Assembly: GCF_004116625.1 (NCBI RefSeq)
Contig: NZ_NXIE01000005.1
Span: 62,001 to 126,000 of the forward strand
Length of the DNA stretch: 64,000 nucleotides
Direction of reading: 5' to 3'
Source: Halarcobacter mediterraneus
GTDB lineage: Bacteria > Campylobacterota > Campylobacteria > Campylobacterales > Arcobacteraceae
In this document: positions 1 to 64,000 of the stretch, piece after piece
Layout: the number at the start of each line of letters is the position of its first letter
Numbering within the stretch: position 1 is the first letter of the stretch
Position numbers and translations under genes: made by a program
Notes under the pieces: model-generated
The model's database searches: none
What the model was told of the DNA's origin: nothing
Seen by the model: the letters and a program-made list of their open reading frames with translations, nothing else

Positions 1-464
1 TTGAAGGTCACTCAATTTTTGAAAACCTTGAACTTGCAATGAAAGATGATAAAAGATTTTTCAAAACTTTATTTGCAAAACTTAGTGGTGAGCAAAAAGA
101 TAAAATAGAAGAGACTATGGAATTAATTGGTCTAAAAGAGCATTATCATAATCCAGCTTCTATTCTTTCACATGGACAAAAACAGTGGCTTGAAATAGGA
201 ATGTTACTTATGCAAAGCCCAAAGCTTCTACTTGTTGATGAACCAGTTGCAGGTATGACTCCAGGAGAGGTTGAAAAAACAGGTCAAATCTTAACTGAGC
301 TTTCAAAAAATCATTCAGTAGTGGTTGTTGAGCATGATATGGAGTTTATTAGAAGTATTGCAAAAAAAGTTACAGTACTTCATGAGGGTTCAGTTTTAGC
401 TGAGGGTTCTATGAAAGATGTTCAGAACAATGAGAAAGTTAGACGTGTGTATTTGGGAGAATAA
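1..464 (+). CDS. urtD: Urea ABC transporter ATP-binding protein UrtD (5' end cut off)
   Basis: This is the C-terminal part of a branched-chain-type ABC ATPase whose start lies before the window; the frame is open from base 3 (EGHSIFENLELAMKDD). The signature loop LSHGQKQWLEIGMLL, followed by Walker B LLLVDEPVAGM and the switch histidine in VVVEHDMEF, is the characteristic UrtD form and differs from LivG. UrtD is one of the two cytoplasmic ATPases of the high-affinity urea importer UrtABCDE. Its stop overlaps the urtE start by one base, so the two are cotranscribed, and urtABC presumably lie upstream of the window. The urease and ureide genes downstream fit a urea substrate. Assignment is from motif recognition; the Walker A region is not visible. 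Confidence 0.9.
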   Translation, partial: EGHSIFENLELAMKDDKRFFKTLFAKLSGEQKDKIEETMELIGLKEHYHNPASILSHGQKQWLEIGMLLMQSPKLLLVDEPVAGMTPGEVEKTGQILTELSKNHSVVVVEHDMEFIRSIAKKVTVLHEGSVLAEGSMKDVQNNEKVRRVYLGE

Positions 465-1162
465 TGATGATAAATATTAAAAATCTAAACCAATTTTATG
501 GACAAAGTCATACTCTTTGGGATTTAAACTTAGAGATTGAACCAGGGAAATGTACTTGTCTTATGGGAAGAAATGGAGTTGGTAAAACAACTTTAGCAAA
601 AGCAATTATGGGGTTACTTCCAGTTAAAAGTGGCCAAATTATTTATGAAGACAAAGATATTAGTAAACTTGGAAGTGAAAAAAGAGCAGGGCTTGGTATA
701 GGTTATGTACCACAAGGAAGAGAGATATTTTCTCAACTAACTGTTAAAGAGAATCTAGAAATAGGATTACTAGGAAACAGAAATGGCTTAAAACAAGTTC
801 CTGAAAAGATATATGAACTATTCCCAGTTTTAAAAGATATGTTAAAAAGAAAAGGTGGTGACCTTAGTGGTGGACAACAACAACAATTAGCAATTGGAAG
901 AGCTCTTTGTTTAGAACCAAAACTTTTAATCCTTGATGAGCCAAGTGAAGGTATTCAACCAAATATAGTCCAACAAATTGGAGGAGTTATTGATTACCTT
1001 ACAAAAGAGGAAAAGATAACTGTTATTTTAGTTGAACAAAAACTACCATTTGCAAGAAGACATGGAGATGATTTTTATTTACTTGATAGAGGAAGTGTTG
1101 TTGCAAAAGGTGAGATTGAAGATTTAAGTGAGACAATAGTAGAACAATATCTATCAGTATAA
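464..1162 (+). CDS. urtE: Urea ABC transporter ATP-binding protein UrtE
   Basis: A complete 232-residue ABC ATPase of the LivF/UrtE type and the second nucleotide-binding subunit of the urea importer. It has Walker A GRNGVGKTT near residues 35-43, the signature LSGGQQQQLAIGRAL near 134-148, Walker B LLILDEPSEGIQP and the H-loop-equivalent VEQKLPFA. The SEGIQPNIVQ stretch and the GLLGNRN region match UrtE more than LivF. It follows urtD with a one-base overlap and is the last gene of that operon: a hairpin lies just downstream and the next gene is convergent. The role in urea uptake is from family knowledge. Confidence 0.9.
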   Translation: MMINIKNLNQFYGQSHTLWDLNLEIEPGKCTCLMGRNGVGKTTLAKAIMGLLPVKSGQIIYEDKDISKLGSEKRAGLGIGYVPQGREIFSQLTVKENLEIGLLGNRNGLKQVPEKIYELFPVLKDMLKRKGGDLSGGQQQQLAIGRALCLEPKLLILDEPSEGIQPNIVQQIGGVIDYLTKEEKITVILVEQKLPFARRHGDDFYLLDRGSVVAKGEIEDLSETIVEQYLSV

Positions 1163-1185
1163 ATTGATTAATTAAACTCAAAAGA

Positions 1186-1239
1186 TAAAGGGATTCTATT
1201 AATCCCTTTATCAAAATGGTTTTAAACTAAAACCATTTT
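1186..1239. terminator. Tandem hairpins between convergent urtE and the TauE-type gene
   Basis: Two perfect inverted repeats lie back to back. The first has arms TAAAGGGATT and AATCCCTTTA (1186-1195 and 1201-1210, loop of 5). The second has 11-base arms AAAATGGTTTT and AAAACCATTTT (1213-1223 and 1229-1239, loop of 5). The second overlaps the stop codon of the minus-strand gene. Neither has a long U-tract on the plus strand, so efficiency is uncertain, but the position between convergent genes suits a bidirectional terminator. Confidence 0.6.
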
Positions 1240-2028
1240 AATACCAACACATAATAAGAATATAGCAAAAGCAAGTTTTAACTGTTTTACATTTAATTTA
1301 TATGCCAGTTTTACACCATAGGGTGCAAAAAACATTGTCATTGGAACTAGTACTATAAATGCCAGCCAATTAACATAACCTGTAGAGGCTAATGGCAGAT
1401 TCTGCACATTCCATCCCACAATAATATATCCAATAGTTGCAGGTACACTAATAATCAAACCAAACAATGAAGCTGTACTAACAGCTCTATGAATTGGAAA
1501 TGAGAATAAAGATAATAAAGGAACCATCAAAGTTCCCCCACCAATACCCAGTAATGAAGCAAAACCACCAAGAAGTGTAGCAAAAATAGATTGCCCAAAT
1601 TTACCTGGAAGAGATTCTGCTATTACAAGTTTCTTAAAACTACTAATAATCATATTAAGAGATACAAGTAAAAGTAGAATACCAAACATAAATTTTAAAT
1701 TTGTTCCATCTATAAATTTAGATGAAAATGCTCCAATTAAAACTCCAAGAATCACAAATGGAATCCATTTTTTAGATAAATCCCAATCAATCCCACCTTT
1801 TTTATGGTGAGATCTAGCTGATATTATTGAAGTTACAACAATAGTTGATAAAGATGTTCCAATAGATAATGGCATAGCAATTGAGATATCAATATTCATA
1901 TATATAAAAATATGATAAAGCATAGGAACAATTACAATCCCTCCACCAACACCAAGTAATCCTGCAAGCAAGCCAGCTACTACGCCACTTGCCAACAAAA
2001 TTGGGACTAATACTAATAATTCATTCAT
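1222..2028 (-). CDS. TauE/SafE family membrane exporter
   Basis: A 268-residue, very hydrophobic protein with about eight membrane segments. It has the two internally repeated glycine motifs of the TauE/SafE family: GLLGVGGGIVIVPML near residue 23 and SLLGIGGGTLMVPLL near residue 159. Members export sulfite, sulfoacetate or other small organic anions. It sits 16 bases downstream of the gamma-glutamyltransferase-like gene on the same strand and is probably the last gene of the TRAP-GGT operon. The actual substrate cannot be read from sequence. The context suggests release of a small anion left over from catabolism, which is inference. Confidence 0.8.
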   Translation of the reverse strand: MNELLVLVPILLASGVVAGLLAGLLGVGGGIVIVPMLYHIFIYMNIDISIAMPLSIGTSLSTIVVTSIISARSHHKKGGIDWDLSKKWIPFVILGVLIGAFSSKFIDGTNLKFMFGILLLLVSLNMIISSFKKLVIAESLPGKFGQSIFATLLGGFASLLGIGGGTLMVPLLSLFSFPIHRAVSTASLFGLIISVPATIGYIIVGWNVQNLPLASTGYVNWLAFIVLVPMTMFFAPYGVKLAYKLNVKQLKLAFAIFLLCVGIKMVLV

Positions 2029-2044
2029 AAAAATTTATCCTTAT

Positions 2045-3640
2045 TTAAAAACTTGATGCCTTACCATCACTTCTTGGGTCAAATGCCCCTTTTATAGTTT
2101 TTGATCTATCATAAACTAAAGCTCCTGCATGACCAACGGCAGAATCTAATTCACCTAAAATTTCAACATCATGACCTTTTTCTTTTAATTCATTAATCAA
2201 CTTATCATCAAATCTAGATTCTAGTTTTAAACTTTGAGAGGAATTACCCCAAGTTCTTCCTAGAAGCCATCTAGGATTGTTTATACAAGCTGACAAATCT
2301 TCATTGTAATAAGCATATCTAGAAAAAACTGCTGCTTGAGTTTGTGGCTGTCCATCTCCACCCATAGTTCCATAAGCCATAACTCTTCCATCATCAAACA
2401 ATGCAATTGCAGGGTTTAAGGTATGGAAAGGTTTTTTGTGTGGTTCTAAAGCTTGAATATGAGATGAGTCTAAAGCAAAACTACAACCTCTATTTTGCCA
2501 AACAATACCAGTTTCAGGCAATGTTAATCCACTTCCAAACTCATGATAAATACTTTGAATAGCACTTACAACTCTACCTTTAGAATCTATTGCACCAAAC
2601 CAAGTTGTATCACCAGGTGCTGCATTTTCTCCCCAAGGAAGTGCTTTTTCTAAATCAATTTCTTCACTTAGTTTATCAAGATATTCAGGTTCTAACCATT
2701 TTTGTAATTCTTCAGCAGTTGCAGAAGTACTCATTTTATCTCTATGCTTAAATGCAATTTTAGTAGCTTCAACCAATAAGTGTACATATTGAGTTGAATC
2801 TTTTTTAGGTAACTTTTCATTCCATCTATCAAATAGACCTAAAATCATTAATGATGCTACCCCTTGTGTTGGAGCAGAGGCATTAAAGATTGTTGCATTA
2901 CTTGTTTTCATTTGTAAAGGTGTATTCCAAGAAGCGTGATGTTCATTTAAATCTTTTATAGATATTAATCCATCTCTTGAGTTAAAATCTTTAGCAATTT
3001 TTTGAGATAAACTTCCTCTATAAAAATCATCATATCCTTTTTCACCTAGAGTCTTTAATGTAGACCCAAGTTTTTCTTGTTTTAAGATATCTCCTGTCTT
3101 AGGAGTATTTCCCTTAGGGTAATAAATATTTGCAAAGTAAGGGTCAACTATGAGTTCTTCTCTTTTTTCTTCTAATGTTTGAGATAAAGACTCAGTAACT
3201 ATAATTCCCTCTTTTGATGAGTGTACTGCTTCTTTTACAAGTTCTGAAGTAGAGAGTTTTCCATTCCACTGCTTTTTACTTTTTTCATATGCTAAATCCC
3301 AAGCAGAAACAGCACCAGCAGCAGTATTTGCTGCAACTCTTCCTCTAAAAGGAATTGTTTCTAGTCCTTCATATTGACTCATACTTACATCAAAACCTGA
3401 GTATCCAGACGCTTCAATAAAACTAACCCCCTCTTTAGGGTCATATATTAACCAAAAGGCATCTCCACCAATCCCAGTCATATGTGGGTAGTGAACTGCT
3501 AAAGATGAGGCAACTGCAATTGTAGCTTCAATTGCATTTCCCCCTTGTTTTAAAATTTCAAGTCCTGCATCTGAGGCACAATGGTGTGGTGAAACTACCA
3601 TTGCATTGTTCGAAGTTTGTGTTAAAGGTAAGTTACTCAT
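2045..3640 (-). CDS. Gamma-glutamyltransferase-family Ntn hydrolase, oxamate amidohydrolase (HpxW)-like
   Basis: A 531-residue protein of the gamma-glutamyltransferase superfamily, whose members cleave themselves before a catalytic threonine. The predicted nucleophile is Thr345 in APGDTTWFGAID. The region after it, IQSIYHEFGSGLTLPETG with WQNRGCSF, differs from classical GGT (TTHxSVVD and an NNEMDDF-type segment) and resembles HpxW/YwrD-type enzymes. HpxW hydrolyses oxamate to oxalate plus ammonia in purine degradation. There is no signal peptide, which also argues against classical periplasmic GGT. It lies one base after the TRAP large permease, so the TRAP system may import its substrate. 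The family is secure; the HpxW-like reaction is inferred from motifs and the ureide neighbourhood. Confidence 0.7.
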   Translation of the reverse strand: MSNLPLTQTSNNAMVVSPHHCASDAGLEILKQGGNAIEATIAVASSLAVHYPHMTGIGGDAFWLIYDPKEGVSFIEASGYSGFDVSMSQYEGLETIPFRGRVAANTAAGAVSAWDLAYEKSKKQWNGKLSTSELVKEAVHSSKEGIIVTESLSQTLEEKREELIVDPYFANIYYPKGNTPKTGDILKQEKLGSTLKTLGEKGYDDFYRGSLSQKIAKDFNSRDGLISIKDLNEHHASWNTPLQMKTSNATIFNASAPTQGVASLMILGLFDRWNEKLPKKDSTQYVHLLVEATKIAFKHRDKMSTSATAEELQKWLEPEYLDKLSEEIDLEKALPWGENAAPGDTTWFGAIDSKGRVVSAIQSIYHEFGSGLTLPETGIVWQNRGCSFALDSSHIQALEPHKKPFHTLNPAIALFDDGRVMAYGTMGGDGQPQTQAAVFSRYAYYNEDLSACINNPRWLLGRTWGNSSQSLKLESRFDDKLINELKEKGHDVEILGELDSAVGHAGALVYDRSKTIKGAFDPRSDGKASSF

Positions 3641-3641
3641 A

Positions 3642-4967
3642 TTACATCCATCCTATTGATTTTGGTAGCCAAAGGGCTATTTCTGGAAATATCATCACTA
3701 ATGCAATTACAATAATTTGAATTGCAATAAATGGCAATACTCCTTTATAAATTTCCATAGTTTTTATCTCTTTTGGAGCTACTCCTTTTAAGAAAAAGAG
3801 TGACCAACCAAAGGGTGGGGTTAAAAATGATGATTGAAGGTTTAAGGCTATTAATATCCCTAACCAAATCATATTTATATCAAGTGCATGAAATATTGGT
3901 AAAACTAATGGTAAAACAATATATGATATTTCAATCCATTCTAAGAAAAAACCTAAAATGAATAAAATAAGCATCATAAATAAAATTGAACCCCACATTC
4001 CCCCTGGTATTGCTGCAAAAAGATCTTCAACTAAATAATCCCCGTCTAAAGCTTTAAAACTAAGTCCAAAAACTTGAGAAGCGATAAGAACAAACATAAT
4101 CATACCAGTCACTTTCATAGTTTCATATAAAGTTTCTTTTAAAATTTCTAAATTTAGTCTTCTACTTAAAAATACAATTAAAAGTGACCCAATAGCTCCC
4201 ATAGAAGCAGCTTCTGTAGGAGCTGCAAGTCCACCAATAATTGAACCTAGAACAGCAAAAATTAAAAGAAAAGGTGGTGCCACCGATTTAAAAAACTCTA
4301 TCCATAATTCTTTTTTAGAATAAGAATCTCTTTCTTCCTTATCAATAGGTGGAACATGATGAGGTGCAAACTTACTTAAAATTATAATATATAAAATATA
4401 GCAAACTGCTAATAATAATCCCGGCATTAATGCAGCAGCAAATAAAGGACCTATAGCTTCTCCACTAATATCAGCTAATAAAATTAAAACTAAACTTGGA
4501 GGTAAAATTTGCCCCAATGTTCCAGATGCACATATCGTACCGCAAGAGACACTATGGCTATAATTTCTTTTTAATAATGTAGGTAAAGCTATCATTGTAA
4601 GTGTTACAACTGTAGCTCCGACAATTCCAGTAGAAGCACCCATTAAAATACCAACAACAATAATAGCAATTGCCATACCACCAGGTTTTTTACCTGAAAG
4701 TAAACCTAAAATATCTAACATCTTTTCTGCTAAACGGGATTTTTCTAAAAGTATTCCCATAAAAACAAATAGTGGTATTGCAAGAAGAGTATAGTTTGTA
4801 AGTACTCCAAAAATTCTTGATGGTAATAAATTAAATAAGTTTAAATCTGCTCCAATTACTCCAAATAGTAGTCCTGCTCCCGCAATTGAAAAGGCAACAG
4901 GAACTCCTAGTAGGATTAGACCAAATAAAGATATAACCATCAATATTGCCAATATCTGTGGATCCAT
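3642..4967 (-). CDS. TRAP transporter large permease (DctM family)
   Basis: A 441-residue integral membrane protein with about twelve hydrophobic segments, and the ion-coupled channel subunit of a tripartite ATP-independent periplasmic transporter. Typical DctM stretches are visible: GVPVAFSIAGAGLLFG near the N-terminus, GASTGIVGATVVTLTMIALP and the later FLTPPFGWSLFFLKG. It follows the small permease by three bases and the binding protein upstream, giving the usual P-Q-M order. The substrate is unknown; the solute-binding subunit belongs to the group that binds small organic acids. The next gene is the GGT-family hydrolase, suggesting an amide or organic acid such as oxamate, which is inference. 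Confidence 0.9.
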   Translation of the reverse strand: MDPQILAILMVISLFGLILLGVPVAFSIAGAGLLFGVIGADLNLFNLLPSRIFGVLTNYTLLAIPLFVFMGILLEKSRLAEKMLDILGLLSGKKPGGMAIAIIVVGILMGASTGIVGATVVTLTMIALPTLLKRNYSHSVSCGTICASGTLGQILPPSLVLILLADISGEAIGPLFAAALMPGLLLAVCYILYIIILSKFAPHHVPPIDKEERDSYSKKELWIEFFKSVAPPFLLIFAVLGSIIGGLAAPTEAASMGAIGSLLIVFLSRRLNLEILKETLYETMKVTGMIMFVLIASQVFGLSFKALDGDYLVEDLFAAIPGGMWGSILFMMLILFILGFFLEWIEISYIVLPLVLPIFHALDINMIWLGILIALNLQSSFLTPPFGWSLFFLKGVAPKEIKTMEIYKGVLPFIAIQIIVIALVMIFPEIALWLPKSIGWM

Positions 4968-4970
4968 AAA

Positions 4971-5480
4971 TTAAATCTCCTTTCTTAATTGTCTTATAGA
5001 CCTTAATAAAACTGCAAAACCTTGGATACAAATAAGTATGAAGCCTAAAGGAATTAAAGATTTAACCAAATATCTATATGGTAATCCTCCTGGATCAGGA
5101 GATACTTCACCTGTAGTATAAGATTGCATTACATAGTCACTAGATAAATAGATAATAAAAAGTGAAAAAGGAATGATTATAAATAAAGGTATTAATAAAT
5201 TCATCCATTGTTTAACTTTTTTACTATATCTATTATAAAAAAGATCAACTCTTACATGTTCACCTTGTTGAAAAGTAAATGCTGAACCAAACATTGCAAT
5301 TGCAGCTAAAATATGCCATTGAAGTTCTTGTTCAGCAATTGAACTTATATGAAAAAAATATCTAAGAAGAACATCTCCTGCAACCATTAAAACTAAAATA
5401 AAAATTAGCCAAGAGCTAATTTGCCCGATACGTTTTATGAACGTATCTAGCTTTTTTGAGAATAAAAATACATAAATCAT
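4971..5480 (-). CDS. TRAP transporter small permease (DctQ family)
   Basis: A 169-residue protein with four predicted membrane helices, matching the DctQ subunit that partners the large permease. The helix-3 segment SAFTFQQGEHVRVDLFYN carries the family-typical GEHVRVD pattern. The start codon overlaps the stop of the binding-protein gene by four bases (ATGA), showing translational coupling. It has no activity of its own and is needed for assembly of the TRAP complex in the inner membrane. Confidence 0.88.
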   Translation of the reverse strand: MIYVFLFSKKLDTFIKRIGQISSWLIFILVLMVAGDVLLRYFFHISSIAEQELQWHILAAIAMFGSAFTFQQGEHVRVDLFYNRYSKKVKQWMNLLIPLFIIIPFSLFIIYLSSDYVMQSYTTGEVSPDPGGLPYRYLVKSLIPLGFILICIQGFAVLLRSIRQLRKEI

Positions 5481-6574
5481 GATGACAACTTCGTCATTAC
5501 GACTTCTTCACTTTTATTTTGCCAATCATCATGCATTGCTTTAAAGGCAAAATAACTATCATGTACTTTTTTAACTAAAGGATCTTTTGCAGTTAAGTTA
5601 TCGTAGGTTTTAAATGTTACTTCCTTAAGCTTTTTAATAACTGAATCAGGAAGTGTACGTGCTATTACACCCTCATTGTCTACTAAGTCTTTTAATGCCT
5701 CTGAGTTATTTGCTTCTGACCAAGAAAGCCCCATTAAATTACATTCAGCTGCAACACTTTTTACAATAGCTTTTAAATCTTCAGGAAGTGCATTCCAAGC
5801 ATCTTTATTAATAAGACACTCTGTTGTATTACTTGGTTCTCCCCATCCTGTTGTATAGTAATTTTTAGCAGCTTTATGTAATCCCATTCTTCTATCTTGA
5901 AATGGTCCTACAAATTCAGCTGCATCTATAACTCCTCTTTCTAAAGCTGGAAAAATTTCTCCTCCTGGAAGAAGCTTAACTCCAACACCAAGTTGCTCTA
6001 AAACTTTTCCTGCAAGTCCCGGAACTCTCATTCTTAGACCTTTTAAATCTTCAACACTTTTTATCTCTTTTTTAAACCAACCTGTCATTTGTACACCAGT
6101 ATTACCTGCTGCAAGTCCTATTACATTAAAAGGTTTGTATACTTCATCCCATAATTCTTGTCCTCCACCAAATTGAAGCCAAGCATTAGTTCCTTGGAAG
6201 TTCATACCAAATGGTACTGCTGTAAAATATTGTGCAGCAAAAGTTTTACCTGCCCAGAAGAAAGAGTTTCCCCAGTTCATTTGAATAGTTCCTTTTGATA
6301 CTGCATCAAAACCTTCCATTGCAGGTATAAGTTCACCAGCAGGATAATGTTTAATTCTTAACCTTTTATTGGATAACTCCTCAACTCTTTTACAAAAATA
6401 TTCAGCACTTCCTGGTCCTTTTGAATAAAAAGGAGCTCCTGCTCCGTAACAATTGGTCATTTTCCATCTAAAAGTTTTTTTTGAATCTGCACTTGCAATT
6501 GAAGGTACTGCAATTGCTGCACCAATAGCTGATAAACTTGTTTTCTTTATGAAATCTCTTCTATTCTTAGTCAT
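5477..6574 (-). CDS. TRAP transporter solute-binding protein (DctP family), Tat-exported
   Basis: A 365-residue periplasmic binding protein of the DctP/TakP type. The N-terminus carries a twin-arginine signal (NRRDFIKKTSLSAIGAA, with cleavage near SIASA), so it is likely exported folded. The mature part has the DctP pattern: FDAVSKGTIQMNWGNSFFW, then GLRMRVPGLAGKVLEQLG and GGEIFPALERGVIDAAEFVGP, where the arginine normally contacts a substrate carboxylate. This close relation to the mannitol/chloroaromatic/keto-acid TRAP group suggests a carboxylate ligand. It is the first gene of the minus-strand TRAP-GGT-TauE operon; the start has a weak purine-rich RBS in AAGGAAAAAAA. Confidence 0.9.
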   Translation of the reverse strand: MTKNRRDFIKKTSLSAIGAAIAVPSIASADSKKTFRWKMTNCYGAGAPFYSKGPGSAEYFCKRVEELSNKRLRIKHYPAGELIPAMEGFDAVSKGTIQMNWGNSFFWAGKTFAAQYFTAVPFGMNFQGTNAWLQFGGGQELWDEVYKPFNVIGLAAGNTGVQMTGWFKKEIKSVEDLKGLRMRVPGLAGKVLEQLGVGVKLLPGGEIFPALERGVIDAAEFVGPFQDRRMGLHKAAKNYYTTGWGEPSNTTECLINKDAWNALPEDLKAIVKSVAAECNLMGLSWSEANNSEALKDLVDNEGVIARTLPDSVIKKLKEVTFKTYDNLTAKDPLVKKVHDSYFAFKAMHDDWQNKSEEVVMTKLSS

Positions 6575-6922
6575 TTTTTTTCCTTAGCTCTTAATAATTA
6601 AGATTCAAGTAGAATCCACCTTCAGACATTACTCTTGTAGCTAGAGTTTAAATATATTTGTTATGGGTATTTTATACTTTGTAGCTTTCTTTGTAAAGAT
6701 ATTTTTTAGCATTAATTGTACATCTAATTTGTATATATTTTATATAGAGTATGTTTAAATTATATGCATATTTATAATTAAATGAAAAATTATATTGATT
6801 TTAAATAGTAGTTTTTTATAGGAAATATTTATTTTGTAATTTTATTTATGATAAGATACTGCCCATTAAACCTTTGTATAAAAGCATTTATTTAAGAATA
6901 AAATTTGAGTTTAAGGCATAAA
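6575..6922. other. 348-base divergent intergenic region between the TRAP operon and allA-ureD
   Basis: No gene is supported here. The region is very A/T-rich and must hold promoters for both the minus-strand TRAP operon and the plus-strand allA-ureD pair. A plausible extended -10 (GATAAGAT, 6850-6857) lies about 65 bases before the allA start. I searched by eye for the GTnnACAATTATTGTnnAC motif found elsewhere in the window and did not find a convincing copy. Confidence 0.5.
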
Positions 6923-7438
6923 ATGAGAGTAGAAATAAAACCAAAACCTCTAACAAGAGAAGCTTTTGAAAAATTTGGGGAAGTAATAGAAAAAGAAAAT
7001 ATGGACTCTCTAGTCATAAATAGAGGATATGCTGAAAAGTTTGAAGTTTGTAATATGGATACAAATGAGGAAAATGGTAATTTATGTTTACATATATATA
7101 TAGGAAAAAAAAGAGAATTCCCATTACATATTGATATGTTAGAAAAACATCCTTTTTTTTCTCAAACTTTTTTACCAAGAAGTAAAGAACCCTTTTATAG
7201 CGTAGTTGCTTTAGGTGGTAGAGAACCTGACTTATCAACTCTTGAAGTTTTTGAAACAAATGGTGAACAAGGAATACTTCTTAATAAAGGTACTTGGCAT
7301 TTTTCTTTACTTTGTATAAAAGATAAAGAAGAATTTTTTGTAATAGACAAAGTAAGTACTAAGCAAAAAGGAAAAAATTTAGTTGAATGTATTGAACATA
7401 ATATAGAAGACAAAGAGATTTATTTAATAAAAGAATAA
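6923..7438 (+). CDS. allA: Ureidoglycolate lyase, first paralog (AllA family)
   Basis: A 171-residue AllA-family protein. The enzyme splits ureidoglycolate to glyoxylate and urea, the final carbon-releasing step of ureide catabolism. Family motifs are present: HIDMLEKHP, LPRSKEPF, VVALGGREPDLSTLEVF, TNGEQG and GTWHFSL. The ATG at 6923 is preferred over the upstream TTG at 6905, because it has an AAGG box seven bases ahead and then aligns exactly with the second paralog at 22288 (MRVE-KPK-LT-EAF). The two copies look about two-thirds identical by eye. This copy has Ser where the other has Pro in the WHFPL motif. It is followed 34 bases later by ureD, linking urea release to urease maturation. 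Confidence 0.85.
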   Translation: MRVEIKPKPLTREAFEKFGEVIEKENMDSLVINRGYAEKFEVCNMDTNEENGNLCLHIYIGKKREFPLHIDMLEKHPFFSQTFLPRSKEPFYSVVALGGREPDLSTLEVFETNGEQGILLNKGTWHFSLLCIKDKEEFFVIDKVSTKQKGKNLVECIEHNIEDKEIYLIKE

Positions 7439-7472
7439 ATTAGCTAAGTAAAATAAGAAATAGAAAGAATAA

Positions 7473-8222
7473 ATGAGTATATCAATAGCTTTTGAAAATG
7501 AAGTATTTTCATTAAATAAATTACAACTTCCTAGTCGATACTACTATTTTAATGAAATAGAAAACTATGTAAAATTACTTAGTATAGGTGAAGGAATTTT
7601 TCCAAATGATAGAATCAAAACAAATGTATTACTTGAAGATTCAAATGCAATTCTAACTACAGAATCAGCAACAAAAGTATATCCATCAAAAAAAGATTTT
7701 GGAATAAACTATATAAATATAAAACTAAAAAATTCAAATTTTGAGTTTTTAAATGATGAACTAATATTATATAAAAATTCAAAACTTCTACAAATACTTA
7801 GAATAAATGCAGATGAAAACTCTACATTTTTTTATAGTGATATTTTAACTCAAGGTAGAAGTTATGAACACTTTGATTTTGATTCAATGTTAGTTAGGAA
7901 TAAGTTTTTCTGTAATAAAGAGCTTGAATATTATGAAAACTTTGAAGTCTTAGGAAAAGATTTAAAAGAATATATAAAACGCCATGAGAGTGGAAACTAT
8001 ATCTATTTAAAACTTTATATTAAAACAAAAGATAATGAAGCGTTTTTAAAAATTTTACATAAAGAAGGTTTTGATTCATTTACTTTTTCAAAGTCTAAGA
8101 AAATCATTTTAGGCTCAATCTCTTCAAGTGATATGATTGACATAAAAAATAAACAAAAAGAACTTTGGAATATATATAGAAAAAATATTGACAAAAAAGA
8201 GTTTAATTTAGGGAAACAGTAA
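7473..8222 (+). CDS. ureD: Urease accessory protein UreD (UreH)
   Basis: A 249-residue UreD/UreH-family protein. UreD binds apo-urease and, with UreF and UreG, guides nickel and the lysine carbamate into the active site. The family signature is clear: NVLLEDSNAILTTESATKVY near residues 50-69 and FFYSDILTQGRSYEHF near 110-125, matching the E-S-A-x-K-V-Y and DxLxxGR patterns of UreD. It is the only maturation factor missing from the ureAB-C-E-F-G operon 19 kb away, so the urease set is complete only when this gene is counted. It is cotranscribed with an allA paralog. It is divergent in sequence, as UreD usually is. Confidence 0.85.
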   Translation: MSISIAFENEVFSLNKLQLPSRYYYFNEIENYVKLLSIGEGIFPNDRIKTNVLLEDSNAILTTESATKVYPSKKDFGINYINIKLKNSNFEFLNDELILYKNSKLLQILRINADENSTFFYSDILTQGRSYEHFDFDSMLVRNKFFCNKELEYYENFEVLGKDLKEYIKRHESGNYIYLKLYIKTKDNEAFLKILHKEGFDSFTFSKSKKIILGSISSSDMIDIKNKQKELWNIYRKNIDKKEFNLGKQ

Positions 8223-8240
8223 CATAGTTAAAAAACTATG
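8223..8240. terminator. Short hairpin between convergent ureD and the TrpXYZ-like operon
   Basis: An inverted repeat with arms CATAGTT and AACTATG and a four-A loop occupies almost the whole 19-base gap between the two convergent stop codons. It lacks a T-tract on the plus strand; on the minus strand the loop supplies Ts inside the hairpin. It is a weak terminator candidate. Confidence 0.35.
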
Positions 8241-8241
8241 C

Positions 8242-9045
8242 TTAACTGTCTAATAATAATTTATCATCATCTAATTCTTCGCCATCTTTTCTTGCAAGGG
8301 CAAATAAATTAAGTAAATCTTTTACTTCATAATCAGATCTTTCTTTACCTTCTAAATCAAAGATAATTTTACCTTCGTGTAGCATGATAGTTCGGCTCCC
8401 ATGGTCAAGAGCTTGTCTCATAGAATGAGTAACCATCATTACTGTTAAGGATTTTTCTTCAACAATTTGTGAAGTAATATCCATAATAAGTGCAGCTGTT
8501 TTTGGATCTAATGCAGCTGTATGTTCATCTAAAAGTAAAATACTACTTGGTTGTAAAGCAGACATTAAAAGACTAACTGATTGTCTTTGTCCCCCAGATA
8601 AAAGCCCCATTTGAGAATTTAACCTATCTTCAAGACCTAGATTAAGTCTACTTAACTGCTCTTTAAAAAGTTTTCTAAGTTTACTATTTAATGCTAAAGA
8701 TAAAGTACCTCTTTTCCCTCTACCGTAAGCAAGGCACATGTTCTCTTCAACTGTTAAATCACCACAAGTTCCAGCAAGTGGGTCTTGAAATACTCTAGCA
8801 ATATCTTTTGTACGACCTGTTGCAGGTAATGATGTTACATCTCTGTCATCAAAAAATATCTGTCCATGAGTTGCTTCAATATCACCTGCAATAGTGTTAA
8901 GTAAAGTTGATTTTCCTGCACCATTTGAACCAATAACAGTTACAAATTCACCAGCAGGTATAGTTAGATCAATACCTCTTAAAGCTAACTTTTCAGTTGC
9001 TAAGCCATGATTAAAAGTAACATGTAAATCTTTACAAGAAATCAT
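8242..9045 (-). CDS. ABC transporter ATP-binding protein, TrpZ-like
   Basis: A 267-residue ABC ATPase with Walker A GSNGAGKSTLLN near residues 39-50, signature LLSGGQRQSVSLLMSAL and Walker B SSILLLDEHTAALDP. The DEHTAALDP form is typical of ATPases that work with a PF04392-type binding protein and a LivH-like permease (the TrpXYZ arrangement described for tryptophan/tyrosine uptake). Its start overlaps the permease gene by four bases. The substrate is uncertain; the ureide setting does not prove a purine-related ligand. Confidence 0.85.
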   Translation of the reverse strand: MISCKDLHVTFNHGLATEKLALRGIDLTIPAGEFVTVIGSNGAGKSTLLNTIAGDIEATHGQIFFDDRDVTSLPATGRTKDIARVFQDPLAGTCGDLTVEENMCLAYGRGKRGTLSLALNSKLRKLFKEQLSRLNLGLEDRLNSQMGLLSGGQRQSVSLLMSALQPSSILLLDEHTAALDPKTAALIMDITSQIVEEKSLTVMMVTHSMRQALDHGSRTIMLHEGKIIFDLEGKERSDYEVKDLLNLFALARKDGEELDDDKLLLDS

Positions 9046-9944
9046 ACTCTTTTCCTTTTTGCTTTTTTTGCTTTGTATTCACTACGTAGTTTTGGGAATA
9101 TTAATGATAAGGTAACAAGTACAGCTGTAAGTAGATTTAAATCAGAGGCTTGGAAACCTAAGAAGTCTGCATTAAGTGCCATCGAAACGGCAATTCTATA
9201 AAGAATAGAACCAATAATACAACTTAATACAATAACTAACATAGATTTTGTTCCAAATAAGGATTCACCTATAATAACCGCAGCAAGTCCTACAACAATA
9301 GTTCCAATCCCCATTGTTGAATCAGCAAAACCACTAGTTTGTGCAAATAAAGCTCCTGCAAGTCCTACTAAACCATTTGATAAAGCTAATCCCACATAAA
9401 CTTTTTCTTTTACAACAATACCATTTGCTTGGGCCATTCTTTTATTAGAACCCACAGCTCTCATTGCTAAACCATATTGAGTATATAAAAACCAAGCTAA
9501 TAATAAGCCTCCAATTATTGCACAAACAGCTACAAATATAACTTTTAAATACATAGCTGGAATCCCTAAACCTTCAAATGGAGTTAATACAGTAGGTTCC
9601 ATGATTAAAGAAACATTTGGTTTTCCCATTACACGAAGATTTATTGTATATAAAGCTGTCATGGTAAGGATACTTGCAAGTAAATGAAGAATATTAAAAC
9701 GTAAATTTAACCAAGCTGTAACAAGACCAGCACTTGCTGCTGCAAGTGTACCTACTAAAGTTGATAAATAAGGATTTACCCCCGAGACTATTAACGCAGC
9801 AGTTGCAGCTGCTCCTAATGTAAAACTTCCATCAACAGTTAAATCTGGAAAATCTAAAATACGAAAAGTAAGATAGACTCCCATAGCAACTAAACCATAA
9901 ATGAAACCTATTTCAAGTGTTCCTAAAAAAGCATAAAGTGACAA
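9042..9944 (-). CDS. ABC transporter permease, TrpY-like
   Basis: A 300-residue membrane protein of the branched-chain-permease (BPD_transp_2) fold with about eight to nine hydrophobic helices. Features include GFIYGLVAMGVYLTFRILD at the N-terminus and the internal MRAVGSNKRMAQANGI coupling segment that contacts the ATPase. The C-terminus is a basic tail (KAKKAKRKRV). It sits between its ATPase (four-base overlap) and binding protein (15-base gap) and forms the membrane channel of the TrpXYZ-like importer. Confidence 0.85.
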   Translation of the reverse strand: MSLYAFLGTLEIGFIYGLVAMGVYLTFRILDFPDLTVDGSFTLGAAATAALIVSGVNPYLSTLVGTLAAASAGLVTAWLNLRFNILHLLASILTMTALYTINLRVMGKPNVSLIMEPTVLTPFEGLGIPAMYLKVIFVAVCAIIGGLLLAWFLYTQYGLAMRAVGSNKRMAQANGIVVKEKVYVGLALSNGLVGLAGALFAQTSGFADSTMGIGTIVVGLAAVIIGESLFGTKSMLVIVLSCIIGSILYRIAVSMALNADFLGFQASDLNLLTAVLVTLSLIFPKLRSEYKAKKAKRKRV

Positions 9945-9959
9945 ATCAACAACTTTTAA

Positions 9960-10919
9960 TTATTTGATAATTTTAGTAGCTTTTTCAAGCACTGCTTTTG
10001 GAATTTCAATACCCATTCTCTTAGCCATTTTTGGGTTAACGTAAAGGTCAGTTCCCTTTGCCATTTTTACATCAATTGAACCTGGTTTTTCACCCTTTAA
10101 AATTCTTACAACAATATCACCAGTTTGACGACCTAAATCAAAGTAGTTATAACCAACAGCAGCAATTGCTCCTCTTTCAACTGTACCTGTGTCACCAGCA
10201 AAAACTGGAACTTGTGCATCAATACCAACTTTTACAACTGATTCAACAGCTGAGATAATTGTATTATCAATTGGACAGTAAATCGCGTCTACTTTACCAA
10301 CTAATTGTTTAGCAGCAATCATTACATCAGAAGATTTTGGAGCAGCAGCTTCTACAATTTTAATACCCATTTCTTTTGCTACTTCTTTAGCACTATCAAG
10401 CATTGAAACAGCGTTTGCTTCACCTGGATTATATGGAATACCAATTGTTTTTAGATTTGGTATAAACTTTTTAATTAAAGTAAAATGTTCTTTAAGGTTA
10501 GCCATATCAGACAGACCTGTAACATTTCCCCCAGGTTGTTCTAATTTTGGAACAAGTTTTGCAGCTAATGGATCTGTAACAGCTGAAAATACAATAGGGA
10601 TTGTTTTAGTAGCTGTAGCTGCTGATTGAGCAGATGGTGTTGCAATTGCAACAATAATATCAGGTTTATCTCCTACAAGTTTTCTAGCAATTTGTGAAGC
10701 AATATCAGGTTTACCTTGAGCACTTTCATAGGTAAACTTAAGTTTATCCCCACTATAACCATTATCATTTAATACTTGTTTGACTCCATCTCTTACTGCA
10801 TCTAGTGCTGGATGTTCTACAATTGCAGTTGTTGCAATATAAACAGATTTTGCTTGTAAAGCAGAAGATACTAAAAGTGTCGACATTAGAGCACTTTTAA
10901 AAATTGAACTTAACTTCAT
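9960..10919 (-). CDS. ABC transporter substrate-binding protein, PF04392 (TrpX-like) family
   Basis: A 319-residue periplasmic binding protein with a Sec signal peptide (SIFKSALMSTLLVSSALQAKS). It has the typical PF04392 sequence course: VRDGVKQVLNDNGYSGD, IASQIARKLVGDKPDIIVAIATPSAQ, IPIVFSAVTDPLAAKLV, GGNVTGLSDM and VPVFAGDTGTVERGAIAAVGYNYFDLG. Characterised relatives bind tryptophan or tyrosine. It is the first gene of its minus-strand operon, with an AAGGAATT RBS. No window-specific operator motif is seen ahead of it. Confidence 0.85.
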   Translation of the reverse strand: MKLSSIFKSALMSTLLVSSALQAKSVYIATTAIVEHPALDAVRDGVKQVLNDNGYSGDKLKFTYESAQGKPDIASQIARKLVGDKPDIIVAIATPSAQSAATATKTIPIVFSAVTDPLAAKLVPKLEQPGGNVTGLSDMANLKEHFTLIKKFIPNLKTIGIPYNPGEANAVSMLDSAKEVAKEMGIKIVEAAAPKSSDVMIAAKQLVGKVDAIYCPIDNTIISAVESVVKVGIDAQVPVFAGDTGTVERGAIAAVGYNYFDLGRQTGDIVVRILKGEKPGSIDVKMAKGTDLYVNPKMAKRMGIEIPKAVLEKATKIIK

Positions 10920-11064
10920 AATGAATTCCTTGTAATGATTTATTTAAACTTAAAAATTTTTTTTAATAAAATTGTATATCTTTACAACTAAATGGTTACT
11001 TAGATGGAATGATAAAACTCGTATGAATACCCAATATAAACTAATAATTATTAAAAAATGACTA

Positions 11065-11793
11065 TTATAATACTGAAGATAAAAAGTTTTTTAATTCATT
11101 TGTTTGGGGCTTAGCAAAAACTTCTTCACTCTCTCCTGTTTCCCAAATTTTACCATTGTGCATAAAAATAACTCTATCTCCAATGTCTCTTGCAAAGTTC
11201 ATTTCATGGGTAACTAAAATCAAAGTAATTCCCTCTTTTGCTAACTCTTCTAATACTTTCAAAACTTCACCAACTAATTCAGGGTCAAGAGCAGATGTAA
11301 TCTCATCACAAAGCAATACTTTTGGAGACATAGCTAAAGACCTTGCTATTGCAACCCTTTGTTTTTGTCCACCTGATAAACTTTCTGGATATTGATCAAA
11401 AAACTGATCCATACCAACTTTTTTTAGGCATTGTATTGCTAGTTTTTTTGCTTCTTCTTTACTTTTCCCAAGTATTAATCTTGGAGATAACATCACATTT
11501 TCACCAGCAGTTTTATGTGGATATAGATTAAAACTTTGAAATATCATTCCACAAACTTTACTTATTTTTTGAAGTTGTAGATCATTTGTAGTAACCTCTA
11601 AATTACCAACGACAATATTACCCTTTTGATGTTCTTCAAGACCATTTATACATCTAAGAAGTGTACTTTTACCTGAACCAGATCTTCCAATTATAGAAAG
11701 AACCTCTCCAGCTTTAACCTCTAAGTCAATACCCTTTAAAATATGTTTCTCTCCATAATATTTATGTACACCTTCTAAACTAACTAGCGACAT
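11065..11793 (-). CDS. Polar amino acid ABC transporter ATP-binding protein (GlnQ/ArtP type)
   Basis: A 242-residue ATPase with Walker A GRSGSGKSTLLRCINGLE, the Q-loop in MIFQSFNLYPHKT, signature ESLSGGQKQRVAIARSLA, Walker B VLLCDEITSALDPELV and the H-loop VTHEMNFARDI. The LRCINGLE and MTHEM-like elements are diagnostic for the PAAT (polar amino acid) family. It overlaps the preceding permease gene by 14 bases. It is the last gene of the operon transcribed leftward from 13961. Confidence 0.9.
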   Translation of the reverse strand: MSLVSLEGVHKYYGEKHILKGIDLEVKAGEVLSIIGRSGSGKSTLLRCINGLEEHQKGNIVVGNLEVTTNDLQLQKISKVCGMIFQSFNLYPHKTAGENVMLSPRLILGKSKEEAKKLAIQCLKKVGMDQFFDQYPESLSGGQKQRVAIARSLAMSPKVLLCDEITSALDPELVGEVLKVLEELAKEGITLILVTHEMNFARDIGDRVIFMHNGKIWETGESEEVFAKPQTNELKNFLSSVL

Positions 11794-12430
11794 TTAATTT
11801 CCTTTCTAAATATTTACTATATTTTGTAAGTGGGAAACAGATTACAAAATATAAAATGGCAACCATTGTAAACACTTTAAATGGTTCAAATGTTGCATTG
11901 TTTAACATAGTTCCTGCTTTTGTAAGTTCAATAAATCCAATAATTGAAGCTAAAGCTGTTCCTTTTACAACTTGTACAGAAAATCCTACAGTTGGTGCTG
12001 TTGCTAATCTAACTGATTGGGGAATAATTACATGAAACATTGTTTGATAATAATTTAATCCCATTGTTTTACAAGCTTCCCATTGTCCTTTAGGAACTGA
12101 ATCTAAGCAACCCTTCCAAATTTCACAAAGAAAAGCACTTGTAAATAGGGTTAAAGCTAAACTAGCTGCAGTCAATTCGTTAACTTCAACACCAATTAGT
12201 GATAATCCAAAAAATGCTAAGTATAACTGCATTAATAATGGAGTTCCTTGAAAAACTTCTATATATATTTTTATTAATATTGATAAAAAACGATTATTAA
12301 TCATTCTTAATAATATTAAAATTCCTGCAACTATTCCTCCTCCAATAAAAGCAATTAAAGACAATAAGATAGTCCATCTAGTTGCTAATAATAGATTATG
12401 AAAAATATCTAATGTTGAAATATCAGCCAT
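11780..12430 (-). CDS. Polar amino acid ABC transporter permease (HisM/GlnP family), second subunit
   Basis: A 216-residue inner-membrane permease with about five helices. The conserved coupling segment is present: EVFQGTPLLMQLYLAFFG near the N-terminal third, then WKGCLDSVPKGQWEACKTMGLNYYQTMFHVIIPQSVR, the EAA-type loop that docks on the ATPase. It lies one base after the other permease gene; the two are expected to form a heterodimeric channel. Confidence 0.9.
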   Translation of the reverse strand: MADISTLDIFHNLLLATRWTILLSLIAFIGGGIVAGILILLRMINNRFLSILIKIYIEVFQGTPLLMQLYLAFFGLSLIGVEVNELTAASLALTLFTSAFLCEIWKGCLDSVPKGQWEACKTMGLNYYQTMFHVIIPQSVRLATAPTVGFSVQVVKGTALASIIGFIELTKAGTMLNNATFEPFKVFTMVAILYFVICFPLTKYSKYLERKLNVAS

Positions 12431-12431
12431 A

Positions 12432-13112
12432 TTAATTTCCTTCTTTTACAGCATTTATTTTAAATAGTCTATTACTTATAAGACTAAGTATAAATCTTAA
12501 AATGATTGCAAAAACTAAATATATTGCTGTAACTATAAAGTATGGTTCAAAGCTTAGAAATGTACGAGATTGAATGAAGTTAGCTGAAAAAGTTAATTCT
12601 TCTACAGAGATTTGTGATAAAACAGATGAACCTAACATTACAATTACACATTGACTTATCAAAGCTGGTGATATTTTATGAAAAGCTTGTGGTAAAATTA
12701 TATGGATAAATATTTGTGACCATTTTAGTCCCATTGTTTTACCTGCTTCCCATTGTCCCTTTCCCGTTGCTTCAAGTCCAGCTCGTATGATTTCTGTTGA
12801 ATAAGCTCCTAAGTTAATAATCATTGCAATTATTCCAGCTTCTATGGCTGTTAATGTAAAACCAATTGCTGGTAAACCAAAAAAGATAAAAAATAGTTGT
12901 ACTATAAATGGAGTATTTCTTATTATTTCAACAAAAGCATTTACAAAACTTTTTAGAGTTTTATTTTCTCCAATTTTTATTGCAGCTCCAAGAATACCTA
13001 ATAATAGACCTAAAATTGTTGTGAAAATTGTTATTTTGATAGTTAGTTGTATACCTTTAATTATCACTTCATAGTATGGGAAAACTCCCGCAAAATAGAA
13101 TTCGTAATCCAT
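12432..13112 (-). CDS. Polar amino acid ABC transporter permease (HisM/GlnP family), first subunit
   Basis: A 226-residue permease with the PAAT motifs IIRNTPFIVQLFFIFFGLP and the EAA loop AGLEATGKGQWEAGKTMGLKWSQIFIHIILPQA. The start at 13112 (MDYEFYFAG) is chosen over a longer frame from 13166 because an AAGGAAG Shine-Dalgarno lies directly upstream of it, and the extra N-terminal residues are not typical of the family. It partners with the adjacent 216-residue permease. Confidence 0.88.
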   Translation of the reverse strand: MDYEFYFAGVFPYYEVIIKGIQLTIKITIFTTILGLLLGILGAAIKIGENKTLKSFVNAFVEIIRNTPFIVQLFFIFFGLPAIGFTLTAIEAGIIAMIINLGAYSTEIIRAGLEATGKGQWEAGKTMGLKWSQIFIHIILPQAFHKISPALISQCVIVMLGSSVLSQISVEELTFSANFIQSRTFLSFEPYFIVTAIYLVFAIILRFILSLISNRLFKINAVKEGN

Positions 13113-13178
13113 AATTCTTCTTCCTTTCGAGTAATGATTGATATTTAAAATAAATTTAAACACCAATCATAAAATGTA

Positions 13179-13961
13179 TTATAAATCTTTTGGAAGATCC
13201 ATTTTGAACCATTTATTTGAAATTTCATTTAATTTCCCATTCTCTTTATTTTCTTTTATAAATTCATTTATAAATTTCATAAGCTCTGGTTCATGTTTTT
13301 TTACTCCTATGTAACATGGGTTATTAACTATCATGAATTTTGTCAAAGCTTCTTCTTTTCCTGGATTTTTTCTAGCCATTTCACTTACTATTACATTGCC
13401 TGTAGCAATTAATTTTACTTGACCTGAAAGGAAAGATGAAGTTGTCATATTATTATCTTCATATCTTTTAATGGTAACTGATGAATCAACTAATTTTGAT
13501 AATTCAATATCTTCAATAGTACCTCTAGTAACACCTACTATTTTACCTTTTAAATCTACTGGTGACGAAACTTTTACATCCTTGCTTCCAAATACACCTA
13601 AATAAAATATTGCATATGCATCTGAAAAATCAATTGCTCTTGCTCTTTCTGGATTTTTACCCAAACTTGATATTGTCAAATTTACTTTCCCTGTTTGTAA
13701 ATAAGGAATTCTATTTGCACTAGCAACTGGAATAAGTTCTAACTTTACTCCTAACTTTTTTGCAATGAGATTCGCAGTGTCAACATCATAACCTTGTATA
13801 CTCATATCTTTTGAAACAGAACCAAATGGTGCAAAATCCTGAGGAACTGCAATTTTAATAACACCTTTTGACTTGATATCATCTAATTGATTTGCACTTA
13901 ATAATGAAGCACCTAATAATGCACCTGTAACTAAACCCTTAAGTAATGTATTTTTAAACAT
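13179..13961 (-). CDS. Amino-acid-type ABC transporter substrate-binding protein (SBP_bac_3)
   Basis: A 260-residue periplasmic binding protein with an N-terminal Sec signal (TLLKGLVTGALLGASLLSANQ). It has SBP family 3 features: IKIAVPQDFAPFGSV, GYDVDTANLIAKKLGVKLELIPV, NRIPYLQTGKVNLTISSLG and GKIVGVTRGTIEDIEL. It is the first gene of the leftward operon. A GTnnACAATTATTGTnnAC site (13986-14004) lies 25 bases ahead of its start, in the position expected for a repressor site. Shared control with the ureide genes suggests a ureide or related nitrogen compound as ligand, but this is inference. Confidence 0.88.
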   Translation of the reverse strand: MFKNTLLKGLVTGALLGASLLSANQLDDIKSKGVIKIAVPQDFAPFGSVSKDMSIQGYDVDTANLIAKKLGVKLELIPVASANRIPYLQTGKVNLTISSLGKNPERARAIDFSDAYAIFYLGVFGSKDVKVSSPVDLKGKIVGVTRGTIEDIELSKLVDSSVTIKRYEDNNMTTSSFLSGQVKLIATGNVIVSEMARKNPGKEEALTKFMIVNNPCYIGVKKHEPELMKFINEFIKENKENGKLNEISNKWFKMDLPKDL

Positions 13962-13983
13962 TTAAAATCCTTATTTTATAAAA

Positions 13984-14006
13984 TTGTGAACAATTATTGT
14001 AAACAT
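13984..14006. promoter_or_regulatory. Putative GntR-family operator, left site (TTGTGAACAA and TTGTAAACAT)
   Basis: The 19-bp motif GTGAACAATTATTGTAAAC at 13986-14004 is an imperfect inverted repeat sharing the invariant core ACAATTATTGT with two other sites in the window. It can be read as two TTGTnnACAA units starting at 13984 and 13997, 13 bp apart. It lies just ahead of the leftward amino-acid-type binding protein gene. The binding protein is inferred to be the GntR/FCD regulator at 19525. Confidence 0.6.
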
Positions 14007-14103
14007 TTTAATAATAGATTAATATGTTTAATTAGTCAACATATTATTTGTATATATAGTAAACATATATTTATTAAATTTAAGAGTTTTAAAAATGTAT
14101 ATT

Positions 14104-14139
14104 TTGTAGACAATTATTGTCTACAATAAATGTCTACAG
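14104..14139. promoter_or_regulatory. Putative GntR-family operator, central site with three units
   Basis: A perfect 23-bp palindrome (arms TTGTAGACAAT and ATTGTCTACAA around one T) spans 14104-14126. A third unit, ATGTCTACAG, follows at 14130-14139. Unit starts are 14104, 14117 and 14130, an exact 13-bp step. The site lies 63 to 98 bases before the binding-protein gene at 14202, over the likely promoter. The sequence is seen directly; the regulator is inferred. Confidence 0.65.
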
Positions 14140-14201
14140 TCTGATATTATGTTTCATGTTTTATCAATGATAAATATTAAATAAATTAAGGAGATAAAAT
14201 T

Positions 14202-15371
14202 ATGAAAAGATTTCTGAAAATTGGTTTAGCAGTTGGAATGCTAAGTAGTACTCTTTTAGCACAAGAGAGTATAAAAATTGGTTTTGTTGGTACCTTATCA
14301 GGGGCAAATGCAGCTTGGGGTACATCAAATGTAAGGTCAATGGAAACATCAGCAGACATTTACAATAAAAATGGTGGAGTTGAAATTGCTGGTAAAAAAT
14401 ATAAAGTAGAGATTGTACCTTTTGATGACGCCTTTGATCCAAAGATAGCTGTTGCAGGTATGGAAAAAATGGCACAAGAAGGTATTAAATATGTTGTTGG
14501 TCCAAATGATGATGCCCAAGCAATTGCAGTAAAACCAATAGCAGAGAGAAATAAAATTGTATATTTTCCATATGCCTTTGATAAAAGTTTATATGTAAAA
14601 CCAGCAAACTATGCTGTATTTGGAATGATTGCTTCATATCAATGGGAACCATCAGTTTATAAATGGTTAAAAGATAATAAAGATGTTAAATCTGTAGCAT
14701 TTATTGCAGCAAATGCAGCTGATCCATTAAACCAAAGAGATAATGGTATTAAAATCGCCCAAGACTTAGGTTTAAAAGTTGTTGAAGCAAAAGCTACATA
14801 TAAAGCTGACACTAGAGATTTCTTTTCAGTAATTACTCCAATTATTAAGAAAAAACCTGACCTTTTAGTTCTATCAGGAGTATCTCCTGCTACTGCGCCA
14901 CTTATTATTAAAACAGCAAGACAATTAGGTTTTAAAGGTTATATGGCAGCAGGAACTGCTCTTGATGCAAGTATTTTAAAAGAGGGTGCTGGAGATGCAG
15001 CAAATGGATTTATTTGTCAAGGTGGAGCAGATGCTTCTATTCAATCAGAGAAAATGGAAAAATGGGTTGAACACTATACAAACAAATATGGTGAATACAA
15101 TGATGAATCAAATACTAAAGTATTTGCATTAGAGTATATTTTAGCTGTATTAAAATCAAATCCAAAAGCTATCAATGATGCAGATGAGTTCTTAAAAACT
15201 GTAGATTCAGGTTGGTCAGCACCAAATCTTTTTTTCAAAGATGAAAATGCAAAACTTAAATTTGTAGGTAAAACTACATTTGGTCAAAATAGACAATTAG
15301 GAGTTCCTTTAACTCCAAAAATTTATAAAGATGGAAAGTTTGAAACACTTTTCGTAGGTCAAGCAGATTAA
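14202..15371 (+). CDS. Branched-chain-type ABC transporter substrate-binding protein (Peripla_BP_6)
   Basis: A 389-residue periplasmic binding protein with a Sec signal (FLKIGLAVGMLSSTLLAQ). The mature start IKIGFVGTLSGANAAWG and the segment YVVGPNDDAQAIAVKPIAERN place it in the LivJ/amide-urea-binding group. It heads a five-component importer (this gene plus the genes at 15427, 16303, 17265 and 18049) that runs directly into the racemase gene. The substrate is not readable from sequence. The linked racemase, allantoinase and shared operators make allantoin or another ureide/hydantoin the best guess. A GGAG RBS is present. Confidence 0.85.
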   Translation: MKRFLKIGLAVGMLSSTLLAQESIKIGFVGTLSGANAAWGTSNVRSMETSADIYNKNGGVEIAGKKYKVEIVPFDDAFDPKIAVAGMEKMAQEGIKYVVGPNDDAQAIAVKPIAERNKIVYFPYAFDKSLYVKPANYAVFGMIASYQWEPSVYKWLKDNKDVKSVAFIAANAADPLNQRDNGIKIAQDLGLKVVEAKATYKADTRDFFSVITPIIKKKPDLLVLSGVSPATAPLIIKTARQLGFKGYMAAGTALDASILKEGAGDAANGFICQGGADASIQSEKMEKWVEHYTNKYGEYNDESNTKVFALEYILAVLKSNPKAINDADEFLKTVDSGWSAPNLFFKDENAKLKFVGKTTFGQNRQLGVPLTPKIYKDGKFETLFVGQAD

Positions 15372-15377
15372 TTTAAA

Positions 15378-15405
15378 AGAGGTATCTTCTGATACCTCTA
15401 TTTTT
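15378..15405 (+). terminator. Intra-operon hairpin with T-tract after the binding-protein gene
   Basis: A perfect stem AGAGGTATC / GATACCTCT with a TTCT loop (15378-15399) is followed by ATTTTT. It lies in the 55-base gap between the binding-protein gene and the first permease. Such hairpins commonly act as partial terminators or 3'-stabilisers, letting the binding protein be made in excess of the membrane components. Confidence 0.7.
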
Positions 15406-15426
15406 AGAAAATAGGAAACTCATTTT

Positions 15427-16299
15427 ATGGAACAAATATTACTAAATGGTTTAATTACAGGTGCTCAATATGCCCTTATAGCCTTAGGTTTAACGCTAAT
15501 ATTCTCACTTATGAGTATATTGAATTTTGCTCACGGACAAATGTATGTATTAGGTGCATTTGTAACTTACTATGTTTATGGAAAACTTGGACTTCCTTTT
15601 ATTGTAGCTATTATTGCTTCGGGTTTAACATTAGCACTAATAGGTGCCATATTTGAAAAATATCTTTTCAATACTGTCTTAAAAAGATCTGTTAGAGAAG
15701 AAAGCTCAATGCTTCTTGCTGCTGGTACTGCTTTTTTCTTAGATTCATTAATACTAATTGTATTTGGAGAAAAACAACGAAGTGTTCCAGCACTTGTTGA
15801 TGGAGTATTTTTTGGTGAAGATTATGGAATAGATTTGATTATTCCATATAACAGAATTGTAATAGGATTAATTGCAATAGTTTTAATTGTTTCATTTATT
15901 CTTTTTATGCAATATTCAAAACCAGGTCGAGCTATGAGAGCTTTAGCACAAGATAAAACTGCATCTCAACTAATGGGTGTTGATTTAGATAAATATAGTT
16001 TGTTTGGGTTCGCACTTGGAGCTATGCTTGCAGGTGTTGCAGGGAGTTTATTAGTAACTATTACAGGGGTAAACTCTGGTATTGGAGGAGGTATCTCTAT
16101 TCAAGCTTTTACCATGATTATGATTGGTGGTGCTGGAGTTATTTCAGGTGCTATTTTAGGTGGATTTATTTTAGGTTTAGTTGAGGCTTTTGGACTTTAT
16201 TATCTTCCAGGAGATGTAACTTACCTTACTATATTTGTATGTTTAATGATATTTCTTACTCTTCGTCCACAAGGACTTATGGGTAAACCTTGGGGGTGA
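15427..16299 (+). CDS. ABC transporter permease, LivH family
   Basis: A 290-residue membrane permease with about eight helices. Family signs include NGLITGAQYALIALGLTLIFSLM at the N-terminus, ILNFAHGQMYVLGAF, the coupling segment YSKPGRAMRALAQDKTASQLMGVD and GGAGVISGAILGGFILG. It is the first of two permeases forming the channel of the ureide-region importer. A GGAAACTCATTTT RBS region precedes the ATG. Confidence 0.9.
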   Translation: MEQILLNGLITGAQYALIALGLTLIFSLMSILNFAHGQMYVLGAFVTYYVYGKLGLPFIVAIIASGLTLALIGAIFEKYLFNTVLKRSVREESSMLLAAGTAFFLDSLILIVFGEKQRSVPALVDGVFFGEDYGIDLIIPYNRIVIGLIAIVLIVSFILFMQYSKPGRAMRALAQDKTASQLMGVDLDKYSLFGFALGAMLAGVAGSLLVTITGVNSGIGGGISIQAFTMIMIGGAGVISGAILGGFILGLVEAFGLYYLPGDVTYLTIFVCLMIFLTLRPQGLMGKPWG

Positions 16300-16302
16300 T
16301 TT

Positions 16303-17268
16303 GTGGAAAATAAAAGTTTTATATTAAAAGTAATAATTGCATTAATAGTTTTATTAATTGTTATACCTAGTGTTTTAGTTTTAACACAAAGAAATGATTA
16401 CCTTTATGGTATCACCTCAGTTGCTGTTCTTTCTATGATTAGTGCAGGAGTTTGGTTAACTTTTTATATGGGAAGAATCAATATTGGACAAGGAGCTTAT
16501 GCCCTAATTGGAGCATATACAACTGCTGTTTTAGTTACCCAATTAGGTTTATCTTTTTGGATATCTATTTTTGTAGCAGGTTTTGTAGCAGCTTTCTTTA
16601 GTATTCTAATAGGGATACCTATTTTAAGATTAAAAGGGGTGTATTTTTCTATGATTACACTAACTTTAACAGAAGTTGCAAAACTTCTAGCAATAGCTTT
16701 AGTTCCAATTACAAATGGCCCTAGAGGGATTACAAATATTCCATTACCAGGGGAACTTAGTATTTTTGGACTAACACTTATTCCAGATTTTGCCACTATG
16801 GAAAACAGTAAAATTGGATTTTATTATCTTGCAGTAATTGCTATGATTATAACTTTTGCAATAATGTATAGACTTACAAAATCAAGAATGGGGATTTTAC
16901 TTAGATCTTTACAACAAAATGAAGAGTTAGCTTCCTCTTTTGGGGTAAATATTGCATATTTAAGAGTTATCTCTTATGCCATTGCTTCATTTTTTGGTGG
17001 AGTTGGAGGAGCAATTTTTATAAACCTAACCCAATCAGTTTATCCAACTACTTTCCAAGTAGCTGACTCAATTAACTATATGCTTTATACATTCTTAGGT
17101 GGTTTAGCCTATGTATTTGGCCCAATATTAGGTTCTTTTGTATTGTATTTTTCTTGGGATTTATTATTTATATTCAAAGAGTATCAATTATTAATTTACT
17201 CTGGGATAATGATTATTTTAATGGTATTTTTACCAAATGGAATTTTGAGTTTAAGGTTTAAAAAATGA
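16303..17268 (+). CDS. ABC transporter permease, LivM family
   Basis: A 321-residue permease with about nine helices, partnering the LivH-type subunit. Typical LivM features are GRINIGQGAYALIGAYTTA, LRLKGVYFSMITLTLTEVAKL and SRMGILLRSLQQNEELASSFG (coupling loop). It starts with GTG at 16303, three bases after the previous stop, behind a GGGGTGA sequence that can serve as RBS. The last four bases overlap the following ATPase gene. Confidence 0.9.
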   Translation: MENKSFILKVIIALIVLLIVIPSVLVLTQRNDYLYGITSVAVLSMISAGVWLTFYMGRINIGQGAYALIGAYTTAVLVTQLGLSFWISIFVAGFVAAFFSILIGIPILRLKGVYFSMITLTLTEVAKLLAIALVPITNGPRGITNIPLPGELSIFGLTLIPDFATMENSKIGFYYLAVIAMIITFAIMYRLTKSRMGILLRSLQQNEELASSFGVNIAYLRVISYAIASFFGGVGGAIFINLTQSVYPTTFQVADSINYMLYTFLGGLAYVFGPILGSFVLYFSWDLLFIFKEYQLLIYSGIMIILMVFLPNGILSLRFKK

Positions 17269-18047
17269 AAAAAAGAGTTTTAGAAATAAACAATCTAACA
17301 AAAAAATTTGGTTCTTTATATGCTGTAAATGATGTCACCTTTGAAGTTTATGAAGGGGAGATTTTATCTGTAATTGGTCCAAATGGAGCAGGAAAATCAA
17401 CAACATTTAAACTAATCTCTTCTTTTTTAAAACCAAGTTCTGGGGAAGTGATTTTTAATAGAGAAAAGATATCTGGTTTAAAACCACATATTGTAGCAAG
17501 AAAAGGAGTAGTTAGAACCTTTCAAGAAACAACAGTTTTTAAAAGTATGAGTGTTAGGGACAATATTATTATAGCCCACCAATTACAAGCAAAATCAAAT
17601 CTTTTAGGGTTTTTCTTTAATACAAAATTAGCAAAAGAAGATACTCAAAGATTTGGTAAATCTGCCGATGAGATTATTGAGTTTTTAGGCTTAAGTGATG
17701 TTAAAGATGAGCTTGCATCAAATCTTCCCCATGGATTATTAAGAGCTTTAGGAATAGCAAATGCTTTAGCTTGTAAACCAAAAGTTTTACTTCTTGATGA
17801 GCCTTTTGCTGGAATGAATCATGATGAGACAAGAAGATGTATGAATATGGTAAAACAGATTAAAAACTCTGGTGTTACTGTACTTTTAGTAGAACACGAT
17901 ATGCCAGCAGTTATGGAGATATCAGACAGAATTGTAGTTATTAGTTTTGGAGAAAAAATAGCTGAGGGAAAACCTGAAGAAATCCAAAAAAATCCTAAAG
18001 TAATAGAAGCTTACTTAGGTGTAGAAGATGAAGAGTTAGGAATATAA
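17265..18047 (+). CDS. ABC transporter ATP-binding protein, LivG family, with unusual signature loop
   Basis: A 260-residue LivG-type ATPase with Walker A GPNGAGKSTT near residues 37-46, VVRTFQET as Q-loop, Walker B VLLLDEPFAGMNHDE and the H-loop VEHDMPAVMEI. The signature loop reads LPHGLLRALGIANAL, where LivG proteins normally have a Gln or acidic residue and RRLEIARAL. The invariant glycine is kept, so it is probably functional but diverged. ATGA overlap with the permease before and a one-base gap to the next ATPase show a single operon. Confidence 0.87.
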   Translation: MKKRVLEINNLTKKFGSLYAVNDVTFEVYEGEILSVIGPNGAGKSTTFKLISSFLKPSSGEVIFNREKISGLKPHIVARKGVVRTFQETTVFKSMSVRDNIIIAHQLQAKSNLLGFFFNTKLAKEDTQRFGKSADEIIEFLGLSDVKDELASNLPHGLLRALGIANALACKPKVLLLDEPFAGMNHDETRRCMNMVKQIKNSGVTVLLVEHDMPAVMEISDRIVVISFGEKIAEGKPEEIQKNPKVIEAYLGVEDEELGI

Positions 18048-18048
18048 A

Positions 18049-18768
18049 ATGGCATTATTAGAGTGTAAAGATTTAGAAATAAATTATGACCAAGTAAGAG
18101 CAGTAAAAAAAGTTAGCTTAAGTCTAGAAGAGGGTGAAACAATCACTTTAATTGGTGCAAATGGAGCTGGAAAATCTTCTATTCTAAAAGCAATAACAGG
18201 TCTTAAAAAACCAAGTTCAGGTGAAGTGATTTTCAATGGTGAAAGTCTAAATGGTGTAAGTCCTTCTAAAATAGTTGAAAAAGGGATTGCAATGACCCCT
18301 GAGGGAAGAAGAGTATTTCCTTATATGAGTGTAAAGGATAATCTTCTAATGGGTGCTTTTACTAGAAAAGACAAAGATGGAATTAAAGAGGATTTAGAAA
18401 AAGTTTTAGAAAAGTTTCCAAGACTTAAAGAAAGATATAAACAACAAGCAAGCACTATGAGTGGAGGGGAGCAACAAATGATGGTTATTGGACGTGCTCT
18501 TATGTCTAGACCCAAAGTTTTACTAATGGATGAACCAAGTCTTGGTATTGCCCCAAAACTAGTTCAAGATATTGCAAGGTCAATTGTACAAATCAACAAA
18601 GAAGACAAAGTATCTGTTATCTTAGTTGAACAAAACTCAAGAATGGCACTTAAAGTTTCAAATAGAGCCTATGCAATGCAATTAGGTGAAGTTTTATTAA
18701 GTGGACAATCAAAAGATTTAATGCACGATGAAAGAATTATTGAACTATATTTAGGGGGAACTCACTAA
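18049..18768 (+). CDS. ABC transporter ATP-binding protein, LivF family
   Basis: A 239-residue LivF-type ATPase with Walker A GANGAGKSS near residues 36-44, the family-typical EGRRVFPYMSVKDNLLMGA, signature TMSGGEQQMMVIGRALM and Walker B VLLMDEPSLGIAPKLV, and the VEQNSRMAL loop. It pairs with the LivG-type protein. Its stop overlaps the racemase start by one base, tying transport to ureide metabolism. Confidence 0.9.
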   Translation: MALLECKDLEINYDQVRAVKKVSLSLEEGETITLIGANGAGKSSILKAITGLKKPSSGEVIFNGESLNGVSPSKIVEKGIAMTPEGRRVFPYMSVKDNLLMGAFTRKDKDGIKEDLEKVLEKFPRLKERYKQQASTMSGGEQQMMVIGRALMSRPKVLLMDEPSLGIAPKLVQDIARSIVQINKEDKVSVILVEQNSRMALKVSNRAYAMQLGEVLLSGQSKDLMHDERIIELYLGGTH

Positions 18769-19466
18769 TGAAACTAGCAATTATAAATCCAAACTCAACA
18801 GAATCTATGACAAAAAAGTGTGAAGAGCTTGCTTTAAAATTCAAAAACCCTGACACAGAGATTTGGGCTTCAAACCCAACAAACAGTCCAAAAAGTATCG
18901 AAGGACACTATGATGAAGTAAAAAGTTTGATGGGCTTACTTGATGAGATAAAAAAAGCAAAAGAGTGGGGAGCTGATGCTTTCGTTGTCGCTTGTTTTGA
19001 TGACCCAGGATTAGAAGCAGCTAGAGAGCTTGTAGATGGTCCAGTTATTGGAATATGTGAAGCAGCTATGCATATGACTTCAATTGTTTCTTCTAGTTTT
19101 TCTGTGGTTACAACTCTTAATAGATCAGTTCCGATTATTGAAGAGTTATCTCACAAATATGGTATGGATAAATTTTGTAGAAAAGTAAGAGCAGCTGATA
19201 TTCCGGTTCTTTCTTTAGAAGATGGCACTTGTAATGCAATGGAAAAAATAGAGAGTGAGATTTTAAAAGCAGTCAAAGAAGATAATTGTGAAGCTATTAT
19301 TTTAGGGTGTGCGGGAATGGCTGATTTAACAATTGAATTATCAAAAAGATGTAATATTCCAGTTGTTGATGGTGTATTGTGTGCAATTAAGATGGCTGAA
19401 TCAATGGTTGGAGCAAAATTAATGACAAGCAAAATAAATGCATATGCATATCCAATTTCAAAATAA
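18768..19466 (+). CDS. Asp/Glu/hydantoin racemase family protein, probable allantoin racemase
   Basis: A 232-residue member of the hydantoin/allantoin racemase family. These enzymes use two cysteines to invert the C5 centre of a hydantoin ring. Both candidates are visible: VACFDDPGLEAARELV (about residue 76) and IILGCAGMADL (about residue 184). The N-terminus AIINPNSTESMTKKCEE is family-typical. Translation is coupled to the transporter ATPase by overlap, and allantoinase follows at 20371. The most likely role is conversion of (R)-allantoin to the (S)-form used by allantoinase. Hydantoin racemase is the alternative. Confidence 0.8.
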   Translation: MKLAIINPNSTESMTKKCEELALKFKNPDTEIWASNPTNSPKSIEGHYDEVKSLMGLLDEIKKAKEWGADAFVVACFDDPGLEAARELVDGPVIGICEAAMHMTSIVSSSFSVVTTLNRSVPIIEELSHKYGMDKFCRKVRAADIPVLSLEDGTCNAMEKIESEILKAVKEDNCEAIILGCAGMADLTIELSKRCNIPVVDGVLCAIKMAESMVGAKLMTSKINAYAYPISK

Positions 19467-19524
19467 TTTTATATTGTATTCAATTTGATATAATATCAAA
19501 AACAATTAATTAAGGTTTTACATA

Positions 19525-20211
19525 ATGAGTTCAGAAAATATTTTTCCAGTTGAGGATACTATTGTTAATTTTATTTTTGATGCAATTTTTACAAAAAAAT
19601 TACATCCAGGAATAAAATTATCAGAAAGTGTACTTGCAAAAGAGTTAAATACAAGTAGAGATGTTGTAAGAAAAGCATTCAGCAAACTACAAACTATGGG
19701 TATTTTAAGTTATAAAAAAAATCAAGGTTTTAATGTAGTTTGGATTAGTGAAGAAAATGCAAAAGATATCTTTGCAACAAGAAAAATAATTGAAGTAGGT
19801 ATTGTTGAAATTGTTACAAAAAGATATTCAAAAGAAAATTTAGACTTATCCTCACTTTTAGAAAATATTGATACTGAAGAGTATCTAAAACTATCACACA
19901 GAAATGGGGAGTATGTTAAATCATCTTGCGATTTCCATTTAAATTTAGCGGCATTAAGTAAAAATGAGTTTTTAATTAATGCCTTAAAACCTTTAATCCC
20001 TTTAAGTATACTTGCTGCATTGATTTATGAAGATGAAAATACAGAGTTTTCTTCTTACGATGAACATAGAGTTTTAATTGAGACAATTAAAAGTAATAAT
20101 GTTAATAATGCAAAAAACGTTATGTCAGAACATTTAGACCATTGCCTTGATGTTTTAGATTTTAATTTAGATACAATTAATAAAAAGAATAAATTTCTTT
20201 TTGCTAACTAA
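19525..20211 (+). CDS. GntR-family transcriptional regulator, FCD (FadR-like) type
   Basis: A 228-residue regulator. Residues 10-75 form a winged HTH (HPGIKLSESVLAKELNTSR, DVVRKAFSKLQTMGILSYKK). The rest is the helical FCD ligand domain with ATRKIIEVGIVE and the metal-site-like DFHLNLAALSKN and DEHRVLIETIKSNN with EHLDHCLDVL. The histidines and aspartate in these segments match FCD metal ligands. It lies between the racemase and allantoinase genes. Three near-identical palindromes flank it (13984, 14104, 20282), so it is the best candidate for their binder. The effector could be allantoin or a breakdown product (inference). Confidence 0.88.
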   Translation: MSSENIFPVEDTIVNFIFDAIFTKKLHPGIKLSESVLAKELNTSRDVVRKAFSKLQTMGILSYKKNQGFNVVWISEENAKDIFATRKIIEVGIVEIVTKRYSKENLDLSSLLENIDTEEYLKLSHRNGEYVKSSCDFHLNLAALSKNEFLINALKPLIPLSILAALIYEDENTEFSSYDEHRVLIETIKSNNVNNAKNVMSEHLDHCLDVLDFNLDTINKKNKFLFAN

Positions 20212-20281
20212 CTATTTGTATAACTTAATTAATTTTACCTTTTTTACTTAACTTTAAGACGAATGTATAAAAAATAAACAA

Positions 20282-20318
20282 AGATTGTCTACAATTATTG
20301 TAGACAATCTGATAGAAT
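20282..20318 (+). promoter_or_regulatory. Perfect 29-bp operator palindrome and -10 ahead of puuE
   Basis: Positions 20282-20310 form a perfect palindrome (14-base arms AGATTGTCTACAAT and ATTGTAGACAATCT around a single T). It contains the same ACAATTATTGT core as the sites near 14 kb, and two TTGTnnACAA units 13 bp apart. A likely -10 (TAGAAT, 20313-20318) abuts it, so bound regulator would block the promoter of puuE-alc-allA. The puuE start is 53 bases downstream. Confidence 0.7.
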
Positions 20319-20370
20319 AATCTCATAAATAAATTATAAAAGTAGTTTTTGCTTTTTTATGAGAGAGAAA

Positions 20371-21291
20371 ATGATTAATAACAATTATCCAAGAGATTTA
20401 ATTGGTTACTCAAACGAACCAATAAATCCAAAATGGCCCAATGGGGCAAAAGTTGCACTTCAATTTGTATTAAATTATGAAGAGGGTGCAGAAAACTGCA
20501 TTTTACATGGAGATAAGGCTTCAGAAGTATTTCTTTCGGAAATGAACAACCCACAAGCTTTTATTGGACAAAGACACAAATCTATGGAATCATTGTATGA
20601 ATATGGTTCAAGAGTTGGTGTTTGGAGATTATTAGAACTTTTTAAAGAGTTTGACATTCCTATTACTATCTTTGCTGTTGCAATGGCTGTTGCTAGAAAT
20701 CCTAAATTAGCCGAATACCTTGCACTTAACAATTATGACATCTGTTCCCATGGATATAGATGGATTAACTATCAACAAATAGATGAATCAATTGAAAGAG
20801 ATCACTTATACAAAAGTATTGAAATTTTAGAAAAAATGATTGGAACAAGACCACTTGGTTGGTACACTGGACGTGATAGTGAAAATACAAGAAAACTTGT
20901 TGTTGAAGAGGGTGGATTTCTTTATGACAGTGATGCTTACAACGATGACTTACCATATTTTGCACCAGAAATCACAACAAAAGAACATTTAGTAATCCCA
21001 TATACTATGGATAACAACGATATGAGATTTGTATTTGGTGGATTTTCATATAGCGAACAATTTTATAACTATTTAAAAGACAGTTTTGATGCTCTTTATT
21101 TAGAAGGTGCAAAATCTCCAAAAATGATGAGTATTGGTATGCATTGTAGAATCTTAGGAAAACCTGGAAGAATTATGGCTATGAGAAAGTTCTTAGAGTA
21201 TGTAAGAGGTTTTGATGATGTGTGGTTTGCTACAAGGGGTGAGATAGCAAATCATTGGATTAATAATTTTAGTAACAAAGGAAGAAAATGA
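20371..21291 (+). CDS. puuE: Allantoinase, PuuE (polysaccharide-deacetylase-like) type
   Basis: A 306-residue PuuE-family allantoinase, which hydrolyses allantoin to allantoate without the amidohydrolase fold of classical AllB. The family N-terminus YPRDLIGYSNEPINPKWP, VALQFVLNYEEGAEN, ASEVFLSEM and the NodB-fold segments DICSHGYRW and SIGMHCRILGKPGR are present. The start at 20371 is preferred over 20359: a purine-rich GAGAGAGA lies ahead of it, while nothing resembling an RBS precedes 20359. It is the first gene after the operator palindrome and overlaps the allantoicase gene by four bases. Confidence 0.9.
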   Translation: MINNNYPRDLIGYSNEPINPKWPNGAKVALQFVLNYEEGAENCILHGDKASEVFLSEMNNPQAFIGQRHKSMESLYEYGSRVGVWRLLELFKEFDIPITIFAVAMAVARNPKLAEYLALNNYDICSHGYRWINYQQIDESIERDHLYKSIEILEKMIGTRPLGWYTGRDSENTRKLVVEEGGFLYDSDAYNDDLPYFAPEITTKEHLVIPYTMDNNDMRFVFGGFSYSEQFYNYLKDSFDALYLEGAKSPKMMSIGMHCRILGKPGRIMAMRKFLEYVRGFDDVWFATRGEIANHWINNFSNKGRK

Positions 21292-22286
21292 TAAATGTTG
21301 CAAGCTGTGAATTAGGAACAGAAGTAATTTACACTACAGATGAGTTTTTTGCAAATGCAAATAGAATGTTACAAGAAACAGAGGCTGTATTTAAAGATGA
21401 GTTTGATGACAATGGTCACTGGATGGACGGTTGGGAAACTAGAAGAAGAAGAGATGGTGGAAATGACCATTGTATTATTAAACTAGGGAACCTTTCAAAA
21501 ATCAACTCATTTTTAGTTGATACTTCGCACTTTAGAGGAAACTATCCTTTAGCAGTTGCTATTAAAGGTTGTTGTGTAAAAGACAAAGATGATAAAGCAT
21601 TTTTAGAAGATATTGATAGTGTTCAGTGGGTTGAGCTTTTAGGTCAAAGTGATTTAGAAGGTCATACAAAACACGATTTTGCTTCTCTTTCTCAAACTGA
21701 ATTAACTCACATAAGAGTTGATATCTATCCAGATGGTGGAATTGCAAGATTTAAAGCCTTTGGTGAAATTTGCTTTGATGAAAAACTTTATGAGCAAGAG
21801 AATATCAATGTAGCTTCAATGAGAAATGGAGCAAGAGCAGTTTATACAAACAATGAATTCTTTGGTCCTTTAAGAAATATTTTAAAAGATAATGAAGCTA
21901 TCAACATGGGTGATGGTTGGGAAACTAGAAGAAGAAGAGAACCAGGATTTGACTGGGGAATCATTGAGTTAGCTAAGCCTGCAATTCTTGATAATATTAT
22001 GATTGATACAAACTTCTTCAAAGGAAATTTTGCAGATAAATTTTCAATCAGCGCTGCATATTTAGAGGAGACAACAGATAGTTCAGTTGTAACACAAAGT
22101 ATGTTTTGGGAAGAGTTAATTGCACCACAAAAACTTAAGATGCACAACAAACACTATTTTGATAAAAGTTTTTTAAACCATCAAAAACCAATAACACATA
22201 TTAGAATAAATATTTTCCCAGATGGTGGAGTTTCAAGACTAAAACTATTTGGGAAATTTGTTAAAAAAGAAGAAATAAAGGCTTAA
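21288..22286 (+). CDS. alc: Allantoicase
   Basis: A 332-residue allantoicase, which converts allantoate to ureidoglycolate and urea. The two-fold internal repeat of the family is obvious: MDGWETRRRRDGGNDHCIIKL in the first half and GDGWETRRRREPGFDWGIIEL in the second. Each is followed by VDTSHFRGNYP or IDTNFFKGNF and by THIRVDIYPDGGIARFK or THIRINIFPDGGVSRLK. Translation is coupled to puuE through an ATGA overlap, and allA follows one base after its stop, giving a compact three-step operon. Confidence 0.92.
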   Translation: MINVASCELGTEVIYTTDEFFANANRMLQETEAVFKDEFDDNGHWMDGWETRRRRDGGNDHCIIKLGNLSKINSFLVDTSHFRGNYPLAVAIKGCCVKDKDDKAFLEDIDSVQWVELLGQSDLEGHTKHDFASLSQTELTHIRVDIYPDGGIARFKAFGEICFDEKLYEQENINVASMRNGARAVYTNNEFFGPLRNILKDNEAINMGDGWETRRRREPGFDWGIIELAKPAILDNIMIDTNFFKGNFADKFSISAAYLEETTDSSVVTQSMFWEELIAPQKLKMHNKHYFDKSFLNHQKPITHIRINIFPDGGVSRLKLFGKFVKKEEIKA

Positions 22287-22287
22287 T

Positions 22288-22806
22288 ATGAGAGTGGAAT
22301 TAAAGCCAAAATCTCTTACACAAGAAGCTTTTAAAAAGTTTGGAGAAGTCGTAGAGTTTGAAAATAGAGATTCAAAAATCATAAACAATGGCTACGCACA
22401 GAAGTTTTATGAGCTTTGTACAATGGATGCAAATGAAAAAGGAGGACGTTCTACTTTACATATTTATATAGGGAAAAGTAGAGAATTCCCTTTACATATT
22501 GATATGTTGGAGAAGCACCCTTTTTTCTCTCAAACTTTTATGCCAAGAAGCAAAGAACCATTTTTATGTGTTGTTGCATTAGGAGATGAAAAACCTGATT
22601 TATCAACAATTGAAGTTTTTGTTACAAATGGAGAGCAAGGGGTTTATTACAATAGAGGTATTTGGCATTTTCCATTAATTTGCTTAAAAGATAAAGAGCA
22701 ATTTATTGTTATAGATAGAGCAGATAATAAAACAGAAGAACAAAAAATTGTCGAATGTATAGAATATGATCTAAAAAAAGAAAGTATCTATTTACTAAAG
22801 AGGTAA
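22288..22806 (+). CDS. allA: Ureidoglycolate lyase, second paralog
   Basis: A 172-residue AllA-family protein completing the puuE-alc-allA operon; it releases glyoxylate and the second urea from ureidoglycolate. Motifs: HIDMLEKHPFFSQTFMPRS, VVALGDEKPDLSTIEVF, TNGEQGVYYNRG and IWHFPL. It is closely related to the 6923 copy, with long identical blocks. It retains the proline in WHFPL seen in other AllA proteins and is probably the main catabolic copy. A long inverted repeat lies 35 bases after its stop. Confidence 0.92.
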   Translation: MRVELKPKSLTQEAFKKFGEVVEFENRDSKIINNGYAQKFYELCTMDANEKGGRSTLHIYIGKSREFPLHIDMLEKHPFFSQTFMPRSKEPFLCVVALGDEKPDLSTIEVFVTNGEQGVYYNRGIWHFPLICLKDKEQFIVIDRADNKTEEQKIVECIEYDLKKESIYLLKR

Positions 22807-22841
22807 TATGTTAGAAGAAAATGATAGTAAACCACCATAAA

Positions 22842-22883
22842 GACTTTTTTATTTCAATATTTTAATATTTCCATAAAAAAGTC
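22842..22883. repeat. 42-bp inverted repeat downstream of allA, possible terminator
   Basis: Perfect 11-base arms GACTTTTTTAT and ATAAAAAAGTC enclose a 20-base loop, which is itself self-complementary (AATATT, TT, AATATT). The whole can form one long A/T-rich stem. It lies between allA and the NCS1 permease and may end or attenuate the upstream operon. The string ATAAAGACTTTTTT recurs at 22975. Confidence 0.5.
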
Positions 22884-22951
22884 ATAACGCCAATTTGATT
22901 ATATAAAAAGAAATATTAAAAAAAGGAATTTTATGGAGATGAAAACTTAGG

Positions 22952-23011
22952 TTCCATTACGAGATAACTATTGATAAAGACTTTTTTGTAGTGGATTTAT
23001 TTATATTAAAT
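22952..23011 (+). pseudogene. Possible remnant of an AllA-like C-terminus
   Basis: In one frame this stretch reads FHYEITIDKDFFVVD, which resembles the AllA C-terminal segment of the two intact paralogs (WHFSLLCIKDKEEFFVID and WHFPLICLKDKEQFIVID). It also matches at the nucleotide level around ATAAAGA..TTTTTTGTA. No longer homology is visible, and stops occur just upstream. The similarity is short and could be chance; it is reported as a possible decayed third copy. Confidence 0.25.
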
Positions 23012-23026
23012 ATATTAGGAATTATT

Positions 23027-24451
23027 ATGATAAATGATGTAAACAGTGACTCTTTGTCACCTACAAAAAAGAGTGAGAAAAATTGGAAATGGTTTGAAGT
23101 GTCAAATATCTGGGCAAATGATATACAAAGTCTTTTTGGATATACACTAGTTGCCTCACTTTTTATAAGTTATGGAGTAACAGGTTGGACTGCATTTTTT
23201 GCACTTATTGTTGCTGGATTATTGGTTACTTTTTTAGTAAATATTTCAGGTAAAGCTGGAGTTGACTATGGAATTCCTTATCCTGTTCTTGCACGTTCAA
23301 GTATGGGAGTAAATGGGGCTAAATTATCAGCTATTATAAGAGCTATAGTTGCTGTTTTTTGGTTTGGAGTTCAAACATATTTTGCTTCAACTGCCTTACA
23401 CCTTTTAATTACTGCTTCTACAGGGATTCACCCTGAAGTTAAATTTTTAGGTATTGATTCAATTGGTTGGTTATCTTTTTTTATTGTATGGATACTTCAA
23501 ATGGTGATTTTCTCAAAAGGAATGTCATGGGTATCTAAATTCTTAAATTTTGCAGCTCCTTTTGTTTATATCATTATGATTGGATTATTAGTTGTTTTAT
23601 GGAGTAAATCTAGTGGAGATTTATTTAATGTTGCAAATAATATCTTCTCTCATGAAGGTTCAACTTTTAGTAGTGAAGTAAATGGTTTTTTTGCAATTCT
23701 AGGAACAATGATTGCTTATTTTGCAGCTGTTATGATTAACTTTAGTGACTTTTCAAGATATGCAAAAGATGAAAAATCAATGGTAGTTGGAAATTTTGTG
23801 GGACTACCTTTTAATATGGTTTTTTTCTCAGCTTTGGCACTTTTAATAACTGCTGGTTCAGTTGTAGTATTTGGTGAAAAACTAACAAACCCTATGGATA
23901 TTGTTGAAAGAGCTGATAGTACAGTATTAAGTTTAGTTGCTGCAATTACATTTTTTACTGCAACTGTAGGTATTAATTTAGTTGCTAACTTTATTCCTGC
24001 TGTTAATGGTATCTCAAATCTTGCACCCAAAAAACTTTCATTTAAAAAATCTGGTGTAATAACATCATTATTTGCACTTGTGATTGGCGGATTTTGGGTA
24101 AGTTTTATTAGTAATGTAGGAATTAGTCCAATAGTAAATACTCTTGGTGCAACACTTGCTCCTTTATATGGGATTTTAATTGTTGATTACTATTTTGTTA
24201 AAAAACAAAAATTGAATATTGACTCGTTATATGATGAAAGTGAAAAAAGTGAATATTATTATGATAATGGGTGGAATAAAAATACAATTATTGCATTTTC
24301 AATTGGAGCAGTTTTTTCAATTTGCACCGTATGGGTTGAGAATTTGAGCTTACTTAATGGTTATGGATGGATTATTGGAGCACTTCTTGGTGGGGTAGTG
24401 CATTTAACTTTATCAAAAAATGAAACACAAAAAGAATTAGCTTTTATCTAA
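23027..24451 (+). CDS. NCS1-family nucleobase/allantoin:cation symporter
   Basis: A 474-residue permease with about twelve helices. The NCS1 signature is clear: SNIWANDIQSLFGYTLVAS at the first helix, GVDYGIPYPVLARSSMG, then VAVFWFGVQTYFAS, NFSDFSRYAKDEKSMVVGNF and LYGILIVDYYFVKKQKL. In this gene context the likely cargo is allantoin or a related ureide/hydantoin. Uracil or other nucleobases are possible because the family is broad. The ATG at 23027, with an AGGA seven bases upstream, is chosen over a GTG at 22991 whose extra residues belong to the possible AllA remnant. Malate synthase follows ten bases later. Confidence 0.87.
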   Translation: MINDVNSDSLSPTKKSEKNWKWFEVSNIWANDIQSLFGYTLVASLFISYGVTGWTAFFALIVAGLLVTFLVNISGKAGVDYGIPYPVLARSSMGVNGAKLSAIIRAIVAVFWFGVQTYFASTALHLLITASTGIHPEVKFLGIDSIGWLSFFIVWILQMVIFSKGMSWVSKFLNFAAPFVYIIMIGLLVVLWSKSSGDLFNVANNIFSHEGSTFSSEVNGFFAILGTMIAYFAAVMINFSDFSRYAKDEKSMVVGNFVGLPFNMVFFSALALLITAGSVVVFGEKLTNPMDIVERADSTVLSLVAAITFFTATVGINLVANFIPAVNGISNLAPKKLSFKKSGVITSLFALVIGGFWVSFISNVGISPIVNTLGATLAPLYGILIVDYYFVKKQKLNIDSLYDESEKSEYYYDNGWNKNTIIAFSIGAVFSICTVWVENLSLLNGYGWIIGALLGGVVHLTLSKNETQKELAFI

Positions 24452-24461
24452 AAGGAAAAAT

Positions 24462-26615
24462 ATGTATATAAAAATAAATAATTTAAATATTGATGAAAAA
24501 CTATTAAATTTAATAAACGAAGAGATTCTTCCACAAACAGAAATCAAAAAAGCAGATTTCTGGAAGAATTTTGAAGATATTATTAATCAATTAACTCCTG
24601 AAAACATCTCTTTACTAAAAAAAAGAGATGAACTTCAAGCACAAATTGATACTTGGCATAAAACTAATAAATACGATGAAAATAGTTTTGATGAGTATAA
24701 AAACTTTTTAAAACAAATTGGTTATTTAGTTGAAGAAAAAGAAGAGTTCAAAGTAGAAACACAAAATGTAGATGAAGAAATAAAACTTCAAGCAGGACCA
24801 CAACTAGTTGTTCCAGTTAAAAATGCTAGATTTGCTTTAAATGCTGCAAATGCTAGATGGGGAAGTTTATATGATGCTCTTTATGGAACTGATGTAATCT
24901 CAACTGATGGCGAACTAGCAATTACAAAAGAGTACAATGAAAAAAGAGGAAAAGCAGTTGTAGATTATGCGAAAGAGCATTTAGATACAGTTGCACCACT
25001 TAAAGAGGGAAGCTATAAAGATGCAATTTCATATAAAATAGTTGAAGAAAAATTAGAAGTAGAGTTTTCAAACACTACAACAACTTTAGAAGATGCTTCA
25101 AAACTAGTTGCTTACGAGGGTGAAAAAGAAAACCTAAAAGCATTAGTATTTAAAAACAACAATCTTCATGTAATTGTTGAGTTTGACAAAGAAAGCTTTA
25201 TTGGAAAACTTGATGTTGCAGGGGTAAAAGATATAGTTGTAGAAGCTGCAGTTTCTACTATTATGGATTGTGAAGACTCTATTGCAGCAGTAGATACCCA
25301 AGATAAAGTTGAAGTTTATAGAAACTGGTTTGGTCTTATGAAAGGTGATTTAGAAGACAGCTTTGAAAAAGGTGGCAAAACAGTTACTAGAACATTAAAT
25401 GCTGATAAAAAATATAAAACTATAGATGACAAAGAGTTATTTCTACACGGAAGAAGTCTTCTATTTATTAGAAATGTTGGTCATCTTATGACAAATCCAG
25501 CTATTTTAGATAAAGATGGAAATGAAGTTTATGAAGGGATTATGGATTGTATGATTACAACTTTAGCTGCAATTCCTGATTTAACAAACAAAAACGAAAA
25601 GAAAAATAGTAGAACAAAATCTATTTATATAGTAAAACCAAAAATGCATGGACCCCAAGAAGTTGCCTTTGCAGTTAAACTATTTGAAAGTGTAGAAAAA
25701 GCTTTAAATCTTCCAGAAAATACAATCAAAATAGGAATTATGGATGAAGAAAGACGAACTACAGTTAATCTAAAAGAGTGTATTAGACAAGCTTCTAAAA
25801 GAGTAGTATTTATTAATACTGGATTTTTAGATAGAACAGGTGATGAGATTCATACTTCTATGCTAGCAGGAGCCATGACACCTAAAACAAAAATGAAAAG
25901 TGAAACTTGGATAAAAACTTATGAGACTTGGAATGTTGATATTGGTTTAGAGTGTGGACTGCAAGGTAAAGCTCAAATTGGAAAAGGGATGTGGGCTATG
26001 CCAGATGAGATGGCAAAAATGATGCTTGAAAAAATTTCTCACCCAAAATCAGGTGCAAACACTGCTTGGGTACCATCTCCTACTGCTGCAACTTTACACT
26101 CAATGCACTATCATAAAGTTAATGTACTAAGTATCCAAAATGAGTTAAAAGGAAAAAGAAAAGCAAGTTTAAATGAGCTTTTAACAATACCTTTACTTAA
26201 AGAAGATTTATCAAAAGAGATTATTAAAAATGAAATAGATAATAACTGCCAAAGTATTTTAGGATATGTTGTTAGATGGATTGATGCAGGAATTGGATGT
26301 TCTAAAGTTCCTGATATAAATAATGTAGCACTTATGGAAGATAGAGCAACACTTAGAATCTCCTCTCAACATCTTGCAAACTGGATAGAACATGGAATTT
26401 GTACAAAAGAGGAAGTTTTAGAGTCTTTAAAACAGATGGCAAAAGTTGTTGATAAACAAAATGAAAAAGATACAAGTTATATAAATATGGCACCAAGTTA
26501 TGATGGCTATGCATTTAAAGCAGCAAGTGATTTGATTTTTAAAGGAAAAGCTCAGCCTTCTGGTTATACAGAGCCTTTATTACATATGTACAGATTAAAG
26601 TATAAGAATAATTAG
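24462..26615 (+). CDS. glcB: Malate synthase G
   Basis: A 717-residue monomeric malate synthase, which condenses glyoxylate with acetyl-CoA to malate. Diagnostic G-type segments are LNAANARWGSLYDALYGTD, AVSTIMDCEDSIAAVD, KPKMHGPQEVAFAVKLF, GIMDEERRTTVNLKECI and GLQGKAQIGKGMWAMPDEM. The length matches the G isoform (about 720). It starts ten bases after the NCS1 permease with an AAAAGG RBS, so it is probably cotranscribed. Placement next to allantoin genes indicates that it disposes of glyoxylate made by AllA. No isocitrate lyase is in the window, in line with that role. Confidence 0.95.
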   Translation: MYIKINNLNIDEKLLNLINEEILPQTEIKKADFWKNFEDIINQLTPENISLLKKRDELQAQIDTWHKTNKYDENSFDEYKNFLKQIGYLVEEKEEFKVETQNVDEEIKLQAGPQLVVPVKNARFALNAANARWGSLYDALYGTDVISTDGELAITKEYNEKRGKAVVDYAKEHLDTVAPLKEGSYKDAISYKIVEEKLEVEFSNTTTTLEDASKLVAYEGEKENLKALVFKNNNLHVIVEFDKESFIGKLDVAGVKDIVVEAAVSTIMDCEDSIAAVDTQDKVEVYRNWFGLMKGDLEDSFEKGGKTVTRTLNADKKYKTIDDKELFLHGRSLLFIRNVGHLMTNPAILDKDGNEVYEGIMDCMITTLAAIPDLTNKNEKKNSRTKSIYIVKPKMHGPQEVAFAVKLFESVEKALNLPENTIKIGIMDEERRTTVNLKECIRQASKRVVFINTGFLDRTGDEIHTSMLAGAMTPKTKMKSETWIKTYETWNVDIGLECGLQGKAQIGKGMWAMPDEMAKMMLEKISHPKSGANTAWVPSPTAATLHSMHYHKVNVLSIQNELKGKRKASLNELLTIPLLKEDLSKEIIKNEIDNNCQSILGYVVRWIDAGIGCSKVPDINNVALMEDRATLRISSQHLANWIEHGICTKEEVLESLKQMAKVVDKQNEKDTSYINMAPSYDGYAFKAASDLIFKGKAQPSGYTEPLLHMYRLKYKNN

Positions 26616-26702
26616 TATTCTGATTATAAAGTATACAGTTGAAGAAATAATAATCTTTTAGTTTTTGATACACTAATTTTAGATAAATAAAGGAGACTTT
26701 TT

Positions 26703-27386
26703 ATGTTTTTAACAAATCGTGAACAAGAAAAGCTTATGATTTATACAGCTTCTAAACTAGCATGGGAAAGAAAGGAAAGAGGACTTAAACTCAATTTCCC
26801 TGAAGCTTCTGCTATTATCAGTTCCTTTATCCTTGAAGGAGCAAGAGATGGTAAAAGTGTTGCCCAGCTTATGGTTGAGGCAACAAAAGTTTTAGGTGCT
26901 GCTGATGTTTTACCTGGTGTTGCTTCAATGATGCATATGGTACAAACAGAAGCTACTTTTGATGATGGAACAAAACTTGTTACTGTACATAACCCTATTT
27001 CTGTTACAAAATCCGACATAACTCCAGGGGAATATTTTATAGATGAAGGTGAAATTGAGCTAAATGCCAATTATCCTGTAACTACAATCAAAGTAGAAAA
27101 TGTAGGAGATAGACCCATTCAAGTAGGTTCTCACTACCATTTCTTTGAAACTAATGCCTTCTTAGATTTTGATAGACAAAAAGCTTATGGTCAAAGACTA
27201 AATATCCCAAGTGGAACTTCTGTAAGATTTGAGCCAGGGTCTAAAAAAGAAATTGAAGTAGTTCCTTTCAATGGGAAAAGATATATTGCAGGATTTAATG
27301 GTCTTGTTAATGGTTATTTAGATGTTGAAGAGACTAAAGAAAAAGCTATGAAAAACCTTGAAGAGTTTATAGGGAGTAGGGTATGA
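26703..27386 (+). CDS. ureA: Urease gamma-beta fused subunit
   Basis: A 227-residue fusion of the gamma subunit (about residues 1-100: [37 protein letters not shown]) and the beta subunit (about 101-227: [49 protein letters not shown]). This fusion is the Helicobacter/Arcobacter arrangement (named ureA in Helicobacter, ureAB in Arcobacter), whereas most bacteria have two genes. It has an AAGGAG RBS. An 87-base gap from malate synthase may hold its own promoter. It overlaps ureC by four bases. Confidence 0.95.
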
Positions 27387-29086
27387 AGATTTCTAAAGTA
27401 AAATATGCCTCAATGTATGGACCAACAACTAATGATAGATTTAGATTAGCTGATACTTCTTTAATAGCAAAAATTGAAAAAGACTATACAACATATGGAG
27501 AAGAATCAAAATTTGGCGGTGGTAAAACTATTAGAGACGGTATGAGTCAATCTCCATTAGTTGTAGATACTGCTGATGTTATTATCACAAATGCTGTAAT
27601 TATTGATTATACAGGTATTTACAAAGCTGATATTGGAATCAAAGATGGAAAAATCTCTGCAATTGGAAAATCTGGAAATCCATACAACACTGATGGCATC
27701 ACTGAAGGTTTAGAAATAGGTGCAAATACAGAGATTTTATCAGCTGAAGGTAAAATAATCACTGCTGGTGGAATTGACTCACATATTCACTTTATAAGTC
27801 CTGGTCAAATAGATGAAGCACTAGCTAGTGGTGTTACAACTATGATTGGTGGGGGTACGGGTCCAAATACAGGAACAAATGCAACAACTTGTACTCCAGG
27901 AGAATGGAATATTCATAAAATGATTGAATCAGTTGATGATTTACCTTTAAACTTTGGTTTTATGGGTAAAGGAAATAGTTCAAGTTATGAAGCTTTAAAG
28001 GTTCAGATTGAAGCCGGTGCTATGGGATTAAAACTTCATGAAGACTGGGGAACAACTCCAAATGCAGTTGATACTTGTTTAAAAGTTGCAGATGACCTTG
28101 ATGTACAAGTTGCAATTCATACAGATACTTTAAATGAATCAGGATTTGTAGATAGTACAGTAAATGCTTTTGCTGGAAGAACTATTCATACTTTCCATAG
28201 TGAAGGAGCAGGTGGTGGTCATGCACCTGATATTATGAAAGTTGCAGGACTTGCTAATATCTTACCATCAAGTACAAATCCAACTTTACCCTATACTAAA
28301 AATACAATAGAAGAACACCTTGATATGCTTATGGTTTGTCACCATTTAAGTGCAAAAATTCCTGAAGATGTAAGTTTTGCAGAAAGTAGAATTAGAGGTA
28401 AAACTATTGCTGCAGAAGATGTTTTACACGATATTGGAGCAATATCTATTACAAGTAGTGATTCACAAGCTATGGGAAGAGTTGGTGAAGTAGTTACAAG
28501 AACTTGGCAAGTAGCAGACTCTATGAAAAAACAAAGAGGTGCCCTAGAAGGTGATGATGAAAAAGCTGATAATGAAAGAATCAAAAGGTATGTTGCAAAA
28601 TATACTATAAACCCTGCTATTGCTTGTGGTATTGATGAACATGTTGGAAGTGTTGAAATTGGGAAAATGGCAGATTTAGTCCTTTGGACACCTGCATTTT
28701 TTGGAGTTAAACCAGAACTTATTATAAAAGGTGGCTTTATAGCACTAGCTATGATGGGGGATTCAAATGCCTCTATTCCAACCCCTGAACCAAATATGTA
28801 TAGACCTATGTTTGGCAGTTTAGGTAAAGCAGCTGCAAATACAAGTGCACTGTTTGTTTCTAAATTATCATTGGAAAATGGTTTAGTAGAAAAAATGAAT
28901 ACAAATAAATCTATGCTTGCAGTTAAAAACACAAGAAATATAGGTAAAAAAGATATGAAGTTAAATGACTTTATTGGGGATATTGAAGTTGACCCAGAAA
29001 CTTATGATGTAAAAGTTAATGGTGAGATTATAGAATCATCTTTCCAAGAAGAGTTACCAATGGCTAAAAGATATTTTCTATTTTAG
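27383..29086 (+). CDS. ureC: Urease alpha (catalytic) subunit
   Basis: A 567-residue catalytic subunit that hydrolyses urea to ammonia and carbamate at a dinickel centre. All expected active-site residues are present at canonical numbers: His134 and His136 (DSHIHF), carbamylated Lys217 ([10 protein letters not shown]), His246, His272, the flap Cys319-His320 (MVCHHLS) and Asp360 ([10 protein letters not shown]). The gene overlaps ureAB and is followed after eight bases by ureE. It is called ureB in Helicobacter nomenclature. Confidence 0.97.
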
Positions 29087-29094
29087 GAGTACGA

Positions 29095-29529
29095 ATGATA
29101 AAAAAAGCAATTGAAATAAAAAAAGATATACCAGCAGATGATAATGTACTTTTAGATTGGTTTGATATGCAAAAACCTAATTTAAGTGCTATTACTCAAA
29201 AGGGTAAAGAGTTTATTGTAAAAGCTAAATATACACACCTTCATGAAAATGATATTTTACTTTGTGAAGATGGATATAAAATTAAAATTTCTAAATCTGA
29301 AGATACTATTTATACTTTAGAATTTGATGACCACATTACTTTTGCAAGAACAGCATATGAAATAGGAAATAGACACCAACCTATTTGTGTAGAAGATTAT
29401 AAAATCACTATTTTAGAAGATATTTCAACTACTGATATTATCAAATCTTGTGAAGAAAATGATAGTGTAACAGTAAAAAAAGGTAAAGGTCTATTTAAAC
29501 CAAATGGAAACGCACATCACTCACACTAA
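29095..29529 (+). CDS. ureE: Urease accessory protein UreE (nickel chaperone)
   Basis: A 144-residue nickel chaperone with an N-terminal peptide-binding half and a C-terminal metal half containing the conserved histidine in EIGNRHQPI (about residue 102). It ends in a short histidine-rich tail, NAHHSH, much shorter than the poly-His tail of Klebsiella UreE. The last 26 bases overlap the ureF start. A typical UreE order in ureABCEFG operons supports the call. Confidence 0.88.
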   Translation: MIKKAIEIKKDIPADDNVLLDWFDMQKPNLSAITQKGKEFIVKAKYTHLHENDILLCEDGYKIKISKSEDTIYTLEFDDHITFARTAYEIGNRHQPICVEDYKITILEDISTTDIIKSCEENDSVTVKKGKGLFKPNGNAHHSH

Positions 29530-30193
29530 AGCACTAAGTAGATTTTTACAACTACTTGATGGAGCCTTTCCATCAGGGGCTTTTGTTCATTCATTTGGAC
29601 TTGAACCACATATTGTATTAGGTCATGTTTATGACAAGAATAGTTTAAAAAAATTCTTAGAAAATATAATAAAAGACCAATATCAAAAGATGGAATTTAC
29701 TATTGTTAAAAAAGTATTTAGTCTTTTAAAAGAGAAGAAAATATCTCACTTACTAAAAGAAGATAAAAAATATGCTTCAATGTTTAGTTTTGAATATGCA
29801 AAGGCTTTAAAAGATTTAGGAGAAAACTACCTAAAACATATTGATTTTGATATAACTTCGCCTATTGTAAAAGAGTATTTTCAAAATGTAAAAGATAAAA
29901 AAGCCTATGGAAATGAGCTTTTTATCTTAAGTGCTTATGCTTTTGAATTAGGTCTTGATGTAGATACATTTCTTCTTTTATGGTGTAAAAAAAACTTAAT
30001 TAATATTGCAAGTACAAGTTTAAAAATCTCAAAGATAAAACCTAGTGAAATACAACAACTACTTTTTAGTTTTGATGACATTATAGAAGAAGAAATAAAA
30101 AATAGTTCAAAAAACTTAAGTAACTTTAACCCTTTATTTGAAGAGGTGATATTTTCACACTTAAATCTAGAACCAAAAATGTTTACAACTTAA
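29504..30193 (+). CDS. ureF: Urease accessory protein UreF
   Basis: A 229-residue UreF, which regulates the GTPase activity of UreG during urease activation. The conserved N-terminal motif LLDGAFPSGAFVHSFGLE (residues 17-34) and the Y-G-N-E-L-F-I-L segment near residue 140 are family hallmarks. Its start lies inside the ureE tail (26-base overlap), so translation is probably coupled. The gene lies between ureE and ureG as in other urease operons. Confidence 0.9.
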   Translation: METHITHTKALSRFLQLLDGAFPSGAFVHSFGLEPHIVLGHVYDKNSLKKFLENIIKDQYQKMEFTIVKKVFSLLKEKKISHLLKEDKKYASMFSFEYAKALKDLGENYLKHIDFDITSPIVKEYFQNVKDKKAYGNELFILSAYAFELGLDVDTFLLLWCKKNLINIASTSLKISKIKPSEIQQLLFSFDDIIEEEIKNSSKNLSNFNPLFEEVIFSHLNLEPKMFTT

Positions 30194-30208
30194 AAAGGAA
30201 ATTAATAA

Positions 30209-30796
30209 ATGGGAATAAAAATAGGAATTGCAGGACCTGTAGGTAGTGGAAAGACTTCAATCATTGAAACATTAACAAATATGTTAAAAGACAAGTATTC
30301 ACTAGGAATAGTAACAAATGATATTTATACAACTGAAGATGCTAATTATCTAAAAAATAAATTAGATTTAAACAACGAACAGATTATAGGTGTGGAAACT
30401 GGTGGTTGTCCACATACAGCAATACGTGATGATATCTCTATGAATCAAAAAGCAGTAGAGGAGTTAGAAGAAAAATTTAATCCTGATATTATCTTTATAG
30501 AAAGTGGTGGAGATAATCTTAGTGCGACTTTTTCTTATGAATTAATCGATTATTACTTATATGTAATTGATGTAGCGCAGGGCGCAGATATTCCAAGAAA
30601 GAAAGGGGCTGGTTTATTGTTTTGTGATTTATTAGTTATTAATAAAATAGATTTATGCCCTTATGTTAATGTAGATTTAGAAAGTTTTGAAAAAGATGTA
30701 AAAGCAAATAGAAAAAATAAACCTTCTGTTTTTATAACTCAAAAAGAGCAGGACTCTTTTGAAAAAATAATTCAATGGATAGAAGCGATAAAATAG
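30209..30796 (+). CDS. ureG: Urease accessory GTPase UreG
   Basis: A 195-residue SIMIBI GTPase that delivers nickel to urease. The P-loop GPVGSGKTS (residues 9-17), the metal-binding Cys-Pro-His in ETGGCPHTAIRDD (about 72) and the guanine-specificity NKID (about 148) are all present. It is the last urease gene; ureD is not here but at 7473. A nickel transporter operon starts 81 bases downstream. Confidence 0.95.
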   Translation: MGIKIGIAGPVGSGKTSIIETLTNMLKDKYSLGIVTNDIYTTEDANYLKNKLDLNNEQIIGVETGGCPHTAIRDDISMNQKAVEELEEKFNPDIIFIESGGDNLSATFSYELIDYYLYVIDVAQGADIPRKKGAGLLFCDLLVINKIDLCPYVNVDLESFEKDVKANRKNKPSVFITQKEQDSFEKIIQWIEAIK

Positions 30797-30877
30797 TTCA
30801 GAAAATACATAAGAAAAAAAATATTTTCTAAGATATTAAAATTATATACTTATAATAAAAATAAAAAAAGGACAATA

Positions 30878-31603
30878 ATGAAAAAAGTAATATTTATATT
30901 AGCTACAGTGGTTAGTTTTGCAAGTGCACATTTTTTAACATTTCTTCCTTCAACAGATAATGTTAAAAGTAAAGATGAATCAAATTTAAAATTTGATCTA
31001 ATGTTTATTCACCCTTTTGAACAAACAGGTATGACAATGGAAAAACCTAAAGGAATATATTTAGGAAACAAAAAAGAAGAATTACCTTTAGTAGAGACTA
31101 AAAAATTTGATCATAAAGCATGGCAAAGTTCATATACTATAAAAAGACCAGGTGTTTATAAATTTTATACACAACCTCAAGAGTATTTTGAACCAGACGA
31201 AGGTAAATATATTTCTCATGTTCCTAAACTTATTGTTTCAGCATATTCTGTTGAAGATGGTTGGGATGAACCTCTTGGTTTAAAATATGAAATTATTCCT
31301 ATGGTAAAACCTTTTTCTTTATATGCAGGTAATATTTTTAAAGCAAAGGTTCTACATAATGGAAAACCAGCTTCAAATGTTGAGGTAGAAGTTGAATTAT
31401 ATAATGAATTTGGATTAAAAGCTCCTAGTGATACCCATATAACTCAAGTAGTTAAAACTGATGAAAATGGGAATTTCTCTTTTGTGATGAACCATAAAGG
31501 TTGGTGGGGATTTGCAGCTTTAATTGAAGAAGGAGAAAAAGAGTATAAAGGAAAAAAATACCCTATTGAAAATGGAGCATTAATTTGGATTAAGGCTTAC
31601 TAA
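30878..31603 (+). CDS. nikK: DUF4198 periplasmic protein, NikK-like nickel uptake component
   Basis: A 241-residue secreted protein with a Sec signal (VIFILATVVSFASAHF). The mature N-terminus begins AHF, a histidine right after the cleavage site, as seen in NikK-type proteins where an N-terminal His helps bind nickel. The DUF4198 body has FIHPFEQTGMTMEKPK and a carboxypeptidase-like beta domain (GKPASNVEVEVELYNEFG, DENGNFSFV). It heads the NikKMLQO cassette directly after urease. The call rests on family plus order. Confidence 0.85.
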   Translation: MKKVIFILATVVSFASAHFLTFLPSTDNVKSKDESNLKFDLMFIHPFEQTGMTMEKPKGIYLGNKKEELPLVETKKFDHKAWQSSYTIKRPGVYKFYTQPQEYFEPDEGKYISHVPKLIVSAYSVEDGWDEPLGLKYEIIPMVKPFSLYAGNIFKAKVLHNGKPASNVEVEVELYNEFGLKAPSDTHITQVVKTDENGNFSFVMNHKGWWGFAALIEEGEKEYKGKKYPIENGALIWIKAY

Positions 31604-31605
31604 GA

Positions 31606-32208
31606 ATGCATATCTCTGATGGTATTTTAAGTAGTGAAGTAGCAATAAGCACAGCAGTTATAGCAGGTGTTTTTTTGCTATATTCTCTAAAAGGAATAAA
31701 AAATAAAAATATTGCTTTAATTTCTGCAATGACAGCCTTGTTTTTTATAGCCTCTTTTGTACATATACCACTTGGATTTGTTCAAATCCATTTACTCTTA
31801 ATTGGAGTTATTGGAATTATCTTAGGCTTTCAGATTTTTTTGGCAATTTTTATTGCACTTTTGTTTCAAGGAGTTTTATTGGGCTATGGAGGAATAACTT
31901 CTCTTGGTGCAAATATTTTAATAATGTCTCTTCCTGGAGTATTTATCTTTTATATTTTTAAGTTAAAATTGCTAAATTTTTTCAATGAAAAAATTAAATA
32001 TTTTATGGTAGGCTTTTTATCGGTGTTATTTTCAACTATTTTATTAGCCTTAGTTTTATCTCTTTCTAAAGAAGAGTATCTTTATGCTTCTTATACTATC
32101 TTTTTAGCAAATATTCCGGGAATGTTTATTGAAGGTTTTATAAGTTTATTTTTAATAAATTATATTAAAAAAACAATGCCTAATTTAATAAAGGATTCTA
32201 ATTTATGA
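31606..32208 (+). CDS. nikM: Nickel ECF transporter substrate-binding membrane protein NikM (CbiM family)
   Basis: A 200-residue integral membrane protein of the CbiM/NikM family. The strictly conserved N-terminus MHISDG supplies the Met1-His2 metal ligands. The second-shell histidines occur in FVHIPLGFVQIHLLL, followed by LLFQGVLLGYGGITSLGANI. These are the selectivity-site elements of nickel/cobalt ECF transporters. Nickel is favoured over cobalt by adjacency to urease. It overlaps the next gene by four bases. Confidence 0.9.
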   Translation: MHISDGILSSEVAISTAVIAGVFLLYSLKGIKNKNIALISAMTALFFIASFVHIPLGFVQIHLLLIGVIGIILGFQIFLAIFIALLFQGVLLGYGGITSLGANILIMSLPGVFIFYIFKLKLLNFFNEKIKYFMVGFLSVLFSTILLALVLSLSKEEYLYASYTIFLANIPGMFIEGFISLFLINYIKKTMPNLIKDSNL

Positions 32209-32621
32209 GAAAAATATTTTTAATCTTATTTTTTTCTTTAAGTCTATTTGCCCATAAATTAAATCTTTTTTTAGAAACAGAAAATAATCAATTATATATT
32301 TACTCGTATTTTGCTTCAGGAAGTCCTTGTAAATCTTGTAAAATAGAACTTTTTGATGAAAATAATAATCTACTTCAAACTTTAAAGACTAACAAAGAGG
32401 GTGAATATTATTTAAAAGAGTATTCAAAAGTAAAATATATAAAAATAGAAGCTTTAGGTGGACATGCTGTAAAAAAAGAGTTAAACTTGAAAAAAGCTAT
32501 AGAAAATAAAGAGAAGAAAAAGAGTATTAAAGATGAAAATTTATATAGTTATTTACAATCTTTTATTGCTCTTTGTTTGATAATAGTAATTTTTATTTTA
32601 TTAAAAAGAATAAAAGTATGA
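32205..32621 (+). CDS. nikL: Small nickel transporter component, NikL-like
   Basis: A 138-residue protein with an N-terminal signal or membrane segment (IFLILFFSLSLFAHK). It has a short extracytoplasmic carboxypeptidase-regulatory-like domain with a CKSC motif (SGSPCKSCKIELFDENN) and one C-terminal helix (ALCLIIVIFILLKRIKV). This two-helix layout with a periplasmic loop matches the NikL/CbiN-like accessory subunits. The pair AHK again leaves a histidine near the predicted mature N-terminus. The gene overlaps nikM and nikQ, so it belongs to the transporter. Confidence 0.75.
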   Translation: MRKIFLILFFSLSLFAHKLNLFLETENNQLYIYSYFASGSPCKSCKIELFDENNNLLQTLKTNKEGEYYLKEYSKVKYIKIEALGGHAVKKELNLKKAIENKEKKKSIKDENLYSYLQSFIALCLIIVIFILLKRIKV

Positions 32622-33265
32622 TAAAAATTTCTCCAACCTTTAGTCTTCTTGGTGCAATTTTTTATTCTATTTCTCTTAGCTTTTCAACTATTCATTTTTT
32701 ATATTTTATACCTTTAGCTTTTGTATTGTTTTGTCAATATTCAAATATTTTTAAAATCTTAAAAAGAGTGCTTATTTTAAATATTTTTATCATAATGATA
32801 TTTTTTGTTTTACTATTTCAAAGCACTTTTGAAGAGGCTTTAAATATTTACTTAAGAACAAATATGATTATTTTATTTAACTTAGCAATTTTTTATTCAT
32901 CAAGTGGTTATGATATTGTAAGAGCTTTAGATACTTTAAAGTTCCCCAAAACAATCATAAGCTCTGTATATTTTTCCTTAAAAATGATTCAAATTTTAAG
33001 CTTAGAATTAAAAAATATAAAAATGATGTTAAAAGCAAGAGGTTTTAAAGCAAATACTTCTTTTTTTACTTATGAAACATATGGAAATCTATTTGGACAT
33101 ATTTTTGTAAAAGCTATAAGAAAAGCACAAGCTTTGGAAGAATCTTTTAGCTTAAGAAACTTTAATGGTAAAATTTATTTAATGAATACTGAAAACTTTT
33201 CATATTATGATTTTATTTTACTTGTATTAATTTTTGTATTATATATAAAAGGATTTATTTTTTGA
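32618..33265 (+). CDS. nikQ: ECF transporter transmembrane component NikQ (CbiQ family)
   Basis: A 215-residue membrane protein of the CbiQ/EcfT family with about five helices. The ATPase-coupling motif is LKARGFKANT (about residue 138), and a second Ala-Arg-Gly-like element near QALEESFSLRNF. The ATG at 32618 overlaps the nikL stop (ATGA), which fixes the start. It is shorter than typical CbiQ but complete. Confidence 0.85.
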   Translation: MIKISPTFSLLGAIFYSISLSFSTIHFLYFIPLAFVLFCQYSNIFKILKRVLILNIFIIMIFFVLLFQSTFEEALNIYLRTNMIILFNLAIFYSSSGYDIVRALDTLKFPKTIISSVYFSLKMIQILSLELKNIKMMLKARGFKANTSFFTYETYGNLFGHIFVKAIRKAQALEESFSLRNFNGKIYLMNTENFSYYDFILLVLIFVLYIKGFIF

Positions 33266-33912
33266 GTTGTTCGGTTAATATTAAAAATTTATCTTATGAA
33301 ATAAATGGAAGAGTTCTTTTTGAAAATCTTAATTTAGATATATCTCATAAAGAAAAAATTGCAATAGTAGGTTCTAATGGAAGTGGAAAAAGTTCTTTAC
33401 TTAAAATCATAGCAGGTTTGATAAAACCTAATAAAGGAAAAGTTTTTCTTTTTCACGAAGAAATGACTTCTTTAAAAGAGTATAAAAAGTTTAGAAATGA
33501 AATTGGATATTTGCCCCAAGATGTGAATGACTTTTTTCTATGTCCTACTGTTATTGAAGATATAATGTTTAATTTAAGAGCAAAAGGTTTAAGTAAAGAA
33601 GAAGTATATAAAAAGGCTTGTTTAATGCTTGAACAATTAGATATTCTTCCTTTGCAAAATAGAAATATTTTTGATTTAAGTGGTGGTGAACAAAAAATAG
33701 TTGCCCTTGCTGCAATTCTTATTTCTGAACCAAAAATTTTATTACTTGATGAACCTACTAATGCTTTAGATGATGAAGCTCAAGAGAAGATTATCAATAT
33801 TTTAAATAGCATTAATAAATCTATGATAATAGTATCCCACCATAAATCTTTTATTCAAAGTCTAACTCCTACCATATATAAATTGAATCAAGATAATTTA
33901 AAAAGGCTTTAA
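33262..33912 (+). CDS. nikO: ECF transporter ATP-binding protein NikO (CbiO family)
   Basis: A 216-residue ATPase with Walker A GSNGSGKSSLLK, the Q-loop GYLPQDV, signature FDLSGGEQKIVALAA, Walker B ILLLDEPTNALDDEA and the switch His in IVSHHKSF. It starts with TTG at 33262, overlapping the nikQ stop by four bases. It closes the nickel transporter operon, which most likely supplies the dinickel urease. Confidence 0.9.
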   Translation: MSCSVNIKNLSYEINGRVLFENLNLDISHKEKIAIVGSNGSGKSSLLKIIAGLIKPNKGKVFLFHEEMTSLKEYKKFRNEIGYLPQDVNDFFLCPTVIEDIMFNLRAKGLSKEEVYKKACLMLEQLDILPLQNRNIFDLSGGEQKIVALAAILISEPKILLLDEPTNALDDEAQEKIINILNSINKSMIIVSHHKSFIQSLTPTIYKLNQDNLKRL

Positions 33913-34033
33913 ATTAAGTTATACATTATATAATATAATAAATTTTAATTAATATCTTTTGCTTTTTTTATTCTTAATGGAACAAATATAAACTTTATTT
34001 ATTGATTAGATATAAATAAAGGATTAAATAAAT

Positions 34034-34693
34034 ATGAGTAAGATTCGAATAAAATATCAAACTTATGAGTTTGATAAAGTAGATATTCATCTAAAAACAC
34101 TTCGGGATAGGCAGCAATATGATAGTTTAAAAGAACAAGAACTAAATGATTATGGAATCTCCTCTGCTACATGGTCTCTTTTTGGTATTGTTTGGCCAGC
34201 ATCTGAAGTTTTGGCACATTATATGAAAGATTATAATATTGAAAATAAAAGGATTCTTGAAGTTGGTTGTGGAATAGGACTTTCAAGTCACTTGTTAAAT
34301 AGTAAAAATGCAAATATTACGGCGACAGATTATCATCCAGAAGTTGAGAATTTTTTAAATACTAATTCTATATTAAATGGCTTAAAAAATATTCCTTTTG
34401 AAAGAACTAGTTGGACTGATGAAGATGATCATTTAGGAAAGTTTGATTTGATTATAGGTAGTGATATTTTATATGAAAGATGGCATATAAAAGAGTTAGC
34501 TTCTTTTATAAGTAAACATTCTAATGATAAATGTGAAGTAATAATATCTGATCCTGGAAGAGGAAATCATGCTAAATTTGGTAAAGAAATGCAAGACTTA
34601 GGTTTCTCTTTTATGAATTTTAAACCTAAAAAAACTGAAGAATATTTAAAAAAAGCCTTCAAAGGGTATTTGATAAAATATACAAGAAATTAA
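34034..34693 (+). CDS. SAM-dependent methyltransferase, METTL21-like (protein lysine MTase family)
   Basis: A 219-residue class I methyltransferase. Motif I is ILEVGCGIGL (residues 74-83), then TATDYHPEV (motif II) and DLIIGSDILYE. The DxxY in SDILYE is characteristic of the METTL21/PF10294 protein-lysine methyltransferase family. VWPASEVLAHYM ahead of motif I also fits this family. The protein substrate is unknown. The gene begins a short run of small genes unrelated to the nickel operon. Confidence 0.75.
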   Translation: MSKIRIKYQTYEFDKVDIHLKTLRDRQQYDSLKEQELNDYGISSATWSLFGIVWPASEVLAHYMKDYNIENKRILEVGCGIGLSSHLLNSKNANITATDYHPEVENFLNTNSILNGLKNIPFERTSWTDEDDHLGKFDLIIGSDILYERWHIKELASFISKHSNDKCEVIISDPGRGNHAKFGKEMQDLGFSFMNFKPKKTEEYLKKAFKGYLIKYTRN

Positions 34694-34706
34694 AAAATGG
34701 ATAAAA

Positions 34707-35192
34707 ATGGATTTTAATAAATTAGATAAAAATACAAAACAAGAGTTACACTCTTTATTTACAGAATATAGTGAAATAGTAGGAGGGCAAAACTCTTTTT
34801 TAAAAATGATTGAAGAAATAAGAGATATAAAACCTAGCCCTTTGTTAAATAAAAGTGGTGCTTTTCATACTTCAAAAATAAAAGTAAGTCTTAGTAAATC
34901 TATATATAAAGAGACTTTTTCTACTTTATTTGATGCAATAAGAAGAGAAGAAAAAACTAGTGATATGTTAGATGGAATTGAGCCAAAGAAATATAAAGAA
35001 ACTATGAATATGATGAAAACTTTAAAATCAGTAATTATAAACTTTGAAGTAAAAAATGAAGAAGGAAAGTCTTTTTCTTTTCCTATTTTAGATACCTCTG
35101 AAGAGAAAAAGACAAAAGTAACCTTTTCTTTTAAAGCAATTTTCTTTTATAACCTAAATGAAGCAAAGAAAGTACTAAATTACAATGAATAA
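34707..35192 (+). CDS. Hypothetical protein (161 aa)
   Basis: Not recognised. It is a soluble, charged protein with no signal or membrane segment, predicted alpha-helical at the N-terminus (NTKQELHSLFTEYSEIVGG) and probably beta-rich at the C-terminus (SVIINFEVKNEEGKSFSFP, KVTFSFKAIFFYN). The start ATG has GGA six bases ahead. It overlaps the YwbE-like gene by eight bases, so it is likely translated from the same message as the next two genes. Confidence 0.6.
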   Translation: MDFNKLDKNTKQELHSLFTEYSEIVGGQNSFLKMIEEIRDIKPSPLLNKSGAFHTSKIKVSLSKSIYKETFSTLFDAIRREEKTSDMLDGIEPKKYKETMNMMKTLKSVIINFEVKNEEGKSFSFPILDTSEEKKTKVTFSFKAIFFYNLNEAKKVLNYNE

Positions 35193-35373
35193 AAAAAGAT
35201 TTAATATTAAACAAGGACTAAAAGTCAAAATAGTTTTAAAGCAAGACCAAAAAACAGGTAAATTAACCCAAGGAATTGTTAAAGATATATTGACAAATTC
35301 TCCTTCCCATCCCCATGGAATTAAAGTTAGACTTCAAGATGGTCAAGTAGGACGAGTACAAGAAATTTTGTAA
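35185..35373 (+). CDS. YwbE family protein (62 aa)
   Basis: A small, basic single-domain protein matching the YwbE/DUF2196 family: GLKVKIVLKQDQKTGKLTQG, VKDILTNSPSHPHGIKVRL and DGQVGRVQEIL. The function is unproven. The fold is a small beta domain with a conserved SP-HPHG-KVRL motif. It overlaps both neighbours by a few bases and is probably a real cotranscribed gene despite its size. Confidence 0.8.
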   Translation: MNKKRFNIKQGLKVKIVLKQDQKTGKLTQGIVKDILTNSPSHPHGIKVRLQDGQVGRVQEIL

Positions 35374-35816
35374 TGACTTTATATATTGATGCAGATGCTT
35401 TTCCTAATCTTTTAAAACCAATAGTTTTTAGAGCAATAGAAAGATTATCTTTAAAAACATTGGTAATAGCAAATAAAAAAGTTAATATAGGAACTTCTTC
35501 TTTTATAAAATATCTAGTTGTAAATCAAGGTGCAGATGAAGCAGATAATAAAATAATAGAACTTCTAGAAGAGGGTGATTTAGTTATTACAGCTGATATT
35601 CCTTTAGCAAATAGAACTATTGAAAAAAAAGCTCATGCAATAGATCATAGAGGTGAAACTTACACTAAAGATAATATAAAAGAGTATCTAGCAGTAAGAA
35701 ATCTAATGCAAGAAATTAGAGATAGTGGAGAACTTACAAAAGGACCAGCTGCCTTTACTCAAAAAGATGCACAAAAATTTGCTAACTCTTTAAATGCATT
35801 TTTGCAGAAGATATAA
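35373..35816 (+). CDS. YaiI/YqxD family (DUF188) protein
   Basis: A 147-residue DUF188 protein with a PIN-like fold. Acidic residues are in the expected places: YIDADAFPNLLKPIV at the start and NQGADEADNKIIELLEEGDLVITADIPLA in the middle. The basic tail RDSGELTKGPAAFTQKDAQKF is typical. It is suspected to be a nuclease from its fold, but no activity is assigned. It overlaps the YwbE stop by one base. Confidence 0.85.
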   Translation: MTLYIDADAFPNLLKPIVFRAIERLSLKTLVIANKKVNIGTSSFIKYLVVNQGADEADNKIIELLEEGDLVITADIPLANRTIEKKAHAIDHRGETYTKDNIKEYLAVRNLMQEIRDSGELTKGPAAFTQKDAQKFANSLNAFLQKI

Positions 35817-35822
35817 TTTCTT

Positions 35823-36782
35823 TTAGAAATAAAACTTTTTATTTTTTAATACTTCTTTTGGAGAAATATTAAACTTCTTAAAAAAAGCAAAAGTAAAATT
35901 ACTTTGATGTTTGTATCCCACTAACTCAGAAACTTCATTAATTGAGTATTCATTTGTTTCTAAAAGTTTTTTTGCTTTTTCAAGTCTTTTATTAATAATA
36001 TATTTAAAAACTGTAGTATTATACTCTATTTTAAAAATCTTTTGTAATTTTGTTTCATTTGTACTTGCTACTTTTGCAAGTTCTTTTAGGGTCAAATCTT
36101 TAAATAAGTTTTCATCTATATAAACCATTAATTTATTTAAATAGTGTCTTTCTATAGAGGGAAGGAACTCTTTTTCTTCTTGAATATTATTAAGCCAATT
36201 ATATAAAAGTCCATAGGTATGACTTTGGAGTAACAGGTTTTCAAGTTTGTTATTATGTGACGAATTGAAAATAGTATTTAAGCTTAATAAAGTTTCAAAA
36301 CTACAAGGAGAATCTTTAAGTATTTTAAATAGAGGTTTGTTTTCTAAGTCTTGTAAAGTTTTATTTAAAGGATTATTTTCCTTGGAAATAATTTGATTTT
36401 CAATAAACTCTTTTGTTGCAACCATATTTATTATTTTTAAATTTGAATCTTTTTTATAAAAACTTTTTCCATTTTCTTGATTTAGTGCACTTACACTTAA
36501 ATGATTTGGCTTAAAAGTTTTATTTATTTTAAAATCAACATTTTTATATTGGATACTGCCATTTAAAAAAGCTGAAAAAGAAACGAGAGTGTCTTCAAAT
36601 TTATTTTCTATTATAAAATCTTCTTTTACATCAATATCAAACTTATAAAAAAAAAGACCTTTACAAACAGGAACTAGTGAAATTTGACCTTCTGCAAGTT
36701 CTTTGGGCATAAAAAAAGTAGTATTTGAACTATTCTCTTTATTCATTTCATTTATATTTTCAAAGCTAAGTATTTTTGGCAT
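35823..36782 (-). CDS. AraC-family transcriptional regulator
   Basis: A 319-residue regulator. The C-terminal third carries the double HTH of AraC proteins (DLTLKELAKVASTNETKLQKIF and INEVSELVGYKHQSNFTFAFFKKFNISPKE). The N-terminal part is a variable effector domain. It is divergent from the TonB-dependent receptor at 36900. In layout this equals YbtA ahead of FyuA, so it probably activates the receptor-transporter operon when the matching siderophore is present. Confidence 0.87.
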   Translation of the reverse strand: MPKILSFENINEMNKENSSNTTFFMPKELAEGQISLVPVCKGLFFYKFDIDVKEDFIIENKFEDTLVSFSAFLNGSIQYKNVDFKINKTFKPNHLSVSALNQENGKSFYKKDSNLKIINMVATKEFIENQIISKENNPLNKTLQDLENKPLFKILKDSPCSFETLLSLNTIFNSSHNNKLENLLLQSHTYGLLYNWLNNIQEEKEFLPSIERHYLNKLMVYIDENLFKDLTLKELAKVASTNETKLQKIFKIEYNTTVFKYIINKRLEKAKKLLETNEYSINEVSELVGYKHQSNFTFAFFKKFNISPKEVLKNKKFYF

Positions 36783-36836
36783 TTTTTCTCTTTTCGTTTA
36801 ATCATAAAAAAAAAGTTTTTTATAATAAATACAATA

Positions 36837-36865
36837 TTGATATGCATTATCATATAAAATATAAT
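36837..36865 (+). promoter_or_regulatory. Fur-like box and -10 before the TonB-dependent receptor
   Basis: The sequence TTGATATGCATTATCAT (about 36837-36853) resembles two facing GATAAT/ATTATC hexamers of the Fur consensus. It runs into a clean -10 TATAAT at 36860-36865, 35 bases before the TTG start of the receptor. Iron repression of the receptor operon is the natural reading. The match is by eye. Confidence 0.5.
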
Positions 36866-36899
36866 ACAAAAATATTTAACAACTACTTAAGGAGACAAA

Positions 36900-38972
36900 T
36901 TGAAACTTTTAAATGGATTACTAATTATAAGTATTATTACTTCAAATCTTTTAGCAGAGGAGACTATAAAACTTGAAGATGTAACAGTAACAGCACAAAA
37001 GAAAAAGGAATCAAAGCAAAATATCGCCTTGAGCTTAGATATTCTTGATAGTGATGATATAAAAGAACAAAAAATTTTGGATACTGAAGATATTGTAAAT
37101 AGTACTCCTGGACTTTTTATGATAAAGACAAATCATCATGGAACAGCAGGTTTTTTATCTTTAAGAGGAATAACACCTACTATGGAAGGAGAACAAGCCA
37201 TAGGTTTTTTTGTCGATGATATATATTACCCTATGTTTGATAGTGAAATTTTAGATATTCAAAGAGTTGAAATACTAAAAGGTCCACAAGGTACTTTATA
37301 TGGTAAAAATACAGAATCAGGTGCGATTAATATTATTACTAATAAACCAGTAAATGAAAATAGTGCAGATGTAAGTATTGGTTTAGCAAATAATAATACT
37401 CAAGAATATAAGGGCTTAGTAAATGTGAAACTTATTGAGAATGATTTATTTTTAAGAGCTGCTCTTAGAAAGTATAAGAGTGATGGATATTTTGAAAATA
37501 GATATACAAAAAATAAAAAATCAGACAATATCGAAGGAATTGATTCAAGAGTTTCATTAAGATATTTACCTACAGATAATTTAGATTTTATTCTTTCTTA
37601 TGATAGAAATGATTATGACAATGGATATACAGGCTTTAATACTCTTGCTGAAGTTTTAAATAATCCTGGAAAAGTAGATATGGATTTTGATGGTGAAGGT
37701 GAATTTAAAAATGATAAATTCTCATTAAAATCAATATATGAAAATGATAATTTAACTTTTACTTCAATTACAGCAGCAAGTGATACAAAAAATATTGATT
37801 ATAATGATTTGGACTTTTCAGTATATGATGTAATGAGACTTAAAACAGATAGAGAAATAGATTTCTTATCTCAAGAATTTAGGCTTAATTCCTCTTTTGA
37901 AAATTTTAGTTATTTAATTGGAGCATATTTTAGTAAAGAAAGTAATGAGCAGACAGTAGACTTTGAAATGCGTCAAGGAAATCCTTTATATGGAATGCCA
38001 AGTTTTACCCAGCTTACAGGAAGTGATATGGATACAAAAAACTATGCACTTTTCTCTCAAATGAATTATCTTTTTACTGATTCTTTTGATGTAACATTTG
38101 GACTTAGATATGATAAAGAACAAAAAGATTATAAATATACTGAAGGTTATGATAAAGATATGTCTTCTTTTGGTATGTTTTCTGATTCAATGAGTAAAAG
38201 TAAAGATTCTTCGGAAATTTTACCTAAGGTTTCATTCAATTTTAATTTAGATGAGCAACATCTTTTATATGCAAGTTATTCAAAAGGTTATAAATCAGGA
38301 GGATACAACTCTTTAGCTCCAATAGATAATCAAGAGTTCAAAGCTGAACAATCAAATAATTTTGAAGTTGGTTTTAAATCAAGGTTTTTAGATGATAGCT
38401 TATTTACAAATTTAGCAATTTATCAAATTAATATTGATGACCAACAAGTAGAACAACAATATTATCCTGACTCAATTACTTCAAATGCTGGTAAATCTAC
38501 CATAAGAGGATTTGAGTTTGACTTTACTTATCAAGTAACTGATAAGTTTTTATTATCATCAGGAATAGGATATAACAAATCAGAATTTGATGAGTATAAA
38601 GATAATATTTTAGATGCTTCTGGAAATATTATTGGACAAAGAAGCTATGATGGTAATAGAGCACCAAATACCCCAAAATATACTTATAATATAACTGCAA
38701 AATATAATTTTCTAAAAGATACTTATTTATTAGCTAAATTAAATGCTGTAGGAGATATGTACTTTGATTTGGATAATACTGTAAAACAAAAGTCTTATGA
38801 ATTAGTAGATTTAAGCTTTGGTACTACAATAAATAATATTGATTTTAAATTATGGAGTAAAAATATTTTTGATAAAACTTATATTACAAGAGCTTTTGAA
38901 ATGAGTGATGAATGGTATGCAAGAGCAGGGGAAGGTAGAACTTTTGGTTTTGAACTTTCTTATAAGTTTTAA
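36900..38972 (+). CDS. TonB-dependent siderophore receptor, FyuA-like
   Basis: A 690-residue outer-membrane receptor. It has a signal peptide (LLNGLLIISIITSNLLAEE), a TonB-box-like start (LEDVTVTAQ) and the plug domain (IVNSTPGLFM, FLSLRGITPTMEG, DIQRVEILKGPQGTLYGKN, GAINIITNKP). The beta-barrel includes the typical YASYSKGYKSGGYN and ends in the aromatic terminus FGFELSYKF. It starts with TTG at 36900 behind a GGAG RBS. The downstream MFS and paired ABC genes mirror the yersiniabactin receptor locus. The actual ligand is unknown. Confidence 0.88.
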   Translation: MKLLNGLLIISIITSNLLAEETIKLEDVTVTAQKKKESKQNIALSLDILDSDDIKEQKILDTEDIVNSTPGLFMIKTNHHGTAGFLSLRGITPTMEGEQAIGFFVDDIYYPMFDSEILDIQRVEILKGPQGTLYGKNTESGAINIITNKPVNENSADVSIGLANNNTQEYKGLVNVKLIENDLFLRAALRKYKSDGYFENRYTKNKKSDNIEGIDSRVSLRYLPTDNLDFILSYDRNDYDNGYTGFNTLAEVLNNPGKVDMDFDGEGEFKNDKFSLKSIYENDNLTFTSITAASDTKNIDYNDLDFSVYDVMRLKTDREIDFLSQEFRLNSSFENFSYLIGAYFSKESNEQTVDFEMRQGNPLYGMPSFTQLTGSDMDTKNYALFSQMNYLFTDSFDVTFGLRYDKEQKDYKYTEGYDKDMSSFGMFSDSMSKSKDSSEILPKVSFNFNLDEQHLLYASYSKGYKSGGYNSLAPIDNQEFKAEQSNNFEVGFKSRFLDDSLFTNLAIYQINIDDQQVEQQYYPDSITSNAGKSTIRGFEFDFTYQVTDKFLLSSGIGYNKSEFDEYKDNILDASGNIIGQRSYDGNRAPNTPKYTYNITAKYNFLKDTYLLAKLNAVGDMYFDLDNTVKQKSYELVDLSFGTTINNIDFKLWSKNIFDKTYITRAFEMSDEWYARAGEGRTFGFELSYKF

Positions 38973-38984
38973 TAGGAAAAATAG

Positions 38985-40181
38985 ATGTATATTTTTACTA
39001 AAAAATTTAGTTTTTTATTGCTTTTATATACAACTCAATTTATTCCATTAGGTTTCTTTTTTGGAGCAATTCCCGCAATACTTGCTACTCAAGGAGTATC
39101 TATGGAAACAATTGGAAGTATATATATGTTAGGGCTTATTTGGGTTATCAAATTTTTATGGGCTCCTTTTATAGATAAAAATAAAATTAGTTTTTTACAA
39201 GGGCATTATCGCTCTTGGCTAATTTTAGTTCAAATAAGTTTATCCTTATCAATGGTTTTTTGTGCTTTTTATTCTATTTCAGATAGTTTTTTAATTTCTC
39301 TTTCTTTAATTACTCTTATTAACTTTTTTTCTTCCACACAAGATATTTGTGTTGATGGTTTAGTTGTAAATAGTTTAGATGAACAAGAGTTAAAGTATGC
39401 AAATTCAATGCAAACAGCAGGAACTTTTTTAGGTTCTCTTTTAGGTTTATGTTTACCATTATATTCATATGAAGTTTATACTTGGAAAACTACTCTTTTA
39501 ATATTGAGTATTTTAGTTTTAATTCCCACATTTTTTTTATTCTTTTATAAAGAAAAGATAAATGAAGTAAAACCTCTAAGAGTTAGTTACTTTAAGGTAT
39601 TAAGTTTTTTAGGAAATAAAAAAGTATTGAAGTTACTTTTTATTATGACACCAGCTTATTTTATAGTAGAAGGAAGTTTTTCTTTAATTCAACAGCTATT
39701 AATAAGAAATGAATGGACATTAATTGAAATTGCAATATCTCAAAATATAATAAGTTCTTTTTTTGGAATATTAGCAGCTTTTTTGGCTGGATATATTATG
39801 AAATATTTAGGTCAATATAAAAGTTATATTCTTACTTCAACATTAATATTTATTGATATCTTAATAATGATAAATTTAGAAGCTTTTGCGAATGATCATG
39901 TTTTATCAACAATTTTTCTCTCTTATAACTATTTTTGTTTAGGTTTATTTATGACTCTATACTATACTTTTATTATGAAAAATAGTTCAAAAGAACTAGC
40001 AGGAACACAAGTAAATATTCAACATGGATTTATGTTATTTATCTCTTTGGTTTTTACAAAGGTCTTTTTAACAATAAGTTCAGAATATGGTTTTGTCTCA
40101 GCTTTTATTTGTCTACTTTGTATTTATATTATTTCATACACTTTTTCAATTTTCAAGTTAAGGGAAGATTATGAAAGCTAA
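38985..40181 (+). CDS. MFS transporter (YbtX/AmpG-like)
   Basis: A 398-residue permease with about twelve helices. The PAT/AmpG-like features LPLGFFFGAIPAILATQG-type start (IPLGFFFGAIPAIL), LIWVIKFLWAPFIDK, STQDICVDGLVVNSL and the later GTQVNIQHGFM are visible. In the yersiniabactin locus the corresponding gene is ybtX, an MFS protein. Here it lies between the receptor and two ABC half-transporters. It might move the siderophore or a related compound across the inner membrane. It overlaps the start of the next reading frame by 11 bases. Confidence 0.8.
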   Translation: MYIFTKKFSFLLLLYTTQFIPLGFFFGAIPAILATQGVSMETIGSIYMLGLIWVIKFLWAPFIDKNKISFLQGHYRSWLILVQISLSLSMVFCAFYSISDSFLISLSLITLINFFSSTQDICVDGLVVNSLDEQELKYANSMQTAGTFLGSLLGLCLPLYSYEVYTWKTTLLILSILVLIPTFFLFFYKEKINEVKPLRVSYFKVLSFLGNKKVLKLLFIMTPAYFIVEGSFSLIQQLLIRNEWTLIEIAISQNIISSFFGILAAFLAGYIMKYLGQYKSYILTSTLIFIDILIMINLEAFANDHVLSTIFLSYNYFCLGLFMTLYYTFIMKNSSKELAGTQVNIQHGFMLFISLVFTKVFLTISSEYGFVSAFICLLCIYIISYTFSIFKLREDYES

Positions 40182-41922
40182 AAAAGGTATATTAAGACTT
40201 TTAGAAATAGCATAGGCTAAAAAGTATTTACTTTTTTTAGCCTGTTTTTTTGCTTCTTTACATGCTATTTTAAGTCTTGCCCCATATATTTTAAGTTATG
40301 AGATTCTAAATCAAAGTGTATCCAATAATTTTCAGTATAAATTACTTCAAACATATGTTATTTATAGCATTATTACAATAATCTGTGCTTATGTATGTTT
40401 GTATATTGCCTTAATATTATCTCATATGGCAGCTTTTGAAATTTTATATAACTTTAGAGTTCAAATTGCAAAAAAATTAGCAACTTTATCTATAGGATAT
40501 TTACAAAATAGGGCAACAGGTGAATTAAAAAAAGTATTAGTTGATGATATTGAGAAAATAGAAAAATTTTTAGCACATAATTTAATTGATATTGTAAAAG
40601 CTTCTCTTATGCCTGTTCTTATATTAATCTATATGTTTATTCTTGATTATAGACTTGCTTTTGCTAGTTTAGCACCATTAATTGTTTTCTTTTTATGGCT
40701 TTTTATTATCTTTAAGACAAAAGCTTTACAAGAAATAACTAAAGTATATTCTAAAAGTATCCAAAGAATGGATAGTGTTGTTGTTGAATATGTTCGTTCA
40801 ATTGCTTTAATGAAAATATTTAACCAAGATGCAAATAGATTTAAAAATTTTAAAAATTCAATAGATGAATATACCCAATGGGTATTAGAATATATAGATA
40901 AAAATAGTAATTTTTATTCTTTTATTATTTCTTTTATAAGCAATTCTATTCTTCCTATTTTAGCTTTTGGTGTATATTTTTATTTTCAAAAAGAAATAAA
41001 TTTTATTACTTTATTGTTTTTTTTAATTCTTGGTGTCGCTTATTTAAAACCAGTTTTAGCAATTTCAACTTTAGCAAATAGTATATTTATAACTTATGAA
41101 GCTGTAAATGAAATAGATAATATTTTAGAAGAAGAGGAAAAATTAAAAGATACAGAAAAAAAAGAAGATTTTGAAAATTATAATATAGAGTATGAAAATG
41201 TAAGTTTTGCTTATGGTGAAAAAAAAGTTTTAGAAAATATTAATTTAAAACTTAATCAAGGAGAAATAACTGCTTTTGTTGGCTTAAGTGGAGCAGGCAA
41301 AAGTACTTGTGCAGAGCTTTTGGCAAGGTTTTACGAGCTTAAAGAAGGTTCTATAAAAATAGGAAATACAGATATTAAAGAAGTATCTTACTCTTTTTTA
41401 ATGAATAAGATTTCTTTTGTTTTCCAAGATAATTTTATGTTCAGTGATACTATTTTTGAAAATATTGCAATGGGTAAAGAATTCTCTTTAGAAGAAGTAA
41501 TAAAAGCAGCAAAACTTGCTCAAGCTCATGGGTTTATTAGCAAATTAAAAGATGGTTATGAAACTATTTATTCTAAAAGTATTGCATTAAGTGGAGGACA
41601 AATTCAAAGAATACAATTGGCAAGAGTTTTTCTTAAAGATTCACCAATAATTATTCTTGATGAAGCAACTTCTTTTTTTGATGCTAAAAATGAATATAAA
41701 ATACAAAAAGCATTAACAGAACTTGTTAAAAACAAAACAGTACTTTTAATTGCACATAAACTTTCTAGTATACAAAATGTTCATAAGATAGTAGTTTTTA
41801 ATGAGACCAAAGTAGAAAGTATAGGAACACATGAAGATTTAATAAAAAATTCTAATATTTATAAACTTATGTGGGAAAGTTACATAAAAACAAAAAATTT
41901 TGGTTTAAAAGGAGAGTATTAA
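40171..41922 (+). pseudogene. ABC half-transporter (YbtP/IrtA-like) interrupted by amber codon 15
   Basis: The frame opens at ATG 40171 with an AGGGAAG RBS inside the MFS gene end. It meets TAG at 40213-40215 (LLEIA-stop-AKKYL), then continues open to 41922, giving 583 residues if read through. The paired protein next door has 576. The body is a membrane domain plus ATPase with Walker A GLSGAGKST, signature LSGGQIQRIQLAR and Walker B IIILDEATSFFD. Without readthrough the first good start is a TTG at 40399 (507 residues), losing about the first helix pair. The rest shows no decay, so a recent nonsense mutation, a sequence error or suppression are all possible. The transporter pair probably imports or processes a ferric siderophore. 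Confidence 0.75.
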
Positions 41923-43653
41923 ATGAATTTTATAAAAAATATACTATTTGTAATAGGGGATTTAAAAAAAGAGTTTTTTAAAGTACTTTCTTTTCATTTA
42001 ATACACTCTTTTCTTATTTCTTCATCAAGTGGAATTTTAGTTGCTGTTTTATGGGAACTTTTAAAACCAACACCTGATAAAAAGTTTATTTATATTTTAA
42101 TAATTTTATTAGCAGTTTTTTTAATTGTCCAACTTTTTATTTCTTCTTTAAGTTATAAGAAAAGTTCTAAATTTACTTTTTTAGTTTCTCAAGAATTGAG
42201 AATGAAGTTAGGAATTCATATATATAAACTCTCTTTAGGTTCTTTAAAAGAAAAACATAGTTCTTATTATTCTTCTTGTTTACTTCAAGATGTTAGAATT
42301 TTTGAAAATTTCTTTTCTCATAGTATTCCAAATATTATAAGTGGAGTTTTTTCAGTTTTTTTTATCTTGATCTTTTTATATTTCTTAGATTATAGATTAG
42401 CTTTTATCTTAACTTTAGGAATATTTTTAATAGTACCTTTTATATATTTTGCAAATTTAATAGTTATGTATTTTGGAAAAAAACATATAGAAGCTAAAGA
42501 AGAAATGTCCCGACATTTTTTAGAGTATTGTGAAGGAATGAAATATTTAAAAAGTTTTAATTATATACATAAAAAATATATAGATTTAGAAAAAATATTA
42601 AAAGATTTTAAATCAAAATCTTTTAAACTAGAAATGTTCCCTGGACCTTTGATTTTATTATCTTTTATTTTTTGTGAGTTGGCATTTTTATTTATGATAT
42701 TGTATGCTTTAAAGTATTTTGAGGATAAGACATTAAGTATAACTTTTTTAATGTCTTTTTTGATAATAGGATATAGATTACTTGAACCGATAAAAGTCTT
42801 TTTAGTAGATTTTTTAGAATTAAAGTATATGAATAATGCAATTATTAGAATTAAAGAACTTTTAGAGTTACAGACAATTAAAGTTAGGAAGTCAAATAAA
42901 GAAATAAAGAATTATGAAATAAGTTTTGAGAATGTATCTTTTTCCTATAAAAATAAAGAAGTTTTAAAGAATATAAGTTTAACTTTTCCTTGTAATAATA
43001 TAAGTGCTTTAGTTGGATTAAGTGGTGAAGGTAAAACTACAATATTAAGTCTTATTGCAAGATTTTGGGATATAGATAAAGGAGAGATTAAAATAGGAGG
43101 TAAAAATATAAAAGAAATTCCTTTAGAAAGTTTATATTCAAGTATAAGTCAAGTTTTTCAAGAAGTATATTTATTTGATGATACTATTTATAATAATATT
43201 AAAATAGCAAAAGAAAATGCGACTGAAAAAGAAATCGTAGAAGCATGCAAAAAAGCAAATTGTTTACAGTTTATTGAAAAACTAGAAAAAGGTTTTGAAA
43301 CAAAAGTAGGAGAGAAGGGAGTAAATTTAAGTGGTGGGGAAAAACAAAGAATAAGTATTGCCCGAGCTTTCTTAAAAGATGCACCTATTTTACTTTTAGA
43401 TGAAGCAACATCTTCTCTTGATAGTATAAATGAGTATTTTATTCAGGAATCTATTTATAAATTAACTAAAAATAAAACAGTAATTATAATAGCACATAAA
43501 CTAAAAATATTAAAAGGTATAGAAAATATATATGTATTACATAATAAAGAACTTGTACAAAGAGGAAGTTTTGAAGTTTTATCTAAAAGTGAAGGCTTAT
43601 TTAAAGAACTATTATCTTATCAAGATAGAAGCCTAAATTGGGAAATAAGTTAA
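41923..43653 (+). CDS. ABC half-transporter with fused ATPase (YbtQ/IrtB-like)
   Basis: A 576-residue membrane-ATPase fusion. The N-terminal 310 residues hold six helices. The ATPase has Walker A GLSGEGKTT (about residue 368), signature VNLSGGEKQRISIARAF, Walker B ILLLDEATSSLDS and the H-loop IIAHKLK. The exporter-type fold with a twin gene immediately upstream matches YbtP/YbtQ and IrtA/IrtB, which import iron-siderophore complexes despite exporter topology. It directly abuts the preceding stop. The function is inferred from locus layout. Confidence 0.83.
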   Translation: MNFIKNILFVIGDLKKEFFKVLSFHLIHSFLISSSSGILVAVLWELLKPTPDKKFIYILIILLAVFLIVQLFISSLSYKKSSKFTFLVSQELRMKLGIHIYKLSLGSLKEKHSSYYSSCLLQDVRIFENFFSHSIPNIISGVFSVFFILIFLYFLDYRLAFILTLGIFLIVPFIYFANLIVMYFGKKHIEAKEEMSRHFLEYCEGMKYLKSFNYIHKKYIDLEKILKDFKSKSFKLEMFPGPLILLSFIFCELAFLFMILYALKYFEDKTLSITFLMSFLIIGYRLLEPIKVFLVDFLELKYMNNAIIRIKELLELQTIKVRKSNKEIKNYEISFENVSFSYKNKEVLKNISLTFPCNNISALVGLSGEGKTTILSLIARFWDIDKGEIKIGGKNIKEIPLESLYSSISQVFQEVYLFDDTIYNNIKIAKENATEKEIVEACKKANCLQFIEKLEKGFETKVGEKGVNLSGGEKQRISIARAFLKDAPILLLDEATSSLDSINEYFIQESIYKLTKNKTVIIIAHKLKILKGIENIYVLHNKELVQRGSFEVLSKSEGLFKELLSYQDRSLNWEIS

Positions 43654-43715
43654 TATCTTAATTACAAAGTGCAATATTTTTATATAGGCTAAAATTTTTT
43701 AGATATTATTCTTTT

Positions 43716-45512
43716 ATGAATTTGACAACACAACAAAAAGAGATAATACAAGCAGTAAAAAAGTATAGAAATATAAAAATAAATGCCTTTGCAGGAACAG
43801 GTAAAACAACTACATTAAAAGAGGTTGCAAATACCTATAAAGAGCAAAAAATTTTATATCTTGCTTTTAATACTGCAATAAAAAATGAAGCAAGTACAAT
43901 TTTCCCTAATAATACTTATGTTAAAACAACCCATAGTTTAGCCTATGCAGTAATAAAAAAATATACTCAAATAGATTTGAATTCTTTAGTAAATTATAGA
44001 GCAATAGATATTTCAAAAGAGTTTGAAATACCATATACTCAAGCAATCTCAGCTTTAAAAATATTTGAAAATTTTTGTAATAATACTCAAGATGAAATTT
44101 CTAAAGATGATATAGAACATAAAACTGCAAAAAAGATTTTTGATTATATGCTTATTGGTATGTTAAAACCAAGTCATAGCTTTTATTTAAAGTATTATTA
44201 TCTACTTCTTTCAAAAGAACAAATACCTCAATACTCCCATGATATTATAATGCTTGATGAAGCTCAAGATACAAATGAAGTAACCCTTGGTATTTTTGAA
44301 GCTTTAAATTCAAAGGTTAAAATCTATGTAGGAGATAAGCACCAGCAAATTTACTCTTTTAGAGGAAGTAAAAATGCCCTCGATAAAATAGCTTGTGATA
44401 AAGAACTTTATTTATCTACAAGTTTTAGATTCAATGAAGATATTGCAAACTATGCAAATATTTTATTGAAAAACTTTAAAAATGAAGAGATAGAAATACA
44501 ATCTTTAAATAATAAAACTAAAGTTGAAACAAGTTCTTATATCTCTAGAACAAATGCTCAGCTTATTTCAATTATTTCTAAAAGAATAGAACAAAGAAAA
44601 CCTTTTGTTACAGTAAGAAAGCCAGATGAAATATTTTTATTAAGTATAGAGCTTTATTATTTACTTAACAATGAAGCAGATCAAATAAAAAGAAATATTT
44701 TTTTAAAAGACTTTAAAGACGAAGATGAGGTTTCTTCCTATGCTAAAGAAGTTGAAGATTTTGAATTAAAAACAGCCTTAAAGGTGGTAAAAGAGTACCA
44801 AGAAAAAATATTTGAATTTAAAGAAATTGCAATAAAGTTTTATAAAGCTTGGGAAAATAGACAAAGTAATAACTTTGATAAACGTTTAGATGAAATACTT
44901 TTTTTAACTACAGCTCATACAGCAAAAGGTTTAGAGTGGGATAAAGTTATTGTTGCCGATGATTTTCCAAATTTCGCAGATTTGATTTTTGATTTAGGTT
45001 TTAGTAGCTTAAAAGAGTATCAAAAAAATCTACCTAAACTTTCAAATCAAGAATTAATAGATGAGTTTAATCTTTTTTATGTCTCTTTAACAAGAGCAAG
45101 AAAAGTTTTAGTTAAAGATAGTGAAAACTTTCATTATCTTATGAGTTCAAAATTAAATCAGCTTATTGATAAAAAAATAGCAGAATCAAAAGATAATTTT
45201 GAAAAAGATGATAAAAAACAAGTTGTTTCTAAAATGAGTAAAGAAGAACTAGAAGAAATAAAAGAACAAAAGAATTTAGAAAAAGGAAAAGCTAAAAAAA
45301 GTGGTCTAAAGTGGAGCTTAGAAGATAAAATCAAACTAAAAAGTATGTTTAAAAAAGATATAACAATAAATCAAATATCATCAAAACTAGAACGAAGTTC
45401 TACAGCTATAATAGGAGAACTTTTTAAAAGTGAAACAATAAAAAAAGAGGAACAAATAACTCTTTTAAAATTAATAAAAGCTAATAAAAAAGCCAGAAAA
45501 AGTGTTTTATAA
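43716..45512 (+). CDS. UvrD/Rep-like superfamily I DNA helicase with C-terminal HTH-like tail
   Basis: A 598-residue SF1 helicase. The Q-motif and Walker A are LTTQQKEIIQAVKK and AFAGTGKTTT (residues 25-34), motif II is IMLDEAQDTNE, motif III GDKHQQIYSFRGS and motif V/VI TTAHTAKGLEWDKVIVADDF with YVSLTRARKVL. It is shorter than UvrD (about 720). After residue 520 it has an extra segment, KWSLEDKIKLKSMFKKD with INQISSKLERSSTAIIGEL. This resembles a small SANT/HTH-like DNA-binding unit. The precise cellular role is not known. Confidence 0.8.
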   Translation: MNLTTQQKEIIQAVKKYRNIKINAFAGTGKTTTLKEVANTYKEQKILYLAFNTAIKNEASTIFPNNTYVKTTHSLAYAVIKKYTQIDLNSLVNYRAIDISKEFEIPYTQAISALKIFENFCNNTQDEISKDDIEHKTAKKIFDYMLIGMLKPSHSFYLKYYYLLLSKEQIPQYSHDIIMLDEAQDTNEVTLGIFEALNSKVKIYVGDKHQQIYSFRGSKNALDKIACDKELYLSTSFRFNEDIANYANILLKNFKNEEIEIQSLNNKTKVETSSYISRTNAQLISIISKRIEQRKPFVTVRKPDEIFLLSIELYYLLNNEADQIKRNIFLKDFKDEDEVSSYAKEVEDFELKTALKVVKEYQEKIFEFKEIAIKFYKAWENRQSNNFDKRLDEILFLTTAHTAKGLEWDKVIVADDFPNFADLIFDLGFSSLKEYQKNLPKLSNQELIDEFNLFYVSLTRARKVLVKDSENFHYLMSSKLNQLIDKKIAESKDNFEKDDKKQVVSKMSKEELEEIKEQKNLEKGKAKKSGLKWSLEDKIKLKSMFKKDITINQISSKLERSSTAIIGELFKSETIKKEEQITLLKLIKANKKARKSVL

Positions 45513-45578
45513 AAATAAATATACTGAGCTTTTGACTATCTTTTATGCTATACTTCAAAAAAATAAAAAGGCTAAATC

Positions 45579-46457
45579 ATTATTTTATTAAATAAAACAA
45601 TACTAGAACAATTTAAAATATTTTGTCAAAGAAACAATCCTAAAGATATGCAAACAGCTGTTAATTATTTTGCTGTTTTTGGAGGGCTTGATGTAAAGCT
45701 TGATTTAACAAAACCTTTAAGAACATTAATTATACGGCATATACTAGATGCTTTTTATGATATCCATGATTATATAGAAAAGAAAACAAAAAATTCTTCT
45801 TTATCACATAAGGTTTTAACAGGAATTTCTTTAGGAGATAGAAGAGTAAATAGTGCTTTTAAAAGAGCAAATATTGAGTATGAAGAAGGGATTGATATTC
45901 TTGATGAGTTAGAAGAATTACAGTTTATTTCTACTGAAACTTCAATGGATTTTTTAACAAATCAATTTGAAGAAAATGAAACAGCTGATAAACTTCTTTT
46001 TACTACGCCTTTTTTAAGATTTTGGTTTGCTTTTGTATCTCCTTTATATAAAGGAATAGCAAGGGAAGATTATGATGAATGTTTTAAAAAGTTTGATAAC
46101 TATCAAGCAGAGTTTATGGATTTGATTTTTGAACAATTATGTCATGAATATACAAAAGAAATTTTTGAAAATGATGAAATATCAGAAATTGGAAGATATT
46201 GGGATGATGAAAGAAGAGAGATAAATCTTTTAGCTCAAACTAATAGTGGAAAAATCGTTGTTGGGCTTTGTAAATATACAAATTCAAAAATGAAAAATAG
46301 TGATGTTTCAAATTTAAAGAAAGTTTGCTTGGACTTAGAGATAATACCTGATTATGTTGTACTCTTCTCAAAAACTGGCTTTACAAATGAATTAAAGTCT
46401 CAAAAAAATGAAACTCTTAGACTATTTACAATAAAGAGTTTAAAAGGTTTATTGTAA
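45579..46457 (+). CDS. DUF234-domain protein, probable ATT start
   Basis: The open frame begins after a TAA at 45573 and contains the family-like start ILEQFKIFCQRNNPKDMQTAV before the first ATG at 45648. That region looks coding and conserved, so a start at or near ATT 45579 is proposed. An AAAAAGG box (45565-45571) sits seven bases ahead and a -10-like TATACT at 45549-45554. From 45579 the protein has about 292 residues. The C-terminal half has the DUF234 nuclease-like pattern RYWDDERREINLLAQ with GKIVVGLCKYTNS, resembling a PD-(D/E)xK fold. DUF234 usually follows an AAA ATPase domain, which is absent here. The function is unknown. Confidence 0.65.
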   Translation: MILLNKTILEQFKIFCQRNNPKDMQTAVNYFAVFGGLDVKLDLTKPLRTLIIRHILDAFYDIHDYIEKKTKNSSLSHKVLTGISLGDRRVNSAFKRANIEYEEGIDILDELEELQFISTETSMDFLTNQFEENETADKLLFTTPFLRFWFAFVSPLYKGIAREDYDECFKKFDNYQAEFMDLIFEQLCHEYTKEIFENDEISEIGRYWDDERREINLLAQTNSGKIVVGLCKYTNSKMKNSDVSNLKKVCLDLEIIPDYVVLFSKTGFTNELKSQKNETLRLFTIKSLKGLL

Positions 46458-47252
46458 GTGTCAATAAAGAAGTTTTTTTATGAAGATAATCATTTTCTAG
46501 AATACAATGATTATAATAGTTCTTTTTCAAAGGCACTGATTTTATTACCTGGAACCTTTGGAACTATTAAACAAAATGAATTAGCAGAATTTTATAAAGA
46601 AAAAAATATAAGACTTCTTGTAGTAAGTAGAGTGGGCTATGGAAACTCTACTTATAAACAACTTGAAAATTATTTAGAATATGCAAATATTCTAATTAGA
46701 CTATTTGATTTTTTAAAATTAGATAACTTCTCTCTTTTTGGTATTTCAGCAGGAGCTTTGCATTGTTATTGTTTAGATACCTTAATCTCTAAAAGAATTG
46801 AAAATATTTTTATTTATTCAGGAATGGCTGCAATAAATGAAAAAGAAGTTATCCAATGTTATGGAAATTATGAACAAATAAAAAGATTTTATGAGTTTTT
46901 TGCAAAACAAAGTGAAAAAGAAAATGGTGAGTTTATGTTTAACTTTTATAATGAAATCTTTGATGAAGAGTTTAAAAAAAGTGATAGATATAAAGATACA
47001 ATTGCAAATGATAAAAAAGCCTTAGGTCAAGAAGTAAAACTTCAAAGTAAAGATTGGGGCTTTACAATAAAAGATGTTAGTTCAAAAGTATATATGTATC
47101 ATGCCAAAGATGATAAAGAAGTTCCTTTTCAAGCAGTTGAAAAAACAGTAGAAATACTTAAAAACTCTTCTTTAAAACTTGTAGAGAAAGGAGGTCATTT
47201 TAATAGACCTTCTTTTTATAAATTTAATGAATTTATAGCTTCAAAACTTTAG
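46458..47252 (+). CDS. Alpha/beta hydrolase
   Basis: A 264-residue alpha/beta hydrolase. The nucleophile elbow is FGISAG with Ser97, the acid is likely in YHAKDDKEVPF and the catalytic His in EKGGHFNRP. The GTFGT segment near residue 33 would form the oxyanion hole. It starts with GTG at 46458, directly after the DUF234 stop. The substrate is unknown. It ends tail-to-tail with the next gene, sharing four bases (TTAG gives both stop codons). Confidence 0.8.
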   Translation: MSIKKFFYEDNHFLEYNDYNSSFSKALILLPGTFGTIKQNELAEFYKEKNIRLLVVSRVGYGNSTYKQLENYLEYANILIRLFDFLKLDNFSLFGISAGALHCYCLDTLISKRIENIFIYSGMAAINEKEVIQCYGNYEQIKRFYEFFAKQSEKENGEFMFNFYNEIFDEEFKKSDRYKDTIANDKKALGQEVKLQSKDWGFTIKDVSSKVYMYHAKDDKEVPFQAVEKTVEILKNSSLKLVEKGGHFNRPSFYKFNEFIASKL

Positions 47253-48022
47253 TTTTTATTTTCAACTTTTGATATAAACTGTTCAATTTTTGTAGCAAAA
47301 TAAACAGGACACTCTATCATTGGATAATGCCCAGCTTCTTGACATTCTAATATGTTTACATTTTTATAATCTATGTCAAATATTTTTTTTACATTAGTTT
47401 TCGAAAAAACAGGAAAGTCATATTTTCCTACAATAATATTTATAGGTATTTGAATTTTTGAAACTTCACTTCTAAAATCCTCTTCTAAATACATCTTCAT
47501 ATAACCAACTCTTGCTTCTAAAGTAGAAGAGTTATAAGCCATAGATATTCTATAATCTTTCCAAGCTTTTGTATATCTTTTACTCGCTGCTTCAACTATT
47601 TGTTCTATTTTATTCTCATTTTTTTGCATATCTGAAATAAGTTCATTTTTAGCTTTTTCTTTCATGATAACTCCACTAGCACTTATAGGAGTTATTAAAA
47701 TTAATTGTTTTATTCTATCATCTATTAAGGCAAGTTTTTGAGCTATCATTGTTGACATAGAGTGAGCGATAATATGTACAGAGTCAAGATTTAGATGAGT
47801 GATAAGGTTTTTCACATCATTAGAAGCTTCGTCACTTGAGTACTCACCTTTAAATTCCTTTGATAAGCCATAACCTCTAAGGTCAGTAAAATAATATGTA
47901 TATTTAGAAGTATTCAAGTAAGAAAATATTGCTTTATAGTTTTCACAAGAACCCATAAGTTCGTGTAAAACGATAATAGAAATTTCACCTTTTCCTATTT
48001 TATTATAATTAAGTATTGTCAT
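47249..48022 (-). CDS. Alpha/beta hydrolase
   Basis: A 257-residue alpha/beta hydrolase with the HELMGS oxyanion-loop segment (residues 20-25), the nucleophile elbow IIAHSMST (Ser88, a variant of GxSxG), the acid in VGKYDFPVF and the His in EAGHYPMIECP. It resembles 3-oxoadipate enol-lactonase or BioH-like esterases, but no specific substrate can be given. It has no cotranscribed partner; the neighbours are convergent or divergent. Confidence 0.8.
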   Translation of the reverse strand: MTILNYNKIGKGEISIIVLHELMGSCENYKAIFSYLNTSKYTYYFTDLRGYGLSKEFKGEYSSDEASNDVKNLITHLNLDSVHIIAHSMSTMIAQKLALIDDRIKQLILITPISASGVIMKEKAKNELISDMQKNENKIEQIVEAASKRYTKAWKDYRISMAYNSSTLEARVGYMKMYLEEDFRSEVSKIQIPINIIVGKYDFPVFSKTNVKKIFDIDYKNVNILECQEAGHYPMIECPVYFATKIEQFISKVENKN

Positions 48023-48140
48023 AAATTTTTCTTTGTTTTTGAAATATTAACATTTTTATATGTAATTTATATGAAATCATTTTTTAATATACTATAAAAG
48101 ACATAAGGATAAACTAAGATTATGTTAAGTTTAATTTAAG

Positions 48141-48279
48141 TATAATCCATGACTTTTTTAGAAAACTCAACGTTTCCTAGAATGGTAGTATCGTTTTGAT
48201 TATGTAGCTTAACATATGTCAAAGTATGCGAGAAGCATGAGCCGCTTTACAGCTCAAACCAAATTTTATAAGGAAAGAA
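48141..48279 (+). promoter_or_regulatory. Promoter and leader of the rpsL-rpsG-fusA operon
   Basis: A TATAAT -10 at 48141-48146 precedes about 130 bases of leader. The leader carries two small stems near the start codon: ATGC/GCAT around GAGAA at 48226-48238, and GAGC/GCTC at 48239-48255. The RBS is AAGGAAAG just before ATG 48280. The leader is long for this genome and may fold into a ribosomal-protein control element; this is only suggested by the stems. Confidence 0.45.
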
Positions 48280-48654
48280 ATGCCTACTATCAATCAACTT
48301 GTTAGAAAAGAGCGAAAAAAGGTGATTAAAAAATCTAAATCACCAGCTTTAGACAAATGTCCACAAAGAAGAGGTGTATGTACAAGAGTATATACTACAA
48401 CTCCAAAGAAACCTAACTCGGCTTTAAGAAAAGTTGCAAAAGTTAGATTAACTACTGGATTCGAGGTTATCTCATATATCGGTGGTGAGGGTCACAACTT
48501 ACAAGAACACTCTATTGTATTAGTTAGAGGGGGAAGAGTTAAGGATTTACCTGGGGTTAAGTATCACATCGTTAGAGGTGCTTTAGATACTGCTGGTGTT
48601 GCAAATAGAACTGTTGCAAGATCTAAATATGGTACTAAAAAGCCAAAGAAATAA
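48280..48654 (+). CDS. rpsL: 30S ribosomal protein S12
   Basis: A 124-residue S12 with the canonical start [30 protein letters not shown] and [16 protein letters not shown]. Lysine is present in TPKKPNSA, the position where changes give streptomycin resistance, so the sequence looks wild-type. It is the first gene of the str operon and is followed after 16 bases by rpsG. Confidence 0.98.
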
Positions 48655-48658
48655 GTAG

Positions 48659-49138
<480 letters not shown>

Positions 49139-49153
49139 TAGGAAACAATTAAC

Positions 49154-51262
49154 ATGGCTAGAAAAACACCACTTAACAGAGTTCGAAATATCGGTATTGC
49201 TGCACACATTGATGCAGGAAAAACTACAACAACAGAAAGAATTTTATTTTATACTGGTGTATCTCACAAAATTGGTGAGGTTCACGAGGGTGCTGCAACT
49301 ATGGACTGGATGGAACAAGAGCAAGAAAGAGGTATTACAATTACTTCTGCTGCTACTACTTGTCACTGGCCTCACCCAATAACAAATGAGCAATTACAAG
49401 TAAATATTATTGACACTCCAGGTCACGTTGACTTTACAATTGAAGTTGAGAGATCTATGAGAGTTCTTGATGGTGCCGTAGCTGTATTTTGTTCAGTAGG
49501 TGGAGTTCAACCACAATCTGAAACAGTTTGGAGACAAGCTAACAAATATAGAGTACCAAGAATGATTTTTGTTAACAAAATGGATAGAACTGGTGCAGAC
49601 TTCTTTAATGTTGAAAAGCAAGTTTCTGAAAGATTAAAAGCTAATCCAATTCCAATTCAAATTCCAATTGGTGCAGAGGAAGATTTCCAAGGTGTAGTTG
49701 ATTTAGTAAAAATGAAAGCTATTGTTTGGGATCAAGATGCTGCAATGGGTTCTAACTATCACGTAGAAGATATTCCTGCTGATTTACAAGATAAAGCTGA
49801 AGAGTATAGAGAAAAGATGATTGAAGCTGCTGCTGAGTCTTCAGAAGAGTTAATGGAAAAATACTTTGAAGAAGGTGAATTAAGCGAAGAAGAAATCATT
49901 TCTGGTCTTAAAGCTGGTTGTTTAGCTATGTCTATTACTCCCATGACTTGTGGTACAGCATTTAAAAATAAAGGTGTACAAACTTTACTTGATGCAGTTG
50001 CTATGTATTTACCTGCTCCAACAGAAGTTGCAGACATTAAAGGTGAAACTCAAGATGGTGACGCTGTTATTGTTCCTTCAACTGATGAAGGTGAAGTTGC
50101 AGCATTAGCATTTAAAATTATGACTGACCCATTTGTTGGGCAATTAACATTTACAAGAGTATATAGAGGACAATTAGAGTCTGGTACTTATGTAATGAAC
50201 TCAACTAAAATGAAAAAAGAGAGAATCGGAAGATTACTTAAAATGCACGCAAATAACAGAGAAGAAGTTTCTGAACTTTATGCTGGTGAAATTGGTGCTG
50301 TTGTTGGTCTTAAAAACACAATTACAGGTGACACTTTAGCGTCTGAAAAAGATCCAGTTATCCTAGAAAGAATGGATTTCCCAGAACCAGTTATTTCTGT
50401 TGCTGTTGAACCAAAAACTAAAGCTGACCAAGAAAAAATGGGTATTGCTTTAGGAAAATTAGCAGAAGAAGATCCATCATTTAGAGTAAATACTGATGAA
50501 GAGTCTGGACAAACTATTATTTCAGGTATGGGTGAATTACACCTTGAGATTCTTGTAGATAGAATGAAAAGAGAATTTAAAGTTGAAGCTGAAGTAGGTG
50601 CTCCACAAGTTGCTTATAGAGAAACTATTAAGAACCCAGTTAAAAATGAGTACAAATATGCTAAGCAATCTGGTGGTAAAGGTCAATATGGTCACGTATT
50701 CTTAGAAATCAATCCATTACCATCTGATTCTGAAGATAACTTCAAGTTTAATAACAACATTAAAGGTGGGGTTGTACCAAAAGAGTATATTCCTGCAGTT
50801 CAAAAAGGTTGTGAAGAAGCTATGGCTGGTGGTATTCTTGCTGGATATCCAATGGTTAATATTGAAGTTACACTTTATGATGGTTCTTACCACGACGTTG
50901 ACTCATCTGAGATGGCGTTTAAATTAGCTGCATCAATGGGATTTAAAGAGGGTTGTAGAAGTGCTGCTGCACAAGCTGTAATCTTAGAGCCAATGATGAA
51001 AGTTGAAATTGAAACTCCTGAAGAGTATATGGGAGATGTTATCGGTGATGTTAACAAAAGAAGAGGACAAGTTCAATCTATGGATGAAAGAGCTGGTGTT
51101 AAACTAGTTACTGCAATGATTCCATTATCTGAAATGTTTGGATACTCTACAGACTTAAGATCTATGTCTCAAGGTAGAGCAACTTATGGTATGTTATTTG
51201 ATAACTATGCTGAAGTTCCAAAAAATGTTTCTGAAGAAATCATCGCTAAGAGAAATGGTTAA
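49154..51262 (+). CDS. fusA: Translation elongation factor G
   Basis: A 702-residue EF-G, the GTPase that drives ribosomal translocation. G1 is [15 protein letters not shown] (residues 17-31), G3 DTPGHVDFT and G4 [11 protein letters not shown]. The domain IV loop is [15 protein letters not shown] and the C-terminal domain V has [13 protein letters not shown]. It is the last gene of the str operon and is followed by a structured 260-base trailer with a strong terminator. Confidence 0.98.
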
Positions 51263-51426
51263 TCACGTTAATAAGAAGTGAATTTCTTCACTTCTTTAGT
51301 GATTCTCAAAGAGAGTGCATAGCACAAGAACGAGCTTTTCTATATGTAATAGAAATTTTTAATTTCGTAATTACATAGAAAAGGTCTGAACTAAGCACAT
51401 ACAAAATTGTGAATAGTTTCACTTCA
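51263..51426 (+). ncRNA. Structured fusA 3' region, possible small RNA
   Basis: No ORF is seen. Several stems can form in order: GAAGTGAA/TTCACTTC with a TTTC loop (51275-51294), GTGC/GCAC around ATA (near 51316) and a long A/T stem TTTTCTAT/ATAGAAAA enclosing AGAAATT/AATTTCG (about 51337-51382). An intrinsic terminator follows. The region could be a stable 3' UTR or a processed small RNA. No own promoter is obvious. Confidence 0.35.
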
Positions 51427-51456
51427 AAGCTCAAGCTTCGGCTTGGGCTTTTTTTA
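51427..51456 (+). terminator. Intrinsic terminator of the str operon
   Basis: The stem AAGCTCAAGC / GCTTGGGCTT is capped by a TTCG tetraloop (51427-51450, one G-T pair) and followed by at least five T residues. This is the clearest rho-independent terminator in the window, placed 165 bases after fusA. Confidence 0.9.
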
Positions 51457-51525
51457 TACCCACTACTTTTTAACAATTAATTTGATAAAATCCATATAAA
51501 TTATATAATCAAATAGGAAACATAT

Positions 51526-52395
51526 TTGAAATTAACAAGAAGTGCGAAAAAACTTACAAATAAAAATAGTGCAGGAATTATTTTAAAACCAGATTCTCCT
51601 GAAATAAAGAAAGAATATTATGAAATAATTGATTACTTTAAAGCACATAATATTGAAGTTTTTCTAGAAGAAAATAGTGCAGAAATGATTAATGAAATAA
51701 ATTGTTTTTCATTGGATCAGTTATGTGAAAAAGTAGATTTTTTAGTTTCTGTTGGTGGTGATGGCACTTTATTATCAGTTGTTAGGAATTCATTTAAATA
51801 CAATATTCCTATCTTAGGAGTTCACTTAGGTACTCTTGGTTTTTTAACAGATATAACCTATGAAGAATTACCTAAGTTTTTAATTGATTTTATAAATAAT
51901 AACTATAGAATTGATAATAGAATGTTAGTAGAATGTCAAGTAAATAACAAAACTTTTGTTGCCTTTAATGATATTGTAATTTCAAGAAAAACTGTTTCAT
52001 CAATGATTCGACTTAAAGCAAAAATAAATGGTACTGCTTTTAACTCATATTATGGTGATGGGGTGATAATTTCAACTCCTACAGGTTCTACTGCTTATAA
52101 TTTATCAGTAGGTGGACCAATTGTATATCCTTTAACTGAAGCATTTATTATAACACCTGTAGCTCCTCATAGTCTTACACAAAGACCTTTAGTAATGCCA
52201 GCAGATATAGAAATAGAGTTTAAAATAAAAGATGAGGAAGGTGCAGTTTTATTAATAGATGGACAAGATACTTACGAAGTTGAAAATGAATCTATAATAA
52301 AAGTTACAATTTCAAATAAAAAAGCAAAATTAATTCATAGAACAAAAAGAAATTTTTTTGAAGTTTTAAATGATAAATTACAATGGGGAAATTGA
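51526..52395 (+). CDS. nadK: NAD kinase
   Basis: A 289-residue ATP-NAD kinase (NADP synthesis). The GGDG motif is in VSVGGDGTLLSVVR (residues 77-80), followed by LGVHLGTLGFLTD, the NDIVISR segment, GDGVIISTPTGSTAYNLSVGGP and SLTQRPLVMP. It starts with TTG at 51526 behind AGGAAACAT. It is followed three bases later by a recN-like gene, a pairing seen in many bacteria. Confidence 0.95.
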   Translation: MKLTRSAKKLTNKNSAGIILKPDSPEIKKEYYEIIDYFKAHNIEVFLEENSAEMINEINCFSLDQLCEKVDFLVSVGGDGTLLSVVRNSFKYNIPILGVHLGTLGFLTDITYEELPKFLIDFINNNYRIDNRMLVECQVNNKTFVAFNDIVISRKTVSSMIRLKAKINGTAFNSYYGDGVIISTPTGSTAYNLSVGGPIVYPLTEAFIITPVAPHSLTQRPLVMPADIEIEFKIKDEEGAVLLIDGQDTYEVENESIIKVTISNKKAKLIHRTKRNFFEVLNDKLQWGN

Positions 52396-52398
52396 TTT

Positions 52399-53937
52399 AT
52401 GATTGATAGAATTTATTTAAAAGATTTTTTGTCTTTTAAAGAAGTAGAAATGGAATTAGCTAAAGGACTTATAGTTTTTACAGGACCAAGTGGAGCAGGT
52501 AAATCTGTATTAATGCAATCTATTCTTTCTTTATTTGCAATAAATGATAGTAAAGCTAGTTTAGGTGAAGTATCTCTAGTAGATTCAAATATAGAAGATG
52601 AAGTTTATGATATTTCAAAGAGTGATGATATAGTAATTAAACAAATAAAAAAAGATAAGGTAAGATTTTTTTTAAACGCTCAAACTATTTCAAAAAAGAA
52701 TTTAAATAGCTTTTCAAAAAAGTTAATCAAGCATCTTCACTTAAAAGATACAAGTGATTTTGATAGTAAAAAACTTATAACATTTTTAGACTCTTTATGT
52801 TTAAAAGAGTACAAAGAGTTTAAAGCTTTAAAAGAAAGTTTTATTAAGGAATATAAAGAGTTAGAAAAAACAAGAAAAGAATTAGAGAAAATAAAAGAAG
52901 ATGAATCAAAATTAGAAGATTTAAAAGAGTTTGCAAAATTTGAAATAGAAAAGATTCAGAGTATAAATCCTCAAGTAGATGAGTTTGAAGAATTAGCTTC
53001 ATTAAAGAAAAAACTTTCTCAAAAAGAAAAAATTGAAGAGGCTATAAAATCTGCAAGTCCAATTTTTGAATATACTAATCATGTAAATAATGTATTAGAA
53101 CTTTTAGATGAAGATTCAAGTTTTTTTGATGAAAGTATAAATGAATTAAATAATATTTTTGAAAAATTTAATGACTCCTTATATGAATTAGAAGAATTAG
53201 ATATTGAAACAGTTTTAGACAGACTTGAAAAACTTTCTAGCTTACAAAAAAGGTTTGGTTCAATAGATGAAGCAATTGCTTATAAAGAAGAGAAACAAAA
53301 AGAATTAGATAGCTATGAAAATATTTCTTTTGAAAAATCTCAGCTAGAAAAAAATCTAAAAAAGTTAAATGAAAGTATTTCTATTTTAGTGAATAAAATA
53401 TCAATTTTTAGAAAAAAATCTGTAGTTATTTTAGAAGAAAAAATTAATCATTATTTAAAATATCTATATCTTTCTAATGCAAAAATAACTTTAAATGAAA
53501 AAAGTTTAGACAATACAGGGATAGATGAAGTACAGTTTGAATTAAATGGTGTAAATCTAGATACAATAAGTAGTGGAGAGTTTAATAGGTTAAGACTAGC
53601 TCTTTTAACTTCAATTAGTGAATTTGAAATAGTAAGTAATGGAATATTATTTTTAGATGAAATTGATGCAAATTTAAGTGGTAAAGAAAGTTCAGCAATT
53701 GCAACTGTACTAGAAAAGCTTTCAGAAAATTATCAAATCTTTGCAATTTCTCATCAACCTCAATTAACATCAACAGCAGATATACATTTTTTAGTTGATA
53801 AAAAAGATGGTATTTCTACTGTAAAAAAACTTGATGATAAATCAAGGGTAGATGAAATAGCAAGAATGATTAGTGGCGCAGATATAACAGAAGATGCTTA
53901 CACTTTTGCAAAGAATCTTTTAGAAAAAAGAGATTAA
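52399..53937 (+). CDS. recN: DNA repair ATPase RecN
   Basis: A 512-residue SMC-like ATPase with Walker A GPSGAGKSV (residues 29-37), a central coiled coil rich in Glu/Lys (about 145-345), the signature LDTISSGEFNRLRLALL and Walker B NGILFLDEIDANLSGKES. It is shorter than RecN of E. coli (553) but normal for Campylobacterota. RecN acts in double-strand break repair. It is coupled to nadK and ends tail-to-tail with the ankyrin gene, sharing TTAA for both stops. Confidence 0.88.
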   Translation: MIDRIYLKDFLSFKEVEMELAKGLIVFTGPSGAGKSVLMQSILSLFAINDSKASLGEVSLVDSNIEDEVYDISKSDDIVIKQIKKDKVRFFLNAQTISKKNLNSFSKKLIKHLHLKDTSDFDSKKLITFLDSLCLKEYKEFKALKESFIKEYKELEKTRKELEKIKEDESKLEDLKEFAKFEIEKIQSINPQVDEFEELASLKKKLSQKEKIEEAIKSASPIFEYTNHVNNVLELLDEDSSFFDESINELNNIFEKFNDSLYELEELDIETVLDRLEKLSSLQKRFGSIDEAIAYKEEKQKELDSYENISFEKSQLEKNLKKLNESISILVNKISIFRKKSVVILEEKINHYLKYLYLSNAKITLNEKSLDNTGIDEVQFELNGVNLDTISSGEFNRLRLALLTSISEFEIVSNGILFLDEIDANLSGKESSAIATVLEKLSENYQIFAISHQPQLTSTADIHFLVDKKDGISTVKKLDDKSRVDEIARMISGADITEDAYTFAKNLLEKRD

Positions 53938-55841
53938 GAATTAACTTCAAACTCTTTTTTCATATTTGAAATAAGTTTAGTAACTTTATCTTTTTTGCTA
54001 GCCTCTGTTATCTCATTTAGTATTTTTGGTAAGTTATTATGAAACTTTTTTAAGAAATCAAGGATATACTTAGATTTCTTATTTGTATTATTTATATGAG
54101 CATTTAATTCAATCATTTCATGTACTAAATTAGAGTATCCAAGAAATGCTGCATAATTAATAGGTAAAACTCCAAATTTATCGGGTTTATTTAATTGTTT
54201 TTGACAATGGGCATAAATATATTTAAACATTTTTAAATCATTTTTCCATACTGCATTATGAACCATTGTTCTTCCTTTATCATCAATGGCATTGATATTT
54301 GCTCCAGCATTAAGTAATATTCTTACAACATTAATATCTAAATCTAAAATTGCCTTATGAAGTGTTATTCCTCCAAAAGAATCTTTTGTGTTTACATCTG
54401 CACCTAGAAGTAAAATAGTTTTTAGGTTTTCATAATATTGCTTTTTAAAGTTAGGATTTTCTTCTTTCAAGTTCTCTTGCATATATTTATATAAAATATG
54501 AGTTCCTTCCATATCAACTTGATTTATATCTATTCCATTCTTCATAAATATTTTAATTAAATCAAAATTGCCAAATCTTAATGCTTCAAAGAAATAAGGT
54601 TCTCTTTTTGAATTAAGCATATTTAAGTTTGCATTAGTATTTTGTAAGATAGCTTCTAATAAGCTAATATAATCCATTGAAAAACTAATTGAGTCATCAT
54701 CTATTTCTTTATTGCTTTTCACCACTAAAATAGCATCAATCAATTTTTCTAAAGGTGTAACATTCTCCTTGTTTTTTATATTTGGGTCAGCTTCAAAATC
54801 TAATAATAATTGATTAATTTCTAAGTAATCAGAACTTTTATTTATTGTGTAGTGAAGAGCTGTATCCCTATTCTTATTTTTAATATTTACGTCAACTTCA
54901 CATTCTAAAAGTTTTGTTAAAACCTTTAAAGATTTAAATTTTATAGGTAATAATAAAATTGTTTCATTATTTTTATTACTTACACTTAAGTCAATTCCAC
55001 TATTTACTATATTTGGAATGAAGTTAATAAGCTCTTCAATTTCTTCTTCTAATTCTTTATTAGACATTTCTTTTTGTAGCTTTTGTTCTTTGGTTAATAA
55101 TTGATTTAGATAATGAAGTAGAATATTATTACCTTCATCATCCACATGGTTAATATCTACAATTTGAGTAAAAGCAGAAAACATTTTTTTACTTTTTGCT
55201 CCATTTTCAACTATATAAAAAAGAGGGTTTCTTTTATTCTTATCTTCAATACTAAATTTTTCAAATTTAGGAATTAATAGTTTGAAAATATCTTCTTCCA
55301 AAAAAGTTTCTTTAAAAAATAAAATATTTTTTTTGTTTTTTAAATTTGGATTTTCTAATAAATCTTTTACAATTTCTACAGATTTATTTTTTATTGCAAT
55401 TTGTAGTAGACTTAAACCGTCACTATTTTTAGTGTTTATATTTTTAATTTTTGATTTAATTTTTATATATACTTGGATTAAATCATTTTCTATAATATAT
55501 TCGATAGCACTTTTTTTATCGTGGTCTTGCTTATTTACATCTACATTATATTTTAAAAGTTCTTCAATGCATTTTATATATTTATATTTACAAGCCATTA
55601 GCAAAGCTGTTTGACCTTCAGCATCAGGTTCATTAACAGAAATTCCATTTTTTAGTAGCCAAGCTACAGCTTTGTAGTTGTTTTTAAGTGTTGCTAGGTG
55701 TAAAAAATTTTGTAATTTTTGATTTGTATGATTTATATTTATATCTTTTAATATTGTATCTGCTTTTGATTCATTGAAATTTTTATTTTTAATTTCTTCA
55801 ATTAAATCATCTGCATTTTTTTTAAATAATTTACCTAGCAT
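53934..55841 (-). CDS. Ankyrin-repeat protein
   Basis: A 635-residue protein built almost entirely of ankyrin repeats. Examples are DAEGQTALLMACKYKYIKCIEELLKYNVDVN, SDGLSLLQIAIKNKSVEIVKDLL, NRDTALHYTINKSSDY, GGITLHKAILDLDINVVRILLNAGANIN and GRTMVHNAVWKNDLKMF. There is no signal peptide or membrane segment, so it is probably cytoplasmic. Repeats are more degenerate between residues 190 and 300. The binding partner is unknown. It is a single-gene unit convergent with recN. Confidence 0.85.
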   Translation of the reverse strand: MLGKLFKKNADDLIEEIKNKNFNESKADTILKDININHTNQKLQNFLHLATLKNNYKAVAWLLKNGISVNEPDAEGQTALLMACKYKYIKCIEELLKYNVDVNKQDHDKKSAIEYIIENDLIQVYIKIKSKIKNINTKNSDGLSLLQIAIKNKSVEIVKDLLENPNLKNKKNILFFKETFLEEDIFKLLIPKFEKFSIEDKNKRNPLFYIVENGAKSKKMFSAFTQIVDINHVDDEGNNILLHYLNQLLTKEQKLQKEMSNKELEEEIEELINFIPNIVNSGIDLSVSNKNNETILLLPIKFKSLKVLTKLLECEVDVNIKNKNRDTALHYTINKSSDYLEINQLLLDFEADPNIKNKENVTPLEKLIDAILVVKSNKEIDDDSISFSMDYISLLEAILQNTNANLNMLNSKREPYFFEALRFGNFDLIKIFMKNGIDINQVDMEGTHILYKYMQENLKEENPNFKKQYYENLKTILLLGADVNTKDSFGGITLHKAILDLDINVVRILLNAGANINAIDDKGRTMVHNAVWKNDLKMFKYIYAHCQKQLNKPDKFGVLPINYAAFLGYSNLVHEMIELNAHINNTNKKSKYILDFLKKFHNNLPKILNEITEASKKDKVTKLISNMKKEFEVNS

Positions 55842-55918
55842 TTTATCCTTTCTTTAAAAATGCGATTTTAACATAATAAAAGATAAAGAAAAATAATTCT
55901 TTGAACTAATTTCTAAAC

Positions 55919-55948
55919 TTGACAAAATTCAGCTTTAAAGGATAAAAT
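55919..55948 (+). promoter_or_regulatory. Sigma70-type promoter of the chemoreceptor gene
   Basis: TTGACA at 55919-55924 and TAAAAT at 55943-55948, 18 bases apart, precede the start codon by 27 bases. It is one of the few places in the window with a recognisable -35. A GGGA Shine-Dalgarno lies ahead of ATG 55976. Confidence 0.55.
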
Positions 55949-55975
55949 ATATCAAAATAATAAAAAGGGATACTA

Positions 55976-58873
55976 ATGGGTGCATTATCAATAAAGGGGA
56001 AATTGTTAATCATTTCATTAATAGTAGTTATCTTAGTTACTGTTATAACAGCAGTTCAATCTATATACACTATTAAGGAATTATCTAAGAAAGATATTGA
56101 TAATTTTAGGAAAGAAGCATATCTAAAAAAAGAAAAAGAGTTACAAAACTATGTTTCTCTAGCTTTAAAAACAGTTAACTCTTATTATGAGAGAACTGAA
56201 ATAGAAAAAGTAAAAGTAGAAGTTCAAGAGGACTTGAAAAAACAAACAGGTTTTTTATTCTCAATTTTAGAAGCTGAATATAAGAGATTAGAAGGAAAAA
56301 TACCTGAAGCTGATTTAAAGCAAAGACTTAGAAGTATTGTTGAAGGAACTAGATATGGTACTTCAGGATATTTTTGGATAAATGATTTAGATGCAGTTAT
56401 GGTTATGCATCCTATAAAACCTCAATTAAATAATAAAAACTTAGCTGAATTTAAAGATAAAAATGGAAAAAAAATATTTACTGTCTTTGCTAATGTAGCT
56501 AAAAATTCTAAAGAAGGTTTTGTAGATTATGTTTGGCCAAAACCTGGTTTTGAAAAGCCACAACCAAAAGTCTCTTTTGTAAAGTTATTTGAATCTTTTA
56601 ATTGGGTAATTGGAACAGGAGAATATGTTTCAGATGTTTCTAGTAAATTAAAAAAAGAAGCCTTAAATGCTATTAAAAATATGGGATATGGAAATAATGG
56701 ATATTTTTGGATAAATGATTCTCATCCAAAAATGATTATGCACCCATTTAAGCCTCAGCTTGATGGTAAGGATTTATCTGCTTCAAAAGATCCAAATGGA
56801 AAATTCTTATTTAATGAAATGTCTAAAGTTGCTAATGCAAAAAGTGAAGGTGGACTTGTTAAATATATGTGGGAAAAACCTGGGAAAGATGTGCCTCAAC
56901 AAAAATTCTCTTTTGTACAAAGATTTGAACCTTGGGACTGGATAATCGGAACGGGAGAGTATGTTGATGATGTAGAAGATAGTATTCTAGCAATGGAAAA
57001 AAGAACTAATGAAGAAATTGACTCAATAATTCTTACAATCATGATTTTTACAGTTGTATTTATTGTTCTAATATACTTAATTTACTCATATCTTGTTAAG
57101 AAAATTATTAGTAAACCCTTAGAAGATTTGAATAATGCAATTGAAAATTTAAAAACATCAAATAGTAATACTGAAATAGAAAAAGAAAATAATGATGAAA
57201 TAGGTGCCGTTGTAGATTCATTTAATTCTTATATTCATTCTTTAAAAGCAGGTTATGAAGCAGATGCAAAAGTTATTGATGAAGTAAAAGATGTAATTCA
57301 AAAAGTTAATAATGGTTTTTATGTTTATAAAGTTAAACAAAGTTCAAATAATCCTCAAATTCAAGAGTTAAGAACTTCAATTAATCAAATGATAGAAGGC
57401 ACTAATAATAAACTAGAAGAAATCAATAATATTTTAATTGAGTATGGTAATTCAAACTTTGATTTTAAATTAAGTGGGGAACATTCTGTTTCTAATGGAA
57501 TAATAGGATCTATTTTTACAAGTACAAAGCAACTTGGTGGTACAGTATCTGAGTTCTTATCAATGATAACAACAACCGGTGAAAAGTTAAATAAAGATAC
57601 AGATATTTTATCTTCATCTGCTTCTTCTTTATCTACATCTTCAAATGAACAAGCAGCTTCATTAGAACAAACAGCAGCTGCAGTTGAAGAAATTACTTCA
57701 ATTATTAAATCAAATAATGAAAAAGTTGTCAAAATGTCAGTTTTAGCTAACGAGTTAAATAAATCAGCAAAAGATGGACAAGATTTAGCAACTAAAACAA
57801 CTAGTGCAATGGAAGATATTGATGTACAAGTAAACTCAATTAATGAAGCAATAACCGTAATAGATCAAATAGCTTTCCAAACAAATATTCTTTCATTAAA
57901 TGCAGCAGTTGAAGCAGCAACAGCTGGAGAAGCTGGTAAAGGTTTCGCAGTTGTAGCACAAGAAGTTAGAAATCTTGCAAATAGATCAGCTGAAGCAGCT
58001 AAAGAGATTAAGGATTTAGTTGAAAATGCTACTGCTAAAGCAAATGAAGGAAAACAAATTGCTGATAATATGATTGGTGGATATTCGGACTTAAGTTCTA
58101 AAGTAGATGAAACAATTCACTTAATTGCTGATGTTAATGAGGCAAGTAAAGAACAAGAAACAGGTATCGTACAAATAAATGATGTAGTTAATTCTTTAGA
58201 CCAAACTACACAAAAAAATGCAGAGTCTGCAACTCAAATAAGCTCTTTAGCTGGAGAAGTTGCTTCTTTATCAACAAATATGCTTGATATAGCAGATAGA
58301 GCAAAATTTAATGTAAATAAAAAAGATGAAATTTGTGATATAAATTTGGTTTTTGAAATTTCTAAATTAAAAAATGACCATATAACATTTAAGAATAGTA
58401 ATTTCTCAAAACTAGGTAGTTCAACAAGTACTTGGAGTGTAAATACTTGTGATCAATGTGATTTTGGTAAATGGATTTTAACACAAGAAAAAGCAGGGAA
58501 AAACTTTACAAAAACTTCAAATTGGACGAATATGAAAGAACATCATAAAAATGTTCATGAAACAGTTCAAGAATATATTGATAGAAATGCAGAAAATGCA
58601 TCAAATGATATTTTAGAAAAAATATCAAAAACACTTGAAGTGGAAACTGAACAACTATTTAAAACAATGGATGTAATAAAGGTTGAGCATTGTAAGGATT
58701 TTGTTGAAGATACAAGTAAGATAAAAAAGACTGAAATAAAAAAACAAGATTTTCCTAAAACAATAGATAAACCAAAAGAAAAAGAGAGTACAAAAAAAGT
58801 TCAAACCTCTACTCCTAAAGTACAAACAATCACAGCAAATAATAACGACGATGATGAATGGGAAAGCTTTTAA
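55976..58873 (+). CDS. Methyl-accepting chemotaxis protein with tandem Cache domains, CZB domain and CheR-type tail
   Basis: A 965-residue chemoreceptor. TM1 is at about residues 9-30. Two tandem sCache_2-like sensor repeats follow; each has GYFWIND, MHP-KPQL and FV-FE--W-IGTGEYV (about 80-215 and 225-335). TM2 is at about 345-368, HAMP near 370-420 and the signalling hairpin near 560-790 with [20 protein letters not shown] and [15 protein letters not shown]. After it comes a CZB zinc-binding domain ([28 protein letters not shown]), then a low-complexity linker. It ends in EWESF, like the NWETF tether for CheR/CheB. CZB domains respond to zinc or oxidants such as HOCl. The Cache ligand is unknown. 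Confidence 0.92.
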
Positions 58874-58950
58874 GAGCTTTCCTAATCATAAGTATAATCT
58901 TATAAAAAATAACTAATTTATCTTAAACTTTAAACTATAAAAACTTTTGA

Positions 58951-58956
58951 TATAAT
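58951..58956 (+). promoter_or_regulatory. -10 element of the U32-family gene
   Basis: TATAAT at 58951-58956 lies 42 bases before ATG 58999, followed by TGCGA. The -35 region is only A/T-rich, as is usual for this group. Confidence 0.5.
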
Positions 58957-58998
58957 TGCGATTTTAAAAACAGTGTCTTGGAAACACAAAGGAATATA

Positions 58999-60315
58999 AT
59001 GAACAAAAATAATAAGGTAGAACTGCTTTCACCAGCTGGTAATTTAGAAAAACTAAAAATTGCCTTTGCCTATGGTGCTGACGCAGTTTATGGTGGTGTA
59101 AGCCACTTTAGTTTAAGAATTAGAAGTGGAAAAGAGTTTAGCTTTGAAACTTTCAAAGAGGGTATTGATTATGCCCATGCAAGAGGTAAACAAGTTTATG
59201 CAACTATTAATGGTTTTCCATTTAACTCTCAAATAGATTTATTAAAAAAACATATTATTAAAATGGCAGAACTAGAACCAGATGCATTTATTGTTGCAGC
59301 ACCTGGAGTTGTAAGACTTTGTAGAGAACTTGCTCCTCAAATACCAATTCATCTATCAACACAAGCAAATGTATTAAACTATTTAGATGCCCAAGTATTT
59401 TGGGATATGGGTGTTAGAAGAATAATTGCAGCAAGGGAAATATCTTTAAAAGATGTTCAAGAGATTAAAAAACATTTACCAGAGATGGAAATAGAAATAT
59501 TTGTACATGGTTCTATGTGTTTTGCTTACTCAGGAAGATGTTTAGTATCTGCTGTACAAATGGGAAGAGTTCCAAATAGAGGAAGTTGCGCAAATGACTG
59601 TAGATTTGAATATACTTTATACGCAGCAAATGAAGACCATAGTACACTATTTAGACTTGAAGAAGAACCAGGTGTAGGAACATATATCTTTAATGCAAAA
59701 GATATGAACTTAGCTTCTCATGTTGATGAAATTTTAGAAAGTGGAGCAGTTGATTCTATTAAAATTGAAGGTAGAACAAAATCTCCATACTATGCAGCTG
59801 TAACAGCATATGCTTATAGAAAAGCAATTGATGATTATGAAGCTGGAAAATTTGAAGCAGATAAATATCAAGAAGAGTTAGCAACTACAAAAAATAGAGG
59901 GTTTACTGATGCTTATTTAGTACATAGACCTTTTGATAGAACAAATACTCAAAACCATGAATATGCTTTAAGTAAAGGAAGTTATGAAGTAAGTGGACTT
60001 ATTACAGAAGATGAAGAACATTTCTATTGTAAATATAAAACTTATCCAAATGATGAGATAGAAATTTTTGCTCCAATTGGAAGTACAATTGAAGAGTGTG
60101 AAAATGAGATTGGAAAAATCTATAAAAAAGAAGATGGTAAATTTTATGTTTCATTTAAAAAGATTTTGACTGAAACAAATAAAGAGTTAGAATCGGTTCA
60201 TAGTGGAAATACAAATAAAATTAAACTTCCTGGGAAACTACCTTATTTAACAATGCTTAGAGTTAAAAGTGAAGAAGAACAGCAAAATTCTTGTGAAGGT
60301 TCTTGTAGTAATTAA
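58999..60315 (+). CDS. Peptidase U32 family protein, TrhP (YegQ)-like
   Basis: A 438-residue U32-family protein. The start VELLSPAGNLEKLKIAFAYGADAVYGG and the cysteine-rich core EIFVHGSMCFAYSGRC with NRGSCANDCR (cysteines near 174, 181, 197 and 201) match the TrhP/RlhA group. In that group the cysteines are thought to hold an Fe-S cluster, and TrhP hydroxylates wobble uridines in tRNA. The ATG at 58999 with AAAGGAAT is chosen over TTG 58978. The C-terminus ends in a small Cys-containing tail, CEGSC. Peptidase activity is doubtful for the family. Confidence 0.82.
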   Translation: MNKNNKVELLSPAGNLEKLKIAFAYGADAVYGGVSHFSLRIRSGKEFSFETFKEGIDYAHARGKQVYATINGFPFNSQIDLLKKHIIKMAELEPDAFIVAAPGVVRLCRELAPQIPIHLSTQANVLNYLDAQVFWDMGVRRIIAAREISLKDVQEIKKHLPEMEIEIFVHGSMCFAYSGRCLVSAVQMGRVPNRGSCANDCRFEYTLYAANEDHSTLFRLEEEPGVGTYIFNAKDMNLASHVDEILESGAVDSIKIEGRTKSPYYAAVTAYAYRKAIDDYEAGKFEADKYQEELATTKNRGFTDAYLVHRPFDRTNTQNHEYALSKGSYEVSGLITEDEEHFYCKYKTYPNDEIEIFAPIGSTIEECENEIGKIYKKEDGKFYVSFKKILTETNKELESVHSGNTNKIKLPGKLPYLTMLRVKSEEEQQNSCEGSCSN

Positions 60316-60317
60316 TA

Positions 60318-61625
60318 ATGGTTGTTTTTAGAGTTACAGATAATATTAATATAAAAACTACTGATGGTACATTAGTTAAATATCAGAAGTTAAAGGGACC
60401 ATCTAATTTATTAAATGAAACCCTTTATATTTCTACTTTAGAAGATTTTCAAGATATGAAAAGAGTATTTTCAAGTGTTGATCAAAAGTATAGAGCTAAA
60501 GTTTTTGATGAAAGTAAAATTAGATATCTTAGTCAGTTTCCTAAAGAATTAGGAATTTTAAATATAAATGAATATAATATTACAAATAATTTAAACTACA
60601 AATATAAAAATGATGATTTATTAATTCAAAGTTTTAAAAATTTTGATTCTTTATATTTAAACGAAGAAAAAGTAGATTTATCAAAACAAATAAAAGGAAC
60701 ATTAAAACAAGATATAAAGATATTAATTCTTGGTTCCCCTGGATTTAGTTTATCTGAAATGATTTGCTCTTGTACTGCATTAAGAATATTTTATGAAAAA
60801 CTTTCTACTTATTTTAAAAGTATAAGTTTAGATATATATTTAAATGCCTCAGAAAATAGGTTTTATAGTAGAGATAAAATGCTTTTTTCAAATCAAACTT
60901 TTATAAATAAAATAAGTGCTTTAAGTATAGATGTTAAAGAATTTTGTCAGTATGATTTTTTTGTAGACACAAGTTCTGTTTCTAAAAGAAGCTATTATGA
61001 GTCTTTAAATTATACAGATGCCTGGTTGCATAAATTAGGAATTGATTATAAAAAAGTACCTCAATCTAAAAAGTATAATCAAATTAATCTTTCTACTTTT
61101 AAAGTAAGAAAAGATTTAAAAGAAAAGATTCAAAAAATAAAACTAAAAGGTAAAATACTTCTTTATCACCCATATTCTGCAAATATAAAAAAATCAATAC
61201 CTAAAGAAGTTGCTGCAAAGTTATTAAAAGAACTAGTATCTAGGTTACCAGAATACACAATAGTCTCTACAATAAAAGTGGATTCTAAATTTGACGATGA
61301 TCGATATGTTGATTTAAGTAATGACTCAAAAAGTTTTTTAGACTTTTCATATATAATCTCTAATTGTAGTAAAGTTTTAACTGTTAATACTTCAACTTAT
61401 CATATGGCAGATGCTTTTTTAATTCCTACAGTAGTTTTTTTTACTGAGTTAGACTCTAAGAGAAAATACTCTTTTTATGAAATGAGTAAAGCTATTTTTG
61501 TAAAAGATAAAACTAAAAGTTTAAGTAAATTTGTTTTTGAAAATGACTCTTTACTTTTATATAAATTTGAAGGTTGGCAGGAGCTTAAAGTATCAAAAGT
61601 AATTAAATTATTAGAAAGCTTTTGA
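60318..61625 (+). CDS. Glycosyltransferase family 9-like protein, function unknown
   Basis: A 435-residue protein with no signal peptide. The N-terminal 115 residues are not recognised. From about residue 125 it follows the heptosyltransferase (GT9, GT-B fold) course: IKILILGSPGFSLSEMICSCTALRIF at the N-terminal nucleotide-like start, and near the C-terminus FLDFSYIISNCSKVLTVNTSTYHMADAFLIPTVVFF. The latter parallels the D-T-x-x-x-H-x-A-x-x-x-x-x-P motif, but Asp is replaced by Asn (VNTSTYHMA). It may be a diverged or inactive member. It begins two bases after the U32 gene and is likely cotranscribed. Confidence 0.6.
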   Translation: MVVFRVTDNINIKTTDGTLVKYQKLKGPSNLLNETLYISTLEDFQDMKRVFSSVDQKYRAKVFDESKIRYLSQFPKELGILNINEYNITNNLNYKYKNDDLLIQSFKNFDSLYLNEEKVDLSKQIKGTLKQDIKILILGSPGFSLSEMICSCTALRIFYEKLSTYFKSISLDIYLNASENRFYSRDKMLFSNQTFINKISALSIDVKEFCQYDFFVDTSSVSKRSYYESLNYTDAWLHKLGIDYKKVPQSKKYNQINLSTFKVRKDLKEKIQKIKLKGKILLYHPYSANIKKSIPKEVAAKLLKELVSRLPEYTIVSTIKVDSKFDDDRYVDLSNDSKSFLDFSYIISNCSKVLTVNTSTYHMADAFLIPTVVFFTELDSKRKYSFYEMSKAIFVKDKTKSLSKFVFENDSLLLYKFEGWQELKVSKVIKLLESF

Positions 61626-61665
61626 TACAATATTACTATTTTAAAATACCACAGAGGTAAAATAA

Positions 61666-62160
61666 ATGAAGTTTGTATCTATATTAATGGGTAGTAAATC
61701 TGATTATGATATTATGAAATACTGTACTGATACTTTTGAGAAATTTGATGTAAAATATGAAATTATAATCTCTTCAGCTCATAGAAGTCCTAAAAGGACA
61801 ACAGAATATATAAAAAATGCAGAAGAAAAGGGTGCCGTTGCCTTCATTGCCGCAGCTAATATGGCTGCTCATTTAGCAGGTGTAGTTAGTGCAACAACAA
61901 CAAAACCTGTAATTGGTGTTCCTATGGAAGGTGGAGTAATGGACGGTATGGATGCAATGCTCTCAACAGTTCAAATGCCTGCAGGTATGCCTGTAGGAAC
62001 AGTTTCTTTAGGAAAGTCAGGTGCTATTAATGCAGCTTATTTTGCAATGCAAATTTTAGCTATTTCAGATAAGGAATTAGCTGTTAAATTAAAGGAAGAT
62101 AGAATTACTCAAGCTAAAAAAGTTGAGACAGATTCTAAAAGTATTGAAGTTATTTTATAA
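61666..62160 (+). CDS. purE: 5-(carboxyamino)imidazole ribonucleotide mutase
   Basis: A 164-residue class I PurE, moving the carboxyl group from N5-CAIR to CAIR in purine synthesis. It has the GSKSDYDIM phosphate loop (residues 9-17), the ISSAHRSPKRT loop with the catalytic His, FIAAANMAAHLAGVVSATTTKPVIGVP and MPAGMPVGTV. It has its own AGAGGTAAAATAA leader and stands alone between unrelated genes. Confidence 0.95.
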   Translation: MKFVSILMGSKSDYDIMKYCTDTFEKFDVKYEIIISSAHRSPKRTTEYIKNAEEKGAVAFIAAANMAAHLAGVVSATTTKPVIGVPMEGGVMDGMDAMLSTVQMPAGMPVGTVSLGKSGAINAAYFAMQILAISDKELAVKLKEDRITQAKKVETDSKSIEVIL

Positions 62161-62228
62161 TAAAACAATACTAAAACTTAATAAAAATCACAAAATATTA
62201 AAATCAATAAAGGTTAGGAATTAAATAA

Positions 62229-63113
62229 ATGATAACATTTTCAGAAATCTTATTAAAACTTCAGGAATTTTGGGCGAAAGAAGGTTGTAATATAGTTCAA
62301 CCATATGATATCCCAGCGGGTGCAGGAACTTTTCATCCCTCTACAATACTTAGAAGTTTAGATTCAACTCCTTGGGCTACTGCATATGTTGCTCCAAGTA
62401 GAAGACCAACAGATGGAAGATATGGAGAGAATCCAAATAGATTAGGTTCTTATTATCAATTCCAAACATTGATTAAACCTAGTCCAGACAATATTCAAGA
62501 TTTATATTTACAATCATTAGAATATTTAGGTTTAGACCTTTCTAAGCATGATATTAGATTCGTTGAAGACAACTGGGAATCACCAACTTTAGGAGCATGG
62601 GGACTTGGTTGGGAAGTTTGGCTTGATGGAATGGAAGTAACACAATTTACATATTTTCAACAAGTAGGTGGCTTAGCTTGCGATCCTGTTGCTGTTGAAA
62701 TAACTTATGGTACAGAAAGACTTGCAATGTATTTACAAGGGGTTGATTCTGTATTTGATATTGTTTGGAATAAAAATGATTTTGGTACTACAACTTATGC
62801 AGATGTACACAAAGAGGGAGAATATGAATTTTCTAAATACAATTTTGAAGTAGCTAATACTGAGATGTTATTTAGACATTTTGATGATGCCTTCAATGAG
62901 TGTAAATCTTGTTTGGAAGCTGAACTTCCTTTGCCAGCATATGATCAGTGTATGATGGCTTCACATGCATTTAATACACTTGATGCAAGAAAAGCTATTT
63001 CTGTAACAGAAAGACAAAATTATATTCTTAAAGTTAGAGAGTTAGCTCAGGGTTGTGCTGTGTTATATAAAGAACAAGAAGAAGACCGATTAAAAAGAAT
63101 TGGAAAGAATTAG
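62229..63113 (+). CDS. glyQ: Glycine--tRNA ligase alpha subunit
   Basis: A 294-residue GlyQ of the bacterial alpha2-beta2 glycyl-tRNA synthetase. Typical blocks are [61 protein letters not shown] and [35 protein letters not shown]. The beta subunit gene (glyS) is not next to it: the following gene is a Nif3 protein, overlapping by one base. Split glyQ and glyS loci are common in Campylobacterota. Confidence 0.97.
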
Positions 63114-63868
63114 TGAAAATAAAAGAAATATATAATTTTTTAGATTCCTTATCACCTTTTGATTTACAAGAAAAATGGGATAATTCAGGGCTTCTTATTG
63201 GAAACTTTGAAGATGAAATAAAACAAGTTTACATTTCAATAGATTTAGATGAGCAAATAGTTGATGAAATGGAAGAAAACTCATTAGTTATTACTCATCA
63301 TCCTTTAATATTTAAAGCTTTAAAAACTATTAATTATGATAGTTATAGTTCTAAATTAGTTAAAAAACTAATTCAAAAAAATATAGCATTAATTTCAATG
63401 CATACAAATATAGACAAAACTCATTTAAATAAATATGTAGCAAGTAAGATTTTAGATTTAGATGTAATAAATAGTGAAGAATTCATCTGTTATGCAAATG
63501 TAAATGATAGTTTTGAAAACTTTGCAAATAAAATTTCTAAAAATTTAGGATTAAAGTATCTAAAGTATGTAAAATGTAATGAAGAAATTAAAAAAGTTGC
63601 ATTAGTAACTGGTGCAGGAATGTCTTTAATAAGTGAAGTAAAGGCTGATTGTTTTTTAACTGGTGACATCAAATATCATGATGCCATGGAAGCAAAAGCA
63701 AGAGGTATTTCCTTAATTGATATAAGACACTATGAAAGTGAAAAACACTTTAGCCCCTTATTAGAGGAGCTTATAAGTGAATATTTGAAAAAAAATCAAT
63801 TAAAAGCTATAATAACAGCTTCAAAAAACCCATTTAAGTTTTGTACACAAGGAGAACCGGTTGAATAA
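63113..63868 (+). CDS. Nif3-like dinuclear metal center protein (YbgI/YqfO family)
   Basis: A 251-residue Nif3-family protein. The metal-site motifs are LVITHHPLIF (about residues 60-69), SMHTNIDKTHLN (about 100-111), GDIKYHDAMEAKARG and IDIRHYESE near the C-terminus. It begins with GTG overlapping the glyQ stop. Biochemical role is uncertain; GTP cyclohydrolase 1 type 2 annotations of this family are not well supported. Confidence 0.9.
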   Translation: MKIKEIYNFLDSLSPFDLQEKWDNSGLLIGNFEDEIKQVYISIDLDEQIVDEMEENSLVITHHPLIFKALKTINYDSYSSKLVKKLIQKNIALISMHTNIDKTHLNKYVASKILDLDVINSEEFICYANVNDSFENFANKISKNLGLKYLKYVKCNEEIKKVALVTGAGMSLISEVKADCFLTGDIKYHDAMEAKARGISLIDIRHYESEKHFSPLLEELISEYLKKNQLKAIITASKNPFKFCTQGEPVE

Positions 63869-64000
63869 GTATTTACAAGATCTAGTAAAGTTATCAAAGT
63901 ATGATAGTGCAATTAGCATGTTTGAACCAAAAATTGAGAATGAAAAAGCGAAATTATCAACATTTGTAGAGGTTGCTGAGACAATTAAATCATCAATAAA
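63861..64000 (+). CDS. DUF164 zinc-ribbon coiled-coil protein (3' end cut off)
   Basis: Only the first 46 residues are in the window, starting with TTG at 63861 within the Nif3 gene end, behind GGAG. The sequence NKYLQDLVKLSKYDSAISM with FEPKIENEKAKLSTF matches the N-terminal coiled coil of DUF164 zinc-ribbon proteins, which follow Nif3 genes in many Campylobacterota. The zinc ribbon itself would lie beyond the window. Confidence 0.75.
   Translation, partial: MNKYLQDLVKLSKYDSAISMFEPKIENEKAKLSTFVEVAETIKSSI

Follow-up and report, generated by a model that had tools for sequence, protein, structure and literature searches.

Between two divergent operons of Halarcobacter mediterraneus stand three short palindromes at a fixed spacing, which raises the question of what reads them and whether each is half of an operator or an operator in its own right. 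In the window analysed here, a 64,000-nucleotide stretch of contig NZ_NXIE01000005.1, the rightward operon carries branched-chain/urea-type ABC components together with a GntR/FCD regulator. Our best explanation, to which we assign a probability of about 0.8, is that each of the three units is a complete operator for this regulator of the same cluster. The coordinates of all features are collected in Table 1, and the comparisons with published systems draw on parts of the papers cited.

The palindromic units and their 13-bp register

The initial annotation had placed units at 14104, 14117 and 14130 in exact 13-bp register; all three were located there, and each is a complete 10-bp palindrome of the TTGTnnACAA type. 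The same step, as also reported then, recurs in a site to the left (13984/13997: TTGTGAACAA, TTGTAAACAT) and in the puuE site (20285/20298: TTGTCTACAA, TTGTAGACAA). The units at 14104 and 14117 together make a 23-bp palindrome that is perfect save for its centre base, as does the puuE pair. Single 10-mers with at most one mismatch are not special in this AT-rich window, with 13 found against 9.5 expected and 13 reached by 9 of 100 shuffles. Perfect pairs at the 13-bp step occur four times in the window, and such a pair turned up in only one of 300 Markov-1 simulated windows. Across the whole 2.83-Mb genome, TGTNNACA-N5-TGTNNACA with at most one mismatch was found in 11 places, compared with 4 for the reversed control pattern, and its perfect form in only four, all in the present cluster.

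We then compared 17 homologous loci, namely our own, 19.9-kb stretches from 15 other genomes of the family and a locus from another family (G261). They hold 121 perfect TGTnnACA units, 56 arrayed and 65 isolated. Pairs of perfect units no more than 80 bp apart (chains with one-mismatch units are left out of this histogram) show a step of 13 bp in 31 cases and 26 bp in seven, with seven more at six other distances combined. Regulator genomes, defined by a regulator match at E 1e-20 or better, number 16 of the 104 in the family. The exact pair TTGTNNACAANNNTTGTNNACAA was found 25 times among the 104 genomes, each time within the stretches around the regulator. It is carried by 11 of the 16 regulator genomes and by none of the 88 without the regulator (Fisher p 2e-11, a value that ignores kinship), and five regulator genomes lack this strict form. 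Many of the sequences are close relatives, and the counts overstate independence. In a class-wide sample of 397 genomes, which overlaps the family set of 104, the exact pair appeared in four, these being four of the seven with the regulator (E 1e-35 or better) and none of the 390 others, while the reversed control pattern appeared in 2 of 397.

A sequence-only model of the whole promoter module, built from 24 promoter rows, matches all 16 regulator genomes, none with an E above 4.4e-7; the training rows had come from 15 of them, and the remaining one, G090, was held out. Among the 88 regulator-less genomes, 12 match at 0.01 or better, with a best E of 0.001. The first element of G090 is 1 bp off register, which counts against a strict register where unit 2 has decayed.

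Table 1. Positions, strands and supporting evidence of the features in the window
Feature	Position	Strand	Evidence
Operator unit 1, TTGTAGACAA	14104..14113	.	sequence match
Operator unit 2, TTGTCTACAA	14117..14126	.	sequence match
Operator unit 3, ATGTCTACAG, outer bases altered	14130..14139	.	sequence match
Leader half-site ATGTATATT, 9 bp before unit 1, urtA-like promoter	14095..14103	+	TGTATA with at most one mismatch at this offset in 23/24 canonical modules
TCTGA and -10-like box TATTAT of urtA-like operon, directly 3' of array	14140..14150	+	comparable box in homologous promoters except L033 urtA
Leader half-site ATGTATAAA, puuE promoter	20263..20271	+	promoter alignment, module model match
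Degenerate unit 1 of puuE, AAATAAACAA, right half retained, in 13-bp register	20272..20281	+	promoter alignment
puuE operator unit 2, TTGTCTACAA	20285..20294	.	sequence match
puuE operator unit 3, TTGTAGACAA	20298..20307	.	sequence match
TCTGA and -10-like box TAGAAT of puuE operon	20308..20318	+	promoter alignment
Two units, step 13, near predicted transcription start of divergent amino-acid-type ABC operon	13984..14006	.	13-bp pair also in L032, L034, L036
Sigma70-like promoter of divergent operon: TTGACT (14039-14034), 17 bp, TATTAT (14016-14011)	14011..14039	-	10/12 consensus matches
GntR/FCD regulator, most likely binder of arrays (predicted)	19525..20211	+	domains, co-occurrence
Predicted regulated operon: periplasmic binding protein, ABC permeases and ATPases, Asp/Glu/hydantoin racemase	14202..19466	+	profile matches
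Predicted regulated operon: puuE allantoinase, allantoicase, ureidoglycolate lyase, NCS1 permease, malate synthase G	20359..26615	+	profile matches
Predicted regulated divergent operon: polar amino-acid-type ABC transporter	11065..13961	-	profile matches

A conserved promoter module with a leader half-site

The feature proved wider than first noted, since it includes a leader, a puuE copy with a degenerate first unit, and a -10-like box after both arrays. The module spans 56 bp and runs from a 9-bp leader half-site through up to three units to the -10-like box. When 26 promoters were aligned on the unit adjoining this box, 24 ran in order from the leader through units 1, 2 and 3 and five further bases to the box. 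The urtA promoters of L033 and L037 have a two-unit form, shorter than the others by one whole 13-bp unit; these two contributed neither to the 24-row model nor to the 24-row counts, and L041 was held out of both. Complete within one mismatch are unit 3 in 23/24 modules, unit 2 in 20/24 and unit 1 in 11/24, and TAnACA of unit 1's right half is kept in 22/24. Unit 2 has decayed in L043 and L045 and is damaged in L044 and L046, indicating that three good units are not always needed. A TG precedes the box by 1 bp in 19 of the 24 modules and immediately in three more, and at the L033 urtA promoter the alignment shows no -10-like box at the expected place. Consensus promoter scans list no -35/-10 pair using either the urtA-like or the puuE box of the window, and these two candidate boxes are recognised by conservation alone.

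The leader sequence TGTATA, allowing one mismatch, stands at its offset in nearly every module, compared with 3/24 at the best other offset outside the units. In a diverged 11-row subset of our own choosing, the upstream flanks are 38% identical and the module 72%, and the leader is present in 10/11. It also precedes the first full unit by 9 bp in the two-unit L033 and L037 urtA promoters; the leader therefore follows the array and not the distance to the -10 box, which speaks against its being an RNA polymerase UP element. The form (T/A/C)TGTATAnn exactly 9 bp before the first unit was seen in both window promoters and in the gntR promoters of L067, L043, L045 and L046, and it is retained even where unit 2 has decayed (L043, L045). 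Leader and right half of unit 1 together read TGTATA-N5-TAnACA in most modules. A simple operator model gives no explanation for the conserved leader. The locus is a conserved multi-operator promoter module of a kind already known, whose fixed register is unusual and which carries a leader half-site beyond that model; tandem FCD dimers and extra half-sites are already published, and what is new here is a variant of these.

The site of the divergent ABC operon is built differently. It scores only E 1.1 with the module model, has neither the leader nor a following -10 box, and its pair stands at or after the predicted start of the TTGACT-17-TATTAT promoter. Further GTnnAC hexamers had been listed at 14033 and 14057 and both are present (in TAGTCAACAT and TAGTAAACAT, respectively), but the one at 14033 coincides in part with the TTGACT -35 box of this promoter and need not be an operator. 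TGTTGACTA is kept at the divergent promoter in the four genomes compared, a retention that its promoter role would explain, and the hexamer may at most be a weak operator. In L044, L045, L046 and L066 (the last from the same genome stretch as L067), a single perfect unit, (G/T)TGTCAACAA, lies near the start codon, upstream of the divergent ABC operon, in place of the 13-bp pair of the window.

The GntR/FCD regulator as candidate binder

The product of the regulator gene matches GntR (PF00392, 5.7e-9) and FCD (PF07729, 2.9e-12), both above Pfam's cut-off. The GntR match begins at residue 17, profile position 9, so that about eight residues precede the domain. A 15-row protein alignment, which omits L026 and L028 because of a TAG inside the matched stretch, shows E34, R45, R49 and G68 invariant in 15/15 regulators. 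These residues fit the DNA-contact residues Glu34, Arg45 and Arg49 and the wing Gly of Atu1419, where equating Gly68 with the wing Gly66 is our own assignment. Residue 46 is Asp, not Thr, in all 15. Position 39 of the helix-turn-helix correlates with the central operator bases in the GntR family, Asp preferring G/C in the HutC subfamily (PMC4494728), and if Asp46 corresponds to that position, as in our mapping, it would suit the central G/C of the units.

The AlphaFold model, made from five sequences, is poor, with a mean pLDDT of 53. Its C-terminal domain has about six helical stretches by our grouping, at a C-terminal pLDDT mostly below 50, and six helices are the criterion for the VanR group. 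Residues 134-138 read SCDFH, with a Ser four residues before the conserved His, and Ser134 is invariant in the 15 aligned regulators. FCD proteins usually have a metal-binding Asp four residues before this His. Given Ser134, the effector or metal site of the regulator may differ. The regulator also matches the CsiR/GlaR NCBIfam model weakly, at 7.9e-7 and below its cut-off.

Probably one dimer per unit

The arrayed units are mostly asymmetric at their centre only, which is AG or CT in 40/56 of them compared with 12/65 isolated units. Neighbours with AG/CT at both centres (n=18) have the same orientation in 11 pairs and the opposite in seven. This freedom argues for one dimer per unit, as a two-unit site should require one fixed relation. 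In Agrobacterium, the dimer of Atu1419, a member of the VanR group of FCD/GntR regulators, binds the 10-bp ATGTATACAT with Arg45 on G (PMC7797058). Orientation freedom and this precedent suggest that each 10-bp palindrome probably takes one dimer, and the units, described as half-units at first, look like whole 10-bp dimer operators; we rejected the half-unit reading on orientation freedom and on the three-unit arrays. The linker A-T-N-A-T is found in 28/31 pairs at the 13-bp step, suggesting ATTGTNNACAAT as a possible recognition unit, repeated with a single free base between copies. The outer T/A pair is present in 49/56 arrayed units, and TTGTnnACAA agrees with the FCD box TKGT/ACMA in which GT and AC are 2 or 3 nt apart. 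On the minus strand, the terminator mimicry of the puuE pair (20282-20310) stems from the two units being inverted in the H. mediterraneus genome.

Comparison with known regulators

Atu1419 resembles the present system in its type of 10-bp palindrome, in the counterparts of Glu34, Arg45 and Arg49, and in repressing a catabolic cluster. However, its palindromes are 109-190 bp apart, its tetramer can loop them, and the parts of that study compared contain no 13-bp tandem array (PMC7797058). NanR, an FCD/GntR regulator of E. coli, places three dimers cooperatively on three adjacent sites about half a turn apart, and these sites, as here, lie in catabolic promoters (PMC8012715). The NanR sites are asymmetrically bound direct GGTATA repeats, whereas the present units are palindromic and free in orientation, and NanR has a 32-residue N-terminal extension that is absent here (PMC8012715). 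A step of 13 bp had been considered unusual for cooperative binding; as the NanR dimers cooperate at about half a turn, it is no argument against cooperativity, nor is it proof of it. The E. coli GntR-type repressor CsiR/GlaR likewise uses several neighbouring sites per promoter, and its sites TTGTN5TTTT and ATGTN5TTTT have a 9-bp offset like that from leader to unit 1, which we regard as a lead only; its consensus, in contrast, is non-palindromic and its sites are six nucleotides apart (PMC6265302).

Extra half-sites are also known, in that GntR-family palindromes have weaker additional boxes 7-12 nt from the centre (Suvorova 2015, PMC4494728). Here the TTGT of the leader is 12 nt, and the near half of the neighbouring unit 10 nt, from the palindrome centre, both within that range, but the neighbour is usually a full palindrome, with up to three repeats in fixed register (PMC4494728). 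The portion of the taxon table compared in that study lists no Epsilonproteobacteria (PMC4494728).

HpxS acts in purine catabolism, and we liken it to the present regulator by role and spacing alone. It is a group of the FadR subfamily whose GT-2 nt-AC spacing is as here (PMC4494728).

Weighing the alternatives

One dimer or tetramer could instead read two units as a single 23-bp site, a reading to which the near-perfect 23-bp palindromes of the first two units and the puuE pair lend themselves, and Atu1419 is itself a tetramer of two dimers (PMC7797058). We consider this unlikely, because neighbouring units are direct as well as inverted, arrays of three exist, the urtA promoters of L033 and L037 are a full 13-bp unit shorter than the rest, and the DNA sites of the Atu1419 tetramer are about 10 nm apart, far beyond 13 bp (PMC7797058). 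The initial annotation had left open a dimer on each unit or one across two; the former fits these observations and the latter poorly. Unlikely, too, is that the regulator activates from these sites. The scans without a -35/-10 pair for the window's -10-like boxes would allow promoters that need help, but units at -40 to -18 fall within the usual RNA polymerase footprint, the pair at the divergent operon is at or after the predicted start, and the FCD regulators cited, NanR, Atu1419 and CsiR, are repressors (PMC8012715, PMC7797058, PMC6265302).

The GTnnAC box is common to FadR-subfamily regulators (PMC4494728), so a different, unlinked regulator might bind the units; this is very unlikely, since the arrays co-occur with the regulator gene and the exact pair is missing from every family genome without it. 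We find it hardly credible that the palindromes work at the RNA level, as a hairpin or terminator, and not as DNA operators. The puuE pair of the window does fold at -16.5 kcal/mol (z -6.9) and scores terminator-like on the minus strand, and of three orthologous pairs in direct-repeat form, two are still more stable than their shuffles (z -3.3 and -4.6, compared with -1.4 for the third). Each unit is palindromic, however, and would fold to some extent in any case; in direct-repeat form the pairs are far less stable (-4.9, -9.8 and -11.3 kcal/mol) while their units are still perfect, and an array upstream of the predicted -10 box would be untranscribed from that promoter. We set this reading aside as stability falls in the puuE orthologues while the units persist.

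A model for the operator array

In the preferred reading of three complete operators, one dimer would occupy each 10-bp palindrome, or 12 bp if the flanking A and T are counted. On a helix of 10.5 bp per turn, a 13-bp step computes to 44 Å along the helix and 86° of rotation, and adjacent dimers would be displaced and turned by about these amounts. Taking -12 as the start of the -10 hexamer, units 1, 2 and 3 would occupy -53 to -44, -40 to -31 and -27 to -18, with the leader from -62 to -54. Bound dimers, filling about -53 to -18, would exclude RNA polymerase and so repress, until released by some intermediate of purine or ureide breakdown; the pair of the divergent ABC operon lies near the predicted transcription start instead. 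As a tentative extension, which we hold to be possible but less than even in likelihood, the array could be an operator ladder in which three dimers spiral round the DNA, each about one and a quarter turns beyond the last, with the leader as a half-occupied fourth site that anchors them at a 9-bp offset. The number of intact units would then set the steepness of ureide induction, and the contact geometry would be unlike those of NanR and Atu1419, as far as these are known here in part (PMC8012715, PMC7797058).

Gene neighbourhood and predicted regulon

The cluster reads as a putative pathway for ureide breakdown to glyoxylate and onward. Urea-type models match the ABC components below their cut-offs, and the transporter substrates are thus putative. 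In its own genome, the module model is strong only at the urtA-like (1.1e-12) and puuE (1.7e-14) promoters, with reverse-strand echoes at 5.5e-6 and 2.2e-5, respectively. A wider regulon in this genome was rejected, as the next best match after these is 0.5. Autoregulation of gntR in the window was likewise rejected, as the interval between 14131 and 20286 is free of perfect units; in the loci of seven relatives, an array stands upstream of gntR. The G090 module lies between guanine deaminase and an ORF that we read as a permease, which has no NCBIfam match, and one of the modules of G010 is placed likewise. A module or array in this setting, between guanine deaminase and a permease-like ORF, was noted in two relatives at L038 12448-12544 and L041 11934-11987, which suggests that the regulon may extend to purine uptake and deamination there.

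We found no name or description of the regulator in the open-access literature covered, where the allantoin-related GntR matches, judged from listings, concern Mycobacterium and Brevibacterium. Matches there for Arcobacter with allantoin are unrelated by title, as are all among the matches listed for TTGTAGACAA as a text string, and tandem-operator wording gave no match. A large compilation of proteobacterial regulons left out Epsilonproteobacteria, according to the part of it considered (PMC5343134). The natural variants of the module, with two or three units, intact or half-decayed and direct or inverted, allow the cooperativity of tandem GntR dimers to be tested on short DNA, and our findings predict a regulon of this regulator in Arcobacter relatives.
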